Source: Ruegeria sp. Alg231-54
GTDB lineage: Bacteria > Pseudomonadota > Alphaproteobacteria > Rhodobacterales > Rhodobacteraceae
Assembly: GCF_900143525.1 (NCBI RefSeq)
Contig: NZ_FREZ01000001.1
Span: forward strand, 434,001 to 498,000
Direction of reading: 5' to 3'
Length of the DNA stretch: 64,000 bases
The number at the start of each line of letters is the position of its first letter. Within the stretch, counting starts at the first letter, position 1. A model generated the notes under the pieces. It was not told the DNA's origin and searched no databases. It worked only from the letters and a program-made list of their open reading frames with translations. The position numbers were made by a program, and so were the translations under genes. Shown here piece after piece: positions 1-64,000 of the stretch.

Positions 1-1632
1 GTTCGGCCCTTGCACGTCGCGGACATTTTCAAGCGTCAATGTGAACTGCCCAACTTCAAACGGCTGACCGGGCTGCGCAACGCGGATATCTTCAACTTCC
101 CACGCGGTCAGACCGGCAATGGCAAAGATGGTCACGCCAAGCCCGGTATGAGCCACAGCTTTACCCCAGTCCGCGCCAGGTAAGCGGAACAGACGTTGGA
201 TACTGCCCTTGCGACCGGTGCGGCTCCACAAGTCCACAGCCGCACCTAAAGTGATCCAGGCCCCAAGAAACAGTCCGATTGGCCCAAGGGCGCTGCGCCC
301 AGTCTGCATAACCCAGACCAACAGGGCCAACGCGACCGACAAGATGAACACATAGCGCAGGGAATAGGCCGTCTTGCCCAATTTGCCCCGTTTCCATGGC
401 AACATGGACCCTATCGGCAAAGCAATTCCCAAGGCCACCATGAAGGGCGTGAAGGCCGCGTTGAAGAATGGCGCCCCGACCGAGAGCTTACGGTCGAACG
501 CCATCTCGGCAACCATCGGCCACATCGTTCCGAAGAATACCACGAAACAGCTGACCGCCAGCAGGATGTTGTTTAGAATCAACGCGCTTTCGCGGCTGAC
601 CACGCTGAACACACCCTTTGCCTCCATCGCTTGTGCGCGGGCCGCGAACAGGGTCAGTGCCCCACCGATGAAAAGCACCAGAATGATCAGGATAAAGACG
701 CCGCGTTCCGGGTCATTTGCAAAGGCATGCACAGAAGTCAGCAAGCCCGACCGCACGATGAATGTCCCGATCAGCGAAAAGCCAAATGCGATGATGGCCA
801 ACAGGATGGTCCAACTTTTCAACGCTTCGCGTTTTTCCACGACGATGGCGGAATGCAACAGGGCAGCGGCCAAAAGCCATGGCATGAACGAGGCGTTTTC
901 CACCGGGTCCCAGAACCAGAAACCACCCCAACCCAGCTCGTAATAGGCCCACCATGATCCCAGAGCGATGCCAATGGTCAGGAATATCCACGCGGCCAGG
1001 GTCCACGGACGCACCCAGCGGCCCCATGCGGCATCAACACGCCCTTCGATCAGGGCGGCCACAGCAAAACTGAATGCCATGCTAAGCCCCACATAACCCA
1101 GATACAGGAACGGCGGATGGAAGGCCAAGCCGGGATCCTGCAACAACGGGTTCAGGTCGCGACCGTCAAACGGGGCGACGATCAGCCGATCAAAGGGGTT
1201 CGAGGTGAACAGGATGAACGCAAAAAACGCCACCGCAATCATCGATTGAACCGACAGAACCCGCGCTTTCAATGTCGGTGGCAAGCCACCTCCGAAAAAC
1301 GCAGCCATCGCTCCGAACAATGACACGATAAGAACCCACAACAGCATCGAGCCCTCGTGGTTTCCCCACGTCCCGCTGATCTTGTACAGCATCGGCTTGG
1401 CCGAATGGCTGTTCTCGACGACCACACGCAGGGAAAAGTCCGAAGTCACGAACGCCCAGACCAAGGCTCCGAACGAGAAAGAAACCAGCAAGAACTGGAC
1501 GATTGCCGCGGGTTCCGCGACCCCCATCCAGCCGACCCAGCGTTTGGCTGCGCCGATCAAGGGAACGATCGACTGCACGATTGCGACGAGGAAGGCGAGG
1601 ATCAGGGCGAAATGGCCAAGTTCTGTAATCAT
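1..1632 (-). CDS. ccmF: Cytochrome c heme lyase subunit CcmF (3' end cut off by window)
   Basis: Integral membrane subunit of the heme ligation complex that joins heme to apocytochrome c on the periplasmic side (established for the family). The frame is open from the ATG at 1630-1632 to base 1, 544 codons of a protein that is usually about 650 residues, so the C-terminus lies outside the window. The translation begins MITELGHFALILAF and has many hydrophobic segments. It contains the tryptophan-rich heme-handling stretch WGGFWFWDPVEN. It is the last visible gene of a minus-strand series argC-ccmE-endolysin-holin-ccmF. The odd point is the lysis pair between ccmE and ccmF. Confidence 0.95.
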   Translation of the reverse strand, partial: MITELGHFALILAFLVAIVQSIVPLIGAAKRWVGWMGVAEPAAIVQFLLVSFSFGALVWAFVTSDFSLRVVVENSHSAKPMLYKISGTWGNHEGSMLLWVLIVSLFGAMAAFFGGGLPPTLKARVLSVQSMIAVAFFAFILFTSNPFDRLIVAPFDGRDLNPLLQDPGLAFHPPFLYLGYVGLSMAFSFAVAALIEGRVDAAWGRWVRPWTLAAWIFLTIGIALGSWWAYYELGWGGFWFWDPVENASFMPWLLAAALLHSAIVVEKREALKSWTILLAIIAFGFSLIGTFIVRSGLLTSVHAFANDPERGVFILIILVLFIGGALTLFAARAQAMEAKGVFSVVSRESALILNNILLAVSCFVVFFGTMWPMVAEMAFDRKLSVGAPFFNAAFTPFMVALGIALPIGSMLPWKRGKLGKTAYSLRYVFILSVALALLVWVMQTGRSALGPIGLFLGAWITLGAAVDLWSRTGRKGSIQRLFRLPGADWGKAVAHTGLGVTIFAIAGLTAWEVEDIRVAQPGQPFEVGQFTLTLENVRDVQGPN

Positions 1633-1706
1633 GCCCCGGATATAATCCTGTTGCGTGACAAGCACCAATCACTTTCGCCCTCTTGCCGCGAACATAGTGT
1701 CGCGGG

Positions 1707-2285
1707 TCAGCCGGCCCTTTTGCGCCGCCATGTCTCTAACGCAGGGTTTTCGTCGGATTTTATTGTGTCTGCTGTCAGTGCCGCGTCCGGGCCGGGTTTG
1801 GCCACACCCACGCTGTCGCTACGCATCGCCGCCAGCGCCTTTAGGTTCCCAACCACTTGCGGAGTGCGCATCATAGTGGCGGAAATTTCGCGTTGCAATT
1901 CTTGCACCTTGGCCTGATGCCGCGCGCCGAAATAAAAGGACACAATCACCCCCAGCAACCACCACAACGGCTCGGGTACTAGGGCGATCCCCTGCATACG
2001 CGCCGAAAACCAGACCGGATCGACCATGGCTGCCACGAAAAGACCAAGCGTTCCCAGTGCCATCGCGGGCCTGGGCAGGCGGTTAAGACCGTCGATAAAC
2101 CGATCAAACGGAGCTTTTCCAGCGCCATGGAATTCTGCCGCGAACTGACTGACGGCCTGTTGTCGGACCTGCAAACCCCTCTCGGCGCCGCTTTCGGCAT
2201 TTTCCCGAAAGACTTCGACAGTTTCGCGTATGATGTTGCGCTCGTTTCCAAACAGAAAACCCAAAATGCCCGAGATCAATCCCAT
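1707..2285 (-). CDS. GTA/phage-type holin family protein (three-TM type)
   Basis: A 192-residue protein that looks like the GTA_holin_3TM family (recognition from memory of the family). An amphipathic N-terminal part of about 70 residues is followed by hydrophobic segments at about 74-92 and 104-122 around a short loop, then a charged tail. Holins permeabilise the inner membrane so that an endolysin can reach peptidoglycan. Its ATG (2283-2285) lies 10 bases inside the end of the upstream endolysin gene, which suggests translational coupling. No structural phage genes are nearby, which fits a gene transfer agent lysis cassette better than a prophage. Confidence 0.8.
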   Translation of the reverse strand: MGLISGILGFLFGNERNIIRETVEVFRENAESGAERGLQVRQQAVSQFAAEFHGAGKAPFDRFIDGLNRLPRPAMALGTLGLFVAAMVDPVWFSARMQGIALVPEPLWWLLGVIVSFYFGARHQAKVQELQREISATMMRTPQVVGNLKALAAMRSDSVGVAKPGPDAALTADTIKSDENPALETWRRKRAG

Positions 2286-2887
2286 CGTGAAACCCTCTTT
2301 TGGAACTCTGCATCCGTCAGATGATAGGAGGGCGAAACAAACTCTTCCGCTCGTCGGATCCAGCCCCCTTTACCGCCCGCCCTGCTACGCGCGTATTTGC
2401 GGGACGCGGGCCTTCGGTCCGCGAGACGGAAATAATAGTTGCGGCGCGCGACCCCATAGGCATCTGCGAACGTTACCGGGTCGGGCTTGGCCGCGCTTTG
2501 GCATGCCCGAGCTGTCTGTGGCCCGACAACACCGTCAACGACTACGTCGAATCCCATTTCGCACAACAATCGCTGCAGATTGCGGACTGCCTGCGCACCG
2601 GCATTGACGTACATGTCAAAAACCGAGGGTTGGACCACCTGGGGCAACAGTCTCAGGCGCGGAAGCTCAAAATAATGTCGGACGAAAATATCAATGGCCT
2701 GCGCTTTGGTGAGCCTTCGCACATCCGCTTGGTCCACCACCCCATCACTAGACAAATCCAGACCCAGACGCCGCATGGTATGAACGGTCACACCATAGTT
2801 CCTTGCGCCGCTTGGATCATCCGGGTCATCTACGAACCCGACCTCTCGCCCTACGATCTCAGTCGCAATTTGCCGAACCGTTTGCAT
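2276..2887 (-). CDS. GTA/phage-type endolysin, GH108 N-acetylmuramidase
   Basis: A 203-residue peptidoglycan hydrolase. The N-terminus has the GH108 pattern: E15 followed by VGFVDDPDDPSGARNYGVT, equivalent to the ExGYxxDPxDPGGxTxxGIT signature, with E15 as the likely catalytic acid. The second half (about 105-180) resembles the peptidoglycan-binding domain that accompanies GH108 and includes a DGVVGPQT motif. A GGAGGG ribosome site precedes the ATG. The gene overlaps the holin gene by 10 bases. Paired GH108 endolysin and three-TM holin genes located apart from the structural cluster are known for the Rhodobacter gene transfer agent. Assignment to a GTA here is inference. Confidence 0.85.
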   Translation of the reverse strand: MQTVRQIATEIVGREVGFVDDPDDPSGARNYGVTVHTMRRLGLDLSSDGVVDQADVRRLTKAQAIDIFVRHYFELPRLRLLPQVVQPSVFDMYVNAGAQAVRNLQRLLCEMGFDVVVDGVVGPQTARACQSAAKPDPVTFADAYGVARRNYYFRLADRRPASRKYARSRAGGKGGWIRRAEEFVSPSYHLTDAEFQKRVSRWD

Positions 2888-2951
2888 CGCACCCTCCGCC
2901 TTTGATTGCGCAAAGGCTCGGGCAAATTAGTTAACCCGTGGCAATGAAAAT

Positions 2952-2982
2952 GGGCGCTGTGTGCCATGTGCACGCAACGCCC
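2952..2982 (-). terminator. Possible terminator between ccmE and the lysis pair
   Basis: A hairpin with outer stem GGGCG/CGCCC and an inner stem of about seven pairs sits between ccmE and the endolysin gene. In the minus direction it is followed by ATTTTCATT. It may end argC-ccmE transcription and so give the lysis pair its own expression unit. The T tract is interrupted, so this is tentative. Confidence 0.45.
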
Positions 2983-3010
2983 CTGTTTGAAGTTAGGTAT
3001 CGGTCCCGGA

Positions 3011-3457
3011 TCAGCCTCCGTCGACCTCTTTGTAGACGCCCTGTTCTTTCAGGGCATCAACGACCTCTTTCGGCATGTAGGTTTCATCGTGTTTGGCAAG
3101 AATTTCAGTGGCTTCGAAAACGCCATTTACGTAAGATCCGGTGCCGATCATTCCCTGATTTTCTGTGAACAGGTCCGGCAGAACGCCGGTAAAAGCTACG
3201 GGAACACTATCGCCACCATCGGTCACGACGAAGCGTACCGTCTTGCCCTGCCCCCGCACTATCGAGCCTTCTTCGACCAGCCCGCCAATCCGAAATACTT
3301 CGGTCGGTTTAGGGGGCTCGGCGATCACTTGGCTGGGTGAACGGAAGAAATTGATGCCGTCCCGCATGGCATACCCAATCAACGCCGTCGACAGCGCCAA
3401 AGCGACAGCTGCCAGCACAATAACCTGAATTCTACGACGTTTCTTGAGCGTTTTCAT
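3011..3457 (-). CDS. ccmE: Cytochrome c maturation heme chaperone CcmE
   Basis: Membrane-anchored periplasmic heme chaperone, 148 residues, which binds heme covalently and passes it to CcmF. The sequence shows a basic N-terminus (MKTLKKRRR), one membrane anchor at about 11-30, then an OB-fold domain. The heme-binding histidine is H123 in LAKHDETYMP, with the conserved tyrosine Y127. The gene starts 7 bases after argC stops, so the two are probably co-transcribed. The usual next gene, ccmF, is displaced by the endolysin and holin genes. Confidence 0.96.
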   Translation of the reverse strand: MKTLKKRRRIQVIVLAAVALALSTALIGYAMRDGINFFRSPSQVIAEPPKPTEVFRIGGLVEEGSIVRGQGKTVRFVVTDGGDSVPVAFTGVLPDLFTENQGMIGTGSYVNGVFEATEILAKHDETYMPKEVVDALKEQGVYKEVDGG

Positions 3458-3464
3458 ACCGTCC

Positions 3465-4493
3465 TCACGGGAACAAGGGGGCCATCATCAGACCCCGGGT
3501 TTCATCCTCACCTAACATCAGGTTGGCGTTCTGCAAGGCTTGCCCGCTGCTACCTTTTGTCAGGTTATCCAGCGCGCCGATCACGATGGCCCGGCGTTCT
3601 ATCCGGTCTGCCACCACACCGATATGGCAGAAGTTCGATCCCCGCACATGGTGGGTCGAGGGTGCCTCGCCAAAGGGCAGCATCTGGATAAAGGGTTCGT
3701 CTAGGTAAGCCTTTGCCAGCGCCTCATATACGCTGCTCGGATCACCCTTGACATAAGTCGTTGCCAGAATACCCCGGTTGGCCGGGATCAGGTGTGGTGT
3801 GAATTGCACATGAACAGTCCGCCCGGCCAGAGCCGAGAATTCCTGATCAAACTCACCCAGATGGCGATGCGTGCCGCCAATCGCATAGGCGTTGTAACCT
3901 TCGCTAAGCTCTGCATGCAGCAGATTTTCCTTCAGCGACCGCCCTGCCCCGGACACAGCGCATTTCAGATCCAACACGATATCGTCCAGATCAATGACGC
4001 CGGCCGAAATCAGTGGGCGCAGCACGTACTGACCAGTCGCCGCATTGCAGCCGGTTCCGGCCACAAGGCGCGCATTGCGGATCTCATCGCGATAGAACTC
4101 GGTCAGGCCATAGACCGCCTCTTCCTGCTGCTCCATTGCCACATGCGGGTTTCCGTACCACTTCTCGTACTCTTCGGGGTCGCGCAGCCTGAAATCCGCG
4201 GACAGATCGACGATCTTTAGGGTTTTGGGCAAGTCCCGAATGACCTCTTGGCTGGTTTTATGCGGCAGCGCGCAAAAACACAGGTCGACTTGCGAGAAAT
4301 CGATCTCGGAAATTTTACACAGATCTGGCAAGTCCATGTGCCGCAGATGCGGAAAGACCTGCGCCATCGACTGACCAGCCTTTCGCTCGGCGGCCAGCGC
4401 GACGATGTCCATATTCGGGTGTTCGGCGATCAGCCGCACCAGTTCAGCGCCGGTATAACCAGATGCGCCCAGAATTGCGATTCTATGGGTCAT
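3465..4493 (-). CDS. argC: N-acetyl-gamma-glutamyl-phosphate reductase
   Basis: Third step of arginine synthesis: NADPH-dependent reduction of N-acetylglutamyl phosphate to the semialdehyde. Length 342 residues, normal for the type 1 enzyme. The N-terminal dinucleotide-binding motif is [13 protein letters not shown]. The catalytic cysteine is C149 in [11 protein letters not shown]. Downstream ccmE follows by 7 bases. No other arginine genes are in the window. The ATG is the first in frame, with a 94-base gap upstream to murI. Confidence 0.96.
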
Positions 4494-4587
4494 GTGAGAC
4501 CTCTTGTTTCAGTGTGTCACAGGATACGATCGCCGGTGTGACGGTCGTTGAACTACGGGATCAAACAGGTTGCGTCCTTGACCTAAG

Positions 4588-5397
4588 TCAGGCGGCGTCG
4601 AAGGTGATTTTTCGTCGGAGGAATTGCGTCGCCCTGTCACTGACAAACGCGGGCTTGCCGGTGGTCAGAAAGCCGCCGTCGCCGTCACCCTGCATTCTCG
4701 GATGCCGTTGCAAGTAATCCGCCAGGCTTTCGGCGACCAAATCACCCTGACTGTACACCTGAACATCCGGCCCAAGGGCTCGTTGGAAGGTTTCGGCCAT
4801 CAGCGGGTAATGGGTGCAACCCAGAATCGCCGCCTGCGGCTCGGGCATCTTGCGTTTCAGCGCATCTACATGCGACCGCACCAGCGCTTCGGCCAGGATC
4901 ATGTCACCGTCTTCGATGGCGTCCACGACACCTCCACAGGCCTGCGCCTCGACATCTACACCGATGGCTCGAAATGCCAATTCCCGCTGAAAGGCCCGAC
5001 TGGACACTGTGGCAGGCGTTGCGAACAGGGCCACGTGTTTGACGGCGACTTCCCGCGGCGGGCTGTTATCGCCCCATTGACGTTCCGTCAGCGCCTCTAT
5101 CAGCGGCACAAACACACCAAGCACGCGCTTGCCCTCGGGCACACCTTCTTCCTGCATCCGGCGCAATGCAGCCGCACTTGCAGTATTACAGGCCAGAATC
5201 ACCAGATCACAGCCCCGGTTCCACAGATCGTTTACAGCCTTGCGTGTCAGGCCATAGATGTTTTCGGCGTCCCGCACCCCATAGGGCGCGTGTGCGCTGT
5301 CCGCGAAATACAGAAAATCCACGTCCGGCAGACGTTTCTGCGCGGCGTTCAAGACGGTCAGACCGCCCAACCCGGAATCAAAGATGCCTACTGCCAT
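4588..5397 (-). CDS. murI: Glutamate racemase
   Basis: Makes D-glutamate for peptidoglycan. Length 269 residues. The start [16 protein letters not shown] is the family signature. The two catalytic cysteines are C70 in ACNTAS and C194 in ILGCTHYPL. The gene lies 8 bases downstream of the acyltransferase stop and in the same direction, so the two probably share a transcript. Confidence 0.96.
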
Positions 5398-5405
5398 TTA
5401 CTCCT

Positions 5406-6284
5406 TCAGGCGCGATGCCGTTCCTCAAATTCATAGCCGTAGTCATAGGACTTCAGCGGCTTTGGGGACAGCTCATACGTGGCTTTGCGCAAGAAATCCA
5501 TCATCTTGCGTTTGTCGGTGGCTAACGGGTCCAAAACGTCGCGGGAAATCGGCTCTCCGATGACCACTTTAACCGGCGTATCGACGCGTTTCTTGAACTC
5601 TTTGATCAGCAGTCCCATACGCAAAGTGTTGTGCAGATGGCTGGCAATCTGGAACAGGCGCGAGGTGTGACCGTCAAAGAAAACGGGCACTACGGCAGCC
5701 TCAGATTTGGCCACCATTCTTGCAGTAAACCCACGCCACCCCGGATCCATCGGATGGGAGAACGGCTTTAGACCCGTGCTGACCGTTCCACCCGGAAAAA
5801 TTCCTATTGCACCGCCATTTCCAAGATAGTTCAGCGCGGTTTTCCGGGTTTCAATATTCTGCTTCATCGCCTCTTTCGTTTCTTCAAACGATATCGGCAA
5901 GACAATGTTGTCCAAGTCTTCAGCCTTGCGAAACACATGGTTTGCCAGAATGCGAAAATCGCCGCGCGTTTCGGACAAAATGTGACCCATCATCATTCCG
6001 TCCAAAATGCCATACGGGTGGTTGGCAATCAGGATCAGCGGCCCGGTTCGGGGGATGTTCGACAACGACCCGCCGACCACATCCAGCGAAAGCCCGTACC
6101 TCTCAACCATGACCGACCAGAAATCACGCCCGTCGGCCACCACTTTTTCATACCCATCTGCACGCTTGATCAGGCGCATGCGGCCCGTTGTGTTCTCCAT
6201 CAACTTAATGACCATACGCCCGCCTTTGGTTTCGGCGGAATAGGCATAAGAGATGTCACGAGCAACATGGCGGCGCGAGGGCAT
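5406..6284 (-). CDS. Lysophospholipid acyltransferase family protein (PlsC-like)
   Basis: Probable 1-acyl-glycerophosphate or related lysolipid acyltransferase, 292 residues from the chosen start. The HX4D catalytic box appears as NHPYGILD, and a later FPGGTVST corresponds to the FPEGTRS substrate box. I chose the ATG at 6284 (MPSRRHVARDISYAYSAE) because CGGAG lies seven bases upstream. An upstream in-frame start would run through a 30-bp inverted repeat that looks regulatory. murI follows by 8 bases. The substrate cannot be told from sequence. Confidence 0.85.
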   Translation of the reverse strand: MPSRRHVARDISYAYSAETKGGRMVIKLMENTTGRMRLIKRADGYEKVVADGRDFWSVMVERYGLSLDVVGGSLSNIPRTGPLILIANHPYGILDGMMMGHILSETRGDFRILANHVFRKAEDLDNIVLPISFEETKEAMKQNIETRKTALNYLGNGGAIGIFPGGTVSTGLKPFSHPMDPGWRGFTARMVAKSEAAVVPVFFDGHTSRLFQIASHLHNTLRMGLLIKEFKKRVDTPVKVVIGEPISRDVLDPLATDKRKMMDFLRKATYELSPKPLKSYDYGYEFEERHRA

Positions 6285-6296
6285 TTCGAACTCCGA

Positions 6297-6326
6297 TACT
6301 TGGCACCTGCTAGATAGTGCCAAGTA
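6297..6326. promoter_or_regulatory. Perfect 10-bp inverted repeat in the acyltransferase leader
   Basis: TACTTGGCAC, a 10-base spacer, and GTGCCAAGTA form a perfect inverted repeat with half-site centres 20 bp apart, about two helical turns. It lies 13 to 42 bases upstream of the acyltransferase ATG at 6284 and there is no T tract, so an operator is more likely than a terminator. The cognate regulator is unknown. Confidence 0.55.
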
Positions 6327-6364
6327 ACAATTTTGCCTAGCTATCGTGACAGGCTTGTGACGGA

Positions 6365-9300
6365 TTATTCAGCGGCGGCTTGTATTTCAGGACCGCCATT
6401 TCGAATGGTCGCCAACAGTTCTTCGCGCCTTTTTGCGGCCTTAGCCTCGTTTTCAAGTAGAACCGGGCCAAAGCCCTTAATCTCAAGCGGCAGCTTGGCC
6501 AAAGCGACAACCGCATCGTGAGCTTGTGGTGTAACCAAGGGCGTTATCTCTTTGAGATCATGTTCATATTGCCGGATCAAGGCGCGCTCCATCCGTCGCT
6601 CGGTGCTGTAGCCAAAGATGTCCAGAGGAGTACCACGCAGGCCTTTCAACCAGGAAAGCAGCTTCAACGGACCCAACATCCACTCTCCGAATGCGCGCTT
6701 GCGTGGCCGGCCTTCTGCGTCTTTTCCACCCAATATCGGTGGCGCAAGGTGCAGGGTCATTTTGAAGTCGCCGTCAAACTCGGCCGCAGCCTGTTCGCGA
6801 CTACGCAGCAGCAGACGCGCAACTTCGTATTCGTCCTTGTAGGACAACAGCTTATGATACCCTCTTGCGACGGCCTCTTTGACGGATTCATCCTCGAAGC
6901 TATCGACAAGCTTACGATAACGTTTTGCCAGACGGGCGCCTTGGTAGTCGGTCAGGTGCTGCGCACGGAAATCAATCAGCTGTTCTAAAGTTTTTGGCAG
7001 CTCAGTCACCTGAGGGTTCAAAATCGCGGTGACGTCCTGCGGATGCAGAACGGCCCAACGGCCGATATCAAAGGCGCGTTTGTTGCGCTCAACCGCGGTC
7101 CCGTTCAACTCGATCGCCTGTAACATCGCTTCATGGCTAATCGGTAATAGGCCACGTTGCCAGGCCGCTCCCAAGACCATCATGTTCGAATAGATCGAGT
7201 CGCCCATAACCGCGCGCGCCAGATCAGTGGCGTCAAATAGCGACAGGCCCTCTTTCAGCCGCGCTTGCAGCGCAAGCTCTAGTCGATCGCCGGGGATCTG
7301 AAAGTTTGTGTCGCGGGTAAAGTCGCCCGTGACGGTTTCATGGCTGTTAACCACGGCACCGGTTTGACCCGTGCGGGTCAGACCCAGGGTTTTGGCCCCA
7401 GCGGACACAACAAGGTCGCCCCCGATCAGCGCATGCGCCTCGCCGGTAGCCACACGAATGGCGCTGATATCTTCGGGTCGGTTGGCCAGACGGCAGTGGA
7501 TGTGCACTGCGCCACCTTTTTGGGCCAGACCCGCCATCTCCATCATCCCGGCGCCCTTGCCGTCGATCTGAGCCGCTTGCGCCATCACAGCGCCCAGAGT
7601 GACCACTCCGGTCCCGCCAATACCGGTAATAACCACGTTATGTGTACCGTTGATCGTCGGCAGAACGGGCATCGGCAAGTCCGGCAAATCGATCTCGGTC
7701 GTGGCTTCCTTGCGGATCTTTGCCCCTTCCAACGTCACGAAAGACGGGCAAAATCCTTTCAGACAAGAGAAATCCTTGTTGCAGCTGGACTGGTCGATAG
7801 CGCGCTTACGCCCAAGTTCGGTCTTTTTCGGAACGATCGAGACACAGTTCGACTGCACGCCGCAATCCCCGCATCCTTCGCAGATGTCCGAGTTGATGAA
7901 CACGCGCTTGTCCGGGTCGGGGAAAGTGCCCCGTTTGCGACGACGACGCTTTTCTGCCGCACAGGTCTGAACATAGACGATGACCGAAACACCTTCAATC
8001 TCGCGGAATTTCTTCTGCACGTTCATCAGTTCGGCGCGTTCAAAGGTTTCCACGCCCGACGGCATCGCCTTGAAGTTCACATCTTCTTTTTCGTCGTAGA
8101 CCACCGCAACGTGCTGAACGCCCATGGCCTTGACCTCGGCCACGATCCGCTCTGCGCTTAGGTCTCCTTCGTTGTCCTGTCCGCCCGTCATGGCGACGGC
8201 ATCATTGAACAGGATTTTGAAGGTGATGTTGGCGCCTGCCGACAGCGCCGCTCGGATCGATTGAACGCCCGAGTGGTTGTATGTACCGTCGCCCAGGTTC
8301 TGAAACACGTGATTGGTCGTCGAGAACGGCGCTTCGCCGATCCAGTTTGCACCTTCTCCGCCCATCTGGGTGAACCCGGTGGTTTCCCGATCCATCCACT
8401 GCACCATGTAGTGACAGCCGATCCCCGCATAGGCCCGGCTGCCGTCGGGCAGTTTGGTCGAACTGTTATGCGGGCAGCCTGAACAGAAATACGGCAAACG
8501 CGTTGCAATCTCTTCTGCATTATCCGCCCGGCGCGCCTCGGAAAGGTTGGCCATCCCGGCGCGCACCCCGTCCGTATCGCGCCCTTCCTCGATCAGGATA
8601 TCGCCCAGTTTTTCGGCGATCATGATCGGGTCCAGTGCGCCGCGTGTCGGGAACAGCTCTTCCCGATGCAAGGTCCCGGCCCCGCCCTTGTACCAGCCGT
8701 AGACGCGACGCCCGCGGCGGTCGTCAAAGATGGCTTCTTTGACCTGAACCTCGATCAGCTTTCGTTTTTCTTCAACGATTACAATCAGGTCCAGACCCTC
8801 GGCCCAGTCATGAAACCCTGCCATATCCAGCGGGAATGTCTGACCAATCTTGTAAGTCGTAATGCCCAGGCGCTCGGCCTCGGCCTCATCGATATTCAGC
8901 AGTGACATGGCGTGCGTCAGGTCCAGCCAGTTCTTGCCGGCCGCTACAAACCCGATTTTCGCACCCGGCTTGCCCCATACGCGCTTGTCCATCTTGTTGG
9001 CACGCGAGAATGTCTCGGCCGCGAACCGCTTATAGTCGATGACCCGTGCTTCCTGCAGGTGCGGTGTATCACCCAACCGAATGTTCAAACCGCCTTCGGG
9101 CATGTCGAATTCGGGAACCACAACATTCATGCGATCCGGGCTGCCATCCACGACCGAAGTAACCTCGATCGTGTCTTTCATCGTCTTCAGGCCGACCCAG
9201 ACGCCTGCAAACCGGCTGAGGGCGAACCCGTAGATGCCATAGTCCAAGATTTCCTGCACACCAGCGGGGCTAACCACGGGCATATACATGTCGACCAAAG

Positions 9301-9784
9301 ACCACTCGGACTGATGCAAAACGGTCGAGCTTTCGCCGGTATGGTCATCGCCCATTGCCATCAGAACGCCGCCATGTTTGGCGGTCCCAGCCATGTTCGC
9401 GTGACGCATCACGTCGCCGGAACGGTCCACGCCCGGCCCCTTGCCGTACCAAAGTCCAAAGACTCCGTCGAACTTGCCGTCGCCGCGCAACCCGGCCTGT
9501 TGACTGCCCCACAATGCCGTGGCGGCCAGATCTTCGTTCAGCCCGAACTGAAAGGTCACATCGCTTTCAGCCAGATGTTTCTGGGCTCGCATCATCTGTT
9601 GATCTACAGCCCCAAGGGGCGAGCCGCGGTATCCGGTCACAAGACCCGCAGTATTCAGACCCGCCTCATTGTCCCGTGCCTTTTGCATCAGCATAAGACG
9701 CACCAGCGCCTGTGTGCCGTTCAAAAGAACGGGGTTTTTCTCAAGATCGAACCGGTCGTTTAGCGATATTTGTGGCTGACTCAT
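6365..9784 (-). CDS. Indolepyruvate ferredoxin oxidoreductase, fused subunits
   Basis: Oxidative decarboxylation of aryl-2-oxoacids such as indolepyruvate to the acyl-CoA, a step in aromatic amino acid catabolism (family knowledge). The 1139-residue chain joins the alpha (TPP-binding) and beta (2-oxoacid oxidoreductase gamma-type, with VVITGIGGTGVVTLG) parts of the archaeal enzyme. Two Fe-S cysteine groups are visible at about residues 630-680: CEGCGDCGVQSNC and CNKDFSCLKGFC. It is divergent from a LysR gene, with a LysR-type box in between, so it may be that regulator's target. Confidence 0.93.
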   Translation of the reverse strand: MSQPQISLNDRFDLEKNPVLLNGTQALVRLMLMQKARDNEAGLNTAGLVTGYRGSPLGAVDQQMMRAQKHLAESDVTFQFGLNEDLAATALWGSQQAGLRGDGKFDGVFGLWYGKGPGVDRSGDVMRHANMAGTAKHGGVLMAMGDDHTGESSTVLHQSEWSLVDMYMPVVSPAGVQEILDYGIYGFALSRFAGVWVGLKTMKDTIEVTSVVDGSPDRMNVVVPEFDMPEGGLNIRLGDTPHLQEARVIDYKRFAAETFSRANKMDKRVWGKPGAKIGFVAAGKNWLDLTHAMSLLNIDEAEAERLGITTYKIGQTFPLDMAGFHDWAEGLDLIVIVEEKRKLIEVQVKEAIFDDRRGRRVYGWYKGGAGTLHREELFPTRGALDPIMIAEKLGDILIEEGRDTDGVRAGMANLSEARRADNAEEIATRLPYFCSGCPHNSSTKLPDGSRAYAGIGCHYMVQWMDRETTGFTQMGGEGANWIGEAPFSTTNHVFQNLGDGTYNHSGVQSIRAALSAGANITFKILFNDAVAMTGGQDNEGDLSAERIVAEVKAMGVQHVAVVYDEKEDVNFKAMPSGVETFERAELMNVQKKFREIEGVSVIVYVQTCAAEKRRRRKRGTFPDPDKRVFINSDICEGCGDCGVQSNCVSIVPKKTELGRKRAIDQSSCNKDFSCLKGFCPSFVTLEGAKIRKEATTEIDLPDLPMPVLPTINGTHNVVITGIGGTGVVTLGAVMAQAAQIDGKGAGMMEMAGLAQKGGAVHIHCRLANRPEDISAIRVATGEAHALIGGDLVVSAGAKTLGLTRTGQTGAVVNSHETVTGDFTRDTNFQIPGDRLELALQARLKEGLSLFDATDLARAVMGDSIYSNMMVLGAAWQRGLLPISHEAMLQAIELNGTAVERNKRAFDIGRWAVLHPQDVTAILNPQVTELPKTLEQLIDFRAQHLTDYQGARLAKRYRKLVDSFEDESVKEAVARGYHKLLSYKDEYEVARLLLRSREQAAAEFDGDFKMTLHLAPPILGGKDAEGRPRKRAFGEWMLGPLKLLSWLKGLRGTPLDIFGYSTERRMERALIRQYEHDLKEITPLVTPQAHDAVVALAKLPLEIKGFGPVLLENEAKAAKRREELLATIRNGGPEIQAAAE

Positions 9785-9832
9785 CGGACGCCTCCCCTCG
9801 TCAGATCAGTGTGCTTCATTCATACGCATTTT

Positions 9833-9851
9833 AGGTCAAAAAAGCTGACCT
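9833..9851. promoter_or_regulatory. LysR-type box (T-N11-A dyad) in the divergent promoter region
   Basis: AGGTCA, seven bases, TGACCT: a perfect dyad that also fits the canonical LysR T-N11-A rule (T9836, A9848). It is 49 to 67 bases upstream of the oxidoreductase start and 105 bases upstream of the divergent LysR gene. Confidence 0.6.
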
Positions 9852-9955
9852 GTATAGGACCTACCAGTCTGTTATTGTAACGTTTCAACAGTTTGAATGT
9901 AGAACTTGTTACCTATTTCATATAGGGCTTCGGAAGGATAACGAAAGTTGCGGCG

Positions 9956-10861
9956 ATGGATTGGGACAAGTTAAGGATATTTCACGCGGTTGCGGATGCG
10001 GGCAGCCTGACTCATGCGGGGGACAAGCTGAATCTGTCCCAATCCGCGGTCAGCCGGCAGATCCGCGCGCTTGAAGAGTCGCTTGATTCGACACTTTTTC
10101 ATCGCCACGCCCGCGGCCTGATTCTAACCGAACAGGGTGAGTTGTTGTTCGACGCAACTTCGGCCATGTCGAAACGTCTGGACGCCGCCGCTGCCCGCAT
10201 TCGCGACAGCGAAGAAGAAGTGTTCGGAGTTTTGCGCGTCACCACCACGTTTGGCTTCGGTACACTGTGGCTGGCGCCGCGCCTACCAAAACTGTACGAG
10301 CAATACCCCGATCTGAACATCGACTTGATGCTGGAGGAGCGTGTTCTCGACCTGCCGATGCGCGAGGCTGATGTTGCCATCCGCATGAAAGAGCCCAGCC
10401 AGGCCGATCTGGTGCGAAAACGCCTGATGACCGTGCAAATGCAGCTTTACGCTACGCCGGAATACCTGGAAGAACGCGGCAGCCCGGAAAGTCCCGAAGA
10501 CATCTCGAAACACAGGTTGATCTGCCAGACACCCTCGGCCCCGCAGGTCGGCGCAAGCGCAATGATGGTCCGGCACCTGATGACCTACAATCCGACCTCT
10601 CTGTTGACGGTGAACAACTATTTCGGCGTTTTGCAGGGTGTTTTACACAACCTCGGCATCGGCGTGTTGCCGGATTACGTGACCCATGACTTTCCGCATC
10701 TGCAGTCGATCCTGTCGGATATCGAAACCGCCGATGTCCCGGTTTATCTCGCCTACCCCGAGGAACTGCGCCATTCCAAACGCGTCGCGGCATTCCGCGA
10801 TTTTGTTCAGGATGAGATCATTGCGCAGCGCAAGCAGTTGAAGCAGATGGGAAAACTGTAG
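9956..10861 (+). CDS. LysR-family regulator of the LsrB/VtlR type
   Basis: A 301-residue LysR regulator. The N-terminal winged helix-turn-helix is MDWDKLRIFHAVADAGSLTH followed by NLSQSAVSRQIRALEE, and then LFHRHARGLILTEQGELL. This closely matches what I remember of LsrB of Sinorhizobium and VtlR of Brucella, which activate AbcR small RNAs and affect envelope and redox functions. A periplasmic-binding-protein-like effector domain fills the rest. The gene is divergent from the indolepyruvate oxidoreductase. A candidate small RNA lies just downstream, matching the lsrB-abcR arrangement of Agrobacterium as I recall it. Functional equivalence is inference. Confidence 0.88.
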   Translation: MDWDKLRIFHAVADAGSLTHAGDKLNLSQSAVSRQIRALEESLDSTLFHRHARGLILTEQGELLFDATSAMSKRLDAAAARIRDSEEEVFGVLRVTTTFGFGTLWLAPRLPKLYEQYPDLNIDLMLEERVLDLPMREADVAIRMKEPSQADLVRKRLMTVQMQLYATPEYLEERGSPESPEDISKHRLICQTPSAPQVGASAMMVRHLMTYNPTSLLTVNNYFGVLQGVLHNLGIGVLPDYVTHDFPHLQSILSDIETADVPVYLAYPEELRHSKRVAAFRDFVQDEIIAQRKQLKQMGKL

Positions 10862-10913
10862 ATATGCACCAGTAGCATAGCGGCAATGATCTGCGATCAG
10901 TCTATAAAACCTT

Positions 10914-11027
10914 GATAGTACACAAACCGCCCCCTAAATGAGCAATCGAAGGCGGTGATGCTGTAACGCTCATCATCTTCACCTCCCTGTTGGACTACGG
11001 CCGAGCTTAGTGCTCGGCCTTTTTTTT
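10914..11027 (+). ncRNA. Candidate AbcR-like small RNA behind the LysR gene
   Basis: An intergenic transcript of about 113 nt is predicted. A TATAAA -10 box lies at 10903-10908. Stem one pairs ACCGCC (10926-10931) with GGCGGT (10951-10956). The middle is mostly single-stranded and holds CACCTCCC (10980-10987), complementary to ribosome-binding sites. It ends in a perfect 8-bp terminator with eight T. AbcR RNAs share the size, the CUCCC-type anti-Shine-Dalgarno motif and the position beside lsrB/vtlR. A second possible promoter (TTGATA 10912-10917, TAAATG 10935-10940) would give a shorter RNA without stem one. Confidence 0.55.
10999..11027 (+). terminator. Rho-independent terminator of the small RNA
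   Basis: GGCCGAGC, loop TTAGT, GCTCGGCC, then eight T. It is the strongest intrinsic terminator in the window. It lies 138 bases after the LysR stop codon, farther than expected for a simple mRNA end. Confidence 0.9.
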
Positions 11028-11138
11028 GCCCGCAACACTAAATTCATATCTGAAATGGGTGAAACATCTGGGAAAATCCTGCACTTAAGCCTATGATCAC
11101 GAAAAAATCATTAAGACTTATGGTCGAGGACAGATTCG

Positions 11139-13388
11139 ATGTTTCACCTCACTCGCCTGTTAATGGCGTTCCTCTCTATTGCGCTATTATCCGGGCCAGC
11201 ACTTGCCCAGGTCACTAGTACCTCTAGTGCACCGGCTACCGTCACAATCCCCGAGGATCTGACGCCCGAACAAGTCGATGACATGGTCGCACGTATGTCC
11301 GACGACCAGGTCCGCGCGATTTTGCTGGAGCGTCTGGACGCGGTTGCGGAAAAAAACGCCGCCGAAGCGGAAGAGCGCGAAGACCCAATTACAGAAATCA
11401 ATGAGATCTGGGCCGAAATGGTGGCGTCGTGGACTCAGGTTATCGTCACGGTCCCGAACATCTTCAGTGCGCAAGCCGACGCTTTCAAAAACTTTTCGGC
11501 AACCTTTGGTACAACCGGCGCGTTTACCCTGCTGGGCCTGATCCTCAGTGTTCTTGTCGTCGGCTTCCTCGCGGAAAAGCTGTTCGAATTCCTTACTCGC
11601 CGGTGGCACGAACATGCTGAAGTTGGGGATGAAAATGACCTTTGGGGCGCCGTCAGGTACCTGTTTCGCCGTTTTTGCCGCGAGATCGCAGGATTGGTCG
11701 TGTTCTATGTCGTCATCCGCGCGGTCGGGCGTGGGCTTCTGACTCCGGAACAAATCACCTACGCGGCACCCTTCGTTTTTTACCTGATCTGGATTCCGCG
11801 CTTGGGCGCAGCGGCCTCGCGGTTCGTACTTGCACCAAGCAAACCACACTACCGGCTGGTAAACATTGATGATCACTGGGCGAAATACCTACACCGCAAC
11901 CTGATCGGTCTGCTTATTTTGGTCGGTTTCACGCTGTTCCTGCTTCATTTCAACAGGCTGAACGGCATTACCGGCGGCGAAACACGCATTGGTTTCTGGC
12001 TGAACGCAGCGATCCATATCTATATCGGCGTCATCGCCTGGACCGCGCGCGAAGGCCTGTCTCAGATGATGTTGGGTACCGACCCTGATCACTCCAAATT
12101 TGATGAGGAAGTCGCCCACTACTACCCCTACTTCGCAATCGGCGTGTCGGCGGTAATCTGGCTGCTGGTCGAGTTTATCGTGGCGCAACGCAATCCTTCG
12201 TCCTTGGCGCTGCTGGTCAAGGGGGCGCATTTCACCACCATGGCATGGCTGCTGATCGCACCTGCGTTGGATACGCTGATACGTGGGCTGGTTCGCCATC
12301 TGCAACCGCCGATGCTTGGCGAAGGACCGGTGGCCGAACGCGCATACAAGTCCACTAAACGCAGCTATATCCGGATTGGTCGGGTTTTGGCCGGCATTCT
12401 TGTCATCCTGATGATTGCCCGGGCATGGGATCTCGACCTCAGTGAAATCGCGGGTGGTGGGGATGAATCCGGTAGCAAGGTCATCCAGTTCTTCATCATC
12501 ATTGCTGTTGGCTACATCCTGAACGAGGTCGTTTCGCTTTGGATCAACCGTCGCCTTGCGAAAGAGCAAACTGCCGTTGAACAAAGTGCTGATCAAGAAG
12601 CGGGCGAAGGCGGCGGTTCTGGTGGATCACGTCTGGCGACGGTTCTGCCCCTGCTGCGTGTGACCGCTCAGGTCGCGATTGCGGTTATCTTTGTCCTGCT
12701 CGCGCTTGGCGCGCTGGGGCTGGATATCACGCCGCTGCTTGCTGGTGCCGGTATTCTTGGCCTGGCCATCGGCTTTGGTGCGCAAAAGCTTGTTTCGGAC
12801 ATTGTCGGTGGAATCTTCTTCCTGATCGACGATGCGTTCCGGGTTGGCGAATATGTCGATATCGGCGGCACCATGGGTACGGTCGAAAAGATCTCGATCC
12901 GCTCCATGCAACTGCGCCACCACCGCGGTCTGGTTCACACCATCCCCTATGGTGAGATTCAGAAGATCACCAACTTCAGCCGCGACTGGGTCATCATGAA
13001 GCTGAAATTCACGGTGCCCTTCGATACAGACCCGAACAAGGTGAAGAAGATCTTCAAGAAGATCGGTGCCGAGATGATGGAGGACGAAGTTCACAAGGAC
13101 GGCTTCTTGCAGCCCTTCAAATCTCAGGGCGTGTTCGACTTTGACGATGTCGGCATGATCATCCGCGGCAAGTTCATGGCCAAACCGGGCAAGCAGTTCA
13201 CCCTGCGCAAAGAGATCTTCAACCGGGTTAAGGCTGCCTTCAAGGAAAACGGCATCGACTTTGCCCGTCGCGAAGTTCGTGTCGCCATCCCGGGACTGGA
13301 CGAAGCTGAAAACCTGACCGAAGAACAAAAAGCAGCAGTTGGCGCTGCGGCTGCAGATGCGTCCAGAAAGGCTCAGAACCCAGCTTAA
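11139..13388 (+). CDS. MscS-family mechanosensitive channel with periplasmic N-terminal domain
   Basis: Large MscS-type channel of 749 residues in the inner membrane; the family releases solutes on osmotic downshift. A signal peptide is visible at 1-23 (ending GPALAQ), then a charged periplasmic part to about 120, then several membrane segments. The MscS core is near 535-600: GAGILGLAIGFGAQKLVSDI followed by GIFFLIDDAFRVGEYVDIGG, the pore-lining helix and beta domain. GAGGA precedes the ATG by about eight bases. It stands alone, ending with stem-loops at 13399-13479. Confidence 0.92.
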   Translation: MFHLTRLLMAFLSIALLSGPALAQVTSTSSAPATVTIPEDLTPEQVDDMVARMSDDQVRAILLERLDAVAEKNAAEAEEREDPITEINEIWAEMVASWTQVIVTVPNIFSAQADAFKNFSATFGTTGAFTLLGLILSVLVVGFLAEKLFEFLTRRWHEHAEVGDENDLWGAVRYLFRRFCREIAGLVVFYVVIRAVGRGLLTPEQITYAAPFVFYLIWIPRLGAAASRFVLAPSKPHYRLVNIDDHWAKYLHRNLIGLLILVGFTLFLLHFNRLNGITGGETRIGFWLNAAIHIYIGVIAWTAREGLSQMMLGTDPDHSKFDEEVAHYYPYFAIGVSAVIWLLVEFIVAQRNPSSLALLVKGAHFTTMAWLLIAPALDTLIRGLVRHLQPPMLGEGPVAERAYKSTKRSYIRIGRVLAGILVILMIARAWDLDLSEIAGGGDESGSKVIQFFIIIAVGYILNEVVSLWINRRLAKEQTAVEQSADQEAGEGGGSGGSRLATVLPLLRVTAQVAIAVIFVLLALGALGLDITPLLAGAGILGLAIGFGAQKLVSDIVGGIFFLIDDAFRVGEYVDIGGTMGTVEKISIRSMQLRHHRGLVHTIPYGEIQKITNFSRDWVIMKLKFTVPFDTDPNKVKKIFKKIGAEMMEDEVHKDGFLQPFKSQGVFDFDDVGMIIRGKFMAKPGKQFTLRKEIFNRVKAAFKENGIDFARREVRVAIPGLDEAENLTEEQKAAVGAAAADASRKAQNPA

Positions 13389-13398
13389 CGACATCGGA

Positions 13399-13424
13399 TC
13401 ATCCGCTGATAAGTCAGCGGATGA
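13399..13424. repeat. Perfect 11-bp inverted repeat after the MscS gene
   Basis: TCATCCGCTGA, TAAG, TCAGCGGATGA. It forms a strong hairpin 11 bases after the stop codon. It lacks a T tract and is followed 24 bases later by a proper terminator. It may protect the 3' end of the mRNA or act as a first pause site. Confidence 0.6.
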
Positions 13425-13447
13425 CACCCGCAAAGTCCAAACAACAG

Positions 13448-13479
13448 ACGGAACCGGCCCAATCGCCGGTTCCGTTTTT
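13448..13479 (+). terminator. Terminator after the MscS gene
   Basis: ACGGAACCGGC, loop CCAATC, GCCGGTTCCGT, with T at 13475-13479. An 11-bp perfect stem with a T tract on the plus strand. Confidence 0.88.
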
Positions 13480-13576
13480 ACTTTCACAATTGGCCTGCGC
13501 TGACTTGACCCTTTCCACAAGCGGCACCTTGCCCTAAAAGGCCCGCAATCCCGGCCAACCTGGACAAGGACACACG

Positions 13577-15736
13577 ATGCAAGAGCCCGCCATCACCTCG
13601 GATCTGATTGCCGCACACGGGTTGAAGCCCGAAGAATACGATATGATCCTCGAGATCATCGGGCGCGAGCCGACTTTTACCGAACTCGGCATCTTTTCGG
13701 CCATGTGGAACGAACACTGTTCTTACAAATCGTCCAAGAAATGGCTGCGTACCCTGCCGACCTCTGGGCCTCAGGTAATCTGCGGACCGGGTGAAAATGC
13801 AGGTGTGGTGGATATCGGCGACGGTCAGGCGGTGGTGTTCAAGATGGAAAGCCACAACCATCCCTCGTATATCGAACCCTATCAGGGTGCGGCCACAGGT
13901 GTTGGCGGCATTCTGCGCGACGTTTTCACCATGGGTGCGCGCCCCATCGCCTCGATGAACGCGCTGTCATTTGGCGAGCCCGGCCACCACAAGACCCGCC
14001 AACTGGTCAACGGCGTGGTCGAAGGCATTGGCGGCTATGGCAACTGCTTTGGTGTCCCTTGCGTGGGTGGCGAAGTGCGGTTCCACCCTGCCTATAACGG
14101 CAACTGCCTTGTAAACGCCTTTGCTGCAGGTCTGGCCGACAGCGACAAGATTTTCTATTCGGCGGCCTCTGGCGTCGGTATGCCCGTTGTTTATCTGGGT
14201 GCAAAAACCGGACGTGACGGCGTTGGCGGCGCAACCATGGCCTCGGCCGAGTTCGACGACACCATCGAAGAAAAGCGCCCCACTGTTCAGGTCGGCGACC
14301 CGTTCACCGAGAAGCGCCTGATGGAAGCCACGCTTGAGCTGATGCAGACCGGTGCCGTGATCTCGATCCAGGATATGGGCGCAGCGGGTCTGACCTGTTC
14401 CGCCGTTGAGATGGGCGACAAGGGCGGTCTGGGTGTGCGTCTGGATCTGGAGAACGTTCCTCAGCGCGAAGAAGATATGACAGCCTATGAGATGATGCTG
14501 TCTGAATCACAAGAACGCATGCTGATGGTCCTCAAGCCCGAGCTTGAAGCTGAGGCCCGCGCTGTGTTCGAAAAATGGGACCTGGATTTCGCAATCGTCG
14601 GCGAAACCATTGCCGAAGACCGCTTCCTGATCCTTCACAACGGCGAAGTCAAAGCCGATCTGGTCCTGTCCAAGCTGTCCTCGACGGCACCGGAATACGA
14701 CCGCCCATGGGAAGCCACGCCGGAAGCCGAAGAGCTGGCCGAAGTCCCGCAAATCGACCCGATCGACGGTCTGCGCGCTCTGCTCGCTTCGCCAAACTAC
14801 GCAGGCAAGCAGTGGGTTTATGAGCAGTACGACACCATGGTTATGGCCGACACCGCCCGCACGCCGGGTCTGGGCGCAGGCATGGTCCGCGTGCACGGCA
14901 CTGACAAGGCGCTTGCCTTCACCAGCGACGTAACCCCGCGCTATGTACGGGCAAACCCCGTTGAGGGCGGCAAGCAAGCTGTGGCCGAGGCCTACCGCAA
15001 CCTGACCGCCGTTGGGGCCAACCCCTTGGCGACCACCGACAACCTGAACTTCGGCAACCCCGAAAAGCCCGAGATCATGGGCCAGTTCGTCGGCGCGATC
15101 CAAGGCATCGGCGAAGCCGTAGCCGCGCTGGATATGCCAATCGTGTCGGGCAACGTCTCGTTGTATAACGAAACCGATGGTCAGGCGATCCTGCCGACCC
15201 CGACCATTGGCGCAGTAGGCTTGCTAAACCACACGGACGAGATCATCGGCAACGAGGTTCGCGAGGGCCATGTTGCGCTGGTGATCGGCGAAACCAATGG
15301 CCATCTTGGCCAATCCGCCCTGCTGGCCGAAGTGTTCAACCGCGAAGACGGCGACGCGCCGCATGTCGATCTGGATGCTGAAAAACGCAACGGCGAGTTC
15401 ATCCGGGCCAACCGCGAGATGATCAAGGCCTGCACGGATCTGGGTGACGGTGGTCTGGCGCTGGCAGCCTTTGAGTTGGCGGAATCCGCAGGCGTCGGCG
15501 TTCACCTCGATGAAGCCTCGACTGAGTTCCTGTTCGGCGAAGATCAGGCCCGTTATCTGGTTGCGTGCAACTTTGATCAGGCCGAGGCACTGATGATCGC
15601 TGCTGGTCAGGCAGGGGTCCCCTTGGTGTCCGTAGGCCGGTTCACTGGCGACAGCATTCGGGTTGGCAGCTCTGAGGCCGCGTTAGAGGATCTGGCTACC
15701 ACGTTCCGCACCAGCTTTGCTGAGGCTGTCGCCTAA
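13577..15736 (+). CDS. purL: Phosphoribosylformylglycinamidine synthase subunit PurL
   Basis: Fourth step of purine synthesis: ATP-dependent amidation of FGAR to FGAM using ammonia from the PurQ subunit. At 719 residues it is the small bacterial PurL, which works with PurS and PurQ; neither is in the window. Typical stretches are [15 protein letters not shown] near 40, [20 protein letters not shown] near 95, and [15 protein letters not shown] near 630. It is followed by a strong terminator. Confidence 0.97.
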
Positions 15737-15760
15737 CACCGAAGCAATCTTTGCAACATG

Positions 15761-15788
15761 AAACCTGCGCCTGTCCTGGCGCAGGTTT
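15761..15788 (+). terminator. Terminator after purL
   Basis: AAACCTGCGCC, loop TGTCCT, GGCGCAGGTTT, followed by TGTCGTTT. An 11-bp perfect stem 24 bases after the purL stop. Confidence 0.8.
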
Positions 15789-15872
15789 TGTCGTTTCAGG
15801 GCCCCTATCCTCCCCTTGCACGCCCCGCCCGGGCGCTCTACATCTTGAGAAAGACCTTCAGGAGAAACCTAC

Positions 15873-16109
15873 ATGCCGATGAGCGCCCACGAAATCGAAG
15901 CCCTACTGCGCGAAACCTTTCCGGATGCGGAAATTCAGGTTGGCGGAAGCGATGGCGTGCATATGTCCGCAATGGTCGTGGACGAAAGCTTTCGCGGGAA
16001 AAACCGGGTGCAACAGCAGCGCGCAGTCTATTCGGCCCTGAAGGGCAAGATGGACGGCGCGGACGGAGAGTTACACGCTCTGGCGCTGACCACGAAAGTG
16101 CCTGAGTGA
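15873..16109 (+). CDS. BolA/IbaG-family protein
   Basis: A 78-residue BolA-like protein. The family binds monothiol glutaredoxins and shares a [2Fe-2S] cluster with them in iron sensing and Fe-S delivery. The chain shows the class II KH-like pattern, with GVHMSAMVVDESFRGKNRVQQQRAVYSAL as the core around the conserved helix-turn-strand. AGGAG lies upstream; a second ATG two codons later is also possible. It begins a four-gene operon that ends with a CGFS glutaredoxin, its expected partner. Confidence 0.92.
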   Translation: MPMSAHEIEALLRETFPDAEIQVGGSDGVHMSAMVVDESFRGKNRVQQQRAVYSALKGKMDGADGELHALALTTKVPE

Positions 16110-16363
16110 GCACGGCTTTTTGGGCATATTCGCTTTGGGGCGCCGTGTTTGTCGGCATCGTCGGAATTTATGTCGTCGCCATTGTCAGGCGTAGCCGCTC
16201 TGCACGAAGACCCATCACGCGTGGACGCAAAGGGGCGACCCCCAGTCAGAATGCCAGCGTGGTCGCCTCAACGATGGACGGAGGCAGGGGGGGCGCGGTG
16301 AGTGCGATAGTTGTTCCGCGTGATCCGCAGCAATACGCAAAGACAATGGCTCCCCAAAAATGA
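16106..16363 (+). CDS. Small single-pass membrane protein between bolA and grxD
   Basis: I do not recognise this 85-residue protein. It starts with GTG in a GTGA overlap with the bolA stop codon. One hydrophobic segment lies at about 5-27 (FWAYSLWGAVFVGIVGIYVV), followed by a strongly basic stretch RRSRSARRPITRGRK, so the N-terminus is probably periplasmic and the tail cytoplasmic. The tail is low in structure. The next gene starts in an ATGA overlap. Tight coupling to bolA and grxD suggests a shared role, but none is known to me. Confidence 0.75.
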   Translation: MSTAFWAYSLWGAVFVGIVGIYVVAIVRRSRSARRPITRGRKGATPSQNASVVASTMDGGRGGAVSAIVVPRDPQQYAKTMAPQK

Positions 16364-16650
16364 ACGGCTGGCTCTTCTGGATAGGCATCATTGCAGCATT
16401 GATAGTTGCCGCGGCACTTATCGAAGCCTATGTGAAGCGCAACAGAAAGCGTAAGCTGGCCGACATGCGCCCGGACCCGGACAAGATCAGCAAGGTCGGC
16501 GGCATTGAAAGATACGGGCTGGATCCGCTGGCCCTGGCACAGGCCGAGCATCGGCGACTAGAAGAAGAAGGATGGGTCCCGGACCCGTCAAAGGATGAAA
16601 CGACCGCCCCCGACGCGGGTGAAAAGGACAAGCAAGATGACCGACGTTAA
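16360..16650 (+). CDS. Second small membrane protein between bolA and grxD
   Basis: An unrecognised 96-residue protein with one N-terminal membrane segment (about 4-24, [20 protein letters not shown]) and a charged soluble tail rich in K, R, D and E. It overlaps the previous gene by four bases (ATGA), and its 3' end overlaps the grxD start by 14 bases. Both small proteins keep the reading-frame coupling of the bolA-grxD operon. The segment [26 protein letters not shown] may be a conserved cytoplasmic motif. Confidence 0.75.
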
Positions 16651-16999
16651 GACTCAGATCAACGAAACCGTCAAAGCCAACGATGTGGTGCTCTACATGA
16701 AAGGCACCAAAGAGATGCCCCAATGTGGGTTCTCGTCCCGCGTGGCCGGCGTGCTGAACTACATGGGCGTTGAATATGCCGATGTTAATGTTCTGGCCGA
16801 CGAAGAGGTTCGTCAGGGCATCAAGGATTATTCTGACTGGCCGACCGTGCCACAGCTGTACGTCAAAGGTGAATTCGTCGGCGGTTGCGACATCATCACC
16901 GAGATGACCCTGTCGGGCGAATTGGACACGCTGTTTGACGAAAATGGTGTCGAATTCAACAAAGAAGCAGCTGACAAAATTCGCGAAGCAAACGCCTGA
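16637..16999 (+). CDS. grxD: Monothiol glutaredoxin, Grx4/GrxD type
   Basis: Cytoplasmic [2Fe-2S] carrier, 120 residues, with the monothiol active site CGFS (C30) in [10 protein letters not shown] and the glutathione-binding [20 protein letters not shown] chose the ATG at 16637 because it gives the standard N-terminus [10 protein letters not shown] and length; an earlier in-frame start lies inside the upstream gene. It forms the known partner pair with the BolA protein of the same operon. Its stop directly abuts the stop of the convergent MliC-like gene. Confidence 0.95.
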
Positions 17000-17350
17000 T
17001 CAGCGACTGCTGCAATTCTCCAGAACAACCTGCTCACTGGTGGCCCCACTGGCCGCCAGAAAGCTGACGGTCGCATCCCACCCTTTTGACCGAAGGATAT
17101 ACGACCCGGTCTCTCCTTTGGATTCATAGCGAATACCTGATCCGCTGGGCACTTGCTGCAGGGCAACCAATTGGTTGTCTACCATCATCGCCGCCGCACC
17201 AGAGCCGTCGGACGCATTGAAATACGCAACCTGCAACTCAATGCCATTCTGGCAAGTGAAGGTAACCGGCAGGATATCCATGTCCGCCCAGGCCAAGCCC
17301 CCTGGTAGACCGAACATTCCGGCCAACGCTACCGTTTTTAACGCATTCAT
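17000..17350 (-). CDS. MliC/PliC-like lysozyme inhibitor family protein, secreted
   Basis: A 116-residue exported protein that resembles the MliC family of C-type lysozyme inhibitors (TCQNGIELQVAYFN, AAMMVDNQLVALQQVPSGSGIRY, then two C-terminal strands). A signal peptide is visible (cleavage after LAWA), and no lipobox cysteine, so it should be soluble in the periplasm. Cysteines near 33 and 112 could form the usual disulfide. Its start overlaps the zapA stop by four bases (ATGA), so it is the third gene of the coiled-coil/zapA operon. Family assignment is from pattern memory. Confidence 0.78.
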   Translation of the reverse strand: MNALKTVALAGMFGLPGGLAWADMDILPVTFTCQNGIELQVAYFNASDGSGAAAMMVDNQLVALQQVPSGSGIRYESKGETGSYILRSKGWDATVSFLAASGATSEQVVLENCSSR

Positions 17351-17742
17351 TTCGCCGTATTCTCCTCAACCACCGAGGCCAAGGCCTCAGCGCGTGCGGC
17401 CAGTTCGGCCAGTGTGTCCGTGACCGAAGGCGGGACGACCGCCACTTCAATCCTTTCAGGCTCGGGCTCAGGACGGTTGCGCAGGCTTTGCAATTCGGCT
17501 TCAACCTCGGCCAGCTTGGCCTCTGCCCGTTTGAGCTTGTCATCTGTCGCGGCGGTCTTGTCGGCCAGCATCAGCCCGGCCATCAACAGCATGCGTGCTT
17601 CGGGCATCCGACCGATCTGATCAGACAAAACCTGCGCTTCGTCATCCAGCATTTTCGCCGCAGATTGCAGAAATGGCTCTTCACCGTCCTGACACGAAAC
17701 ATCAAAACCGCGGCCACCGATATGAATGGTCAATTCGGGCAT
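17347..17742 (-). CDS. zapA: Cell division protein ZapA
   Basis: FtsZ-associated division factor, 131 residues, in the cytoplasm at the Z ring. The ZapA head domain is seen at 1-60 (MPELTIHIGGRGFDVSCQDGEE) and a coiled-coil helix at about 65-95. A proline- and glutamate-rich linker and a further helix follow, longer than in E. coli. Its ATG overlaps the last base of the stop codon of the upstream coiled-coil gene (TAATG), so translation is probably coupled. Confidence 0.92.
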   Translation of the reverse strand: MPELTIHIGGRGFDVSCQDGEEPFLQSAAKMLDDEAQVLSDQIGRMPEARMLLMAGLMLADKTAATDDKLKRAEAKLAEVEAELQSLRNRPEPEPERIEVAVVPPSVTDTLAELAARAEALASVVEENTAK

Positions 17743-18539
17743 TACTCTACCTCTCCCTCAGCCAGCTTTGCCTGCGACAGCAACGGCTCCAGCCGGGCCA
17801 GTACCGCCTGAGCTTCGGCAGCGTCCGTCGCCTGTGCAGCCTTCGTCGCCTCAAGTTCGGCCACGGTGGCGCGGTTCAACAGCTCGGCATCGGCCAGGCC
17901 GTCCTTGCTGGCCGCCCGCAACTCATCCACCGAGTTGCGCAATTGTTCGTTCGCCTTGCGCATACGTTGAAGATCATCATCCAAACGCGACATGGCCGCG
18001 CCGTGGCTGGCACGTTCCGCTCGCAACATCTCAAGCTCTGCGCTTAACTCCGCAACACGCTCGCTGTCGGCCAATTCGGACCGCAACTTTTTATTCTCAT
18101 CTTCAAGCGACTGCGTTTTGCTCACAACCGCTTTAAGTTCATCGTTTTCTGTCTTGAGAACAACCAGTTCGTCCTGGTTTTCCAATGCAGCTTTAGCCTC
18201 TGCCAACTCGGCCCTGGCCGCTTCGACCGCCGCCAATTTGGCAGTGGCCTCTGACAGCTGCTGACGCAACGCGCCGTTTTCAGGATCTTCGGCTGGCGTT
18301 GCTTTCAGCGCATCCATGTCGGCGCGCATCGCGTCGACTGCTTTCTCGTGCCGTTCCTTGAGGGATTTCAGCCGCTCTTCCAGCTGCGCATTGGCGACGC
18401 GCTCGTCTTCCAATGCCGTGTGCAAAGCGGTGTCGTCACCGCCACTTGCAGGCGTCGCGTCACGCAGGGCGTCTACCCCGGTTCCGATCCTCTCCATCGC
18501 GGCAACGATACGGCGCTGTAATTCTTCAATCTGGCTCAT
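17742..18539 (-). CDS. Long coiled-coil protein upstream of zapA, possible ZapA partner
   Basis: A 265-residue protein made almost entirely of heptad-like helix from about 35 to 255 (repeated L, A, E, K and R, for example LRQQLSEATAKLAAVEAAR). It has no membrane segment or signal peptide, and cysteine is absent. Caulobacter has a coiled-coil ZapA partner, ZauP, encoded with zapA; the arrangement here is the same, so a ZauP-like role is my inference. It overlaps zapA by one base. The ATG at 18539 starts MSQIEELQRRIVAAMERI. Confidence 0.8.
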   Translation of the reverse strand: MSQIEELQRRIVAAMERIGTGVDALRDATPASGGDDTALHTALEDERVANAQLEERLKSLKERHEKAVDAMRADMDALKATPAEDPENGALRQQLSEATAKLAAVEAARAELAEAKAALENQDELVVLKTENDELKAVVSKTQSLEDENKKLRSELADSERVAELSAELEMLRAERASHGAAMSRLDDDLQRMRKANEQLRNSVDELRAASKDGLADAELLNRATVAELEATKAAQATDAAEAQAVLARLEPLLSQAKLAEGEVE

Positions 18540-18773
18540 GCCCCTGCCACCTCTTTACCAAGGTTCACTTTTTCGCGGCCCATCCGAATCAATACAGGCC
18601 GGGTATTGGCCTAGTCTAACCGAATGAAACGGAAAATACCCACTGTTTGCTTTCAATCACTTGGACAGCATTCTTGAACCACGAACGCGACGCAACCCCC
18701 GGTTCCACTTGCACTTTGGGGGGTGGATGGTATTGAGCGCCCCATCTGCCTGTAATCCAAAGGAACAACGCCC

Positions 18774-20798
18774 GTGGACCTGACTGCGCTGCGCAATGCC
18801 AATCCTGAACACTGGAACAAGGCTGCGGCAATCCGCACCCTGACCCTTGACGCCGTCGCCGCCGCCAATTCCGGCCATTCCGGTATGCCGATGGGCATGG
18901 CCGACGTTGCGACCGTGCTGTTTGAAAAGCACCTGAAATTTGACGCCTCGGCCCCGAACTGGCCTGATCGCGACCGGTTCATCCTGTCAGCTGGTCACGG
19001 TTCGATGTTGGTCTATTCTCTGTTGTATCTCACTGGTCATGCGGACGTGACACTGGATGAGATCAAGAACTTCCGCCAGCTGGGTGCGAAAACTGCGGGT
19101 CACCCGGAAAACTTCCTGGTAAACGGTATCGAAACCACCACCGGACCATTGGGTCAGGGCATTTCCAACGCAGTTGGTTTCGCCATGGCCGAAGAAATCC
19201 AGCGTGCGCATTACGGCAAAAAGGTCGTCGATCACTATACTTATGTGATTGCGGGCGATGGTTGCCTGATGGAAGGCGTCAGCCAAGAGGCCATCACCCT
19301 GGCTGGCCGTCATGAGCTGAGCAAGCTGATCGTTTTCTGGGACAACAACAACATCACCATCGACGGCACCGTGGATATTGCCGATCGCACCGATCAGGTG
19401 CTCCGCTTCAAGGCCTCGGGCTGGGACGTGATTGAAATCGATGGCCATGATCCGATCGCGATTGATGCAGCCATTGTGCAAGCCAAATCGTCCAACAAAC
19501 CGACCATGATCGCCTGCGAAAGCCACATCGCGCTGGGTCACGCCGCACAGGATACTTCCAAAGGTCACGGCGCATTGACCGATCAGGATCAGCTGAAAGC
19601 CGCCAAAGACGGCTATGGTTGGCCCCATGATGCCTTTGTGGTCCCTGCTGACGTCAAATCAGCTTGGGAGGCCATCGGTGCCCGCGGCGCGGCTGAACGC
19701 GCCGAATGGGAGGAGCGTTTCGCGCAGATTTCCGAACGCAAACAGGCCGAATTCAACCGCGCCTATGCGTTTGATGCACCTAAGAAACTGGCCGGTGCCA
19801 TCCGTGCGTTTAAAAAGCAGATGTCGGAAGATCAGCCGAAACTCGCCACCCGCGCGTCTTCGGAAAAGGTTCTGAACGTTGTGAATCCGATCATGACCGA
19901 GACCGTAGGCGGTTCGGCCGACCTGACCGGGTCGAACAACACCAAATCTGCGGATATGGGCGTGTTCCTGCCGGAAAATCGCAAGGGCCGCTATATCCAC
20001 TACGGAATTCGCGAACACGGCATGGCCGCCGCGATGAACGGTATGGCGCTGCACGGCGGTATCCGCCCCTATGGCGGCACGTTCATGGCGTTCACTGACT
20101 ATGCCCGTCCTTCGATGCGTTTGGCCGCTTTGATGAAGGTGCCTTCGGTCTTCGTGATGACCCACGATTCTATTGGTCTGGGAGAAGACGGCCCGACCCA
20201 CCAGCCTGTTGAGCATCTGGCCATCTCGCGCGCGACGCCGAACACCTATGTGTTCCGTCCCGCCGATGTGGTTGAAACGGCTGAGGCGTGGGAACTGGCG
20301 CTGACGTTCAAGGACAGCCCTTCGGTCCTGTCGCTGACCCGTCAGGGCGTGCCGACTGTGCGCAAGGAACACAAGACCAAGAACCTGACCGCGCAAGGTG
20401 CGTATGTTCTGGCCGATGCAGACAGCAAACGTCAGGCCATTCTGATCGCCACCGGGTCCGAAGTGTCGCTGGCGATGGAAGCCAAAGCGATGCTCGAGGC
20501 TGAAGGCATCGGAACCCGCGTCGTCTCCATGCCCTCGATGGAGCTGTTTGCGCAGCAGGATGAGGCCTATCGCAAGCGCGTCCTGCCGGGCGGCCCCGTC
20601 CGCGTCGGTATCGAGGCCGCCGTGCGCGCCGGTGGCTGGGATCGCTGGTTGCTGGGTGAACGTGGTCGCGAAGCCAAAGCCGGTTTCATCGGCATGTCCA
20701 GCTTCGGTGCGTCGGCCCCCGCCGGTGAACTGTACAAGCATTTCGGCATCACCGCCGAGGCGACAGTGGCCAAGGTCAAGGAACTGCTGGGGCAGTAA
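18774..20798 (+). CDS. tkt: Transketolase
   Basis: TPP-dependent transfer of two-carbon units in the pentose phosphate pathway, 674 residues, normal length. TPP-binding [13 protein letters not shown] and the later [10 protein letters not shown] are visible, as are HPE near 106 and [18 protein letters not shown] near 465. The start is GTG at 18774 with AAGGA upstream. It is divergent from the zapA operon and ends in a hairpin shared with the convergent gene. Two GAPDH genes lie within 4 kb downstream, so a central-carbon cluster is forming. Confidence 0.97.
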
Positions 20799-20826
20799 AC
20801 GCCCTGCTCATCAGCCAGATACAAAA

Positions 20827-20850
20827 AAAGGGCGGCTTTGGCTGCCCTTT
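20827..20850. terminator. Bidirectional terminator between tkt and the convergent gene
   Basis: AAAGGGCGGC, loop TTTG, GCTGCCCTTT, with A tracts on the left and T on the right, so it can serve both strands. One G-T wobble lies in the stem. Confidence 0.8.
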
Positions 20851-20851
20851 C

Positions 20852-21265
20852 CTATTTTGGCTGCTTTAGCTCGGCCTTCAACGCCGTATAGGTCCGTTTC
20901 GCATAATCCAACCGCAACTCATACCGTTCTGCTGGCACGATCCCATCGGGCACGTTCTGCCCTGCAGCAGACAAAACCTGCCTAACATGCGTTCCATATA
21001 GCGGAATGAATTGCGCCGACTGGCCGCTGAGCAGGTTAAACAATCGACCCCCTGCCCACTCGGCGCGTCGGGCCGCAGTGTCCGCCGTATCGATCCGGAA
21101 TTGCAGTACCCGGTAAAGCCTGAGCGGCTCAAACGGCATTTGTTCCGCGTCAAGGTTCATGGCCGACAAGGCCGCCGCTTTGCGTTTGGCTGCCCGCCCA
21201 TTTAATTGTATGCGGACCCAACTCTGGACCGGTCTAAAAGTCGGTAAATGGCTCAAGTCACTCAC
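20852..21265 (-). CDS. Hypothetical protein, 137 residues
   Basis: I do not recognise this protein. It is hydrophilic, basic, and has no signal peptide, membrane segment or cysteine. Secondary structure looks mainly helical, with W and R near the N-terminus (PVQSWVRIQLNGRAAKRKAAAL) and a C-terminal helix DYAKRTYTALKAELKQ. It starts 15 bases after the DUF808 gene ends and shares its direction, so the two may be co-transcribed. It ends at the shared terminator with tkt. Confidence 0.6.
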   Translation of the reverse strand: MSDLSHLPTFRPVQSWVRIQLNGRAAKRKAAALSAMNLDAEQMPFEPLRLYRVLQFRIDTADTAARRAEWAGGRLFNLLSGQSAQFIPLYGTHVRQVLSAAGQNVPDGIVPAERYELRLDYAKRTYTALKAELKQPK

Positions 21266-21280
21266 TTCAGGATTTTCAAT

Positions 21281-22252
21281 TCAATGCGCATCAGTCTTCT
21301 TTGAAAACATCCCGATCATCGGCCCGACCACCTTTGTCGCCACCGGGATCAGAACAAACCCCCATGCCAAACCGAACACACCGTCCATCGTCGCCTTAGA
21401 TACCCATTCAACAACACTGGTCCACTGCTCAGACACAGAATGACCAATGGCAAAGGCCCAGTCGTGAATGTGGTGCCCCAGCCAACCAAAGCCCAGAACC
21501 TCCATCCCGTGAATGATGATGGATCCGCCAACCCACAGCATTGCCGCGGTGCCGACTATGGACAGGATTTTCATAACAACCGGCATGGCTTTGACCAACC
21601 CGCGCCCAAGCCCTCGCCCAATCGGTGTCGGTGCGTTCTGCGCGAGATACAGCCCGACATCGTCCATCTTCACGATCAGAGCAACTGACCCGTAGACCGC
21701 CACAGTGACACCGATCCCCACAACCGCCAAGGTCGCGGCCTGCATCCACAGGTTTGGGGCCTCAATCGCGGCCAATGCGATCGTCATGATTTCAGCCGAA
21801 AGGATAAAATCCGTCTTGATCGCGCCTTTGACCTTCTGCTCTTCCAGGTGGCCGGGGTCGCGAATGGCCATGTCTTCGTCAATGACGTGACTTCCATGGG
21901 GGAAGAGGACATGAAATATCTTCTCGGCCCCTTCAAAACATAGATATGAGCCACCGAGCATCAGCAATGGTGTAATCAGCCACGGAGCAAAATTCGCCAG
22001 CAGCAAGGCAACCGGCAGCAGCAGGATAATCTTGTTGAATATGGATCCACGCGCGATGCGCCAAATGATGGGCAACTCGCGCGCCGGGGCGAATCCCTGA
22101 ACGTATTTCGGGGTCACTGCGGCATCGTCGATGATCACACCAGCGGTCTTTGCGCCCGCCTTTCCGGCCGCCGCGACCACATCGTCCACGGACGAGGCCG
22201 CAACCTTTGCAATACCTGCAACGTCATCCAACAGGGCCAACAGACCGCTCAT
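21281..22252 (-). CDS. DUF808 (YedI-type) membrane protein
   Basis: An integral membrane protein of unknown function of the DUF808 family, 323 residues from the chosen start (MSGLLALLDDVAGIAKVAAS). The N-terminal soluble part has VDDVVAAAGKAGAKTAGVIIDDAAVTP, characteristic of the family, followed by about six membrane segments. The GTG at 22267 is less likely because the AAAGGA in that extension is the ribosome site for the ATG at 22252. It is divergent from the first GAPDH gene, with LacI-type operator-like repeats in between. Confidence 0.85.
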   Translation of the reverse strand: MSGLLALLDDVAGIAKVAASSVDDVVAAAGKAGAKTAGVIIDDAAVTPKYVQGFAPARELPIIWRIARGSIFNKIILLLPVALLLANFAPWLITPLLMLGGSYLCFEGAEKIFHVLFPHGSHVIDEDMAIRDPGHLEEQKVKGAIKTDFILSAEIMTIALAAIEAPNLWMQAATLAVVGIGVTVAVYGSVALIVKMDDVGLYLAQNAPTPIGRGLGRGLVKAMPVVMKILSIVGTAAMLWVGGSIIIHGMEVLGFGWLGHHIHDWAFAIGHSVSEQWTSVVEWVSKATMDGVFGLAWGFVLIPVATKVVGPMIGMFSKKTDAH

Positions 22253-22315
22253 GGTGTTTCCTTTCACTTCACCTGCCGCAACCGGAGCCTACCCGATCCG
22301 ACGGCTAGCGCAAGC

Positions 22316-22346
22316 GTTAGCGCAACCGGCATAGGTTTGCGCTAAC
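22316..22346. promoter_or_regulatory. Two operator-like sites upstream of the first GAPDH gene
   Basis: GTTAGCGCAACC (22316-22327) and GTTTGCGCTAAC (22335-22346) match GTTAGCGCTAAC at 10 and 11 of 12 positions. A perfect copy stands before the second GAPDH gene. The palindrome with a central CG is typical of LacI-family operators; as I recall, the Rhodobacteraceae central-carbon regulator CceR uses a motif of this form. Confidence 0.55.
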
Positions 22347-22434
22347 ACGTTAAAAATATGTCACTTTTGGTCTTTTGGGAATGCGCTTTGACCGCTATAT
22401 GGCGTCCAAAGCAAGCGCATTTTGGAGACAGCAC

Positions 22435-23436
22435 ATGACCATCAAGGTCGGTATCAATGGTTTTGGCCGCATTGGCCGCTGCACGTTGTCGCATATCGCG
22501 GCATCCGCCCGCAACGACATCGAAGTGATCAAGGTCAACGCAACCGGCCCGCTGGAAACCACAGCGCACCTGCTAAAGTATGACAGTGTCCACGGACGTT
22601 TCCCCCGCGATGTAGCAATCGATGGCAAAACCATGGATCTGGGCCGCGGCCCGATGGAGATGTTCTCGACCTATGACATGAACGAACTGGACTGGGATGG
22701 CTGCGATGTCGTTCTGGAATGCACCGGCAAATTCAATGACGGTCTGAAAGCCAAAACGCACCTGGATCGCGGTGCGCAAAGGGTCCTGCTGTCGGCCCCC
22801 GGCAAGAACGTCGACAAGACCATCGTTTATGGTGTAAACCACAACAGCCTTGTGACCGATGACAAAATGGTCTCGAACGGCTCGTGCACCACGAACTGCC
22901 TTGCCCCGCTTGCCAAGGTACTGGACGAGGGTATCGGCATCGAGAACGGCATCATGACCACGATCCACGCCTATACCGGCGACCAGCCGACCCTGGATCG
23001 CCGTCACAGCGATTTGTACCGTGCACGTGCAGCGGCCATGTCGATGATCCCGACCTCAACAGGTGCCGCGAAAGCTTTGGGTGAAGTTCTGCCCAATCTG
23101 AAAGGTCGCCTGGATGGTTCGGCCATCCGTGTCCCGACCCCGAATGTTTCTGCGGTTGACCTGACATTCCGCGCTGCTCGTGATGTAACGGTAGAAGAAG
23201 TGAACGCCATCGTACGCGAAGCCTCGTTGGGTTCGATGCAGCGTGTTCTGGGCTATGAACCCGCACCGCTGGTTTCGACCGATTTCAACAACACCGAGGA
23301 AAGCTCGATCTTCGCACCCGATCAGACCCGCGTTGTCGGCGACCGCATGGTTCGCGTTCTGGCTTGGTACGACAACGAATGGGCGTTCTCGGTCCGCATG
23401 GCAGACGTTGCAGTTGCCATGGGTCGCCTTAACTAA
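22435..23436 (+). CDS. Type I glyceraldehyde-3-phosphate dehydrogenase, GapB-like (predicted NADP-preferring)
   Basis: Interconverts glyceraldehyde 3-phosphate and 1,3-bisphosphoglycerate. 333 residues; catalytic cysteine C151 in SNGSCTTNC. The chosen ATG at 22435 has GGAG upstream and gives the standard start MTIKVGINGFGRIGR. At the cofactor-specificity site the sequence is VNATGP (A36) where NAD enzymes have aspartate. The region resembles Bacillus GapB (INASYP), a gluconeogenic NADP enzyme, so NADP use and a gluconeogenic role are inferred. The paralogue 300 bases downstream keeps the aspartate. A terminator follows. Confidence 0.93.
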   Translation: MTIKVGINGFGRIGRCTLSHIAASARNDIEVIKVNATGPLETTAHLLKYDSVHGRFPRDVAIDGKTMDLGRGPMEMFSTYDMNELDWDGCDVVLECTGKFNDGLKAKTHLDRGAQRVLLSAPGKNVDKTIVYGVNHNSLVTDDKMVSNGSCTTNCLAPLAKVLDEGIGIENGIMTTIHAYTGDQPTLDRRHSDLYRARAAAMSMIPTSTGAAKALGEVLPNLKGRLDGSAIRVPTPNVSAVDLTFRAARDVTVEEVNAIVREASLGSMQRVLGYEPAPLVSTDFNNTEESSIFAPDQTRVVGDRMVRVLAWYDNEWAFSVRMADVAVAMGRLN

Positions 23437-23462
23437 GGTTGCTTTGAAATCTTGAACCTTTT

Positions 23463-23493
23463 CGCCCGCTCAGGTTAACTGGGCGGGCGTTTT
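23463..23493 (+). terminator. Terminator after the first GAPDH gene
   Basis: CGCCCGCTCAG, loop GTTAA, CTGGGCGGGCG, then TTTT; one T-G wobble in an 11-bp stem. Confidence 0.85.
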
Positions 23494-23507
23494 CGTCCGG
23501 GGCAATC

Positions 23508-23651
23508 ATGACAAATCAAATCGCCATCTGGCTTGCCCTACTCATTCTGGGCTTGTTCGTTATCAGCTATGCCCTCTTTGGAACCGAACAATTCGTGTTC
23601 CTTGGCAAGAAACTCTACACCTTTCTGGACTGGCTCGCCTTCTGGCGGTGA
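23508..23651 (+). CDS. Small membrane protein (47 residues) between the two GAPDH genes
   Basis: The reading frame from ATG 23508 to TGA 23651 encodes one membrane segment (IAIWLALLILGLFVISYALF) followed by an aromatic amphipathic tail with KKLYTFLDWLAFW. Codon use looks like that of neighbouring genes. I recall similar short proteins beside gap genes in other Rhodobacterales. Function is unknown. It sits between a terminator and the operator/promoter of the next gene, and its ribosome site is weak. Confidence 0.65.
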   Translation: MTNQIAIWLALLILGLFVISYALFGTEQFVFLGKKLYTFLDWLAFWR

Positions 23652-23663
23652 CAGAGGTTTTGC

Positions 23664-23700
23664 TTGACTTTTTCTCCAATCTGGCTTTGTTAGCGCTAAC
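23664..23700 (+). promoter_or_regulatory. Operator GTTAGCGCTAAC and probable promoter of the second GAPDH gene
   Basis: GTTAGCGCTAAC (23689-23700) is a perfect 12-bp palindrome 33 bases before the ATG. A -35 box TTGACT (23664-23669) lies 17-19 bases upstream, so the weak -10 region overlaps the palindrome. A bound repressor would block the polymerase. LacI-family, CceR-type binding is inferred from the motif. Confidence 0.65.
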
Positions 23701-23733
23701 TTCACATTGGCCGCATTTCGGACGGAGCAGGAC

Positions 23734-24738
23734 ATGACATTCAAGCTGGCAATCAACGGATTTGGACGGATCGGACGCGGCGTGCTGCGGGCGGTCATGG
23801 AATCCGGGCGCACTGACGTTGAAATCGTTGCGATAAACGACTTGGCGAAGCCGGAAATGAACGCGCATCTGTTCGAATTCGACAGCGTCCATGGCCGGTA
23901 CGGCAAATCGGTCACTTTGACCGAGGCAGGCCTGGATGTTGGAAACGGTCCAATCCGGCTGAGCAGCGAACGCGAGCCGGAAAAACTGGATTGGTCCGAT
24001 GTGGACGTCGTTCTGGAATGCACTGGCGTATTCCGCACACGCGAAGCCGCATCGCGCCATTTCGCGAACGGATCGAAGAAAGTCTTGATCTCGGCCCCAG
24101 CCCGCGGCGATGGCGCTGTGAAAACGATCGTGTTTGGCGTTAACGATCACGAGCTTACGGCCGAAGATAACGTGGTGTCTAATGCGTCTTGTACCACCAA
24201 CTGCCTGTCACCGGTGGCCGCAGCGCTGGACGCAGGGCTAGGCATTGTCCACGGCAACATGACCACGGTTCACGCCTACACAGCCAGCCAACCTGTCCAC
24301 GACACTGCCGGCAAAGACCCATACCTCTCCCGCGCGGCAGCATTGTCGATGATCCCGACCACGACAGGCGCGGCCTCTGCCGTTGGCCTCGTCCTGCCGC
24401 AACTGGCCGGCAAGCTGACAGGTCAGGCTATTCGTGTCCCAACCCCGAACGTGTCCGTGGTTGATCTGGTCGCCGAGGTCTCACGCCCGACGACCGAGGA
24501 AGAAGTCAACGCGCTGTTTACCGAAGCCGCAGCCAGAATTCCCGGAGTTTTGGCGGCAGAGAACCGCCCGCTGATCTCGGTGGATTTCAACCACGACCCG
24601 CACAGCTCGACCGTTTCGCTGCCGGAAACCAAGGTGACCGACGGCACACTGGTGCGTGTACTGGCGTGGTATGATAACGAATGGGGTTTCTCGAACCGGA
24701 TGCTAGACACCGCCGCGGCGATGGGAGCCTTATCCTAA
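23734..24738 (+). CDS. gap: Type I glyceraldehyde-3-phosphate dehydrogenase, NAD type
   Basis: Second GAPDH, 334 residues. Catalytic cysteine C153 in SNASCTTNC. The motif INDLAKPE keeps aspartate D36, the residue that selects NAD, so this is the likely glycolytic or NAD-linked enzyme. The ATG at 23734 has CGGAG upstream; a TTG upstream in frame is not needed. Its stop overlaps the convergent coaD by nine bases. It carries its own operator. It is clearly diverged from the first copy, so this is not a recent duplication. Confidence 0.94.
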   Translation: MTFKLAINGFGRIGRGVLRAVMESGRTDVEIVAINDLAKPEMNAHLFEFDSVHGRYGKSVTLTEAGLDVGNGPIRLSSEREPEKLDWSDVDVVLECTGVFRTREAASRHFANGSKKVLISAPARGDGAVKTIVFGVNDHELTAEDNVVSNASCTTNCLSPVAAALDAGLGIVHGNMTTVHAYTASQPVHDTAGKDPYLSRAAALSMIPTTTGAASAVGLVLPQLAGKLTGQAIRVPTPNVSVVDLVAEVSRPTTEEEVNALFTEAAARIPGVLAAENRPLISVDFNHDPHSSTVSLPETKVTDGTLVRVLAWYDNEWGFSNRMLDTAAAMGALS

Positions 24739-25221
24739 ACGGTCACGCAGCGCGGCATTAACGCGGGGCGTGACGAATTTCGACACGTCTCCGTCCAACC
24801 GGGCGATTTCCTTAACCAATTTGGAGGCAATGGCCTGATGCCGCGCCTCGGCCATCAGGAAGACCGTCTCGACCGTGTCGTCCAACGCCCGGTTCATTCC
24901 GACCATCTGAAATTCATATTCAAAATCCGCAACAGCCCGCAGCCCGCGGACAATGATCTGCGCCCCAACATCACGGGCGCAGTCGATCAGCAGGTTTTCA
25001 AAGGGATGCGCAACGATTTCGGTTCCCGTTTGCTCGGTCAGATGAGCACATTCCGCCTCGATCATCGCAACGCGTTCCTCGAGCGAGAACAAAGGCCCCT
25101 TATCGCGGTTGATCGCAACGCCAATGACGAGTTTGTCCACCAAAGCAGCCGCACGGCGAATGATATCGATATGACCCAAGGTGATTGGATCGAATGTTCC
25201 GGGATATAATCCAACCCTCAT
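24730..25221 (-). CDS. coaD: Phosphopantetheine adenylyltransferase
   Basis: Fourth step of coenzyme A synthesis, ATP plus 4'-phosphopantetheine to dephospho-CoA. The start MRVGLYPGTFDPITLGHIDI holds the nucleotidyltransferase TxGH motif. 163 residues, typical. The ATG at 25221 was chosen because GGAGG lies just upstream and it matches the family N-terminus. The C-terminal part contains the conserved RGLRAVADFEYEFQM. It is convergent with and overlaps the second GAPDH gene. Confidence 0.96.
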   Translation of the reverse strand: MRVGLYPGTFDPITLGHIDIIRRAAALVDKLVIGVAINRDKGPLFSLEERVAMIEAECAHLTEQTGTEIVAHPFENLLIDCARDVGAQIIVRGLRAVADFEYEFQMVGMNRALDDTVETVFLMAEARHQAIASKLVKEIARLDGDVSKFVTPRVNAALRDRLG

Positions 25222-25306
25222 CGCGGCCTCCTGCGCAATAAAATTTCTGCGCAAGCAAACATAACTTCGCCGCAGGTGCAAGAGGCAGCTTTGGGGTTCA
25301 AGGGCC

Positions 25307-25744
25307 TCAATGCCCCATGATCATGCCTTGCAGCGCGTCTTTTTCCATAGCCAGTTCTGCCAGCTGCGCCTTTACCACGTCGCCCAGTGTGACGATCCCC
25401 ACCAGCTTGCCATCTTCGACAACGGGCATGTGGCGAAAGCGCCCTTCGGTCATGCGGGTCATGATATCCTGAACCGTGTCTTGCTGAGTGGCTGTTACAA
25501 GGTTACGGGTCATATAGGCGCTGACTGGCTGCGCCAGGCAACCACTGCCGCTTGCGGCCAGCTCCCTTACGATGTCCCGCTCGGAAAGGATGCCAGATGC
25601 CGTTTCGCCGCCATCTTCTGATACAACAACCGTCCCGATCCGTTTTTCGGCCAGAATTTTCGAGGCGTCAGCCACAGTGATTGTCGGGCTGACTGTCTCG
25701 ACCCCTCCGGTGGCCTTGGATTTCAGAATGGCCTGAACGAGCAT
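25307..25744 (-). CDS. CBS-pair domain protein
   Basis: A 145-residue protein consisting of two CBS motifs (about 8-60 and 75-130) with no other domain. The end of each motif is recognisable: GILSERDIVRELA and GIVTLGDVVKAQL. CBS pairs bind adenosine nucleotides and usually regulate another protein; the target is not evident from the neighbours (coaD downstream, a LysR gene upstream in the same direction). Confidence 0.9.
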   Translation of the reverse strand: MLVQAILKSKATGGVETVSPTITVADASKILAEKRIGTVVVSEDGGETASGILSERDIVRELAASGSGCLAQPVSAYMTRNLVTATQQDTVQDIMTRMTEGRFRHMPVVEDGKLVGIVTLGDVVKAQLAELAMEKDALQGMIMGH

Positions 25745-25804
25745 AAGCGTAACCTCCGAAATAATGTCCTGTTTTCCAAAGCGTTGCCGGAATGCTTAAA
25801 CCTG

Positions 25805-26731
25805 TCAAGGTGACACTTGAGCCTCAAGCCGCTCAACCTCTTCCCGAATACCCTGCGACAAAGCCTGCGCAAACCGGTTCAACCTTTCATTCCGCTGATC
25901 GCCCTGATGTCGCACCAGGTGAAAACTCCGGGTCAAACTCACCTGATCCGTCAGGATTTTCTGCAGGTTGGGATGAAACGGCAAGGTGAAGTCATGCGCA
26001 ACACAAACCCCCGTTCCAAGCGTGGCCTGCCGCAGCTGAACCGACACCGAATTCGATGCAAGCGCGACACGGTCAACACCGATATCCACTAGATAATCCA
26101 GCTCGCGGTCAAAGATCATATCCGGAATGTAGCCAATCATGCGATGGCCACTCAGGTCCTTGATCGAACGGATTGCCGGGCAAGAGGCCAGATAGTCGCG
26201 CGTCGCAACAAGGTGCAGTTTGTAGTCAGTGATTTTCTGGACCAGAAGGCTCCCAGCTGTTGGTGCACTGACGGTCACCGCCATATCCGCCTCACGCCGA
26301 GACAGGTTGATCACGCGCGGCAGGGCCAGAATCTGAATATCCAGATCGGGGTTAGCATCGCTGATTTTCGCGCAGACCTGCGGCAAAAGATAGTTGGCCG
26401 ACCCGTCCGGCGCGCCAATCCGTATTTGTCCGCTGAGCGTTTTCGACGTTCCCGCCATCGCGCCAGCCGCCGCGCGCATCGCCTCCTCTGCTTTTTGCCC
26501 GTGTTCCATCAGGCGTTCGCCCGCAGCGGTCAAAAGGTAGCCTTGTTGCGACTTGGTAAACAGGGGGGCTTCCAATGAGGCTTCTAACCGAGCAATCCGT
26601 CGCCCGACGGTGGCTGGGTCGATCTTCAGCTGACGCCCGGCAGCCGAAAGGCTTTCTTCGCGCGCGACGGCCAGAAAGACCCGCATATCATCCCAGTTTG
26701 GTGTCACGCCCCGCCCTTTGCATTTTTGCAA
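25805..26731 (-). CDS. LysR-family regulator, divergent from mmsA
   Basis: A 308-residue LysR protein; the helix-turn-helix is MRVFLAVAREESLSAAGRQLKIDPATVGRRIARLE. The effector domain begins near 100. A GTG at 26707 (VTPNWDDMRVF) is an alternative start that fits the usual LysR N-terminus better. Its position, divergent from mmsA with 80 bases between them, suggests that it controls valine/methylmalonate-semialdehyde metabolism. Inverted repeats lie in that gap. The effector is not known. Confidence 0.88.
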   Translation of the reverse strand: MQKCKGRGVTPNWDDMRVFLAVAREESLSAAGRQLKIDPATVGRRIARLEASLEAPLFTKSQQGYLLTAAGERLMEHGQKAEEAMRAAAGAMAGTSKTLSGQIRIGAPDGSANYLLPQVCAKISDANPDLDIQILALPRVINLSRREADMAVTVSAPTAGSLLVQKITDYKLHLVATRDYLASCPAIRSIKDLSGHRMIGYIPDMIFDRELDYLVDIGVDRVALASNSVSVQLRQATLGTGVCVAHDFTLPFHPNLQKILTDQVSLTRSFHLVRHQGDQRNERLNRFAQALSQGIREEVERLEAQVSP

Positions 26732-26745
26732 AACATCTTTGGGAC

Positions 26746-26790
26746 ATTGCCTCTATTCAAGCAATTTATGCAAGCCTATTGTGCGCACAA
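26746..26790. promoter_or_regulatory. Inverted repeats in the LysR/mmsA divergent region
   Basis: ATTGC, ten bases, GCAAT (26746-26765) and the perfect palindrome TTGTGCGCACAA (26779-26790, 21 bases before the mmsA ATG). Either could be the operator; neither fits the strict T-N11-A LysR rule. Confidence 0.45.
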
Positions 26791-26811
26791 ACGCATCGGA
26801 GGAGATCTGCA

Positions 26812-28311
26812 ATGACCGAGCTGTCCCATTTCATCAACGGCGAGAATGTCGCCGGAACCTCAGGACGATTTGACGACGTCTTTAACCCCGCCACTGGCGA
26901 GGTTCAGTACAAGTGCCCGATGGCAAGTGCTGCTGAAACCACGGCGGCAATCGAAAGCGCAGCCGCCGCGCAGCTTACCTGGGGTGCAACCAATCCACAG
27001 AAACGCGCACGTGTCATGATGGCCATGGTTCACCTGATGAACCGCGACATGGACAAACTGGCCGAGGCGCTCAGCCGCGAGCATGGCAAAACCATCCCAG
27101 ACGCCAAGGGCGACTTGCAGCGCGGTCTGGAAGTGATCGAATACTGCATCGCCGCACCGCAGATGCTGAAGGGAGAGTTCACCGACAGCGCAGGCCCTGG
27201 CATCGACATGTATTCCATGCGGCAGCCGCTGGGTGTTGTTGCATCCATTATGCCGTTCAACTTCCCAGCCATGATGCCGCTTTGGCACGTAGGCCCTGCC
27301 CTGGCCTGCGGCAACGCAGTGGTTCTGAAACCGTCCGAGCGTGATCCCTCCGTTCCCCTGATGCTAGCAGAGCTGTTTGTCGAAGCCGGCCTGCCCAAGG
27401 GCGTCTTCCAGGTCGTCAATGGCGACAAAGAGGCCGTGGACACTCTGCTGGACAGCGATACCATTCAGGGCGTGTCCTTTGTTGGCTCGACCCCGATCGC
27501 GCAATACATCTATTCCCGCGCGACTGCGAACGGTAAGCGCGCGCAGTGTTTCGGCGGCGCCAAGAACCACATGATCGTCATGCCTGACGCGGATCTGGAT
27601 CAGGCGGCCGACGCTTTGGTCGGTGCCGGGTTTGGCGCGGCGGGCGAACGCTGCATGGCCATCTCGGTTGCTGTGCCCGTTGGCGAAGAAACAGCCGACG
27701 CACTGATCGAAAAGCTGATTCCACGCGTTGAAAAGCTGAAGGTCGGCCCCTACACCGCCGGCGATGACGTCGACATGGGCCCAGTTGTAACCGGTGCTGC
27801 CAAAGAGCGTATTCTTGGTCTGATCAACTCGGGCGTAGAACAAGGCGCGAAGCTGGTTGTTGATAACCGCGACTTCAGCTTGCAGGGCTATGAGGACGGC
27901 TTCTTTGTCGGCCCACACCTGTTCGATAACGTGACGCCCGAGATGGACATCTACAAGCAAGAGATCTTTGGCCCGGTTCTGTCGACCGTGCGCGCAGGCT
28001 CTTATGAAGAAGCACTGAAACTGGCGATGGATCACGAGTACGGCAACGGCACTGCAATCTTCACTCGCGATGGCGACACCGCGCGCGACTTTGCCAGCCG
28101 TGTGAATATCGGCATGGTCGGGATCAACGTTCCGATCCCTGTTCCGCTGGCCTACCACACCTTTGGCGGCTGGAAAAAATCTATGTTTGGTGACCTGAAC
28201 CAGCACGGTCCGGATAGCTTCAAGTTCTACACCCGCACGAAAACCGTCACAGCGCGCTGGCCGTCGGGCATCAAAGAAGGTGGCGAATTCAACTTCAAAG
28301 CGATGGACTGA
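26812..28311 (+). CDS. mmsA: Methylmalonate-semialdehyde dehydrogenase (CoA-acylating)
   Basis: Oxidises methylmalonate semialdehyde to propionyl-CoA in valine degradation, and malonate semialdehyde to acetyl-CoA. 499 residues from ATG 26812, which has GGAGGAG upstream. The aldehyde dehydrogenase fold is clear, with KPSERDPSVPLMLAELF, GSTPIAQYIY and the catalytic cysteine in GAAGERCMAISV. It stands apart from the other valine genes at 32.8-35.9 kb and has its own divergent LysR gene. Confidence 0.95.
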   Translation: MTELSHFINGENVAGTSGRFDDVFNPATGEVQYKCPMASAAETTAAIESAAAAQLTWGATNPQKRARVMMAMVHLMNRDMDKLAEALSREHGKTIPDAKGDLQRGLEVIEYCIAAPQMLKGEFTDSAGPGIDMYSMRQPLGVVASIMPFNFPAMMPLWHVGPALACGNAVVLKPSERDPSVPLMLAELFVEAGLPKGVFQVVNGDKEAVDTLLDSDTIQGVSFVGSTPIAQYIYSRATANGKRAQCFGGAKNHMIVMPDADLDQAADALVGAGFGAAGERCMAISVAVPVGEETADALIEKLIPRVEKLKVGPYTAGDDVDMGPVVTGAAKERILGLINSGVEQGAKLVVDNRDFSLQGYEDGFFVGPHLFDNVTPEMDIYKQEIFGPVLSTVRAGSYEEALKLAMDHEYGNGTAIFTRDGDTARDFASRVNIGMVGINVPIPVPLAYHTFGGWKKSMFGDLNQHGPDSFKFYTRTKTVTARWPSGIKEGGEFNFKAMD

Positions 28312-28332
28312 TTTCCCACCCAAACAAATTCA

Positions 28333-28360
28333 AAAGGCCGCCCCGTTGGGCGGCCTTTTT
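28333..28360. terminator. Terminator between mmsA and the EF-hand gene
   Basis: AAAGGCCGCC, loop CCGTTG, GGCGGCCTTT, followed by TT. It serves mmsA on the plus strand; the A tract on the left could serve the convergent gene. Confidence 0.85.
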
Positions 28361-28377
28361 CGTTGCGCGGCGAGGGG

Positions 28378-29163
28378 TCAGTTCTGTAGAAATTCGCGCA
28401 ATGTGACTCTGCCATCAAAATTCGCGTCAAACTCGGCCATGACCATCCGCAGCTCGTGCGCAGGGATACAAGCTTTGGCAATGCCTTCGATCTTGTCGCT
28501 TTCAACCATGGTCAAGCATTCGGCCGACAGCGGCTCATCCATTTCCGGATCGGGGAACTCGATGAGATCCCGCACTTCCATGGCCACAAATTCATCCGGG
28601 GACACCACGCCATTTTCGTCGGCATCATATTCGAGAAACTCCACCGCCCGCTCTGCCAGATAGAAGATTTCGAATTCAGAATATTCGACGTGTCCGTCTG
28701 CGTTGGAATCCGCCCGATTGATCTCCTCAGCTGCAATAGCTTCTGGTGTGCAGGATTCTTTTGCCGCTTCACAATCATCCCCGACGATGAGGCCCTCATC
28801 TTCCGTCAGGAATTGGTACAATTCCGGTTCAGTAATCACCCCATCCCCGTCGCGATCCAACTCGGCAAAGAAGATCCGCGCCATAGGCGTTGCTTGTGCA
28901 GGTGTTTGGGCAGACCCCCAATAAAGACCAGCCAGTAACAAGACCGGCAGCAGATAGAGCGTCTTAGGGGCAAAACGGCTGAGCGTTCGAATGGGCATTT
29001 CATCTTCTCCGACAGTGTCTGGTGAAGGCCCTGCCAGCTCGCGGTCGATCACACCACGCACGAGTTCGCTCATCGACGATCCGCGCTGTTCGCTCAGATC
29101 TGCCAACTTGCTTTTCAACTCATAAGATACGCGAATTTCCAAGGTTTCCGATTTCTTGGTCAT
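28378..29163 (-). CDS. Membrane-spanning ribbon-helix-helix / EF-hand protein (candidate transmembrane calcium-responsive regulator)
   Basis: 261 residues from the ATG at 29163. Residues 5-44 have the ribbon-helix-helix pattern: strand LEIRVS, helix LKSKLADLSEQRG, then SSMSELVRGVIDREL. One membrane segment lies at 66-85, preceded by R59, R63 and K67, which puts the N-terminus inside. The periplasmic part has four canonical 12-residue EF loops, each beginning with D and ending with E: 103-114, 152-163, 180-191 and 246-257. Two cysteine pairs (C131/C138, C216/C232) could form disulfides. I know no described family with this order. DNA control by calcium is inference. Confidence 0.85.
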   Translation of the reverse strand: MTKKSETLEIRVSYELKSKLADLSEQRGSSMSELVRGVIDRELAGPSPDTVGEDEMPIRTLSRFAPKTLYLLPVLLLAGLYWGSAQTPAQATPMARIFFAELDRDGDGVITEPELYQFLTEDEGLIVGDDCEAAKESCTPEAIAAEEINRADSNADGHVEYSEFEIFYLAERAVEFLEYDADENGVVSPDEFVAMEVRDLIEFPDPEMDEPLSAECLTMVESDKIEGIAKACIPAHELRMVMAEFDANFDGRVTLREFLQN

Positions 29164-29192
29164 ATCGTGCGGTCTCCGAACATCTGTGGGCC

Positions 29193-29297
29193 TGTCCCCT
29201 GGAATTGGAGCAGACATGCCCGAAAAAATACCCCAAGCCGTGTCCCGCAAACAGCAAAAACCTGTCCGGACACCGAGTATTCCCCCGTCCGGACAGG
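29193..29297. promoter_or_regulatory. TGTCC/GGACA repeat array between the RHH/EF-hand gene and the L,D-transpeptidase gene
   Basis: TGTCC occurs at 29193 and 29241. CCTGTCCGGAC (29261-29271) and GTCCGGACAGG (29287-29297) form a perfect 11-bp inverted repeat, and each arm contains a palindrome centred on TCCGGA, 23 bp apart. Ribbon-helix-helix proteins usually bind such short tandem palindromes. An RNA hairpin role is also possible. Confidence 0.55.
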
Positions 29298-29414
29298 CAA
29301 TAAACTGCGTCAAATGTGTAAATCTCACGGAAAATTTAAGCCAAGCATCTGGCCCTGAGGGAAAGCAGTTACTAAATTGCCCGAAACCATAGAGCATTCC
29401 TTCAGGAGGCATCC

Positions 29415-30014
29415 GTGTCCAGTTCCCGTATTAATCGTCGTACCGCCTTGCTGGGTGCTGCGTCCGTCCTAGCGACGCCGACGCTTCTGCGCGCCCAAAG
29501 CTCAGATGCTTTCCCAACAACAGAAGAGGCGATCAGCACGCAATTGCCGGTGCGCCGCAATGTCTCGTCCTTCTCGCAACAGAACTGGCAGGACCATTTT
29601 GACCAGCTGGGCGCGGGGGCTTTGCTGGCCGATATCACCAGCCGCGCGGTGCACTATTGGGGGCCCGATGGCACCTACAAACTTTACCCCAGTTCGGTAC
29701 CGATGAGCGAAGAGCTGACGAAGCGCGGTTATACCAAGGTTGTGCGCAAAGCGGAGAACCCAAGCTGGACACCGACCGCGTCAATGCGCGAGCGTGATCC
29801 GCTGTTGCCAGTGCGTATGGAAGGTGGTGAACCAGGCAACCCGTTGGGCACCCGTGCAATGTATCTGGGCTGGCCAGCCTATCTTGTACACGGCACCCAC
29901 GATACGCGAAAAATCGGGCGCCAAAGCTCGTCCGGGTGCATCGGCCTGTACAATCAACATGTCGAGGAATTGTTTCCTCTCGTCCAGGTCGGAACCCAGG
30001 TCAGACTGGTCTAA
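29415..30014 (+). CDS. Exported L,D-transpeptidase (YkuD/ErfK type)
   Basis: Periplasmic enzyme that cross-links or anchors to peptidoglycan, 199 residues. It starts with GTG at 29415 after a perfect AGGAGG. The N-terminus has a twin-arginine-like signal NRRTALLGAASVLA, ending near LLRAQ. The catalytic motif is VHGTHDTRKIG followed by SSGCIGLYN with C175; the usual arginine after GC(I/V) is replaced by glycine, a variant I have seen in this group. It is divergent from the RHH/EF-hand gene and may be its target. Confidence 0.9.
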   Translation: MSSSRINRRTALLGAASVLATPTLLRAQSSDAFPTTEEAISTQLPVRRNVSSFSQQNWQDHFDQLGAGALLADITSRAVHYWGPDGTYKLYPSSVPMSEELTKRGYTKVVRKAENPSWTPTASMRERDPLLPVRMEGGEPGNPLGTRAMYLGWPAYLVHGTHDTRKIGRQSSSGCIGLYNQHVEELFPLVQVGTQVRLV

Positions 30015-30018
30015 CGAC

Positions 30019-30050
30019 AAAGCCCCGGCCATAAGGACCGGGGCTTTTTT
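30019..30050. terminator. Terminator between the L,D-transpeptidase and fasciclin genes
   Basis: AAAGCCCCGG, loop of nine, CCGGGGCTTT, followed by TTT; a perfect 10-bp stem between convergent genes. Confidence 0.9.
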
Positions 30051-30066
30051 ATGAAATCAAAGTATC

Positions 30067-30552
30067 TTATTCCGGCAGGATCACAGCGTCGACAACGTGG
30101 ATCACACCATTGCTGGTCTCAATATCGGCCTGAATGACTTCGGCACCGTTAACTTTCACGCCGTTCTTTGCATTTACGCTCAGGCGATCGCCTTGCACGG
30201 TCAGAACCTTGGCGCGCTTGCCAGCGATGTCACCGGACATCACCTTGGCGGGAACCACGTGATAGGTCAGAATTTCGACCAGTTGGTCTTTGTTCTCCGG
30301 CAACAGCAGTGTTTCCACCGTACCTTCGGGCAGTGCCGCAAAAGCGTCATCAGTCGGTGCGAACACTGTGAACGGTCCGTCACTTTTCAACGTGTCGACA
30401 AGCCCCGCAGCCTGAACGGCGGCGACCAATGTGTTGAAGGAACCGGCTGATACTGCGGTATCCACGATATCTGCAGCCTGTGCTTTTACAGGCAGTGTCA
30501 GTGCAATTGCGGCGGCGGCGCCCATAAACGTACGACGAAACATGGCTGTCAT
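30067..30552 (-). CDS. Secreted fasciclin (FAS1) domain protein
   Basis: A 161-residue exported protein with one FAS1 domain. A signal peptide ends near VKAQAA (about residue 27). The two conserved boxes are [15 protein letters not shown] (H1) and the late [12 protein letters not shown] (H2), with YHVVP between them. FAS1 proteins mediate adhesion; bacterial single-domain forms are exported and poorly understood. GGAGAGGAG lies just before the ATG; the ATG three codons later is also possible. Confidence 0.92.
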
Positions 30553-30614
30553 CTCCTCTCCAGCTAGTTATGGAAAGGGGTACGGGCGCTTAGTCGCGCC
30601 GGATCACTAACAGA

Positions 30615-31466
30615 TCAATTTTCTTTGACCTGAACCCATATGCTTTGGGCGCGACCGTCTTTCAAAAATGGCAAGGATTCGACCGCATCGGGGCGATCCT
30701 GTTGAAGGTAGTATCCGGGCCAAAGCATTGAATATGCACCAGATTGCAGGAGTGCATGCAGCATGTACTGCTCACCCCAGCCCGGGCAATCATAGAAGAA
30801 CCGTTTGGGATATTCATAAGGCAGAAAAACATCGTGCACATGAATGACCACACCGGGTTTGAGCGCCGGAATGATACGGCAGAACAGGTGCGCGACGTCA
30901 TTACTCAAGCGAACAACGTGACTGGAATCGATGAACAATACGTCACCGGATTCGAGTTTCTCGAACAGTGCCGGATCGACTTCTTCCAGACGTTTTTGTT
31001 CGAACTCATCCACCACATGCGCGATATCTGCCCGTGGATACGGATCGATTGCGGTGACGTTGGTCTGCAACCCGCCGTCGATAATCGCCTGCCGAGTCAC
31101 ACGGGTCGAGTTGCCGCAACCCACCTCGATCACCCGTTTGGGTTTGAACCTGCGTATCATCAGATACAGCGCATCCGCGTCCGGGCTGTCGTAGTACCCA
31201 TTGTTGATACGATAACCGGTCTTGTTGCGCGCCGGGTCTTTCAGAGCTTCCAGAGAAACAGAGTGTTCTTGGTATTCCGACACCAATTGAGTGATATCGA
31301 ACCCGTCCATCCCCGGTGACAAGGTATAGGCCGGGCGGGTCAGGCCCCCTGCCCGTTCAAACGCCTCAAGGCGCGCGCGCTCGCCCCGTTCGGTCACTTT
31401 GTCGATCAGTTTCACACCAAACCGGTCAAGCACGGCGTTCAGCCGGGGGAATTTCCTTGGTTTCAC
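30615..31466 (-). CDS. SAM-dependent methyltransferase (class I, Methyltransf_24-like)
   Basis: A 283-residue cytoplasmic protein with the Rossmann-type SAM motif [18 protein letters not shown] near 111-128, then AIDPYP and [16 protein letters not shown] as motifs II and III. The second half, with [16 protein letters not shown], resembles sugar- or small-molecule-modifying methyltransferases of this family. Substrate unknown. It is divergent from the YbdK-like gene 138 bases away. Confidence 0.82.
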
Positions 31467-31604
31467 GGGGGCTCCGGGTTTGATGACTGTCTAGACGCCT
31501 CCTTACCTGTGCTCATGGGGGCTTCGCAAGAACCCTGCTGGCAAACACTTGGCAAAAAGACAATTTCCGTATTCACTGTTTGGAACATAGTTGCGAGGGC
31601 CGGA

Positions 31605-32720
31605 ATGCAGCAGGAATTTACGCTGGGCATTGAAGAAGAGTATCTGTTGGTTGATCGAGACAGTCTGGAACTCGCCGAAGCGCCTGCCGCGTTGATGGAA
31701 GCCTGCCAGGCCGATTTTGAAGGACAGGTCAGCCCCGAATTCCTGCAATGCCAGATCGAGGTCGGTACACGGCCGCATGTGACCATCAGCTCTGCGCGCG
31801 AAGATCTGAAACGCTTGCGGTCCTGTGTTTCGAAACGCGCTGCCGAGCACAACCTTGCCCCAATCGCTGTATCCTGCCACCCCTTTGCCGACTGGAAAAA
31901 ACAGCAACACACGCGCAAAGACCGATATGACGCGCTCCAACACGCGTTGGGCGGTGTCGCGCGGCGTATGCTGATCTGTGGCATGCATGTCCATATCGGG
32001 GTGGCCGATTCAGCCTTGCGCGCCGACCTGATTCCGCAGCTGTCCTACTTTTTGCCGCATCTCTTGGCCTTGTCGACGTCATCGCCCTATTGGAACGGTG
32101 AGGACACTGGTCTGTCTTCGTACAGGTTAACGGTGTTCGACAATCTGCCTCGGACCGGACTCCCGCCGATCTTTTCCGGCTGGTCCGAATATGAACGTAC
32201 TACGGGCGTTCTGGTCGAACTGGGCGTGATCGAAGACACCACGAAAATTTGGTGGGATCTGCGACCTTCGCACCAGTACCCAACACTGGAAACCCGGATC
32301 ATGGACGTGCAGCCCCGCATGGAGCATGCACTTTCACTAGCCGCAATGGTGCAGGCGTTAACGCGCATGTTGTGCCGCCTGAAAGACAGAAACCTCAGGT
32401 GGCGGCAATATGATCGGTTCTTGATTGGCGAAAATCGCTGGCGCGCGCAACGCTATGGCGTGGGCGAAGGCATGATCGACTTCGGAGATCGCTCGATCAA
32501 ACCTATGCCGGAACTCATGGGCGAACTGATGGGCTTACTCGCCGAAGATGCCGAAGCGCTGGGCACCATGACCGAGTTGGCAAAGCTACAGCAAATTGCC
32601 CAGAACGGCACCTCGGCCACCCGCCAGCGCCGGGTTCATGCCGAAGCAGCGGCAAATGGCGATGACCCTGGCAAGGCTGTCGTTCAGCACTTGATTGACG
32701 AATTCCATCAAGACCTCTGA
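31605..32720 (+). CDS. YbdK-type carboxylate-amine ligase (GCS2 family)
   Basis: A 371-residue ATP-dependent ligase of the glutamate-cysteine ligase 2 superfamily; YbdK itself has weak gamma-glutamylcysteine ligase activity, and the true substrate here is unknown. The family opening is [13 protein letters not shown], followed by [10 protein letters not shown] and the MHVHIGV segment. The ATG at 31605 was chosen as it starts this signature and has GAGGG upstream; an upstream ATG would add 32 residues with no homology. Confidence 0.9.
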
Positions 32721-32837
32721 ACCTTGGCATGTTTTCCCGCACAAGAATGTGCCAGTGATTGCTGGCCGTGCAAAATTTCTGTAAGGATTGGGAAATAAAC
32801 ACTCGTTCAATTCATCGGGCAGCGTGGGAGGCAATCC

Positions 32838-33980
32838 ATGGATTTCGCAACAACCGAAGAGCAGAACGCAATCTTCGACATGGCCCATGATTTCGGGCAG
32901 GAAAACATCGCCCCATTTGCCCGCCAGTGGGAGGCCGACGGCACCATCCCCAAAGACCTTTGGCCGCGCATTGGTGAACTAGGTTTCGGCGGCCTATATG
33001 TTTCTGAGGACAGCGGCGGTTCTGGCCTGTCTCGTCTGGACGCCACGCTTGTATTCGAGGCTTTGTCGATGGCCTGCCCCTCTGTCGCGGCCTTTCTGTC
33101 GATCCACAACATGTGCGCCAAGATGCTGGACAACTTTGCCAGTGACGAGCTGAAATCCCGCATCATGCCCGATGTTCTAAGTTTGAACACCGTGCTCAGC
33201 TATTGCCTGACCGAGCCAGGTTCAGGTTCTGACGCAGCCGCTTTGAAAACCCGCGCTGAACGCACGAACGAAGGCTATACCCTGAACGGTACCAAGGCGT
33301 TTATCTCGGGCGGAGGGTATTCGGATGCCTATGTCTGCATGGTGCGTACCGGTCAGGATGGACCCAAGGGCATTTCGACGGTTTATGTCGAAGATGGCAC
33401 CTCCGGCCTTAGCTTTGGCGCGCTGGAACAGAAGATGGGGTGGAAAAGCCAGCCTACTGCTCAGGTACAGTTCGACGATTGCAAGATCCCCTCCGACAAC
33501 CTAGTCGGTGTCGAAGGCGACGGATTCAAATACGCAATGATGGGGCTGGATGGCGGACGTCTGAACATCGCCTCTTGTTCATTGGGTGCCGCGCAAACCG
33601 GGTTGAACATGACACTACAGTACATGTCCGAGCGGAAGGCATTCGGACAGTCTATCGACCAGTTTCAGGCCCTGCAGTTCCGTCTGGCAGATATGGAGAT
33701 CGAGCTGCAGGCCGCCCGGACATTCCTGCGTCAGGCGGCGTGGAAACTGGATCAGGGCGCGCCCGATGCAACAAAGTTCTGCGCTATGGCCAAGAAATTC
33801 GTGACCGAGACGGGATCGAAAGTGGTGGATCAGTGCCTGCAATTGCACGGCGGCTATGGCTATCTGGCCGACTATGGCATCGAAAAACTTGTGCGCGATC
33901 TGCGCGTGCATCAGATTTTGGAAGGCACGAACGAGATCATGAGGGTCATCGTTGCCCGCCAGATGCTCTCTCAGCGCTGA
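32838..33980 (+). CDS. Acyl-CoA dehydrogenase, probably isobutyryl-CoA dehydrogenase
   Basis: FAD enzyme of valine degradation, 380 residues. Motifs: YCLTEPGSGSDAAALKT (FAD binding) and, near the C-terminus, LHGGYGYLADYGIEKLVRDLRVHQILEGTNEI, with the catalytic glutamate in the last stretch. Isobutyryl-CoA is the inferred substrate because the next genes encode 3-hydroxyisobutyryl-CoA hydrolase and 3-hydroxyisobutyrate dehydrogenase. A GGGAGG ribosome site precedes the ATG. Confidence 0.9.
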   Translation: MDFATTEEQNAIFDMAHDFGQENIAPFARQWEADGTIPKDLWPRIGELGFGGLYVSEDSGGSGLSRLDATLVFEALSMACPSVAAFLSIHNMCAKMLDNFASDELKSRIMPDVLSLNTVLSYCLTEPGSGSDAAALKTRAERTNEGYTLNGTKAFISGGGYSDAYVCMVRTGQDGPKGISTVYVEDGTSGLSFGALEQKMGWKSQPTAQVQFDDCKIPSDNLVGVEGDGFKYAMMGLDGGRLNIASCSLGAAQTGLNMTLQYMSERKAFGQSIDQFQALQFRLADMEIELQAARTFLRQAAWKLDQGAPDATKFCAMAKKFVTETGSKVVDQCLQLHGGYGYLADYGIEKLVRDLRVHQILEGTNEIMRVIVARQMLSQR

Positions 33981-33987
33981 GGACTTT

Positions 33988-35028
33988 ATGTCGGACATTT
34001 ATATTCGCACCGCAGGCCGTGCCGGTCGTATCACCCTGACCCGAACCAAGGCCCTGAATGCACTCAGCTATGACATGTGCCTGGCGATCGACACCGCGCT
34101 GCGCAACTGGCGCGAGGACGACGCGGTCGAACTGGTTATTCTGGATGCCGAGGGCGACAAGGCCTTTTGCGCGGGCGGTGACATTGCCGAGCTTTATGAG
34201 ACCGGCACCAAGGGCGATTTTGAATACGGCCGAAAGTTCTGGCGCGATGAGTACCGCTTGAATGCTCTGATCTTCGAATACCCAAAGCCAGTAGTCAGCT
34301 TTCTTCAGGGGTTCACGATGGGTGGTGGCGTCGGCATCGGTTGCCATGGCAGCCATCGCATCGTGGGTGAAACGTCGCAAATCGCCCTGCCTGAATGCTC
34401 GATTGGTTTGGTTCCGGATGTCGGCAGCACACTGATGCTGGCACTCGCACCCGGACGGTTAGGTGAATATCTCGGCACTACCGGTCATCGTATGGGTCCA
34501 GCAGATGCCATTCTGGTCGGTTTCGCAGATCATTACATTCCGATCCAGCAATGGCCGGATCTGATCGACATGCTTGAAGCATCCGGCGACGCCAGCATTC
34601 TTGAAAGCCATTCCGAAACGCCGCCCCAAGGCTCGTTGGGCGCAATGCAAGATGCGATTGAGTCAGATTTCGGTGGCGAAACTCTTGCAGATATACAGAA
34701 CAGCCTGCGCAACTCGAACAATGACACCGCCTCTGACGCGCTGAAGTTGATCGGGCGCAATTCGCCACTCTCCATGGCTTGCACGGTCGAAATGCTGCAC
34801 CGTCTACGCGCTCCAAACCTGACCATACGCAAGGCGTTGGAATTGGAGTATCGATTCACCTATCGCGCGATGGAGCACGGGGACTTTCTGGAGGGTATCC
34901 GGGCGCAGATCATCGACAAGGATCGCAACCCGAGCTGGCGCCATCAGAACCAAGACATACCGGCTGTCGCTGTTTCAAAGATGCTACAACCTTTGGGCGC
35001 GGACACGCTGACTTTTGAGGAGGATTAA
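33988..35028 (+). CDS. 3-hydroxyisobutyryl-CoA hydrolase (enoyl-CoA hydratase fold)
   Basis: Removes CoA from 3-hydroxyisobutyryl-CoA in valine breakdown; 346 residues, longer than plain hydratases, as expected. The crotonase oxyanion segments are FCAGGDIAELYETG and FLQGFTMGGGVGIGCHGSHRIV, with the hydrolase-type PECSIGLVPDVG. The ATG at 33988 is seven bases after the dehydrogenase stop; an earlier in-frame ATG overlaps that gene and is unlikely. Confidence 0.92.
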   Translation: MSDIYIRTAGRAGRITLTRTKALNALSYDMCLAIDTALRNWREDDAVELVILDAEGDKAFCAGGDIAELYETGTKGDFEYGRKFWRDEYRLNALIFEYPKPVVSFLQGFTMGGGVGIGCHGSHRIVGETSQIALPECSIGLVPDVGSTLMLALAPGRLGEYLGTTGHRMGPADAILVGFADHYIPIQQWPDLIDMLEASGDASILESHSETPPQGSLGAMQDAIESDFGGETLADIQNSLRNSNNDTASDALKLIGRNSPLSMACTVEMLHRLRAPNLTIRKALELEYRFTYRAMEHGDFLEGIRAQIIDKDRNPSWRHQNQDIPAVAVSKMLQPLGADTLTFEED

Positions 35029-35031
35029 GGA

Positions 35032-35904
35032 ATGAAAATCGGGTTTATCGGTCTGGGCAACATGGGCAATCCGATGGCGGCCAACCTTGCCAAAGCAGGG
35101 CATGATGTCAGCGGCTTTGACATGGCGGATGTCTCTGTCCCGGGTGTCACTATTGCCAGTTCCGGTCCTGAGGCCGCGACTGGTGCCGACATCGTCGTGA
35201 CCATGCTGCCGAACGGACAGATCCTGCGGGCGGTGGCAAAAGAGATCATTCCCGCCATGGCACCCGGAGCGGTCTGGATCGACTGTTCAACGGTCGATGT
35301 CGACAGCGCGCGTGCCGTCGCTGAGCAGGCCAAGGAAGCGGACGTTCTCGCAGTAGACGCCCCTGTGTCAGGTGGCATAGGTGGTGCGGCAGCGGGTACG
35401 CTGACCTTCATGGCAGGCGGTAGCGACGCGGCGTTTGAAAAGGCATCGCCGCTGTTCGACATCATGGGTCAGAAAGCTGTGCATTGCGGCGAATCCGGTG
35501 CTGGTCAAGCGGCCAAGATTTGCAACAACATGATCCTGGGCGTAACCATGATCGCCACCTGCGAAGCCTTTGCGCTGGCCGACAAGCTTGGGTTGGACCG
35601 GCAAAAGATGTTTGATGTGGTCAGCACGTCATCGGGCTATAGCTGGACGATGAACGCCTATTGCCCTGCCCCAGGTGTCGGCCCTGCAAGCCCCGCGGAC
35701 AACGACTATCAGCCCGGTTTCGCGGCTGAACTGATGCTGAAAGATCTTCGCCTCAGCCAGCAAGCTGCTGAAAGTTCGGACGCAGACACGCCCATGGGAC
35801 AGGTTGCAACGGCGCTTTATGAGAAATTCGTCGAATCCGAAGACGGGCTGGGCAAGGATTTTTCCGCCATGCTGCCACGTTTTGAAAACCGTACCAGGGG
35901 CTAG
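35032..35904 (+). CDS. mmsB: 3-hydroxyisobutyrate dehydrogenase
   Basis: NAD-dependent oxidation of 3-hydroxyisobutyrate to methylmalonate semialdehyde, the substrate of MmsA encoded 8 kb away. 290 residues. N-terminal signature MKIGFIGLGNMGNPMAANLAKAG; the substrate/catalysis segment DAPVSGGIGGAAAGTLTFMAGG and the catalytic lysine in GAGQAAKICNNM. It begins three bases after the hydrolase gene, so the three form an operon. Confidence 0.95.
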   Translation: MKIGFIGLGNMGNPMAANLAKAGHDVSGFDMADVSVPGVTIASSGPEAATGADIVVTMLPNGQILRAVAKEIIPAMAPGAVWIDCSTVDVDSARAVAEQAKEADVLAVDAPVSGGIGGAAAGTLTFMAGGSDAAFEKASPLFDIMGQKAVHCGESGAGQAAKICNNMILGVTMIATCEAFALADKLGLDRQKMFDVVSTSSGYSWTMNAYCPAPGVGPASPADNDYQPGFAAELMLKDLRLSQQAAESSDADTPMGQVATALYEKFVESEDGLGKDFSAMLPRFENRTRG

Positions 35905-35998
35905 TCGCCACAGGATGGCAACTTCCTGCCCATCGGGTTGACCGGCGGACAAACAGCGGCCATCTGTTTCCTAACCGCGCTTTAACGCGAAAGGAAAC

Positions 35999-36334
35999 AT
36001 GATGTCGCGAATTCTGTCTGTTACTTTGACCATTGTCGCGCTTTCATTGAGCCCGGCTACAGTAATGGCAGGGAACGGAAAGAGTAAGGCAGGTCATTGC
36101 CCGCCAGGCCTGGCAAAAAAAGCAGTGCCCTGTGTTCCGCCGGGTCAGGTAAAAAACCTGTACAACAAGGGCGACTATATCACGCGTGACTACCGCTGGA
36201 TCAACGATCCTTACCGTTATGGTCTGAATCGCGGCGGATCCTACATTCGCGCGGGCGATTACGTTTATCGTATCGACCCCGAAACGCAAAAGGTGCTGAA
36301 CCTGATCGGCGCAGTGGCTGATATTCTTTACTAA
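35999..36334 (+). CDS. Small secreted protein with RcnB-like C-terminus
   Basis: A 111-residue exported protein. A signal peptide ends near TVMAG. The mature part starts GKSKAGHCPPGLAKKAVPCVPPGQ, then a tyrosine-rich segment and GGSYIRAGDYVYRIDPETQKVLNLIGAVADIL. The last part resembles the RcnB/YohN family of periplasmic nickel/cobalt homeostasis proteins, but similarity is only by pattern. Two adjacent ATG codons follow AAGGA. It is convergent with uvrA. Function unknown. Confidence 0.7.
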   Translation: MMSRILSVTLTIVALSLSPATVMAGNGKSKAGHCPPGLAKKAVPCVPPGQVKNLYNKGDYITRDYRWINDPYRYGLNRGGSYIRAGDYVYRIDPETQKVLNLIGAVADILY

Positions 36335-36343
36335 AGAACTGCA

Positions 36344-39202
36344 CTATTCCGCAGCAACGCGCGCACCGTCCAACATCGGTTTGAGATACCTGCCGGTATG
36401 ACTGCGATCGACCTCGGCCACATTCTCGGGTGTCCCGGTTGCCACGATCTCACCACCGCCATCGCCGCCTTCCGGGCCGATATCAATGATGTGGTCGGCG
36501 GTTTTGACGACATCCAGATTGTGTTCAATCACAACGACCGTATTGCCCTGATCGACCAGTTCATGTAGCACTTCCAACAACTTGCGCACGTCTTCGAAAT
36601 GTAGGCCAGTGGTTGGTTCATCCAGAATATACAAAGTCCGCCCGGTCGAGCGTTTGGACAATTCTTTTGAAAGCTTCACGCGCTGCGCCTCGCCACCCGA
36701 AAGTGTGGTCGCCTGCTGCCCAACCTTAATATAACCAAGCCCGACACGGGCCAGTGCGTCCATTTTGTCGCGGATCGACGGCACGGCTTTAAAGAACTCC
36801 TGCGCGTCTTCGACGGTCATATCAAGGACATCGGCGATAGACTTGCCTTTGAACTTGATCTCCAGCGTTTCGCGGTTGTACCGCGCGCCCTTACAGGTTT
36901 CGCAGGTGACGTAAACATCGGGCAGGAAATGCATCTCAATCTTGATGACGCCGTCACCCTGACAGGCCTCGCAACGACCACCCTTGACGTTAAAGCTGAA
37001 CCGTCCGGGCTTATAGCCGCGCGCCTTTGCCTCGGGCAGACCGGCAAACCAATCGCGGATTGGCGTGAAGGCCCCGGTGTAAGTCGCTGGATTTGAACGC
37101 GGAGTTCGCCCGATAGGGCGCTGGTCAATGTCGATGACCTTATCCAGATGCTCCAACCCTTTGATGGTTTCGCAGGGCGCCGGCGTTTGCCGTGCGCCGT
37201 TCAGACGCATGGAGGCAGTTTTAAACAGCGTCTCAATCGTAAGCGTCGATTTTCCGCCGCCAGATACCCCGGTAACGCAAACGAACTTGCCCAACGGAAA
37301 CTCCGCCGTCACGTTTTTCAGGTTGTTCCCGGTCGCTTTGACGACCGTAACCTTCTTTTTGTTCCCTTTGCGTCGCTCGGCGGGGACCGAGATCTCGCGG
37401 GTTCCCGACAAATACTGCCCGGTCATCGAGGCCGCATCAGCCGCGATCTGGTCAGGCGTTCCCTTACTGACAACCTGACCACCATGCACTCCAGCCCCCG
37501 GCCCGATGTCAAAAACATAATCCGCCTCGCGGATTGCTTCCTCGTCATGCTCGACGACAATCACTGTGTTACCCTGGTCACGCAGGTTCTTGAGCGTCCC
37601 AAGCAAGCGATCGTTGTCCCGCTGGTGCAGACCAATGGACGGTTCATCCAGAACGTACAAAACTCCTGTCAAACCAGATCCGATCTGACTGGCCAGACGA
37701 ATGCGCTGGCTTTCACCACCAGACAAGGTACCACTTGAGCGGGACAGCGTAAGGTATTCCAAACCAACATTATTCAGAAATCCCAGTCGCTCACGGATCT
37801 CCTTGAGAATGGCACGCGCGATTTCGTTCTTCTGGACACTTAGATGGTTCGGTGCATCTTCGATCCAGGCTAGGGCCTCGCGGATCGACATCTGCACAAC
37901 CTGCCCAACATGCGCGCCTGCGATCTTAACCGCCAGCGCCTCAGGCCGTAGGCGATAGCCTTCACAGGCACCACAGGGACGGTTGTTCTGATACCGCTCA
38001 AACTCTTCACGGATCCATGCGCTGTCGGTCTCGCGATAGCGGCGCTGCATATTCGGGATCACGCCCTCAAAGCTGCGGGTGACCTGATAGACCCGCCCGC
38101 CTTCATCATAGCGGAATTGGATTTCTTCGTCGCCGGAACCGCGCAGAAACACTTGCTGCACCTTTGGCGGCAGGTCCTTCCACGGCGTGTTCTTGTCGAA
38201 CTCATAGTGTCGGGCAATCGCTTCGATGGTCTGCAGAAAGTACGGCGACTTTCCCTTGCGCCAGGGCGCCAACGCCCCGTCGTACAGTTTCAGAGTCTGG
38301 TCCGGCACCACAAGGCGTTCGTCAAAGAACAGCTCGACACCCAGACCATCACAATCCGGACACGCCCCGAACGGAGCGTTGAACGAAAACAAACGCGGTT
38401 CGATTTCGGGAATGGTGAAACCGCTGACCGGGCAAGCAAAGTTCTCGCTGAACGTAATCCGTTCCGGATCGCCTTCACGCGGCGCGGTTTCCAGTACGGC
38501 GATACCGTCGGCCAAGTCCAACGCGGTACGCAAACTGTCGGCCAGCCGGGTCTCCATCCCTTCGCGCACGACCAACCGGTCGACGACGACATCAATGTCA
38601 TGGCGATATTTCTTGTCCAGCGTGGGCGGTTCATCCAGCTCGTAGAATTCTCCGTCGACCTTTACGCGCTGGAAGCCCTGCTTGCGCAGTTCGAGGAATT
38701 CTTTTTTGTATTCGCCTTTGCGGTCGCGCACGATGGGGGCGAGCAAGTATCCGCGTGTCCCCTCCTCCATCGTCATGATGCGGTCGACCATGTCCTGGAC
38801 CTGCTGCGCCTCAATTGGCTGCCCAGTAGCGGGGCTGTACGGCGTTCCGGACCGGGCGAATAACAAGCGCATATAGTCATAGATCTCGGTGACCGTTCCG
38901 ACGGTCGAACGCGGGTTCTTGGATGTTGTCTTCTGTTCAATCGAGATAGCCGGTGACAGGCCGCTGATGTGATCCACATCTGGCTTTTCCATCATGTCCA
39001 AAAACTGGCGGGCATAGGCCGACAGGCTTTCAACGTAACGCCGCTGGCCCTCGGCATAGATCGTGTCGAAAGCCAAAGATGACTTACCAGACCCCGACAG
39101 CCCGGTGATCACCACAAGCTGATCACGTGGGATGTCCACGTCGATACCTTTGAGGTTATGTTCGCGCGCACCGCGCACTTCGATATTCTTCAGCTCAGCC
39201 AT
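36344..39202 (-). CDS. uvrA: Excinuclease ABC subunit UvrA
   Basis: Damage-recognition ATPase of nucleotide excision repair, 952 residues. The two ABC halves show Walker A motifs GLSGSGKSS near 30 and GVSGGGKST near 645, and two LSGGE signatures. Zinc-binding cysteines are visible in CPDCDGLGV and CEACQGDGV with CETCKG. The ATG at 39202 gives the standard start [17 protein letters not shown]; an earlier in-frame ATG would add 36 residues and run through the LexA boxes. SOS control is indicated. Confidence 0.97.
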
Positions 39203-39239
39203 TTTTGGCCCCCAACACACAAGTGTCTTAGAAATAGGT

Positions 39240-39254
39240 GAACGACGCTGGAAC
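39240..39254 (-). promoter_or_regulatory. LexA box 1 upstream of uvrA
   Basis: GAAC-GACGCTG-GAAC on the plus strand, i.e. GTTC-N7-GTTC toward uvrA, the alphaproteobacterial LexA consensus with no mismatch. It is 38 bases before the uvrA ATG. Confidence 0.85.
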
Positions 39255-39270
39255 TCCAACAGAAAAGTTA

Positions 39271-39285
39271 GAACAAAGCAAGAAC
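39271..39285 (-). promoter_or_regulatory. LexA box 2 upstream of uvrA
   Basis: GAAC-AAAGCAA-GAAC, a second perfect box, 31 bp from the first (centre to centre), about three helical turns. Confidence 0.8.
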
Positions 39286-39378
39286 TGTCATCTATTCGCC
39301 GATCCGACAAGGCAGCATCGCAATTGACACGCCGAAGCGTGGCACAATTTACGAAATTACCGCTGACTTTGTGGAAAA

Positions 39379-39455
39379 TGGCGCGGTTGACGGGGCTCGA
39401 ACCCGCGACCCCCGGCGTGACAGGCCGGTACTCTAACCAACTGAGCTACAACCGC
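39379..39455 (-). tRNA. tRNA-Asp (GTC), copy 1
   Basis: 77 nt, read on the minus strand: acceptor GCGGTTG paired with CAACCGC, then G and encoded CCA; anticodon loop CTGTCAC gives GTC. D-arm CTCAGTTGGTTAG. It is 46 bases downstream of copy 2 and nearly identical to it. Confidence 0.97.
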
Positions 39456-39501
39456 GCATCTATTTTCGTGATCCCTTAACCCGGATCCAGGCTGACAGCA
39501 G

Positions 39502-39578
39502 TGGCGCGGTTGACGGGGCTCGAACCCGCGACCCCCGGCGTGACAGGCCGGTACTCTAACCATCTGAGCTACAACCGC
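39502..39578 (-). tRNA. tRNA-Asp (GTC), copy 2
   Basis: 77 nt with encoded CCA. It differs from copy 1 by one base in the D loop (ATGGTTAG instead of TTGGTTAG). It is first in transcription order, with a promoter at 39610-39638. Confidence 0.97.
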
Positions 39579-39609
39579 CCGCTGTCTGTTCATCGCTGAA
39601 CGTTTGGGT

Positions 39610-39638
39610 GTATTATGGCTACGCCCCGACATCGTCAA
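39610..39638 (-). promoter_or_regulatory. Probable promoter of the tRNA-Asp pair
   Basis: On the minus strand, TTGACG (39633-39638) and TAATAC (39610-39615) with 17 bases between them, 32 bases upstream of the first tRNA. The -10 is weak, the -35 strong. Confidence 0.55.
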
Positions 39639-39789
39639 GCGGCGTTTTGAAGTTTTTTCGAAGAACCTGATTTTTTCCGATTGAGCCACCCACCCCCGAG
39701 GCCGGAAAACCAGCTTTTCATGGGCTGGATCGAATTCACCACCGGCCATCTTGCCAACCAATCCGAGTCGCTGTAACAGCAGCGCCTAC

Positions 39790-39864
39790 GGGTGATTAGC
39801 TCAGTGGTAGAGCGCTTCGTTCACATCGAAGATGTCAGGAGTTCAAATCTCTTATCACCCACCA
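39790..39864 (+). tRNA. tRNA-Val (CAC)
   Basis: 75 nt: acceptor GGGTGAT/ATCACCC, D-arm GCTC/GAGC, anticodon stem CTTCG/CGAAG around TTCACAT (anticodon CAC), and encoded CCA. The 211 bases between it and the tRNA-Asp pair hold no other gene. Confidence 0.95.
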
Positions 39865-39991
39865 TTCCACTTCCTCAGAATCAACGCCTTCTAAGGCCTT
39901 GAAATTACAATGCTTGCCAGCTTGCATTTCAACTGCGTATCGTTCTTGCATCTGCCGTGTGATCAACCGGCGCTGAAGCACGGGGTTTCGC

Positions 39992-41578
39992 ATGGCCAAA
40001 TTGAAACGGGACATTGGCCTTGTCGGCCTGACCTTCATTTCGGTCGGTGGAATTATCGGTTCCGGCTGGTTGTTCGGCCCCCTCCTCGCAGTTCAACACG
40101 CAGGTCCTGCCGCTATCCTTTCGTGGATCATTGGCGCGGTGGCCATGTTCGTTCTTGCGATAACCTTCGCCGAGATCTCGGCCATGCTGCCCATTCCCGG
40201 AGGGATCGCCCGCGTCCCCCAGTTTTCGCACGGCAACATCGTTTCGATGGCAATGGGGTGGACAGCCTGGATTGGGTACAACACCACCGCCCCGATTGAG
40301 GTCGAGGCGATGCTTAAATACCTCGGGCCTTATTCTCCCTGGCTGCACACAGCCGATACGGGCGATTTGACCGGCGCGGGTATCGCTGTGGCGTTGTTTT
40401 TCATGTTGTTGTTCGTTGTCATTAATGCGTTGGGGGTAAAATTCTTCACGCAAGTCAACGCGGCGCTGACATGGGCCAAAATTGCCATTCCTATCGTTCT
40501 ATCGGTTCTACTGATCGCAAGTCGATTTGACACCGGGAACTTCACCCAACCGGGTGGTTTTGCGCCGTACGGCTTGCAGGGCATCATGGCGGCCGTTTCA
40601 ACCGGAGGCGTCATCTTTTCCTTTATCGGTTTCCGCCATGTGGTCGATATGGCCGGTGAGGTTCGAAACCCCAAAGTAGCCATTCCTGCGGCACTGGTGC
40701 TGTCCATCATTCTGTGTGCAGCCATTTACGTCGGATTACAGATCGCGTTTATCGGCGCACTTGACCCGGAGATGCTGAAGAACGGCTGGGCAAGCCTGAA
40801 TTTTAGCGGTCAGGGGCCATTGGACGGGGTCATACTATCTGTCGGGATCGTCTGGTTCCTGAGCGTTTTAAACATAGGCTCGGTCATTGGCCCCTTTGGC
40901 AACGGTTTGGTGTCCACCGGCTCGAACGCGCGAATCGCGCTGGCCTTGTCACAGAACGGGTTCCTGCCAAAGCGTTTGCAAATACTGTCCTCATTTGGGG
41001 TGCCCTTGTGGGCCTTGGCTCTGAACTTTCTGATAGGAATTCTGTTCCTTCTTACGGTCCCGTTCACCACCGTTATTGCCCTGAATGGTGCGGCCATAGT
41101 CGTATCTTTTGCCGTTGGGCCAATCGCCGTTGTGTGCCTGCGCCGCCTGATGCCGGACCACCCGCGTTCCATTCGCATCCCCTTCGTTAAAGTGGTGGCC
41201 ATCACGGCCTTCGCTGTCGCCACGCTCATCGTTTATTGGAGCGGATGGGACACCGTTTGGCGGCTTGGCATCGCGTTAATCGTCGGGTTTGTTCTTCTTC
41301 TGGCACGGTTCCACAATCGGCTGGACGAAATGGACGTGACCGAGGCCCTGTGGCTGGTTCCCTATTTCGGAGGGATCGGCCTGATCTCGTTCCTGGGACA
41401 GTTCGGGGAAGGTGCGCTTAAGCAAATTCCCTTTGGCTGGGATATTTTGCTGTGCGTCCTGCTTTCAATCGTCATTTTTGGTCTGGCGGTCCGATCCTCG
41501 CTGTCCGCCAAAAAGTTTCAGACTTACATCGCCGAGGAAGAGGTTCTGGACCCGAAGAAACCCGTTATCGGCTTCTGA
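39992..41578 (+). CDS. APC-family amino acid permease
   Basis: A 528-residue inner-membrane transporter with about 12-14 membrane segments. The APC signature of helix 1 is GGIIGSGWLFGPLL, and ISAMLPIPGGIARVPQFSHG follows near helix 2-3. Substrate is not evident; amino acid uptake is inferred from the family. It follows tRNA-Val by 127 bases and ends at a terminator shared with lon. Confidence 0.9.
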   Translation: MAKLKRDIGLVGLTFISVGGIIGSGWLFGPLLAVQHAGPAAILSWIIGAVAMFVLAITFAEISAMLPIPGGIARVPQFSHGNIVSMAMGWTAWIGYNTTAPIEVEAMLKYLGPYSPWLHTADTGDLTGAGIAVALFFMLLFVVINALGVKFFTQVNAALTWAKIAIPIVLSVLLIASRFDTGNFTQPGGFAPYGLQGIMAAVSTGGVIFSFIGFRHVVDMAGEVRNPKVAIPAALVLSIILCAAIYVGLQIAFIGALDPEMLKNGWASLNFSGQGPLDGVILSVGIVWFLSVLNIGSVIGPFGNGLVSTGSNARIALALSQNGFLPKRLQILSSFGVPLWALALNFLIGILFLLTVPFTTVIALNGAAIVVSFAVGPIAVVCLRRLMPDHPRSIRIPFVKVVAITAFAVATLIVYWSGWDTVWRLGIALIVGFVLLLARFHNRLDEMDVTEALWLVPYFGGIGLISFLGQFGEGALKQIPFGWDILLCVLLSIVIFGLAVRSSLSAKKFQTYIAEEEVLDPKKPVIGF

Positions 41579-41584
41579 AAAGGA

Positions 41585-41610
41585 AAAAGGCGGGCAAAAC
41601 CCCGCCTTTT
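41585..41610. terminator. Bidirectional terminator between the permease and lon
   Basis: AAAAGGCGGG, loop CAAAAC, CCCGCCTTTT; a 10-bp perfect stem with A and T tails, usable from both sides. Confidence 0.88.
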
Positions 41611-41630
41611 CTTTGTCTATTGCCTATCGC

Positions 41631-44039
41631 TTAGTGCGTCGTGGCAGACGGGCTTGCGCTTTCAGTGGCCTTCGCAGCGGCTGCGGCAGCCTCTTCGGCG
41701 GCCTCATCCCACTCAATCGCTTCCGGCTCATGTACCAGTGCCAGTTTGAGAACTTCGGACACGTGCTCTACCGGAATGATCTTCAGACCTTCTTTCACGT
41801 TGTCCGGGATCTCGGCCAGGTCCTTTTCGTTCTCTTCCGGGATCAGAACAGTCTTGATGCCACCGCGCAGGGCCGCCAGCAATTTCTCTTTCAAACCACC
41901 AATCGGCATCGCATTTCCGCGCAACGAAACCTCACCCGTCATCGCGATGTCCTTGCGAACCGGAATACCGGTCAGCACGGATACGATCGAGGTCACCATG
42001 GCCAGACCAGCCGAAGGCCCGTCTTTCGGAGTCGCACCATCCGGCACGTGCACGTGGATGTCTATCTTGTCGAACTTGGGTGGCTTCACCCCAATCTGAG
42101 GCGAAATTGACCGCACATAAGACGACGCCGCATCGATGGATTCCTTCATCACATCGCCCAGCTTGCCGGTGGTCTTCATCCGACCCTTGCCCGGCAGTTT
42201 CAGCGCCTCGATATGCAACAGATCACCACCGACCGATGTCCACGCCAGACCGGTGACAACACCAACCTGATCGTCCTGTTCGGCCAGGCCATAGCGGAAC
42301 TTGGGAACGCCTAGGAACTCATCAAGATTTTCTGGCGTCACCGTTACTGATTCCGCCTCTTTTTTGATGATCTTGGTCAGCGACTTCCGGGCCACCTTGG
42401 CGATTTCACGTTCTAGGTTCCGAACGCCAGCTTCCCGCGTGTAAGTGCGGATGATCGAATGCAGCGCGTCATCGGTCAGTTCGAACTCTTTGGCCTTCAG
42501 GCCATGGTTCTTCACCTGCTTGCTGATCAGATGCTGCTTGGCGATCTCGCTTTTTTCGTCCTCGGTGTAACCGGCCAGCGGAATGATCTCCATCCGGTCC
42601 AGCAAAGGCCCAGGCATGTTGTAGCTGTTGGATGTGGTCAGGAACATCACGTTGGACAGGTCGTATTCGACCTCAAGGTAGTGGTCCATGAATGTGCTGT
42701 TCTGCTCCGGGTCCAACACCTCGAGCATCGCCGAAGCCGGGTCACCACGGAAGTCCTGCCCCATCTTGTCGATCTCGTCGAGCAGGATGAGCGGGTTTGT
42801 GGTCTTCGCCTTTTTCAGCGCCTGGATGATCTTACCAGGCATCGAACCGATATAGGTTCGACGGTGGCCTCGAATCTCGGATTCGTCGCGTACACCACCC
42901 AGCGAGATGCGAATGAACTCGCGCCCCGTCGCACGTGCAACCGACTTACCAAGTGAGGTTTTACCCACACCCGGAGGGCCAACAAGGCACATGATCGGCC
43001 CCTTCAGCTTCTTCGACCGCTGCTGAACAGCCAGATATTCGACGATCCGTTCCTTGACCTTCTCAAGGCCATAGTGATCGGCATCCAGAATGTCCTGCGC
43101 GCGGCCCAGATCTTTTTTCACGCGGGATTTGGTGCCCCACGGCAAGGCCAAAATCCAGTCCAGATAGTTGCGTACGACGGTGGCCTCAGCCGACATCGGG
43201 CTCATGTTCCGCAGCTTTTTCAGCTCGCCTTCGGCCTTTTCACGGGCCTCTTTCGACAGCTTGGTCTCTTCGATCTTGGCTTCCAGTTCAGCAACTTCAT
43301 TGCTGCCGTCTTCGCCATCACCAAGTTCCTTCTGAATGGCCTTCATCTGCTCATTCAGATAGTACTCGCGCTGCGTCTTCTCCATCTGGGTTTTGACGCG
43401 GGTCTTGATCTTTTTCTCGACCTGCAGAACCGACATTTCGCCCTGCATCAGGCCATAGACCTTCTCAAGTCGCTCGCTGACGCTTAGGGTTTCCAGTAGG
43501 TCTTGCTTTTGTTCGACTTCAATCCCCAAATGACCCGACACAAGGTCAGCCAGCTTTGCCGGTTCGGTGGATTCTCCAACTGCGGTCAACGCTTCTTCGG
43601 GGATGTTTTTGCGCACTTTCGCGTAACGCTCGAATTCATCCGCAACAGTGCGCTGAAGTGCTTCGGTTGTCGTAACGTCGCCAGGAATCTCGGTCAGATA
43701 CTCGGCGCGGGCCTCAAAAAATTCTTCGTTTTCAAGGAATTCCGTGATCATCACACGGGCTTGGCCCTCGACCAGCACCTTCACGGTGCCGTCCGGCAAT
43801 TTCAGCAATTGCAGTACATTGGCCAGCACACCGGAACGGTAGATGCCGTCCTCGGTTGGATCATCGTCGCTCGGGTCGATCTGGCTGGACAACAGAATCT
43901 GCTTGTCGTCCTGCATCACTTCTTCCAGCGCCCGGACGGATTTTTCCCGACCAACGAACAGCGGCACGATCATATGCGGGAAAACCACGATATCGCGCAG
44001 CGGCAGCACTGGGTATGAGGAGTTCAGGGGCTCTTGCAT
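41631..44039 (-). CDS. lon: ATP-dependent protease Lon
   Basis: Cytoplasmic AAA+ serine protease that removes misfolded and regulatory proteins, 802 residues. LON N-domain at 1-200, coiled coil near 200-300, Walker [10 protein letters not shown] near 355, and the catalytic dyad S676 in [11 protein letters not shown] with K719 in GGLKEKLLA. The last 20 residues are an alanine-rich tail. A sigma32-like promoter lies upstream at 44119-44147, in line with heat induction. Confidence 0.97.
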
Positions 44040-44118
44040 GCTCTATCCTTATCATTGGCAAGACGGCTCTGGTCCCTCATCGAGGCAACGCCCGGCCGTC
44101 TCCTGTCTTGGACGATAA

Positions 44119-44147
44119 AGGTGGGGCAGTTACCGCCCTATTTCAAC
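44119..44147 (-). promoter_or_regulatory. Heat-shock (RpoH/sigma32) type promoter of lon
   Basis: On the minus strand, GTTGAAA (44141-44147), 14 bases, CCCCACCT (44119-44126). It matches CTTGAAA-N14-CCCCATNT at 6 of 7 and all but one defined -10 base. It lies about 80-108 bases upstream of the lon ATG. Confidence 0.65.
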
Positions 44148-44250
44148 CTTACCGCCATCTCTCATGGTGAGAATGACCTGAGGTGTTCGGGACTGCAAGG
44201 CACCTGATGGACTATTCGGTGATTTTGATCACCAAAACGCCAAGCGCCTA

Positions 44251-45381
44251 TCAAACAGGCTCAATATCGCCTTGCGCGCGCTGCGCATGGAACTCGACCT
44301 GCCACGCATCGAATGTTCCGGCAGCGATGGCGTCACGCATCCCCTGCATGATCTCTTGGAAATAGTGCAGATTATGCCAGGTCAGCAGCATACCCGAGAT
44401 CATCTCGTTCGAGCGGAACACATGGTGCAGATAGGCGCGGGAGTAGTTTGAACAGGCGGGACACGTGCAGTGTTCATCCAACGGGCGCGGATCGTCTGAA
44501 TGGCGGGCATTCTTGATGTTCACCACGCCGTAGCGCGTGAAAACCTGCCCTGTGCGCCCCGAACGGGACGGCAACACGCAATCCATCATGTCAATGCCGC
44601 GCGCAACGGCGCCGACAATATCATCCGGTTTTCCCACGCCCATCAAATAACGAGGTTTATCGACCGGAAGCATATCAGGCGCAAAGTCCAGCACGTCGAA
44701 CATCGCTTCCTGGCCTTCACCCACGGCAAGACCACCGACAGCGTAACCTTCGAAATCGATCTCTTTCAGCGCCTCGGCCGATTCCTCGCGGAAATCCTGC
44801 TCAAGCCCGCCCTGCTGAATGCCGAATAAAGCGTGACCGGGACGATCCCCGAAAGCGTCACGCGACCGCTCGGCCCACCGCATCGACAGGCGCATCGACT
44901 CGGCAATGCGATCCCGGTCAGCGGGCAGCGCCGGGCACTCGTCGAAACACATGACGATGTCGGACCTCAACAGGCGCTGAATCTCCATCGACCGTTCAGG
45001 CGTCAATTCGTGGCGCGAGCCGTCGATATGAGATTTGAAGGTCACACCCTTTTCGGTCAGCTTGCGCAACCCGGCCAATGACATGACCTGGAACCCACCG
45101 GAATCCGTCAAGATCGGCCGTTCCCAATTCATGAACTTGTGCAACCCGCCCAGACGGTCGATCCGTTCGGCGGTCGGGCGCAGCATCAGGTGATATGTGT
45201 TGCCCAACAGGATGTCCGCCCCTGTGGCGCGTACGCTTTCCGGCATCATCGCTTTGACCGTTGCCGCGGTGCCAACCGGCATGAAAGCTGGCGTGCGCAC
45301 TTCTCCGCGCGGAGTGTTGATTACTCCGGTACGGGCCTTGCCGTCTGTGGCCTTCAGGTCAAAAGAGAAACGGTCTGTCAT
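44251..45381 (-). CDS. tgt: tRNA-guanine transglycosylase
   Basis: Exchanges guanine-34 for preQ1 in tRNAs Asp, Asn, His and Tyr on the way to queuosine. 376 residues. The catalytic nucleophile region [11 protein letters not shown] has D93; zinc ligands appear as [16 protein letters not shown] near 303-330. It lies 64 bases downstream of the nucleoside hydrolase gene. A target, tRNA-Asp, is encoded twice 5 kb away, but that is probably chance. Confidence 0.97.
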
Positions 45382-45445
45382 GTGAATGCCTCAGGGTCGC
45401 TGAACCGGGCAGCAATTGCCCGATCTTTGCTGGTATTGCAAGCCG

Positions 45446-46357
45446 TCAGGGCAATGACGCAACGCGGTCAGTGAACAGGCTAACAACCCCTGCCCCATCC
45501 ACATCCCGGCATACGCGCACTGTTGGTCTGTTGGCATCCGGTCGGGTTGCCCCGATTTGCGGACCATCTACCTCAACCTGAAGCCCGGTTTCGACTATCT
45601 CGAACATGGGTTCGTGGGTACAGGCAATCACAGCCGTCGAGTCGTGCAGGCCACACCCCTCCAATCCGCCGATATCCTTGTAGAACTTCAGGTAGAATTT
45701 CGAGATGTCGCGCAGGAACCCGCCTATGTCAGCGGAACGCGCCGCCAATGCATCAAAATCCGCAGTCTCGTACAGAGTTTTCAGCGTGACATCCAAGCCG
45801 ACCAGAACGGTATCTGGCGGAGACGCGAACACTGCATCCGCGGCCTGCGCATCGTGATAGATGTTGGCCTCGGCATGCTCCGTGATGTTCCCGGGGCAAA
45901 ACACGGCACCGCCCATGATCACCAGTCGCTTGATGTTGCCTGCAAACTCTGGGTCCAACCGCATGGCATCGGCGACATTGGTCAACGGACCAATGGCGCA
46001 GACGACCAGCTCACCCTTGTGTTCCCGCGCCTGCTCGACAAGGAATTCGGCCGCTGTCAGGGGGTGATTTTCCCCAATCTGCGGGATGTCAGTCAAATCA
46101 CCGAATCCCTCGGGGCCGTGCACGTGCTCGGACGGGTCGTATGTGGTCGCACCAACTGGAAGCGGCGCCCCCTCAGCCACTGGCGCGTCCAATCCAAGTT
46201 TATGGAGCAAGAACCGCGCGTTCCGGCTGGATTGGTGCACATGCGTGTTGCCGAAAACCGTGGTCAGGCCGATCAGGTTTATTTCTGGTGCAGCGGCGGC
46301 ATAGGCAATGGCCATCGCATCGTCGATGCCCGGGTCTGTATCAATTATCAGTTTCAT
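45446..46357 (-). CDS. Inosine-uridine preferring nucleoside hydrolase family protein
   Basis: Cleaves the N-glycosidic bond of ribonucleosides. 303 residues from ATG 46357. The calcium-binding N-terminal motif MKLIIDTDPGIDDAMAI is complete, and ANIYHDAQAADAVF is the second metal/substrate segment. A TTG start six codons upstream is less likely, because GGGCGGGG acts as the ribosome site for this ATG. It is divergent from the SPFH/NfeD operon. Confidence 0.93.
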   Translation of the reverse strand: MKLIIDTDPGIDDAMAIAYAAAAPEINLIGLTTVFGNTHVHQSSRNARFLLHKLGLDAPVAEGAPLPVGATTYDPSEHVHGPEGFGDLTDIPQIGENHPLTAAEFLVEQAREHKGELVVCAIGPLTNVADAMRLDPEFAGNIKRLVIMGGAVFCPGNITEHAEANIYHDAQAADAVFASPPDTVLVGLDVTLKTLYETADFDALAARSADIGGFLRDISKFYLKFYKDIGGLEGCGLHDSTAVIACTHEPMFEIVETGLQVEVDGPQIGATRPDANRPTVRVCRDVDGAGVVSLFTDRVASLP

Positions 46358-46498
46358 CCCCGCCCGATAGCGCAATCAGAACCGGATGCAAAGCAGCCAC
46401 ATTCAAAATATTCCATGCCACATTGTGGTTTTCAGAGATTTGCATCTATCCCCATTCCCGCCATACCAGAGTTGAAAATGGGCGAGTCAATTCCCAAG

Positions 46499-46516
46499 TG
46501 TATACCATGGTACACA
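46499..46516. promoter_or_regulatory. 18-bp near-perfect palindrome upstream of the SPFH gene
   Basis: TGTATACCATGGTACACA: 16 of 18 bases obey dyad symmetry, with the core TACCATGGTA perfect. It is 18 bases before the SPFH ATG and 142 bases from the divergent nucleoside hydrolase start. It looks like an operator; the regulator is unknown. Confidence 0.5.
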
Positions 46517-46534
46517 ATAATACAGAGGACAGAT

Positions 46535-47425
46535 ATGACCGAAGAACAGATCATTGGGTTGCTAACATCGAACATCATTTACCTGCTTGCGGCAGTTCTG
46601 ATTGTCGTCGTTATTTTCAAAGGCATCAAAATTGTGCCTCAGTCCGAAAAATACGTGGTTGAACGCTTTGGCCGCCTGCACTCGGTGCTTGGCCCCGGAA
46701 TCAACTTTATCGTTCCTTTTCTTGATGTTGCGCGTCACAAGATATCCATTCTTGAACGCCAGCTACCGAATGCGACGCAGGACGCGATCACCAAGGACAA
46801 CGTTCTGGTTCAGATCGATACCTCGGTGTTCTACCGCATTCTTGAACCGGAAAAGACCGTGTACCGTATCCGTGACGTCGACGGAGCGATTGCAACAACC
46901 GTTGCAGGTATCGTCCGTGCCGAAATCGGTAAAATGGATCTGGATGAGGTGCAGTCCAATCGCGCGCAACTGATTGAACGCATTCAGGAAAGCGTCGAAA
47001 CTGCCGTTGACGACTGGGGGATCGAAGTCACCCGCGCCGAGATTCTAGACGTAAACCTGGATCAGGCCACACGCGATGCGATGTTGCAGCAGTTGAACGC
47101 CGAACGCGCCCGCCGCGCGCAGGTGACCGAGGCTGAAGGTCAGAAACGTTCGGTCGAATTGAATGCCGACGCGGAACTTTATGCGGCCGAGCAGACCGCA
47201 AAAGCCCGCCGTATTCAGGCCGAGGCCGAAGCTTATGCAACCGGCGTGGTCGCCAAGGCCATTCAGGACAATGGTATCGAGGCTGCCCAGTATCAGGTCG
47301 CGTTGAAGCAGGTCGAATCCCTGAACGCGCTGGGTAACGGCACCGGGTCGCAGACCATCGTGGTTCCCGCCAATGCGCTTGAGGCCTTTGGCGATGCCTT
47401 CAAGATGTTGAAAGGAGGAAAGTAA
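46535..47425 (+). CDS. SPFH/Band 7 (QmcA/paraslipin-type) membrane protein
   Basis: Stomatin-like membrane scaffold protein, 296 residues. One N-terminal membrane segment at 8-30, the SPFH domain at about 32-200 (VPQSEKYVVERFGRLHSVLGPG at its start), then the alanine- and glutamate-rich coiled coil AERARRAQVTEAEGQKRSVEL. The ATG at 46535 has AGAGGA upstream. The frame is open for another 326 codons upstream, but that part is antisense to the nucleoside hydrolase and not real. The NfeD gene follows in a TAATG overlap. Confidence 0.94.
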   Translation: MTEEQIIGLLTSNIIYLLAAVLIVVVIFKGIKIVPQSEKYVVERFGRLHSVLGPGINFIVPFLDVARHKISILERQLPNATQDAITKDNVLVQIDTSVFYRILEPEKTVYRIRDVDGAIATTVAGIVRAEIGKMDLDEVQSNRAQLIERIQESVETAVDDWGIEVTRAEILDVNLDQATRDAMLQQLNAERARRAQVTEAEGQKRSVELNADAELYAAEQTAKARRIQAEAEAYATGVVAKAIQDNGIEAAQYQVALKQVESLNALGNGTGSQTIVVPANALEAFGDAFKMLKGGK

Positions 47426-47703
47426 TGGCTGATCCCTTCTGGCTGACATGGTGGCTCTGGCTGGCCGGAGCGCTAGCTCTGGGCATACTTGAGATCGTCT
47501 TGCCGGGGTTCATCTTTCTTGGCTTTGCGATTGGAGCGGCGGTCACAGGGCTTTTGCTTGTGATCCCCGGTTTTGCCCCGAGCCTGGCGGTCTTGCTTTT
47601 GATCTTTGCGGGTCTTTCGCTTGTGGCCTGGCTGATCCTGCGGCGCATGTTCGCCCTGCCCCATGGCCAGGTGAAAACCTTCCGCCACGATATCAACGAT
47701 TGA
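47425..47703 (+). CDS. NfeD-family partner protein (short form)
   Basis: A 92-residue membrane protein of the NfeD family, which normally works with SPFH proteins. Three hydrophobic segments (about 8-27, 30-48, 51-71) and a short soluble tail RRMFALPHGQVKTFRHDIND. The C-terminal OB-fold of longer NfeD proteins is missing, which is common in the QmcA-associated YbbK/YbbL-type pairs. It overlaps the SPFH stop by one base. Confidence 0.88.
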   Translation: MADPFWLTWWLWLAGALALGILEIVLPGFIFLGFAIGAAVTGLLLVIPGFAPSLAVLLLIFAGLSLVAWLILRRMFALPHGQVKTFRHDIND

Positions 47704-47768
47704 TCCAAATCGACGCAGCGTCCCGGGGGCCACACGGCACCACTGGACGCTGCCCCAGCCTTTCCCTA

Positions 47769-47774
47769 TATAAT
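47769..47774 (+). promoter_or_regulatory. Perfect -10 box upstream of the SufT-like gene
   Basis: TATAAT at 47769-47774, 27 bases before the ATG at 47802. The best -35 (TGGACG, 47744-47749) is 19 bases away and weak. Confidence 0.5.
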
Positions 47775-47801
47775 TTCTCAGGTAACAGCCCCGAGGCACG
47801 A

Positions 47802-48164
47802 ATGACCCATCCAAGTGAACAGTTCGAAGGTACGCCGCTGATCGCGCCTTCGACCATCGATCATCCACTCTACGATTCCGTGGTCGAGGCTTGCAGATCC
47901 GTCTTCGATCCCGAGATTCCGGTGAATATCTACGATCTGGGTCTGATCTATACGATCGATATTACCAAGGAAAATGCGGTGAAGGTCATCATGACACTGA
48001 CCGCGCCCGGATGCCCGGTCGCCGGTGAAATGCCAGGCTGGATTGTCGAGGCCATCGAACCGGTCGCTGGCGTCAAAGAAGTTGACGTCGAACTGACATG
48101 GGAGCCCCCCTGGGGCATGGAGATGATGTCAGACGAAGCACGTCTTGAACTGGGATTCATGTAG
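47802..48164 (+). CDS. SufT-like Fe-S maturation factor (MIP18/DUF59 family)
   Basis: A 120-residue cytoplasmic protein of the MIP18/DUF59 family, which helps Fe-S maturation. The core VFDPEIPVNIYDLGLIYTIDI and MTLTAPGCPVAGEMP, with the conserved C71, are clear, and the C-terminal W-E-PPW appears as LTWEPPWGMEMMS. The ATG at 47802 was chosen; the longer frame has no ribosome site. It precedes a SufA-like gene, but a minus-strand gene stands between them. Confidence 0.92.
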   Translation: MTHPSEQFEGTPLIAPSTIDHPLYDSVVEACRSVFDPEIPVNIYDLGLIYTIDITKENAVKVIMTLTAPGCPVAGEMPGWIVEAIEPVAGVKEVDVELTWEPPWGMEMMSDEARLELGFM

Positions 48165-48205
48165 AATTTCGCTTAGCTTTACCGAGTAAGGCATTGAAGG
48201 GTAAC

Positions 48206-48241
48206 AAAAAGGGCTGTCCATGAACCGAGGCAGCCCTTTTT
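48206..48241. terminator. Bidirectional terminator after the SufT-like gene
   Basis: AAAAAGGGCTG, 14-base loop, CAGCCCTTTTT; an 11-bp perfect stem between convergent genes. Confidence 0.88.
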
Positions 48242-48262
48242 ACATTATAGGACCCGAGCGGC

Positions 48263-48604
48263 CTATTCCACGCCGCAGGTCGATTTTATCTCGGCCGCGC
48301 GTTGATCCAGCTCTTTGACGTAATCGCCATTCAACATGCTGAGCCTTTTTTGCTCGGTTCCCGTGACCAGTCCCAGCAATGCACCGGCAGGAGTGATCGC
48401 AATGATACTTTCTGCCTGCTGGTCTTCTGCGTGCTTCTTTTCTGCTGCGATGGCCCGAAGATCCCCCTCGGCGGTAGCGCAATTTACCGGATGCCGTGCG
48501 CCATCCGTTGCTGCATGCCCCAAACCTGCGGTCAGAAAGACTGTGGCTACAGCTTGCATCGTTATGATTTTTCTGCGGAAATGCCTGATCTTCACCATCT
48601 TCAT
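48263..48604 (-). CDS. Small exported hypothetical protein
   Basis: I do not know its function. 113 residues from the ATG at 48604 (MKMVKIRHFRRK), which has GAAGGG upstream. A signal peptide ends near GLGHA. The mature part is mainly helical (DLRAIAAEKKHAEDQQAESI), then a glycine-rich hydrophobic turn ITPAGALLGLVTGTE and another helix. Cysteines flank the mature domain (in VNCATA and STCGVE) and could pair. It lies between two Fe-S genes on the opposite strand. Confidence 0.6.
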   Translation of the reverse strand: MKMVKIRHFRRKIITMQAVATVFLTAGLGHAATDGARHPVNCATAEGDLRAIAAEKKHAEDQQAESIIAITPAGALLGLVTGTEQKRLSMLNGDYVKELDQRAAEIKSTCGVE

Positions 48605-48739
48605 TCGCCCTTCGCTCAAATATCTTGTTACAACCGTCAGGCTAAGGCGAAGACCGTGAGGGACGCAAGTTTGCTGTGGCAATTGGTCGTTTGGCAGCGT
48701 CACTGCCGGTAAAACTTAGGTCAGCAGGTCTGCTATGTC

Positions 48740-48768
48740 TTGAGCCTGACGCCTCTCGGCCCTAGATT
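48740..48768 (+). promoter_or_regulatory. Probable sigma70-type promoter of the SufA-like gene
   Basis: TTGAGC (48740-48745), 17 bases, TAGATT (48763-48768), 29 bases before the ATG at 48798. Confidence 0.5.
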
Positions 48769-48797
48769 AGGGATAACGTAGCGCAACGGAGACCACC

Positions 48798-49163
48798 ATG
48801 TTTGGCATTCCCGGCAAACAGGCCGTGACAATGACGACCAAAGCGGCCGAGCAGATCGCACGCCTGATGGCGTCCGGCGGTCATGCAGGGTTGCGCATTG
48901 GCGTCAAGAAAGGCGGCTGCGCTGGCATGGAATACACCATGGACTACGTGGATGAAGCCGATACCAACGACGAAGTGGTCGAACAGGACGGTGCCCGCAT
49001 CATGATCGCGCCAATGGCGCAGATGTTCTTGTTCGGAACTGAAATCGACTATGAGGTCTCGCTTCTGGAAGCCGGGTTCAAGTTCCGCAACCCGAATGTT
49101 GTGGACGCTTGCGGTTGCGGCGAATCCATCAAATTTGACGAGACACTTTCCACACAAAACTAA
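48798..49163 (+). CDS. Fe-S cluster assembly scaffold, SufA/IscA (HesB) family
   Basis: A-type carrier of Fe-S clusters, 121 residues. The three conserved cysteines are C41 in GGCAGM, and C105 and C107 in ACGCGES. Cytoplasmic. The other Suf genes are not in the window, so this and the SufT-like gene at 47802 may be the end of a suf cluster or stand alone. Its stop overlaps the convergent oxygenase stop by four bases. Confidence 0.94.
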   Translation: MFGIPGKQAVTMTTKAAEQIARLMASGGHAGLRIGVKKGGCAGMEYTMDYVDEADTNDEVVEQDGARIMIAPMAQMFLFGTEIDYEVSLLEAGFKFRNPNVVDACGCGESIKFDETLSTQN

Positions 49164-50071
49164 GTCGCCTGCAGGTGCAGATAGGTTTCGTTGTAGCGCC
49201 GTGTAAGATGGTCACCTGCGCTGATCGTTTTGCCTGAGCTTGGCGGAGCAACGTTGGTGTCGTAGGACGGGTTAAAGAACAGTGGGACCGAAATGCGTTC
49301 CTGCGTCCCGCCTATGACGCGATGCTCGGTGGCTTTGACTTTTCCGGCGGTCCAGAATTCCAGCATCTCTCCAAAGTTGATGATGAATGTACCAGGCGCC
49401 GCAGAGACAGGTTGCCAGCGATCATCCGGCATGCGGACCTCAAGCCCTGAGACCCCGTCCGTGGCCAGCAATGTCAGACACCCATAGTCAGTGTGCGCCC
49501 CGATGCCAAAATCCAGATCACCTGCCCACACCGGGCGTTCTGGATAGTAGTTCCCGCGCAATAGAGCCATAGGCGTGTCAAAGGCGCGATCAAAACTGAG
49601 TGTATCCCGGCCCAAAGCGACCGCAATGGCCCGAAGAACGCGCATCGCCACATTGCAAGCGTCAATGTAGTAAGCTCTGATAATACCTTGAAATTCTACA
49701 GGATTATTCGGCCACAGGTTCGGAGCATACACACTGAGCCCTTTTCCGGCATAAGAATTTCCCGCAGGCAATTCGAAACCACAGTCGAACACTTCCTTGA
49801 AATCCGGATTGGCCTTGGGGTCGACCTGTTCTGATCGCGGCGCGCCCCACCCTCGGTTTGAACCCGTCATCGCCATATCAACGGTTTTTTTCTGGACGTC
49901 CGGCAAATGGAAGAAGTCGCGATACGCCTCGATCACGTTTCGGACTTGATCGGGGTTCAACCCGGTGTTCGATACCGTTAAAAACCCAACTTCACCAATG
50001 GCATGCTGCAGCATTGCCATCTCTGAAGCCTCGCGTTCATCCAGTTTTCTCAGATCCAGATCGTCGATCAT
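49160..50071 (-). CDS. 2-oxoglutarate/Fe(II) oxygenase, isopenicillin N synthase family
   Basis: A 303-residue oxygenase. Iron ligands: H and D in GAHTDYGCLTLL (near 193-195) and the distal H in ATEHRVIGG (near 250), with the 2OG-binding arginine in RISVPLF. The N-terminal DIOX_N segment is visible (GFLTVSNTGL). The ATG at 50071 (MIDDLDLRKLD) has GGAGGG upstream. An earlier start would add 17 residues. Substrate unknown; no biosynthetic cluster is nearby. Confidence 0.9.
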   Translation of the reverse strand: MIDDLDLRKLDEREASEMAMLQHAIGEVGFLTVSNTGLNPDQVRNVIEAYRDFFHLPDVQKKTVDMAMTGSNRGWGAPRSEQVDPKANPDFKEVFDCGFELPAGNSYAGKGLSVYAPNLWPNNPVEFQGIIRAYYIDACNVAMRVLRAIAVALGRDTLSFDRAFDTPMALLRGNYYPERPVWAGDLDFGIGAHTDYGCLTLLATDGVSGLEVRMPDDRWQPVSAAPGTFIINFGEMLEFWTAGKVKATEHRVIGGTQERISVPLFFNPSYDTNVAPPSSGKTISAGDHLTRRYNETYLHLQAT

Positions 50072-50192
50072 GCCGCCCTCCACAATAACGCGGAACCTGC
50101 CGTTGTGGTCGGACCTTTGCAACCGGAATTGTCAGGCTCGGCTGGTGGTGCTATCCGATGAGCAAACAACGACTTATTTGGGGGTACGCGTT

Positions 50193-50942
50193 ATGCGGCG
50201 CAAGCTGGCAGCTGGAAACTGGAAAATGAACGGAACTGCGGCTGATTTGCCCGAGCTTCAGTCGCTGGCTACATCGTATCCTGATGCATCGGTGGACGTC
50301 CTGATCTGCCCGCCAACGACCCTGCTGCATCGCGCGGCTGAGACGGTGAAAGACACTGGAATTACCGTCGGCGGTCAGGATTGCCATGCAGCCGAATCCG
50401 GCGCACATACTGGCGATGTCAGTGCTCAGATGCTGGTTGATGCCGGGGCAAGCGCCGTCATTCTTGGGCATTCAGAACGGCGCGAAGATCATGGCGAGCA
50501 GAATGAGGATGTCCGCGCCAAAGCTCGTTCTGCGATGGACGCAGGCCTGAAAACCATCATTTGCGTCGGCGAAAGCCTGGAACAGCGCGAGGCCGCGAAC
50601 ACGCTGGACATCATCGGCGGTCAGATGTCCGGCTCGATCCCAGATCAGTCGACCGGTGAGAACCTGGTTGTCGCCTATGAACCGATCTGGGCCATCGGCA
50701 CCGGCAAAGTCCCCACACTGGACGAGATCGGAGAAGTGCACGACTTTATCCGCGCCCGGCTTGAGCGTCGATTTGGCGAAGGCGTCGGCCGTTCGGTCCG
50801 GTTGCTTTATGGCGGTTCGGTCAAACCGGGCAACGCAGCCGAAATCTTTGCAGTCTCCAACGTAGACGGGGCACTGGTGGGCGGCGCAAGCCTGAAAGCC
50901 GAAGACTTTTCTGGCATTATCGACGCCCTGCAAAAGGCCTGA
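50193..50942 (+). CDS. tpiA: Triosephosphate isomerase
   Basis: Interconverts dihydroxyacetone phosphate and glyceraldehyde 3-phosphate. 249 residues. Catalytic segments: AAGNWKMNG (lysine), VILGHSERR (histidine) and VVAYEPIWAIGTGKVPT (glutamate). The ATG at 50193 gives the normal N-terminus MRRKLAAGNW; the frame is open upstream but that part is antisense to the oxygenase gene. Its stop is followed closely by the convergent Gdx gene. Confidence 0.97.
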   Translation: MRRKLAAGNWKMNGTAADLPELQSLATSYPDASVDVLICPPTTLLHRAAETVKDTGITVGGQDCHAAESGAHTGDVSAQMLVDAGASAVILGHSERREDHGEQNEDVRAKARSAMDAGLKTIICVGESLEQREAANTLDIIGGQMSGSIPDQSTGENLVVAYEPIWAIGTGKVPTLDEIGEVHDFIRARLERRFGEGVGRSVRLLYGGSVKPGNAAEIFAVSNVDGALVGGASLKAEDFSGIIDALQKA

Positions 50943-50944
50943 GG

Positions 50945-51256
50945 TCAAGCCAATTTCATCGTCACCAGCCCGGCCACAATCAGGGCCGCCGCGATCAGGC
51001 GGGGCGCGGTCAGCGCCTCGCCCAGAAACATCACGCCGACCATAAAGGCCCCGACAGCACCGATGCCGGTCCAGATCGTATAGGCCGTGCCCAAAGGCAG
51101 ATCGCGCATCGCAAGGGCAAGCAATCCGAACGATCCGATCATCGACACGCCCATCAGGGCCGTAGGCCATAGGCGCGTGAAACCGGCAGATTGCTTCATG
51201 GCGACGGCCCAGACAATTTCCAGCAGGCCAGCGAATAGCAATAGTATCCAGGGCAT
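50945..51256 (-). CDS. gdx: SMR-family guanidinium exporter Gdx (SugE type)
   Basis: A 103-residue four-helix membrane transporter. The proton-coupling glutamate E13 stands in LLEIVWAVAMKQS, and GTAYTIWTGIGAVG matches the SugE/Gdx rather than the EmrE signature. Gdx proteins export guanidinium ion. A guanidine-II riboswitch just upstream (51275-51320) strongly supports this function. The ATG at 51256 is preceded by ATGAGGTG as the ribosome site, right after the second riboswitch hairpin. Confidence 0.94.
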   Translation of the reverse strand: MPWILLLFAGLLEIVWAVAMKQSAGFTRLWPTALMGVSMIGSFGLLALAMRDLPLGTAYTIWTGIGAVGAFMVGVMFLGEALTAPRLIAAALIVAGLVTMKLA

Positions 51257-51274
51257 TTGGACACCTCATATCTC

Positions 51275-51320
51275 TTCGGGTCGTCCCGAATGATCAGCCA
51301 AATCGGCGAGGTCGTCCTCG
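51275..51320 (-). promoter_or_regulatory. Guanidine-II (mini-ykkC) riboswitch
   Basis: On the minus strand, two short hairpins with ACGA (ACGR) tetraloops: CGAGG-ACGA-CCTCG (51307-51320) and TTCGGG-ACGA-CCCGAA (51275-51290), 16 bases apart. The second hairpin is 18 bases from the gdx ATG and beside the ribosome site. This is the defining structure of the guanidine-II class. Confidence 0.92.
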
Positions 51321-51534
51321 GTTGAAAGATATACCCACTGAACCGGGGTTCAAGAGGTCGGACACTTAATCGAGCACCTAGGGACACCCGGGCGGGCAAA
51401 AGATCGTCGCCCGATTGACCAGATGAAACTCCAACTTCGGCAATTCAACCGGTGACACGAAACTGATGGGTTCGCGTTTAGGGTGGTATCGAATGGGTTA
51501 CCGATTATCTGGATCGATTCCGCACACAAAAAAT
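51321..51534. other. Intergenic stretch without a gene
   Basis: Between the riboswitch and the dctM terminator no open frame with a credible start was seen. A small hairpin CGGGCG/CGCCCG lies near 51390-51415. The gdx promoter should be in the right-to-left direction here, but I could not identify boxes. Confidence 0.4.
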
Positions 51535-51560
51535 GGCCGGGTCTGACGACAGACCCGGCC
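51535..51560 (-). terminator. Terminator of the dct operon
   Basis: GGCCGGGTCTG, loop ACGA, CAGACCCGGCC. In the minus direction it is followed by ATTTTTT (complement of 51528-51534). It ends dctPQM transcription 23 bases after the dctM stop. Confidence 0.9.
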
Positions 51561-51582
51561 TTCTGTTCTTTCAAAGAAACCG

Positions 51583-52959
51583 CTAGTTCGTAATGATCTC
51601 AGGCCCCATGAACGTGTTGGGCAGAAAGGTCGAAATCCACGGTATGTAAGTCACCATGATCAGGAAGACGAAAAGCACGGCCAGGAACGGCAGCGCCGCC
51701 TTCACAACGCTCATCATCGGCATACCGGCCACACCCGAAGTCACGAACAGGTTCAGTCCGACCGGAGGCGTAATCATCCCAATCTCCATATTCACCACCA
51801 TGATGATGCCCAGATGGATTGGGTCGATGCCCAACTCGATGGCGATCGGGAACACCAGAGGTGCCACGATGACCAACAGTCCCGAGGGTTCCATGAACTG
51901 ACCCCCAATCAGCAGGATCACGTTGACCACAATCAGGAAGGTAACCGGCCCCAGACCCGCCGATAGCATTGCACTAGCGATGTGCTGAGGCACCTGTTCA
52001 TCGGTCAGCACGTGCTTGAGGATCAGCGCGTTGGCGATGACGAACAGCAACGTCACCGTCAACTTACCGGCCTCAAACAGCGTGTGCTTGGTATCGGGGT
52101 GAAAGAACGCCGTGACCAAAGCATAGGGCTTTTTTAAAAGCGGAATGTTCTGCCCATCCCCATTGGTGCTAAGCGGACCCATGTCCTTGTAGACAAAGCT
52201 GGCAATAAAGAAGGCATAGACGGCAGCGACAGCAGCGGCTTCGGTCGGTGTGAAGATACCGCCATAAATACCACCCAGAATGATGACGATCAGGAACAGA
52301 CCCCAACCGGCTTCGCGGGCCGAGATAAAGATCTCGCCCCAACCTTTCCATTCACCCTTGGGCAGGTTCTTGACTTTGGCCATCACATAGATCGTGACCA
52401 TCAGCATCAAGCCCGCCATCAGGCCCGGAATGACGCCCGCAAGGAACATCCGCCCGACCGAGACCTCAACAGCAGCGGCATAGACCACCATCACGATGGA
52501 CGGCGGGATCAGAATTCCCAGGGTACCCGCGTTACAGATCACACCCGCAGCGAATTCCTTGGAATAGCCAACCTGCCGCATACCGGCGATGACGATAGAA
52601 CCGATGGCTACAACCGTCGCCGGAGACGACCCCGACAGCGCGGCAAACAGCATACAGGCAAAGACACCCGCAATCGCCAGGCCGCCCGGCAAGTGCCCGA
52701 CACAAGCGATGGAAAAGCGGATGATCCGCCGCGCCACTCCACCGGTCGTCATGAAGGACGACGCAAGAATGAAGAACGGAATCGCCAACAGTGTAAAGTG
52801 GCCTTCAAAGGCTTCGAACAGGGTTCCCGCGACCGAAGCCAACGAACTGTCGGAATAAATCAGCAGAAACAGGGTCGAGCTGAGACCCAGGGCCACCGCA
52901 ATCGGCACACCGATCAGCAACAGGCCGATGACCATAGAGAATAGAAGTACGACGTCCAT
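51583..52959 (-). CDS. dctM: TRAP transporter large membrane subunit DctM
   Basis: Large permease subunit of a tripartite ATP-independent periplasmic transporter, 458 residues with about 12 membrane segments. Family stretches include GVPIAVALGLSSTLFLLI, then FFILASSFMTTGGVARRI and GNAGTLGILIPPSI-like GVICNAGTLGILIPPSIVMV. It overlaps the dctQ stop by one base. Uptake of C4-dicarboxylates is inferred from the linked dctBD genes. Confidence 0.95.
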   Translation of the reverse strand: MDVVLLFSMVIGLLLIGVPIAVALGLSSTLFLLIYSDSSLASVAGTLFEAFEGHFTLLAIPFFILASSFMTTGGVARRIIRFSIACVGHLPGGLAIAGVFACMLFAALSGSSPATVVAIGSIVIAGMRQVGYSKEFAAGVICNAGTLGILIPPSIVMVVYAAAVEVSVGRMFLAGVIPGLMAGLMLMVTIYVMAKVKNLPKGEWKGWGEIFISAREAGWGLFLIVIILGGIYGGIFTPTEAAAVAAVYAFFIASFVYKDMGPLSTNGDGQNIPLLKKPYALVTAFFHPDTKHTLFEAGKLTVTLLFVIANALILKHVLTDEQVPQHIASAMLSAGLGPVTFLIVVNVILLIGGQFMEPSGLLVIVAPLVFPIAIELGIDPIHLGIIMVVNMEIGMITPPVGLNLFVTSGVAGMPMMSVVKAALPFLAVLFVFLIMVTYIPWISTFLPNTFMGPEIITN

Positions 52960-53636
52960 TAGTCATGCTCTCCTTGCTGAGCCCGGACTTCTTCGATCTC
53001 GTCCTCGACTTCGTGGCTGGCAACAAGACGGTCGGTCTCACCACGCCAGATTTGTACTGCGACCTGAGCAAAGCGGATCACTAGAAGCAGCATCGACACC
53101 GGCAACACCAGATACGGCACCACCTTGGGCAATTTTTCATACCCCTCGCCGTAGTTGATCAGATCCTCGAGGAAGCGCAGCGGCGCGACCATCGGTATAT
53201 CGTCCACTTCATAGAAACTCTGGCTGCGTGCGTCGAAATTGAACCCGGTCGGGAACCAGCGGCCCGATGTTGGCGGCAGGTCCGCAAACACAGCCCAGTA
53301 GTCATACGACCCTTTCAGAAGCAGAAGCGAGAACACTAGACAGCACGCCACTGATATCAGCGCCAGAATGCGGCGTGGCGCCGGGGCCAGCATGTTCAGG
53401 ATTGCATCAACACCCAGATGCGCGTGTTTCTTGACCGCATAAGAGGCCCCCAGCAACACCAGCCAGCCAAAGGTGAAAACCGTCAGCTCAAGCGCCCATA
53501 GGATATTGGAGTTAAACACAAAACGCGCGATCACGTTGGCGAAGGTTACGACCGTCATCACGCCCAACAGAGCGGCAATCATGGTCTCTTCGATATGGTC
53601 GACCAGCCCGCCTTGGCCGGGTTTCGAACCAGACAT
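52959..53636 (-). CDS. dctQ: TRAP transporter small membrane subunit DctQ
   Basis: Small four-helix subunit, 225 residues. Conserved features: NVIARFVFNSNILWALELTVFTFGWLVLLGASYAVKKHAHLGVDAI, which is typical of DctQ. Unusually long loop between helices 3 and 4 (about 115-165, with SQSFYEVDDIPM) and an acidic tail. Its ATG is 115 bases from the dctP stop; two hairpins lie in that gap. Confidence 0.93.
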   Translation of the reverse strand: MSGSKPGQGGLVDHIEETMIAALLGVMTVVTFANVIARFVFNSNILWALELTVFTFGWLVLLGASYAVKKHAHLGVDAILNMLAPAPRRILALISVACCLVFSLLLLKGSYDYWAVFADLPPTSGRWFPTGFNFDARSQSFYEVDDIPMVAPLRFLEDLINYGEGYEKLPKVVPYLVLPVSMLLLVIRFAQVAVQIWRGETDRLVASHEVEDEIEEVRAQQGEHD

Positions 53637-53675
53637 TTTTCTGTCCCCACATTATTGGTGATGAGAGTTAGGTGT

Positions 53676-53737
53676 GGCGGGCCAAATTACGGCCCGCCCA
53701 GCCTGCGTGTCCGCCACTCCCCAGTCTTTGGACACGC
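53676..53737. repeat. Two hairpins in the dctP-dctQ gap
   Basis: GGCGGGCC, seven bases, GGCCCGCC (53676-53698) and GCGTGTCC, 17 bases, GGACACGC (53705-53737), both perfect 8-bp stems without T tracts. They probably lower dctQM relative to dctP or protect dctP mRNA. Confidence 0.6.
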
Positions 53738-53751
53738 GGCCTCAACCGGGA

Positions 53752-54753
53752 TCAGAACCCGGCGTTGATGGCCTGAGCGGCGTCGATCTTATCCTGACCT
53801 ACGTCGTCGGAAAACTGGTCCCAAACGGGCTTCATCGCATCGACCCAGGCCTGGCGCTGTTCGGGGTTCAGTTCGCGGATGATGCCGCCGGCATCAGTGA
53901 TCGAGGCCTTGGCTGCTTCGTTCACCGAGAAGGCTTCCTTGTTCCGTGTCTCAGTCACTTCGCTTAGAATGGTCAGGAACTGATCGCGCACCTCGGGATC
54001 AAGGCTGTCCAACCAATCAACCGATGTCACGACCAGATAGTCGATGATGCCATGGTTGGTCTCGGTGATGCCGTCCTGCACTTCGAAGAACTTCTTGCCA
54101 TAGATGTTCGACCAGGTGTTTTCTTGGCCATCCACAACGCCTTGTTGCAGCGCGCCGTAAACTTCCGAGAACGCCATCTTCTGCGGGCTGCCGCCAATGG
54201 CTTCCATTTGGGCAACCAGAACGTCCGAGGATTGAACACGGAATTTCAGGCCCTCGGCATCCGACGGAGCCTCAAGCGGTTTATTAGCCGACATCTGCTT
54301 CATGCCATTGTGCCAGAACGCCAGCCCTTGCAGGCCGCGGCGCTGCATGCTGTCTTTCATCGCCTGACCATCAGCCGAAGCTTGGAATGCATCAACTGCG
54401 TCGATGTTCTTGAACATGAACGGCAGGTCGAACAGACGGAACTGTTTGGTAAACTTCTCGAACTTCGACAACGACGGCGCGGCCAGCTGGACGTCGCCTT
54501 GAAGCATTGCTTCAAGCACCTTGTCATCATTATAGAGCGTCGAGTTCGGATAGACCTCAACGCACATCACGCCATTCATCTCGTCATTGACGCGCTGCTC
54601 CAGCAGCGATGCCGCGATGCCCTTGGGGTGTTTGTCCGTGTTCGTCACATGCGCGAACTTGACGACAATCTCGCCGTCATCACACGCGGCCATACCGGCG
54701 GTTGCTGTAACACTCAACGCCAGCGCGGTCGCGGCAGTTGTCAGGAATTTCAT
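53752..54753 (-). CDS. dctP: TRAP transporter solute-binding protein DctP
   Basis: Periplasmic binding protein, 333 residues, with a signal peptide ending near GMAA. The TRAP binding-protein arginine lies in EGLKFRVQSSDVLVAQMEAIGGSP, and VYGALQQGVVDGQENTWSNIY follows, as in DctP. It is the first gene of dctPQM and likely the most highly expressed. Good ribosome site GGGAGGA before the ATG. Confidence 0.95.
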   Translation of the reverse strand: MKFLTTAATALALSVTATAGMAACDDGEIVVKFAHVTNTDKHPKGIAASLLEQRVNDEMNGVMCVEVYPNSTLYNDDKVLEAMLQGDVQLAAPSLSKFEKFTKQFRLFDLPFMFKNIDAVDAFQASADGQAMKDSMQRRGLQGLAFWHNGMKQMSANKPLEAPSDAEGLKFRVQSSDVLVAQMEAIGGSPQKMAFSEVYGALQQGVVDGQENTWSNIYGKKFFEVQDGITETNHGIIDYLVVTSVDWLDSLDPEVRDQFLTILSEVTETRNKEAFSVNEAAKASITDAGGIIRELNPEQRQAWVDAMKPVWDQFSDDVGQDKIDAAQAINAGF

Positions 54754-54945
54754 CTGTCTTTTCCTCCCAGACTTCCATGAAACCTTTAGTCAACGCCAGA
54801 TCGGCGTCTCATGAGGCGCAGTGAAGCGAATCAAGGGGCGCCGCTCAACTTTTTGTTCGAAATTCGGAAGGTTCAAATATTTTTGTTTCACTTCATAGTT
54901 TTAGAAGGCACTTCCCCGCCATTAAAAGGCAGTGACACTACCCGC

Positions 54946-54995
54946 TGTGCGAAAATCCGCACATTTATTCCCCCGGCTGTGCGGATTTCCGCACG
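54946..54995. promoter_or_regulatory. Two 18-bp palindromes upstream of dctP, candidate DctD sites
   Basis: TGTGCGAAAATCCGCACA (54946-54963) and TGTGCGGATTTCCGCACG (54978-54995) share the plan GTGCG-N6-CGCAC. Their centres are 32 bp apart, about three helical turns, so two dimers would lie on one face of DNA. They lie about 190-240 bases before dctP. Confidence 0.65.
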
Positions 54996-55046
54996 CACTT
55001 CGAATCAGATCGAACGACTCACCCCCTGATTCTCTGGTGACTACCC

Positions 55047-55068
55047 GCAGCCTGCGAATGCAGGCTGC
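55047..55068. repeat. Perfect 9-bp hairpin downstream of dctD
   Basis: GCAGCCTGC, loop GAAT, GCAGGCTGC. It sits 57 bases after the dctD stop; it has no T tract, so a terminator role is uncertain. Confidence 0.5.
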
Positions 55069-55124
55069 CCGGCCCAACGGCTTTAAATGCATGATAATGC
55101 GGCCAAAGGCGGCGGGTGCCCCCG

Positions 55125-56354
55125 TTAGCGCCGATAGTCTTCTGGGCGAATCTGATAGCGCGCCAGTTTGTCGTAAAAAGTCTTGCGCGGCAGTTTCAAC
55201 GCACTTGCCGCATCCGAGGCTTTGCCATTGTGCCGACCCAGTGCCGCAATCAACAACGACCGCTCTACGCGTGCCATTTGCTCGTTCAGGCCCAGATCAG
55301 CGGCACGTGCAACCTCTTCCGGCATCCCCAACACGAACCGCATCGCCGCCGACATCAGTGATCTGGCGTTACCCGGCCAGTCGCTGGCCATCAATGACGC
55401 AAGTTGCTCCGAGGTGATCTCGGGCTCGGCAATGCCCGCCTGTTCTGACGCTTGCGCGACGTAATGGCGAAAGATCACTGGTATATCTTCCGGCCGTTCC
55501 GCCAGCGACGGGATGCGTACACGCATGACATCCAGGCGATAAAACAGGTCGGCATTGAATTGGCCCTGCTCTGACAGCGCCGCCAGATCTGCGGTCGTTC
55601 CCGCGACGATCCGTGAACCGGTGCCCTGCTCTATCATTTCAAGCGCGGCGTATTGCGTGGCGTCTGGCATGGCCGAAACCTCATCCAGGAACAACGACCC
55701 ACCGGCCGCATCTTCGCACACGCGCACCAACCCCTCGGGCGTCAGCCCTGAGGCCGGGCGTTTGACGAACGGCCCCTGCCCGACCGGCGACATCAGATGA
55801 ACGACTTCGGCCACTTTCGATATCCCGCTGCCCGGTGGCCCGGTTACCAGAACTTCTGCCCCGGTGGGGGCGACGGATCGGACCCGTTCACGCAGGGCCT
55901 CGGCCTGTGCGGACAGGCCGAACAAAAGCCGCGCTGCGGGGTCGCCGCGCTCAAGCTCTGATTTGAGGGCACGCTGTTCGATCACCTGCGCGCGCGCGTC
56001 AAAGGCTCGTTCCAACACGGGCAGCAGGTCCGCCGCCGCACATGGCTTTTCCAGAAAATCAAAAGCTCCCTGTCCCATGGCCTGCACCGCCATCGGGATG
56101 TCGCCCTCACCGGTCAACAGAACAACGGGCAAATCTGGATCTACCTCACGCGCGTAGTTCAGCAGATGAAAACCATCCCGGCCCGGCATACGGATGTCCG
56201 AAACGATCACACCCAGAAAGTCGGCGCGAATATGGTCTTTAGCTACCACAAAGGATCCCGCCGTAACCGGATCATAATCTGCCAGCTCAAGCGTTTGAGC
56301 CAAAGCTTCGCGGACGGCGGCGTCATCATCAACCAGTAGAATTTTCCGCGTCAT
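55125..56354 (-). CDS. dctD: DctD-type response regulator with degenerate AAA+ domain
   Basis: Response regulator partner of DctB, 409 residues. Receiver domain at 1-120 with D53 (VSDIRMPG) and K103 intact. The AAA+ part is altered: the Walker A motif reads GPPGSGIS (172-179), without lysine, and the GAFTGA loop that contacts sigma54 is deleted; the sequence passes directly from FVKRPASGLTPEGL to AGGSLFLDE. Walker B is present. A Fis-type helix-turn-helix ends the protein (NGKASDAASALKLPRKTFYDKL). It should act without sigma54, as in Rhodobacter NtrC (inference). Confidence 0.9.
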   Translation of the reverse strand: MTRKILLVDDDAAVREALAQTLELADYDPVTAGSFVVAKDHIRADFLGVIVSDIRMPGRDGFHLLNYAREVDPDLPVVLLTGEGDIPMAVQAMGQGAFDFLEKPCAAADLLPVLERAFDARAQVIEQRALKSELERGDPAARLLFGLSAQAEALRERVRSVAPTGAEVLVTGPPGSGISKVAEVVHLMSPVGQGPFVKRPASGLTPEGLVRVCEDAAGGSLFLDEVSAMPDATQYAALEMIEQGTGSRIVAGTTADLAALSEQGQFNADLFYRLDVMRVRIPSLAERPEDIPVIFRHYVAQASEQAGIAEPEITSEQLASLMASDWPGNARSLMSAAMRFVLGMPEEVARAADLGLNEQMARVERSLLIAALGRHNGKASDAASALKLPRKTFYDKLARYQIRPEDYRR

Positions 56355-58084
56355 GCCACCTCGTGCTCCGTGAATGGCTCAAGCTCCACCGTGAATAGCG
56401 CCCCGGTGTCCAGATTTGCACCCCGGATATTACCCCCAAAGCTTTGCACCAGACCATATGAGATCGAAAGCCCAAGCCCCATCCCCTCAGAGGATCCGAC
56501 AGCCTTGGTGGTATAGAACGGTTCGAAGAGTTTTTCCGAGTTTTCGATGCCCGGGCCGATATCGCGGACAGTCACGGCCAGCTTGTCGCCGCGGTCGATC
56601 GCAATGCGAATGAGGCGGTCGTCTTGCCCACTCATCGCGTCGGCGGCATTGTTAATCAGGTTGACGAACACCTGAACCAACCGCACTTCGCCGCCCCATG
56701 CGTAAACCGGGTTATTGGGCGGGGCCCAATCCATACGGACATCCTCAGTTCGCAATCGCGCCTCTGTTAACTCTACCGCCGTGTCGATCACCTGAACCAG
56801 ATTAACCTTGCCCATCGGTTCACTTTCATTGCGCGAAAAGGCGCGTAGGTTCTTGATGATACGCGCCATGCGCGCCGCCATAGCAGAGATACGCGTCAGG
56901 TTCTCCGACGCTTTCTCATCCCGGCCGCGGGATAGAAAAGCCGCGCCATTGTCGGCGAATTGCTGGATCGCCATCAGCGGTTGGTTCAGTTCGTGACTAA
57001 TACCGGCCGACATCTGACCCAACGCGCTGAGTTTACCGGCCTGGATCAGCTCTTCCTGAGCGTGTTTCAGAGCCGCTTCTGCGTCTTCACGTTCACGCAC
57101 TTCATGGCGCAGTGCGGTGTTTGCAGCTGTCAACGCATGCGTCCGTTGCGCGACCCGGATTTCCAGAATCGTGTTGGCCTCGGCCAAGGTGCGCCTGCGT
57201 TCGGTCGCCAGATACAACAGCGCGCCGAAGGCCAGACAGATTGCAGCAACGGTCGCCGCCTGCAACCCCGCCAAACGCTGCGCGGGGGCCACATCGACCA
57301 GAACCTCAGCCGTCATGTCGATCACCGGCAAGTCCAGCATCAGGTGTAAAGCGCGGCTAGGCAGATACCGCCCCCAATTCAGTTGCCAGACCTCGTGCGG
57401 ACCGACTAGAACCGAGGCAAAATCGACCACCCCGCCGTCTGGGGGTGTCAGGCCCAACTGTCCTTCGTCCCGGTGCCAAAACAACAAATCCGATCGGTTT
57501 GAGATAAACACGACACCGTCCCCGTCGGTGAAGAACACCGCCTCGGTACTGCCGCGCCAGGTCTGTTCCACATCCTGCACATCGGCCACAACGATTAATA
57601 CACCCTCGACCTGACCAGCATCGCTAAAGGCCGGGGCGGCGTAGGAATAGGTGCGGTCTCCGCTACTTTCCACAACCCCATGCGCGCTGCCCATTGCGCC
57701 CTGCAATGCGCGCCGAAACGCGGGGTGGTCCGCCATGTTTGGCCACACAACCGGCTGCGCCGAGGCCAGCACCTGCCCGCTTCGGTCAAGATACATCATG
57801 TTGACGGCCGAGGTTTTGTCGGCGACGTCCAGCAATATCGCGCGCGCTGCCCGTTGTTGCACCGGTGTCTCTAGGGCGCGCAGGACCGGATGCGTGGCCA
57901 TCAGCACTGCCAGTTCCTGATAGACCTGCATCTGAGTGCTGAGCCGGTCGGCAGCCAGTTCAAGGTCAGCTTCGGCCTTTTCGCTGAGCTGCGACAGCGC
58001 TTGACGGTAGCCATAGGACCAGACCCCTGCGGTCAACAGGCCGACAGCAAACAAAAATCCCAGAATGACCCAAACGCGTTGCAT
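56351..58084 (-). CDS. dctB: DctB-type sensor histidine kinase
   Basis: Membrane sensor of C4-dicarboxylates, 577 residues. Two membrane segments (about 5-25 and 275-295) enclose a periplasmic double-PAS-like sensor. Then a coiled linker, the H-box GQMSAGISHELNQPLMAIQQF, and the ATPase with NLINNAADAM (N box) and IGPGIENSEKLF. The ATG at 58084 was chosen because it starts MQRVWVILGFLFAV; an earlier start would add 117 residues of non-homologous sequence. Its stop overlaps the dctD start by four bases. Confidence 0.93.
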   Translation of the reverse strand: MQRVWVILGFLFAVGLLTAGVWSYGYRQALSQLSEKAEADLELAADRLSTQMQVYQELAVLMATHPVLRALETPVQQRAARAILLDVADKTSAVNMMYLDRSGQVLASAQPVVWPNMADHPAFRRALQGAMGSAHGVVESSGDRTYSYAAPAFSDAGQVEGVLIVVADVQDVEQTWRGSTEAVFFTDGDGVVFISNRSDLLFWHRDEGQLGLTPPDGGVVDFASVLVGPHEVWQLNWGRYLPSRALHLMLDLPVIDMTAEVLVDVAPAQRLAGLQAATVAAICLAFGALLYLATERRRTLAEANTILEIRVAQRTHALTAANTALRHEVREREDAEAALKHAQEELIQAGKLSALGQMSAGISHELNQPLMAIQQFADNGAAFLSRGRDEKASENLTRISAMAARMARIIKNLRAFSRNESEPMGKVNLVQVIDTAVELTEARLRTEDVRMDWAPPNNPVYAWGGEVRLVQVFVNLINNAADAMSGQDDRLIRIAIDRGDKLAVTVRDIGPGIENSEKLFEPFYTTKAVGSSEGMGLGLSISYGLVQSFGGNIRGANLDTGALFTVELEPFTEHEVA

Positions 58085-58131
58085 GATATAGGGTCTTGCA
58101 TTCGCCGCGCCGCATGGCAAGTCTGCGCCGC

Positions 58132-59313
58132 ATGAAGACGGTATTTCAATCTCCGGTCGATCCGGAATTCGTGCAGAACCCCTACCCGTTCTATGATCAG
58201 GCCCGCGCGTGCGGTGATCTGGTCTATTGGGAAGACTATGGGAAAATTGCGGCTGTATCACACCGGGCGGTCTCGGCGCTTTTGAAAGACCGCCGCTTTG
58301 GTCGGGAAGTACCCGAAGAAATGCGAACCCCAGGTCCGGCGCATCTTGCCCCTTGGCTGGCGGTCGAGGCGCATTCGTTGCTGGAAGCCGAACCGCCAAG
58401 ACACACACGTTTGCGCGCATTGGTGATGCGGGCATTCACGTCGCGTGCCATATCGGCGCTGGAACCTTCGTTTCACGACCTAACCCATTCTTTGATTGAC
58501 GCATTTCCCGACCAACCGTTCGATTTGCTCTCTACCTTTTGCACCCAAGTTCCGGTCATCACGATCTGCCGCCTTCTGGGCGTGCCCGAGGATATGTCAC
58601 CCAGCCTACTCCGCTGGTCACATGATATGGTGGCGATGTATCAAGCCAGCCGTACGCCCGAGACCGAGACCGCCGCCGCAGCCTCATCTCAAGCATTCAC
58701 CGACTTTCTGATCGACTACATCGAGCAACGCCGCAGCGATCCGCAGGACGATCTGATCACACGGTTGATCGTGGCCGAAGAGGATGGCGAAAAGCTCTCA
58801 CGCGAAGAGCTGGTCGCCACCTGCATCCTGCTTTTGAATGCCGGGCATGAAGCGACCGTGCATTCACTTGGAAACGGCGTGAAGACCGTTTTGCAAAATG
58901 GCATCGGACCGCAATATTTTGCGCCGGACACCATCGACCGCACGGTAGAAGAGATATTACGCTATGACCCGCCGCTGCACATGTTCACCCGCTATGCTTA
59001 CGAGGACATCGACGCATTTGGCCACAGTTTCAAACGTGGTGATGAGGTCGCATTACTGCTGGGCGCTGCGAACCGGGATCCAGCAATCTGGAGCGACCCG
59101 GGCAGGTTTGATCCCACCCGCGCCATCGTCACGAACACCAGTTTTGGTGGCGGCCTGCACTTTTGCGTTGGTGCCCCGCTGGCACGGATGGAAATTCGCC
59201 TCGCACTGTCCACGCTGTTCGACAGATATCCGAACCTGCGCCTGAGCGCCGAGCCCGAGTATTCGAACACTTACCATTTCCACGGGCTGACCAAATTGAT
59301 GGTGCAAATCTAG
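58132..59313 (+). CDS. Cytochrome P450
   Basis: A 393-residue bacterial P450 from the start MKTVFQSPVDPEFVQNPYPFYDQ. I-helix oxygen-binding motif LLNAGHEATVH, ExxR in EEILR, and heme-binding FGGGLHFCVGAPLAR with the cysteine near 345. No redox partner or biosynthetic cluster is nearby, and it is divergent from dctB by 47 bases. No good ribosome site precedes this ATG; ATG codons upstream at 58114 and 58096 are alternatives. Substrate unknown. Its stop overlaps the convergent Lrp gene stop by four bases. Confidence 0.92.
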   Translation: MKTVFQSPVDPEFVQNPYPFYDQARACGDLVYWEDYGKIAAVSHRAVSALLKDRRFGREVPEEMRTPGPAHLAPWLAVEAHSLLEAEPPRHTRLRALVMRAFTSRAISALEPSFHDLTHSLIDAFPDQPFDLLSTFCTQVPVITICRLLGVPEDMSPSLLRWSHDMVAMYQASRTPETETAAAASSQAFTDFLIDYIEQRRSDPQDDLITRLIVAEEDGEKLSREELVATCILLLNAGHEATVHSLGNGVKTVLQNGIGPQYFAPDTIDRTVEEILRYDPPLHMFTRYAYEDIDAFGHSFKRGDEVALLLGAANRDPAIWSDPGRFDPTRAIVTNTSFGGGLHFCVGAPLARMEIRLALSTLFDRYPNLRLSAEPEYSNTYHFHGLTKLMVQI

Positions 59314-59789
59314 CTTTCGATCAGCGCTTTCAGAGGCAACATGGTGGTGGACTTGATCTCTTCCATCGACAGCAAGGCGGTCACGTTGTGAACGCGCACT
59401 TCTGAAATCAGCGCCTGATAAAATTCGTCATAGGCACGCGCGTTCTTGACCCGCACCTTCAGGATATAGTCAATGTCCCCGGCCAGCCGATGCGCTTCTT
59501 GCACTTCGGGCCTGTCCCGCAGGGCTTTCAGGAACTTGTGCTGCCAGTCAGCCTCATGTTCCGACGTTCGGATCAGAACAAAAAACGTAGCTTCAAATCC
59601 CAGCGCTTCGGCGTCCAGCAAAACGGTCTGTTGACCGATCACTCCGGCCCCTTTCAGTTTGCGTATCCGATTCCAGACCGGGGTCTTGGAACTGCCGACA
59701 CGAGCGGCTATTTCGTCCAGCGATTGACTGGCGTCCCGCTGCAGCTCGACCAAAATTTTCCGATCCGTATCGTCAATCCGCACCGACAT
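59310..59789 (-). CDS. Lrp/AsnC-family regulator
   Basis: A 159-residue leucine-responsive type regulator. The N-terminal helix-turn-helix is IDDTDRKILVELQRDASQSLDEIAARVGSSKTPVWNRIRKLK. The C-terminal RAM domain (about 70-145) binds small ligands; it has HRLAGDIDYILKVRV. It is divergent from the sulfate assimilation operon (143-base gap), so it is a candidate regulator of cysteine/sulfur metabolism by position only. Confidence 0.93.
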   Translation of the reverse strand: MSVRIDDTDRKILVELQRDASQSLDEIAARVGSSKTPVWNRIRKLKGAGVIGQQTVLLDAEALGFEATFFVLIRTSEHEADWQHKFLKALRDRPEVQEAHRLAGDIDYILKVRVKNARAYDEFYQALISEVRVHNVTALLSMEEIKSTTMLPLKALIES

Positions 59790-59932
59790 TCCAGAATTCC
59801 CTTCGATTCGAAACCAATGTCCCGTTTAGCCGCTGGCGTGGAACATTTGTCCTTATTTTCTCGCCCATATGGCGTATTGGCGGGAATATTTCCTATATTG
59901 CAAGACAAGTCAAACCACACTCGGGACACGAA

Positions 59933-60709
59933 ATGCAGCTTACGCAATCATATGATGGCACAGGACATGTCGACTTTGTCGGCGCGGGTCCGGGCGATCC
60001 GGAATTGCTGACGCTCAAGGCGCTGAAAGCCTTCGAGCGCGCGGACGTTGTTCTGCATGACCGCCTGATCAGTGATGAGGTCCTGGCATTGGCCGGCAAG
60101 ACCGCCCAACTGGTCGATGTCGGCAAGGCCGGTTTCGGCCCATCGTGGAAACAGGAAGACATTGACGCCCTGCTGGTTGAACACGCCCTAAAAGGTCAGC
60201 GCGTCGTGCGCCTGAAATCCGGCGATCCGACCGTATTTGGCCGTCTGGATGAAGAAATCGAGGCAGTTGAGGCTGCTGGTATCGCGTGGCGGATCGTACC
60301 GGGCATCACAGCTGCATCGGCAGCGGTTGCCGGAATTGGTCAAAGCCTGACACGGCGTGGGCGCAATTCTTCGGTCCGTTTTCTGACTGGCCACGACATG
60401 AAGGGGTTTGCGGATCACGACTGGAACGCGTTGGCGCGCACCGGTTCGGTGGCTGCGATTTACATGGGCAAAAAGTCCGCTCGTTTCATTCAGGGCCGCC
60501 TGATCATGCACGGTGCTGATCGCCAAACACCGGTGACGCTGATCGAAAACGCCACGCGCCCCGATCAGCGTATTCTGGAAACAACGCTGGACCAGTTGCC
60601 CACCGATTTGAACGCCGCCGATATGGATGGCCCCACCTTGACCTTTTATGGCCTCGCCCCGCGCGAAGCGACCGCGGCCCTGACCGAATTTAAGAAGGAG
60701 CACGCCTGA
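59933..60709 (+). CDS. cobA: Uroporphyrinogen-III C-methyltransferase (siroheme synthesis)
   Basis: SAM-dependent methylation of uroporphyrinogen III to precorrin-2, the start of siroheme synthesis; siroheme is the cofactor of the sulfite reductase encoded two genes downstream. 258 residues; SumT-type SAM motif VDFVGAGPGDPELLTLKAL near 13, and VRLKSGDPTVFGR and IVPGITAASAA. It is the first gene of the operon. A TATATT -10-like box lies at 59894-59899. Confidence 0.93.
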   Translation: MQLTQSYDGTGHVDFVGAGPGDPELLTLKALKAFERADVVLHDRLISDEVLALAGKTAQLVDVGKAGFGPSWKQEDIDALLVEHALKGQRVVRLKSGDPTVFGRLDEEIEAVEAAGIAWRIVPGITAASAAVAGIGQSLTRRGRNSSVRFLTGHDMKGFADHDWNALARTGSVAAIYMGKKSARFIQGRLIMHGADRQTPVTLIENATRPDQRILETTLDQLPTDLNAADMDGPTLTFYGLAPREATAALTEFKKEHA

Positions 60710-61023
60710 TGGCTCGCGCTTTTACCCCCAAAGTGGTGACCGCCAACGACCTGTTGGAAGGTGACGTCATCTATTTGACCGAAGACGATCGGTGGTCGCG
60801 CGAGCTGACCGAGGCCGAGTTGATCACCGACGAAGCCCACGCGCAGGTGCGTCTTCTGGATGCCTCGCGTCAAGCCAACAAGATCGTTGGGGCATATCTG
60901 GCCGACGCTATTGCCGGCGAAGATGGCCCCGAGCCCACCCATTTCCGGGAAGACTTCCGCCGCACTGGTCCGTCCAACTATGCCCACGGCAAACAGGAAA
61001 CTTCCCCGCAGCCCCGGGCCTGA
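60709..61023 (+). CDS. DUF2849 domain protein of the sulfate operon
   Basis: A 104-residue conserved protein of unknown function (DUF2849). It starts in a TGATGG overlap, sharing one base with the cobA stop. The sequence MARAFTPKVVTANDLLEGDVIYLTEDDRWSREL is the conserved core; the C-terminus is polar. It lies immediately upstream of the sulfite reductase gene, the usual neighbourhood of this family. It has no cysteine and no membrane segment. Confidence 0.9.
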   Translation: MARAFTPKVVTANDLLEGDVIYLTEDDRWSRELTEAELITDEAHAQVRLLDASRQANKIVGAYLADAIAGEDGPEPTHFREDFRRTGPSNYAHGKQETSPQPRA

Positions 61024-61091
61024 CCTCTGGCCCGTCTCTCTCCCCTACTCAAGGCCCCAAGGTTCGGGGCTGCAACTAAGGACAGCTAATC

Positions 61092-62756
61092 ATGTATCGC
61101 TACTCCGAGTTCGACACAGCATTTTTGGCAGAACGTAATGCGCAGTTCCGCGCGCAGGTTGAGCGCCGCATTGACGGCTCGCTCACCGAAGACGAGTTCA
61201 AACCGCTGCGCCTGATGAACGGCCTGTACCTGCAGTTGCACGCCTACATGCTGCGCGTCGCGATTCCGTACGGCACACTGAACAGCGCGCAGATGCGTCA
61301 ACTGGCCCTGCTGGCTGAAGAGTGGGACAAAGGTTACGGCCATTTCACCACCCGTCAGAACATCCAATACAACTGGCCGAAACTGAACGATGTACCGGAT
61401 ATGCTGGACGCGCTGGCCGAGGTTGGCATGCACGCCATTCAGACCTCGGGCAATACCATCCGCAACGTGACCGCCGACCATTTCGCCGGTGCTGCCGCAG
61501 ATGAGGTTGCCGATCCGCGTCCCTACGCCGAGCTGCTGCGCCAGTGGTCGACCGACCACCCGGAATTCCAGTTCATGCCGCGAAAGTTCAAGATCGCAAT
61601 CACTGGTTCCGAGAACGACCGCGCCGTGATCAAGGCGCATGACATCGGCCTGCAACTGGTTGAACGTGACGGCGTTTTGGGCGCACGTGTCATCGTGGGT
61701 GGCGGTTTGGGCCGTACACCGATGATTGGCAAGGAACTGTCCGACTTCGTCGCCTTTGACGACCTGCTGGCGTATCTGGAAGCCACCGTTTCCGTGTGGA
61801 ACCAGATCGGACGCCGCGACAACAAGTACAAAGCGCGCATCAAGATCACCGTGCATGAGCATGGTATCGACGCGATCCGCGCCAAGGTGAACGAGCGCTT
61901 CCTGAAGGTTCGCCCGCAGTTCAAAGGCGCGGATATGAACCTGTTGGAAGAGATCAAGGACCACTTTGCCCCGCCAACTTTTCGTGAAGCCTCGGTTGCG
62001 TCGTTTGAAAGCGCCTACACCAACGACCCGGTCTTCCGGTCGTGGGTCGACACCAACATCGCGCCGCACAAGAACGCGGATCACGCGATCGTCACCATCT
62101 CGATCAAGAAGCACGGCCAGACGCCGGGCGATGCAACTGCAGAGCAAATGCGCGTAATGGCCGATCTGGCCGAAGAGTTCGCCTATGACGAGCTGCGGAT
62201 CAGCCATGAGCAGAACGTAATCCTGCCGCATGTCCACAAGTCGGACCTGCCTGCGATCCATGCGAAGCTGAAAGAGTACGAACTGGCAACCGCCAATATC
62301 GGCCTGATCAGCGATATCATCGCCTGCCCCGGCATGGATTACTGCGCGCTGGCGACAGCCCGTTCGATCCCGGTTGCACAGGAAATCGCGACCCGTTTCG
62401 ATGATCTGAAGCTTGAGCATGATATCGGTCACCTGAAGATCAAGATCTCGGGCTGCATCAACGCATGTGGTCACCACCACGTGGGTCACATCGGCATCCT
62501 GGGTCTGGATCGCGCAGGCGTCGAGAACTACCAGATCACTCTGGGTGGTGACGCGACTGAAACTGCGGCCGTTGGTGACCGTACCGGTCCGGGCTTTGCC
62601 TATGATGAGATCGTGCCTGCCGTCGAACGCATCGTCGAAACCTATCTGGAACAGCGTGACAGCGCCGAAGAGACATTCCTTGAAACCTATCGCCGCGTAG
62701 GCATGGCACCGTTCAAGGCAGCCCTTTACCCCGAGGCGCGAGCGAATGCCGCTTGA
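61092..62756 (+). CDS. cysI: Nitrite/sulfite reductase, siroheme and 4Fe-4S (CysI type)
   Basis: Reduces sulfite to sulfide with six electrons. 554 residues. The cluster ligands are ACPGMDYC near 413 and GCINACGHH near 453; siroheme-binding segments include NGLYLQLHAYMLR and THRQN-like GHFTTRQNIQYNW. Because cysH and cobA are in the same operon, assimilatory sulfite reduction is more likely than nitrite reduction. Its 3' end overlaps the cysH start by 11 bases. Confidence 0.94.
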   Translation: MYRYSEFDTAFLAERNAQFRAQVERRIDGSLTEDEFKPLRLMNGLYLQLHAYMLRVAIPYGTLNSAQMRQLALLAEEWDKGYGHFTTRQNIQYNWPKLNDVPDMLDALAEVGMHAIQTSGNTIRNVTADHFAGAAADEVADPRPYAELLRQWSTDHPEFQFMPRKFKIAITGSENDRAVIKAHDIGLQLVERDGVLGARVIVGGGLGRTPMIGKELSDFVAFDDLLAYLEATVSVWNQIGRRDNKYKARIKITVHEHGIDAIRAKVNERFLKVRPQFKGADMNLLEEIKDHFAPPTFREASVASFESAYTNDPVFRSWVDTNIAPHKNADHAIVTISIKKHGQTPGDATAEQMRVMADLAEEFAYDELRISHEQNVILPHVHKSDLPAIHAKLKEYELATANIGLISDIIACPGMDYCALATARSIPVAQEIATRFDDLKLEHDIGHLKIKISGCINACGHHHVGHIGILGLDRAGVENYQITLGGDATETAAVGDRTGPGFAYDEIVPAVERIVETYLEQRDSAEETFLETYRRVGMAPFKAALYPEARANAA

Positions 62757-63507
62757 CCTGATCCAGACGGAACTGGGGGCCGACCGCGCTGAGCTGACCG
62801 AAAAGGTCGAAGCGCTGAACACCCAGTTCCGCCACCACAGTGCCCATGACGTCATGCATGGCGCGTTGGAGGCCATCGAAGAGCTTGCTTTGGTCTCCAG
62901 CTTTGGCGCGGAGTCGGTGGTGTTGTTGCACATGGCAGCCGTGGTCGACAAAGCAACACCGGTCCTGTTTGTGGACACGCAGATGCTGTTCACCGAAACG
63001 CTGGAATATCAGCAGGACGTTTCAGATCGGCTTGGCCTGAAGAACGTCCACATCATCTGCGCAGATGATGAGGATGTTCAGCGCGAAGACCCATACGGCG
63101 CCTTGCGCCTGAGCGACACGGATGCCTGCTGCAACCTGCGCAAGACCTTCCCGCTGCAGCGTGCTTTGGCGGGCTATGACGGCTGGATCTCGGGTCGGAA
63201 GCGGTTCCAGTCTGGCACACGCGCCGCGCTTGACTTCTTTGAGGTCGAGGACGGCACCGGCCGGATCAAGGTGAACCCACTGGCCCACTGGGCGCCCGAA
63301 GACGTGCGCGCTTATATGGATGAAAACAACCTGCCCCGGCATCCGCTGGTGGCCAAAGGTTACCCCTCGATCGGTTGTGCGCCCTGCACCTCGCCGGTCA
63401 CAGAAGGCGAAGACCCCCGCGCTGGACGCTGGCGCGATCAGAACAAAGAAGAATGCGGCATCCATTTTGTCGACGGCAAGATGGTGCGCGCTGGAGAGAA
63501 AACATGA
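62746..63507 (+). CDS. cysH: Adenylylsulfate (APS) reductase, cysH family
   Basis: Reduces activated sulfate to sulfite. 253 residues. Beyond the PP-loop ATPase-like core (LVSSFGAESVVLLHM) it has the CC..CxxC iron-sulfur ligands, DACCNLRK near 127 and GCAPCTSP near 211, which mark the APS-reducing (4Fe-4S) form rather than the PAPS form. Catalytic ECGIH is near the end. It overlaps the upstream gene by 11 and the downstream gene by four bases. Confidence 0.95.
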   Translation: MPLDLIQTELGADRAELTEKVEALNTQFRHHSAHDVMHGALEAIEELALVSSFGAESVVLLHMAAVVDKATPVLFVDTQMLFTETLEYQQDVSDRLGLKNVHIICADDEDVQREDPYGALRLSDTDACCNLRKTFPLQRALAGYDGWISGRKRFQSGTRAALDFFEVEDGTGRIKVNPLAHWAPEDVRAYMDENNLPRHPLVAKGYPSIGCAPCTSPVTEGEDPRAGRWRDQNKEECGIHFVDGKMVRAGEKT

Positions 63508-63911
63508 ACGTAATCGTAACGGATGAGGGGTTCGCCCCCGACGACTGGACAGATGGCTTTGTTACGCTTGAAGACGCTGCCAATGATGTGGTTGCGCTGG
63601 ACGTGGCCTCGGACACTGATCCCGATGAACTGGTTGACCGCCTGGGCAGCGCCCGCATGGTCCGCGTGGACTTCCCGTCGTCGGCGGATGGCCGCGGCTT
63701 TACCATCGCGCGCGTGCTCCGCCTAAAGGGTTTCACGGGCCGCCTGCGGGCCAAAGGCCACGTTCTGGCCGACCAGTACGCCATGGCGCGCCGCAGCGGG
63801 TTCGATGAAGTCGAAATCGACGACGCACTGGCCAATCGCCAGCCCGAAGATCAGTGGCTGGCCCGCGCCAACTGGAAAGATCATAGCTATCAGGCCCGCC
63901 TGCGCGGCTAA
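63504..63911 (+). CDS. DUF934 protein of the sulfate operon
   Basis: A 135-residue member of DUF934, a family of unknown function that occurs next to cysH and cysI in many proteobacteria. The ATG at 63504 overlaps the cysH stop (ATGA). Recognisable core: RMVRVDFPSSADGRGFTIARVLR and LRAKGHVLADQYAMARRSGFDEVEI. No cysteines. The operon ends here at a terminator. Confidence 0.92.
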   Translation: MNVIVTDEGFAPDDWTDGFVTLEDAANDVVALDVASDTDPDELVDRLGSARMVRVDFPSSADGRGFTIARVLRLKGFTGRLRAKGHVLADQYAMARRSGFDEVEIDDALANRQPEDQWLARANWKDHSYQARLRG

Positions 63912-63938
63912 CCCCGCCAATCGCCAGCTTGTGACTGT

Positions 63939-63960
63939 AAAGGGGCATTTAGCCCCTTTT
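63939..63960 (+). terminator. Terminator of the sulfate assimilation operon
   Basis: AAAGGGGC, loop ATTTA, GCCCCTTT followed by T; an 8-bp perfect stem 28 bases after the DUF934 stop. Confidence 0.85.
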
Positions 63961-64000
63961 CCTGACTTGGATCAAAGATTAAACGGAGATGTCGGTTTAC

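Follow-up and report, generated by a model that had tools for sequence, protein, structure and literature searches.

On the minus strand of the window (the whole 64,000-nucleotide stretch of DNA that was analysed), an open reading frame runs from a start codon at 29163 to a stop codon ending at 28378, and the plus strand of the same interval is interrupted by stops. The gene, encoding a protein of 261 amino acids, was confirmed as real; a preliminary description had placed it at 28378-29163, and these limits hold on the minus strand only. The features of the locus are listed here with the evidence for each in brackets (RHH, ribbon-helix-helix; SD, Shine-Dalgarno; TM, transmembrane segment).

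28332..28359, minus strand: terminator-like hairpin directly 3′ of the gene (pattern match only)
28378..29163, minus strand: long open reading frame, 261 aa, RHH - signal peptide/TM - four EF-hands (translation, conserved start region, dN/dS)
28378..28998, minus strand: predicted short product from M56, 206 aa, signal peptide and EF-hands (internal start, SD, segment pattern)
28393..28428, minus strand: EF loop 4, residues 246-257 (translation, Pfam)
28591..28626, minus strand: EF loop 3, residues 180-191 (translation, Pfam)
28675..28710, minus strand: EF loop 2, residues 152-163 (translation, Pfam)
28822..28857, minus strand: EF loop 1, residues 103-114 (translation, Pfam)
28891..28968, minus strand: hydrophobic segment and AQA, residues 66-91, read as the h- and c-regions of a signal peptide (segment pattern)
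29007..29010, minus strand: internal SD-like GGAG (SD energy, codon use)
29032..29151, minus strand: RHH domain, residues 5-44 (profile matches, invariant residues, fold matches)
29174..29177, minus strand: SD-like GGAG of the first start codon (SD energy -6.6)
29239..29250, unstranded: degenerate third box TTGCGGGACACG, 22 bp downstream of the main box (sequence comparison)
29263..29272, unstranded: main predicted operator box TGTCCGGACA, 109 nt upstream of the start (sequence comparison, site profile)
29286..29295, unstranded: second predicted operator box TGTCCGGACG, 23 bp upstream of the main box (sequence comparison)

Translation and Pfam bore out the four canonical EF loops that had been reported at these positions. 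Four EF stretches of the 261-residue protein match Pfam models far above cutoff (EF-hand_5, 3.2e-17; EF-hand_1, 7.4e-17), and all four loops are of twelve residues, with acidic or polar residues at positions 1, 3 and 5, glycine at 6 and glutamate at 12, indicating EF-hand membership. This part of the protein presumably binds Ca2+. Membership of two more narrowly defined EF-hand families was rejected: lanmodulin LanM (25.8 bits against a curated NCBIfam cutoff of 135) and XopAW (32.5 bits against 120) have EF-hand loops in common with the window protein but match it weakly, far under their cutoffs. Terminator-like hairpins of the kind found 3′ of the gene occur three times in the whole stretch, against 1.5 expected for this pattern match.

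The RHH-like pattern previously noticed at residues 5-44 is real, though weak when the window sequence is taken alone. RHH_1 scored 14.7 bits on the whole window protein and 19.2 bits on residues 1-46, where the curated cutoff is 20.5. Relatives of the protein gave stronger matches: RHH_1 was found in 11 of 14 (Pfam profile, best 3e-5), a NikA-like profile in 6 of 14 (best 3e-7), and one relative with the same N-terminus (L179) reached 22.4 bits with RHH_1, over the curated cutoff. The assignment to the RHH superfamily by sequence profile therefore holds at the family level, with the window protein by itself just under the cutoff. A profile of the domain compared with the PDB gave nine matches at E ≤ 1, among them MazE7 (0.0038), MatP (0.07-0.24), NikA (0.57) and VapB26 (0.78), which we take to be RHH proteins, and three non-RHH structures (E 0.4-0.65). 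Seven residues (K3, K4, E9, R11, K17, S32 and R36) are invariant across 38 sequences, and by comparison with Arc we assume T7, E9 and R11 to be the outward-facing strand residues of the ribbon, residue 7 being the first.

Residues 2-45 show a dN/dS of 0.06 among seven Ruegeria genes, a sign of strong purifying selection and therefore of translation of the RHH part. Across Ruegeria orthologues the RHH codons (29032-29160) also have a dS of 0.44, clearly under that of the EF part (2.1, near saturation). An AlphaFold2 model from seven sequences was poor and of low confidence, with the ribbon absent, and residues 1-50, modelled as a monomer, formed two helices (3-27 and 31-43) and no strand. A fold search with this monomer model returned none of its ten best matches at E ≤ 0.001; seven of the ten are presumably RHH proteins.

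The order RHH-TM-EF-hand, proposed for the window protein in the preliminary description, recurs: full-length profiles recovered 53 relatives in Alphaproteobacteria with RHH, hydrophobic segment and EF-hands in this order (33 distinct members first and 20 later), near-copies and two damaged genes included. EF-hands were positive in all 16 relatives tested with Pfam. Within the same family, relatives were present in 10 of 394 genomes, the window's own included (E ≤ 1e-8). With a profile built from 16 members, matches at E ≤ 1e-14 turned up in the order (73 of 390 genomes) and the class (11 of 385), and at E ≤ 1e-15 in one other family (26 of 105) and the phylum (6 of 398); many of the order and class matches span only the EF part. 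The plasmids searched gave zero matches. The window's own genome also holds a 168-aa frame with an EF-hand match that covers only the post-RHH part (G000:C31:90194-90604), with similar cases in many relatives. Both damaged copies are from Ruegeria and keep the operator: one (L037) has a frameshift in the hydrophobic segment and the other (L038) an internal deletion after which residues 1-24 remain, suggesting that the gene can be dispensed with there.

Between RHH and EF-hands, the sequence read from an internal methionine has a basic n-region followed by a hydrophobic core. An A-x-A motif lies in or after the end of this core in 45 of 51 first-set members (a permissive pattern, counted without a control) and is absent in the other six. 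In 16 members the EF part has two invariant cysteines, a pair that fits an oxidising compartment and, like the n-region, core and A-x-A, periplasmic export.

An in-frame start precedes the hydrophobic segment in 49 of the 53 first-set members. The SD energy at this internal start is -5 or lower in 43 of 53, compared with 10.3% of 3051 other internal ATGs; in a second set of 21 genes it is ≤ -5 in 18 and ≤ -4.3 in 19. The best start was taken where a gene had several candidates, and TTG was accepted solely for two members (L090/L091), which carry TTG with AAGGAGG in the place of the ATG. ATG internal starts are lacking in L096, L130, L138b and L186, weak starts occur in L097, L127, L132 and L185b, and in L038 the start is deleted. 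Codon choice in the SD window is skewed. The window gene and its seven close Ruegeria orthologues all use GGA at codon 52, and when 46 first-set genes were pooled, 29 of 32 glycine codons in the SD window were GGA versus 80 of 735 elsewhere, and 13 of 17 arginine codons were AGA or AGG versus 61 of 738; the first 30 genes had given 25 of 26 GGA in the window versus 48 of 427 elsewhere. The 46-gene counts leave out L097, L127 and L132 and the members lacking a candidate start (L038, L096, L130, L138b), and take the frameshifted L037 up to codon 85 only. The internal SD is moreover built from differing frames and residues (AAG GAG GCC, GAA AGG ACC, ATG GAG, GGA GAA). Synonymous-codon shuffles for the internal SD, done gene by gene, were not significant (p 0.05-0.55); the case for the internal start is built on the pooled use of rare codons and on the SD arising in different frames and residues.

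The gene seems built for two versions, one long and one short and plainly exported. Because an A-x-A follows the segment, and because the segment has its own SD and start codon, it has the appearance of a cleavable signal peptide, and one that can also be produced free of the RHH domain; the long form is possibly cleaved too. The preliminary description had seen a membrane segment with positive residues on its N side, and both the segment and its basic N side were found, but the A-x-A motif and the internal start put a permanent transmembrane sensor in doubt. It is also conceivable that only the long form is made, the internal SD and ATG being left over from an ancient fusion between an RHH gene and a signal-peptide gene. 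An origin by fusion is plausible, since EF-hand matches spanning only the post-RHH part occur in many of the genomes searched, the window's own included, and the internal start is absent or weak in several members. A relic would decay, however, whereas the GGA and AGR codons are kept across genera against the background of a diverging linker (dN/dS 0.32 in Ruegeria), and the two members with TTG and AAGGAGG replacing the ATG also speak against decay, so we regard the relic as quite improbable.

Upstream of the gene, TGTCCGGACA or a close variant is found about 90-200 nt before the start in family members, often with a second copy some 22-25 bp from the first, giving a tandem arrangement. The consensus over 27 genes reads TGTCCGGACACGAAA, followed after a gap of some 8-9 bases by a second CGTCNGGACACG. 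A perfect TGTCNNGACA occurs in the upstream regions of 50 of the 53 first-set members and in 1 of 383 control upstreams, taken from other ORFs of at least 200 aa at the same loci. Counting both sets, 69 of the 74 genes that share this N-terminus have TGTCNNGACA boxes upstream; L186 has no perfect box and L128, L129, L131 and L185b have near-misses. The 74 genes exclude a mobilisation-type RHH protein (L187) and a degraded gene (L190); L174/L175 duplicate L188/L189, and the L145 protein was counted once, as L191. In L130 no in-frame ATG lies ahead of the RHH domain, hence its box distance is approximate. In the window, the likely DNA target, with boxes at 29263-29272 and 29286-29295, falls inside the region (29193-29297) where one had been expected.

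A profile of 27 operator sites was searched in 50 genomes with strict filters (E ≤ 0.5). In all 22 carriers among them the best match was the gene's own upstream region, even where the gene is damaged (two carriers); 20 of these 22 sites had gone into the model, and those of G012 and G019 had not. The 28 non-carrier genomes held no match better than E = 0.05, one coding-region match excepted (G022, E = 0.0014, inside an unrelated coding region). In 19 further genomes outside the model, 15 of 18 matches at E ≤ 0.05 lay just upstream of cassette genes, that is, genes with this N-terminus; the remaining three (E 0.018-0.049) were chance-like, with no cassette gene beside them. At the same threshold 3 of the 15 carriers gave no match, and all four non-carriers gave zero. 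The exact 10-mer TGTCCGGACA occurs at four sites in the window's own genome, and a genome-wide regulon was rejected: the other three sites (at the start of an aroA-like gene, in an intergenic region and inside a frame) look unrelated and are without the tandem layout.

Box sequence varies with residue 7 of the RHH domain. The first two members with lysine at this position, then the only ones, had TGTCATGACA in place of the CG centre; the relation predicted from these two held in five later cases, all with TGTCATGACA, four of them EF-type (L126, L127, L130, L132) and one without EF-hands (L179). In total, an AT centre accompanies lysine 7 in 7 of 7 genes and another residue in 0 of 67. Members with serine 7 and aspartate 9 have a CT or AG centre (8/8), those with leucine 7 have the imperfect box TGTGGGGACA (3/3), and the remainder mostly have a CG centre, with single-base variants. 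In genome G1058, each of three paralogues (L130 and both L181 genes) has a residue pattern and a box different from those of the other two. For lysine 7 and AT, Fisher's test gave p 6e-10 with kinship ignored; in a quickly built tree with 50 rows, the best topology requires three changes of the trait, only one of them forced by strongly supported branches, and lysine-7 members L097, L127 and L132 belong to one genus. A residue-to-base relation, together with differing paralogues in one genome, offers a ready-made test of RHH specificity.

Strong operator matches stand almost only beside cassette genes, and the box centre changes with residue 7; on these grounds, the most likely role of the RHH domain is to autoregulate the gene that encodes it, not nearby genes. 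Another conserved regulator might instead bind the boxes, and L186, whose RHH-like N-terminus comes with no box, is in keeping with this. We hold it to be very improbable: the boxes accompany the cassette, profile matches are absent or chance-like in non-carriers, the box centre follows a residue of the RHH domain itself, and boxes differ between paralogues of a single genome.

A profile of the RHH and hydrophobic parts located the cassette in 37 of 60 chosen genomes (E ≤ 1e-6). The 21 further distinct cassette genes that were read, 19 of them with a perfect TGTCNNGACA core, are not all of the EF type. By eye, six have a complete TonB_C-like domain after the cassette (L180, L181, L182, L184, L185, L189), and Pfam confirmed TonB_C in all four tested (32.3-40.7 bits against a cutoff of 24.6). 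Two further TonB_C-like starts are incomplete, one running off its locus (L195) and one apparently frameshifted (L183), and in L179 the domain after the cassette has no Pfam match. The other twelve look EF-type; four of the five tested pass the EF-hand cutoff and L186 does not. The six TonB_C cassette genes each have their own TGTC..GACA box and are possibly self-regulating TonB-like proteins.

These genes bear on a further interpretation of the window protein, a transmembrane one-component calcium sensor, as the preliminary description had suggested: the long form would stay anchored and Ca2+-loaded periplasmic EF-hands would alter the hold of the RHH dimer on DNA, the target being its own promoter. 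The four canonical EF loops, the hydrophobic segment with its basic N side and the operator at its own gene all agree with such a sensor; the six first-set members without A-x-A do so as well, and a protein from another family (L145/L191), by eye also without A-x-A, may be truly anchored. We nevertheless consider it unlikely. Most members have the A-x-A motif, a dedicated internal start yields the sensor part without the RHH domain, and the regulon amounts to about one gene. The RHH-signal cassette also precedes TonB_C in place of EF-hands, and Ca2+ therefore cannot be the general signal of the cassette.

The genes nearby vary by lineage. Downstream of the Ruegeria copies, and of five relatives, stands a methylmalonate-semialdehyde dehydrogenase-like gene (named by eye), in most cases oriented tail to tail, with other frames between the two in L083. 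Five other relatives lie 45-180 nt upstream of isovaleryl-CoA dehydrogenase-like and MCC-like genes (by eye), a sixth (L086) has frames intervening before them, and the remaining relatives have other neighbourhoods. Genes resembling those of branched-chain amino acid catabolism thus occur in two arrangements (by eye; window 26575-28311; L085, L086, L090, L091, L094, L095), mmsA-like genes tail to tail and isovaleryl-CoA dehydrogenase/MCC-like genes downstream. As a guide to function the neighbourhood was set aside, being suggestive but inconsistent, and the operator profile is without a match at those genes. In Ruegeria, a divergent L,D-transpeptidase-like gene (window 29415-30014, by eye) shares the box-bearing intergenic region and could be co-regulated. 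A tandem pair of glyceraldehyde-3-phosphate dehydrogenase-like genes (by eye) lies at 22375-24738 of the window. The preliminary description had proposed an RHH one-component regulator controlling nearby genes. Its layout is supported: first an RHH domain, then a membrane-spanning segment, then an EF-hand module outside the cytoplasm. The control of nearby genes is not supported, as operator-profile matches outside cassette genes are chance-like only and the neighbours change from lineage to lineage.

Strong sequence evidence exists for the domains, for a conserved and nearly private operator, for the link between residue and box and for the internal start, and the reading we favour, with a probability of roughly 0.75, is that of an exported EF-hand protein with its own regulator built in, self-regulated and made as two translation products. 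From the first start, the long product would be made, its RHH domain remaining cytoplasmic and dimerising. We infer that the dimer itself binds the tandem TGTCCGGACA boxes that lie some 100 nt 5′ of the gene and that the long form would in this way autoregulate, the sign most likely being repression. From M56, with its own SD, the short product would carry an ordinary signal peptide, be exported and, as we also infer, be cleaved after AQA. Export or processing of the long form may then remove the RHH domain from the DNA, a putative release that would couple expression to export. If this is correct, the gene is a compact one-gene feedback loop whose product and dedicated regulator sit in different compartments; annotation with a single start would overlook the exported form.

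More tentatively, and with less than even odds, the N-terminal part may be a modular cassette, in which a private operator is joined to an RHH domain, an internal start and a signal peptide, placed before unrelated periplasmic domains, in which a residue-base code would insulate paralogues and export of the long form would silence the repressor, so that expression reads the state of export. The domains fronted by the cassette are EF-hands, TonB_C and one without a Pfam match; if the idea holds, each such gene makes an exported product together with a dedicated repressor of its own, and annotation as 'EF-hand' or 'TonB' alone would overlook the regulator.

In the literature searched, which covered few subscription papers and preprints, ribbon-helix-helix and EF-hand had no joint mention, also when combined with transmembrane, and no paper contained the membrane and RHH terms all together. 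Among the matches listed, no title or abstract start described an RHH-TonB fusion, and the combination proposed here, of an RHH domain reading its own operator with a second start for the exported part, was not found; those listed for TGTCCGGACA were p53 work and unrelated-looking papers.

Several known systems resemble parts of this arrangement. Regulators of the ToxR/CadC type have a cytoplasmic winged-helix DNA-binding domain, one hydrophobic segment and an extracytoplasmic domain, and regulate other genes. The window protein matches this layout of DNA-binding domain, single hydrophobic segment and extracytoplasmic domain, but unlike them it has an RHH domain, a signal-peptide-like segment and apparently its own gene as sole target; membership was rejected, as a winged-helix Pfam match is absent and an RHH domain is present instead. 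The CopG/Arc/MetJ and antitoxin RHH repressors are small cytoplasmic proteins with short palindromic tandem operators by their own gene, where they autoregulate. They share with the window protein the RHH domain, short palindromic tandem boxes beside the gene and autoregulation (predicted here), and differ in that the window RHH domain is fused to a predicted exported protein; no toxin partner was noticed.

PutA is not known to have a signal peptide, and an identity of the PutA type was rejected because the Pfam matches of the window protein include no proline dehydrogenase or P5C dehydrogenase domain. Trifunctional PutA is described as an N-terminal RHH domain fused to a proline catabolic enzyme, and as an autogenous repressor that switches between DNA and membrane (PMC5293562). 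It offers the closest known logic, combining RHH fusion, autogenous repression and a switch of location. Both proteins have an N-terminal RHH domain on a functional protein, with autogenous repression proposed here for the window protein; PutA is a membrane-associated enzyme, whereas the window protein is predicted to be exported, with an internal start for an RHH-free product and an operator seemingly of its own gene only. Genes with two in-frame starts are also known: two papers describe two-polypeptide endolysins, in which one gene gives a shorter product from an internal start (PMC9430671), and bacterial N-terminal proteoform pairs from in-frame internal starts (PMC11005335). Unlike the internal-start genes described there, the extra N-terminus of the long form is here a putative transcriptional regulator of the same gene.
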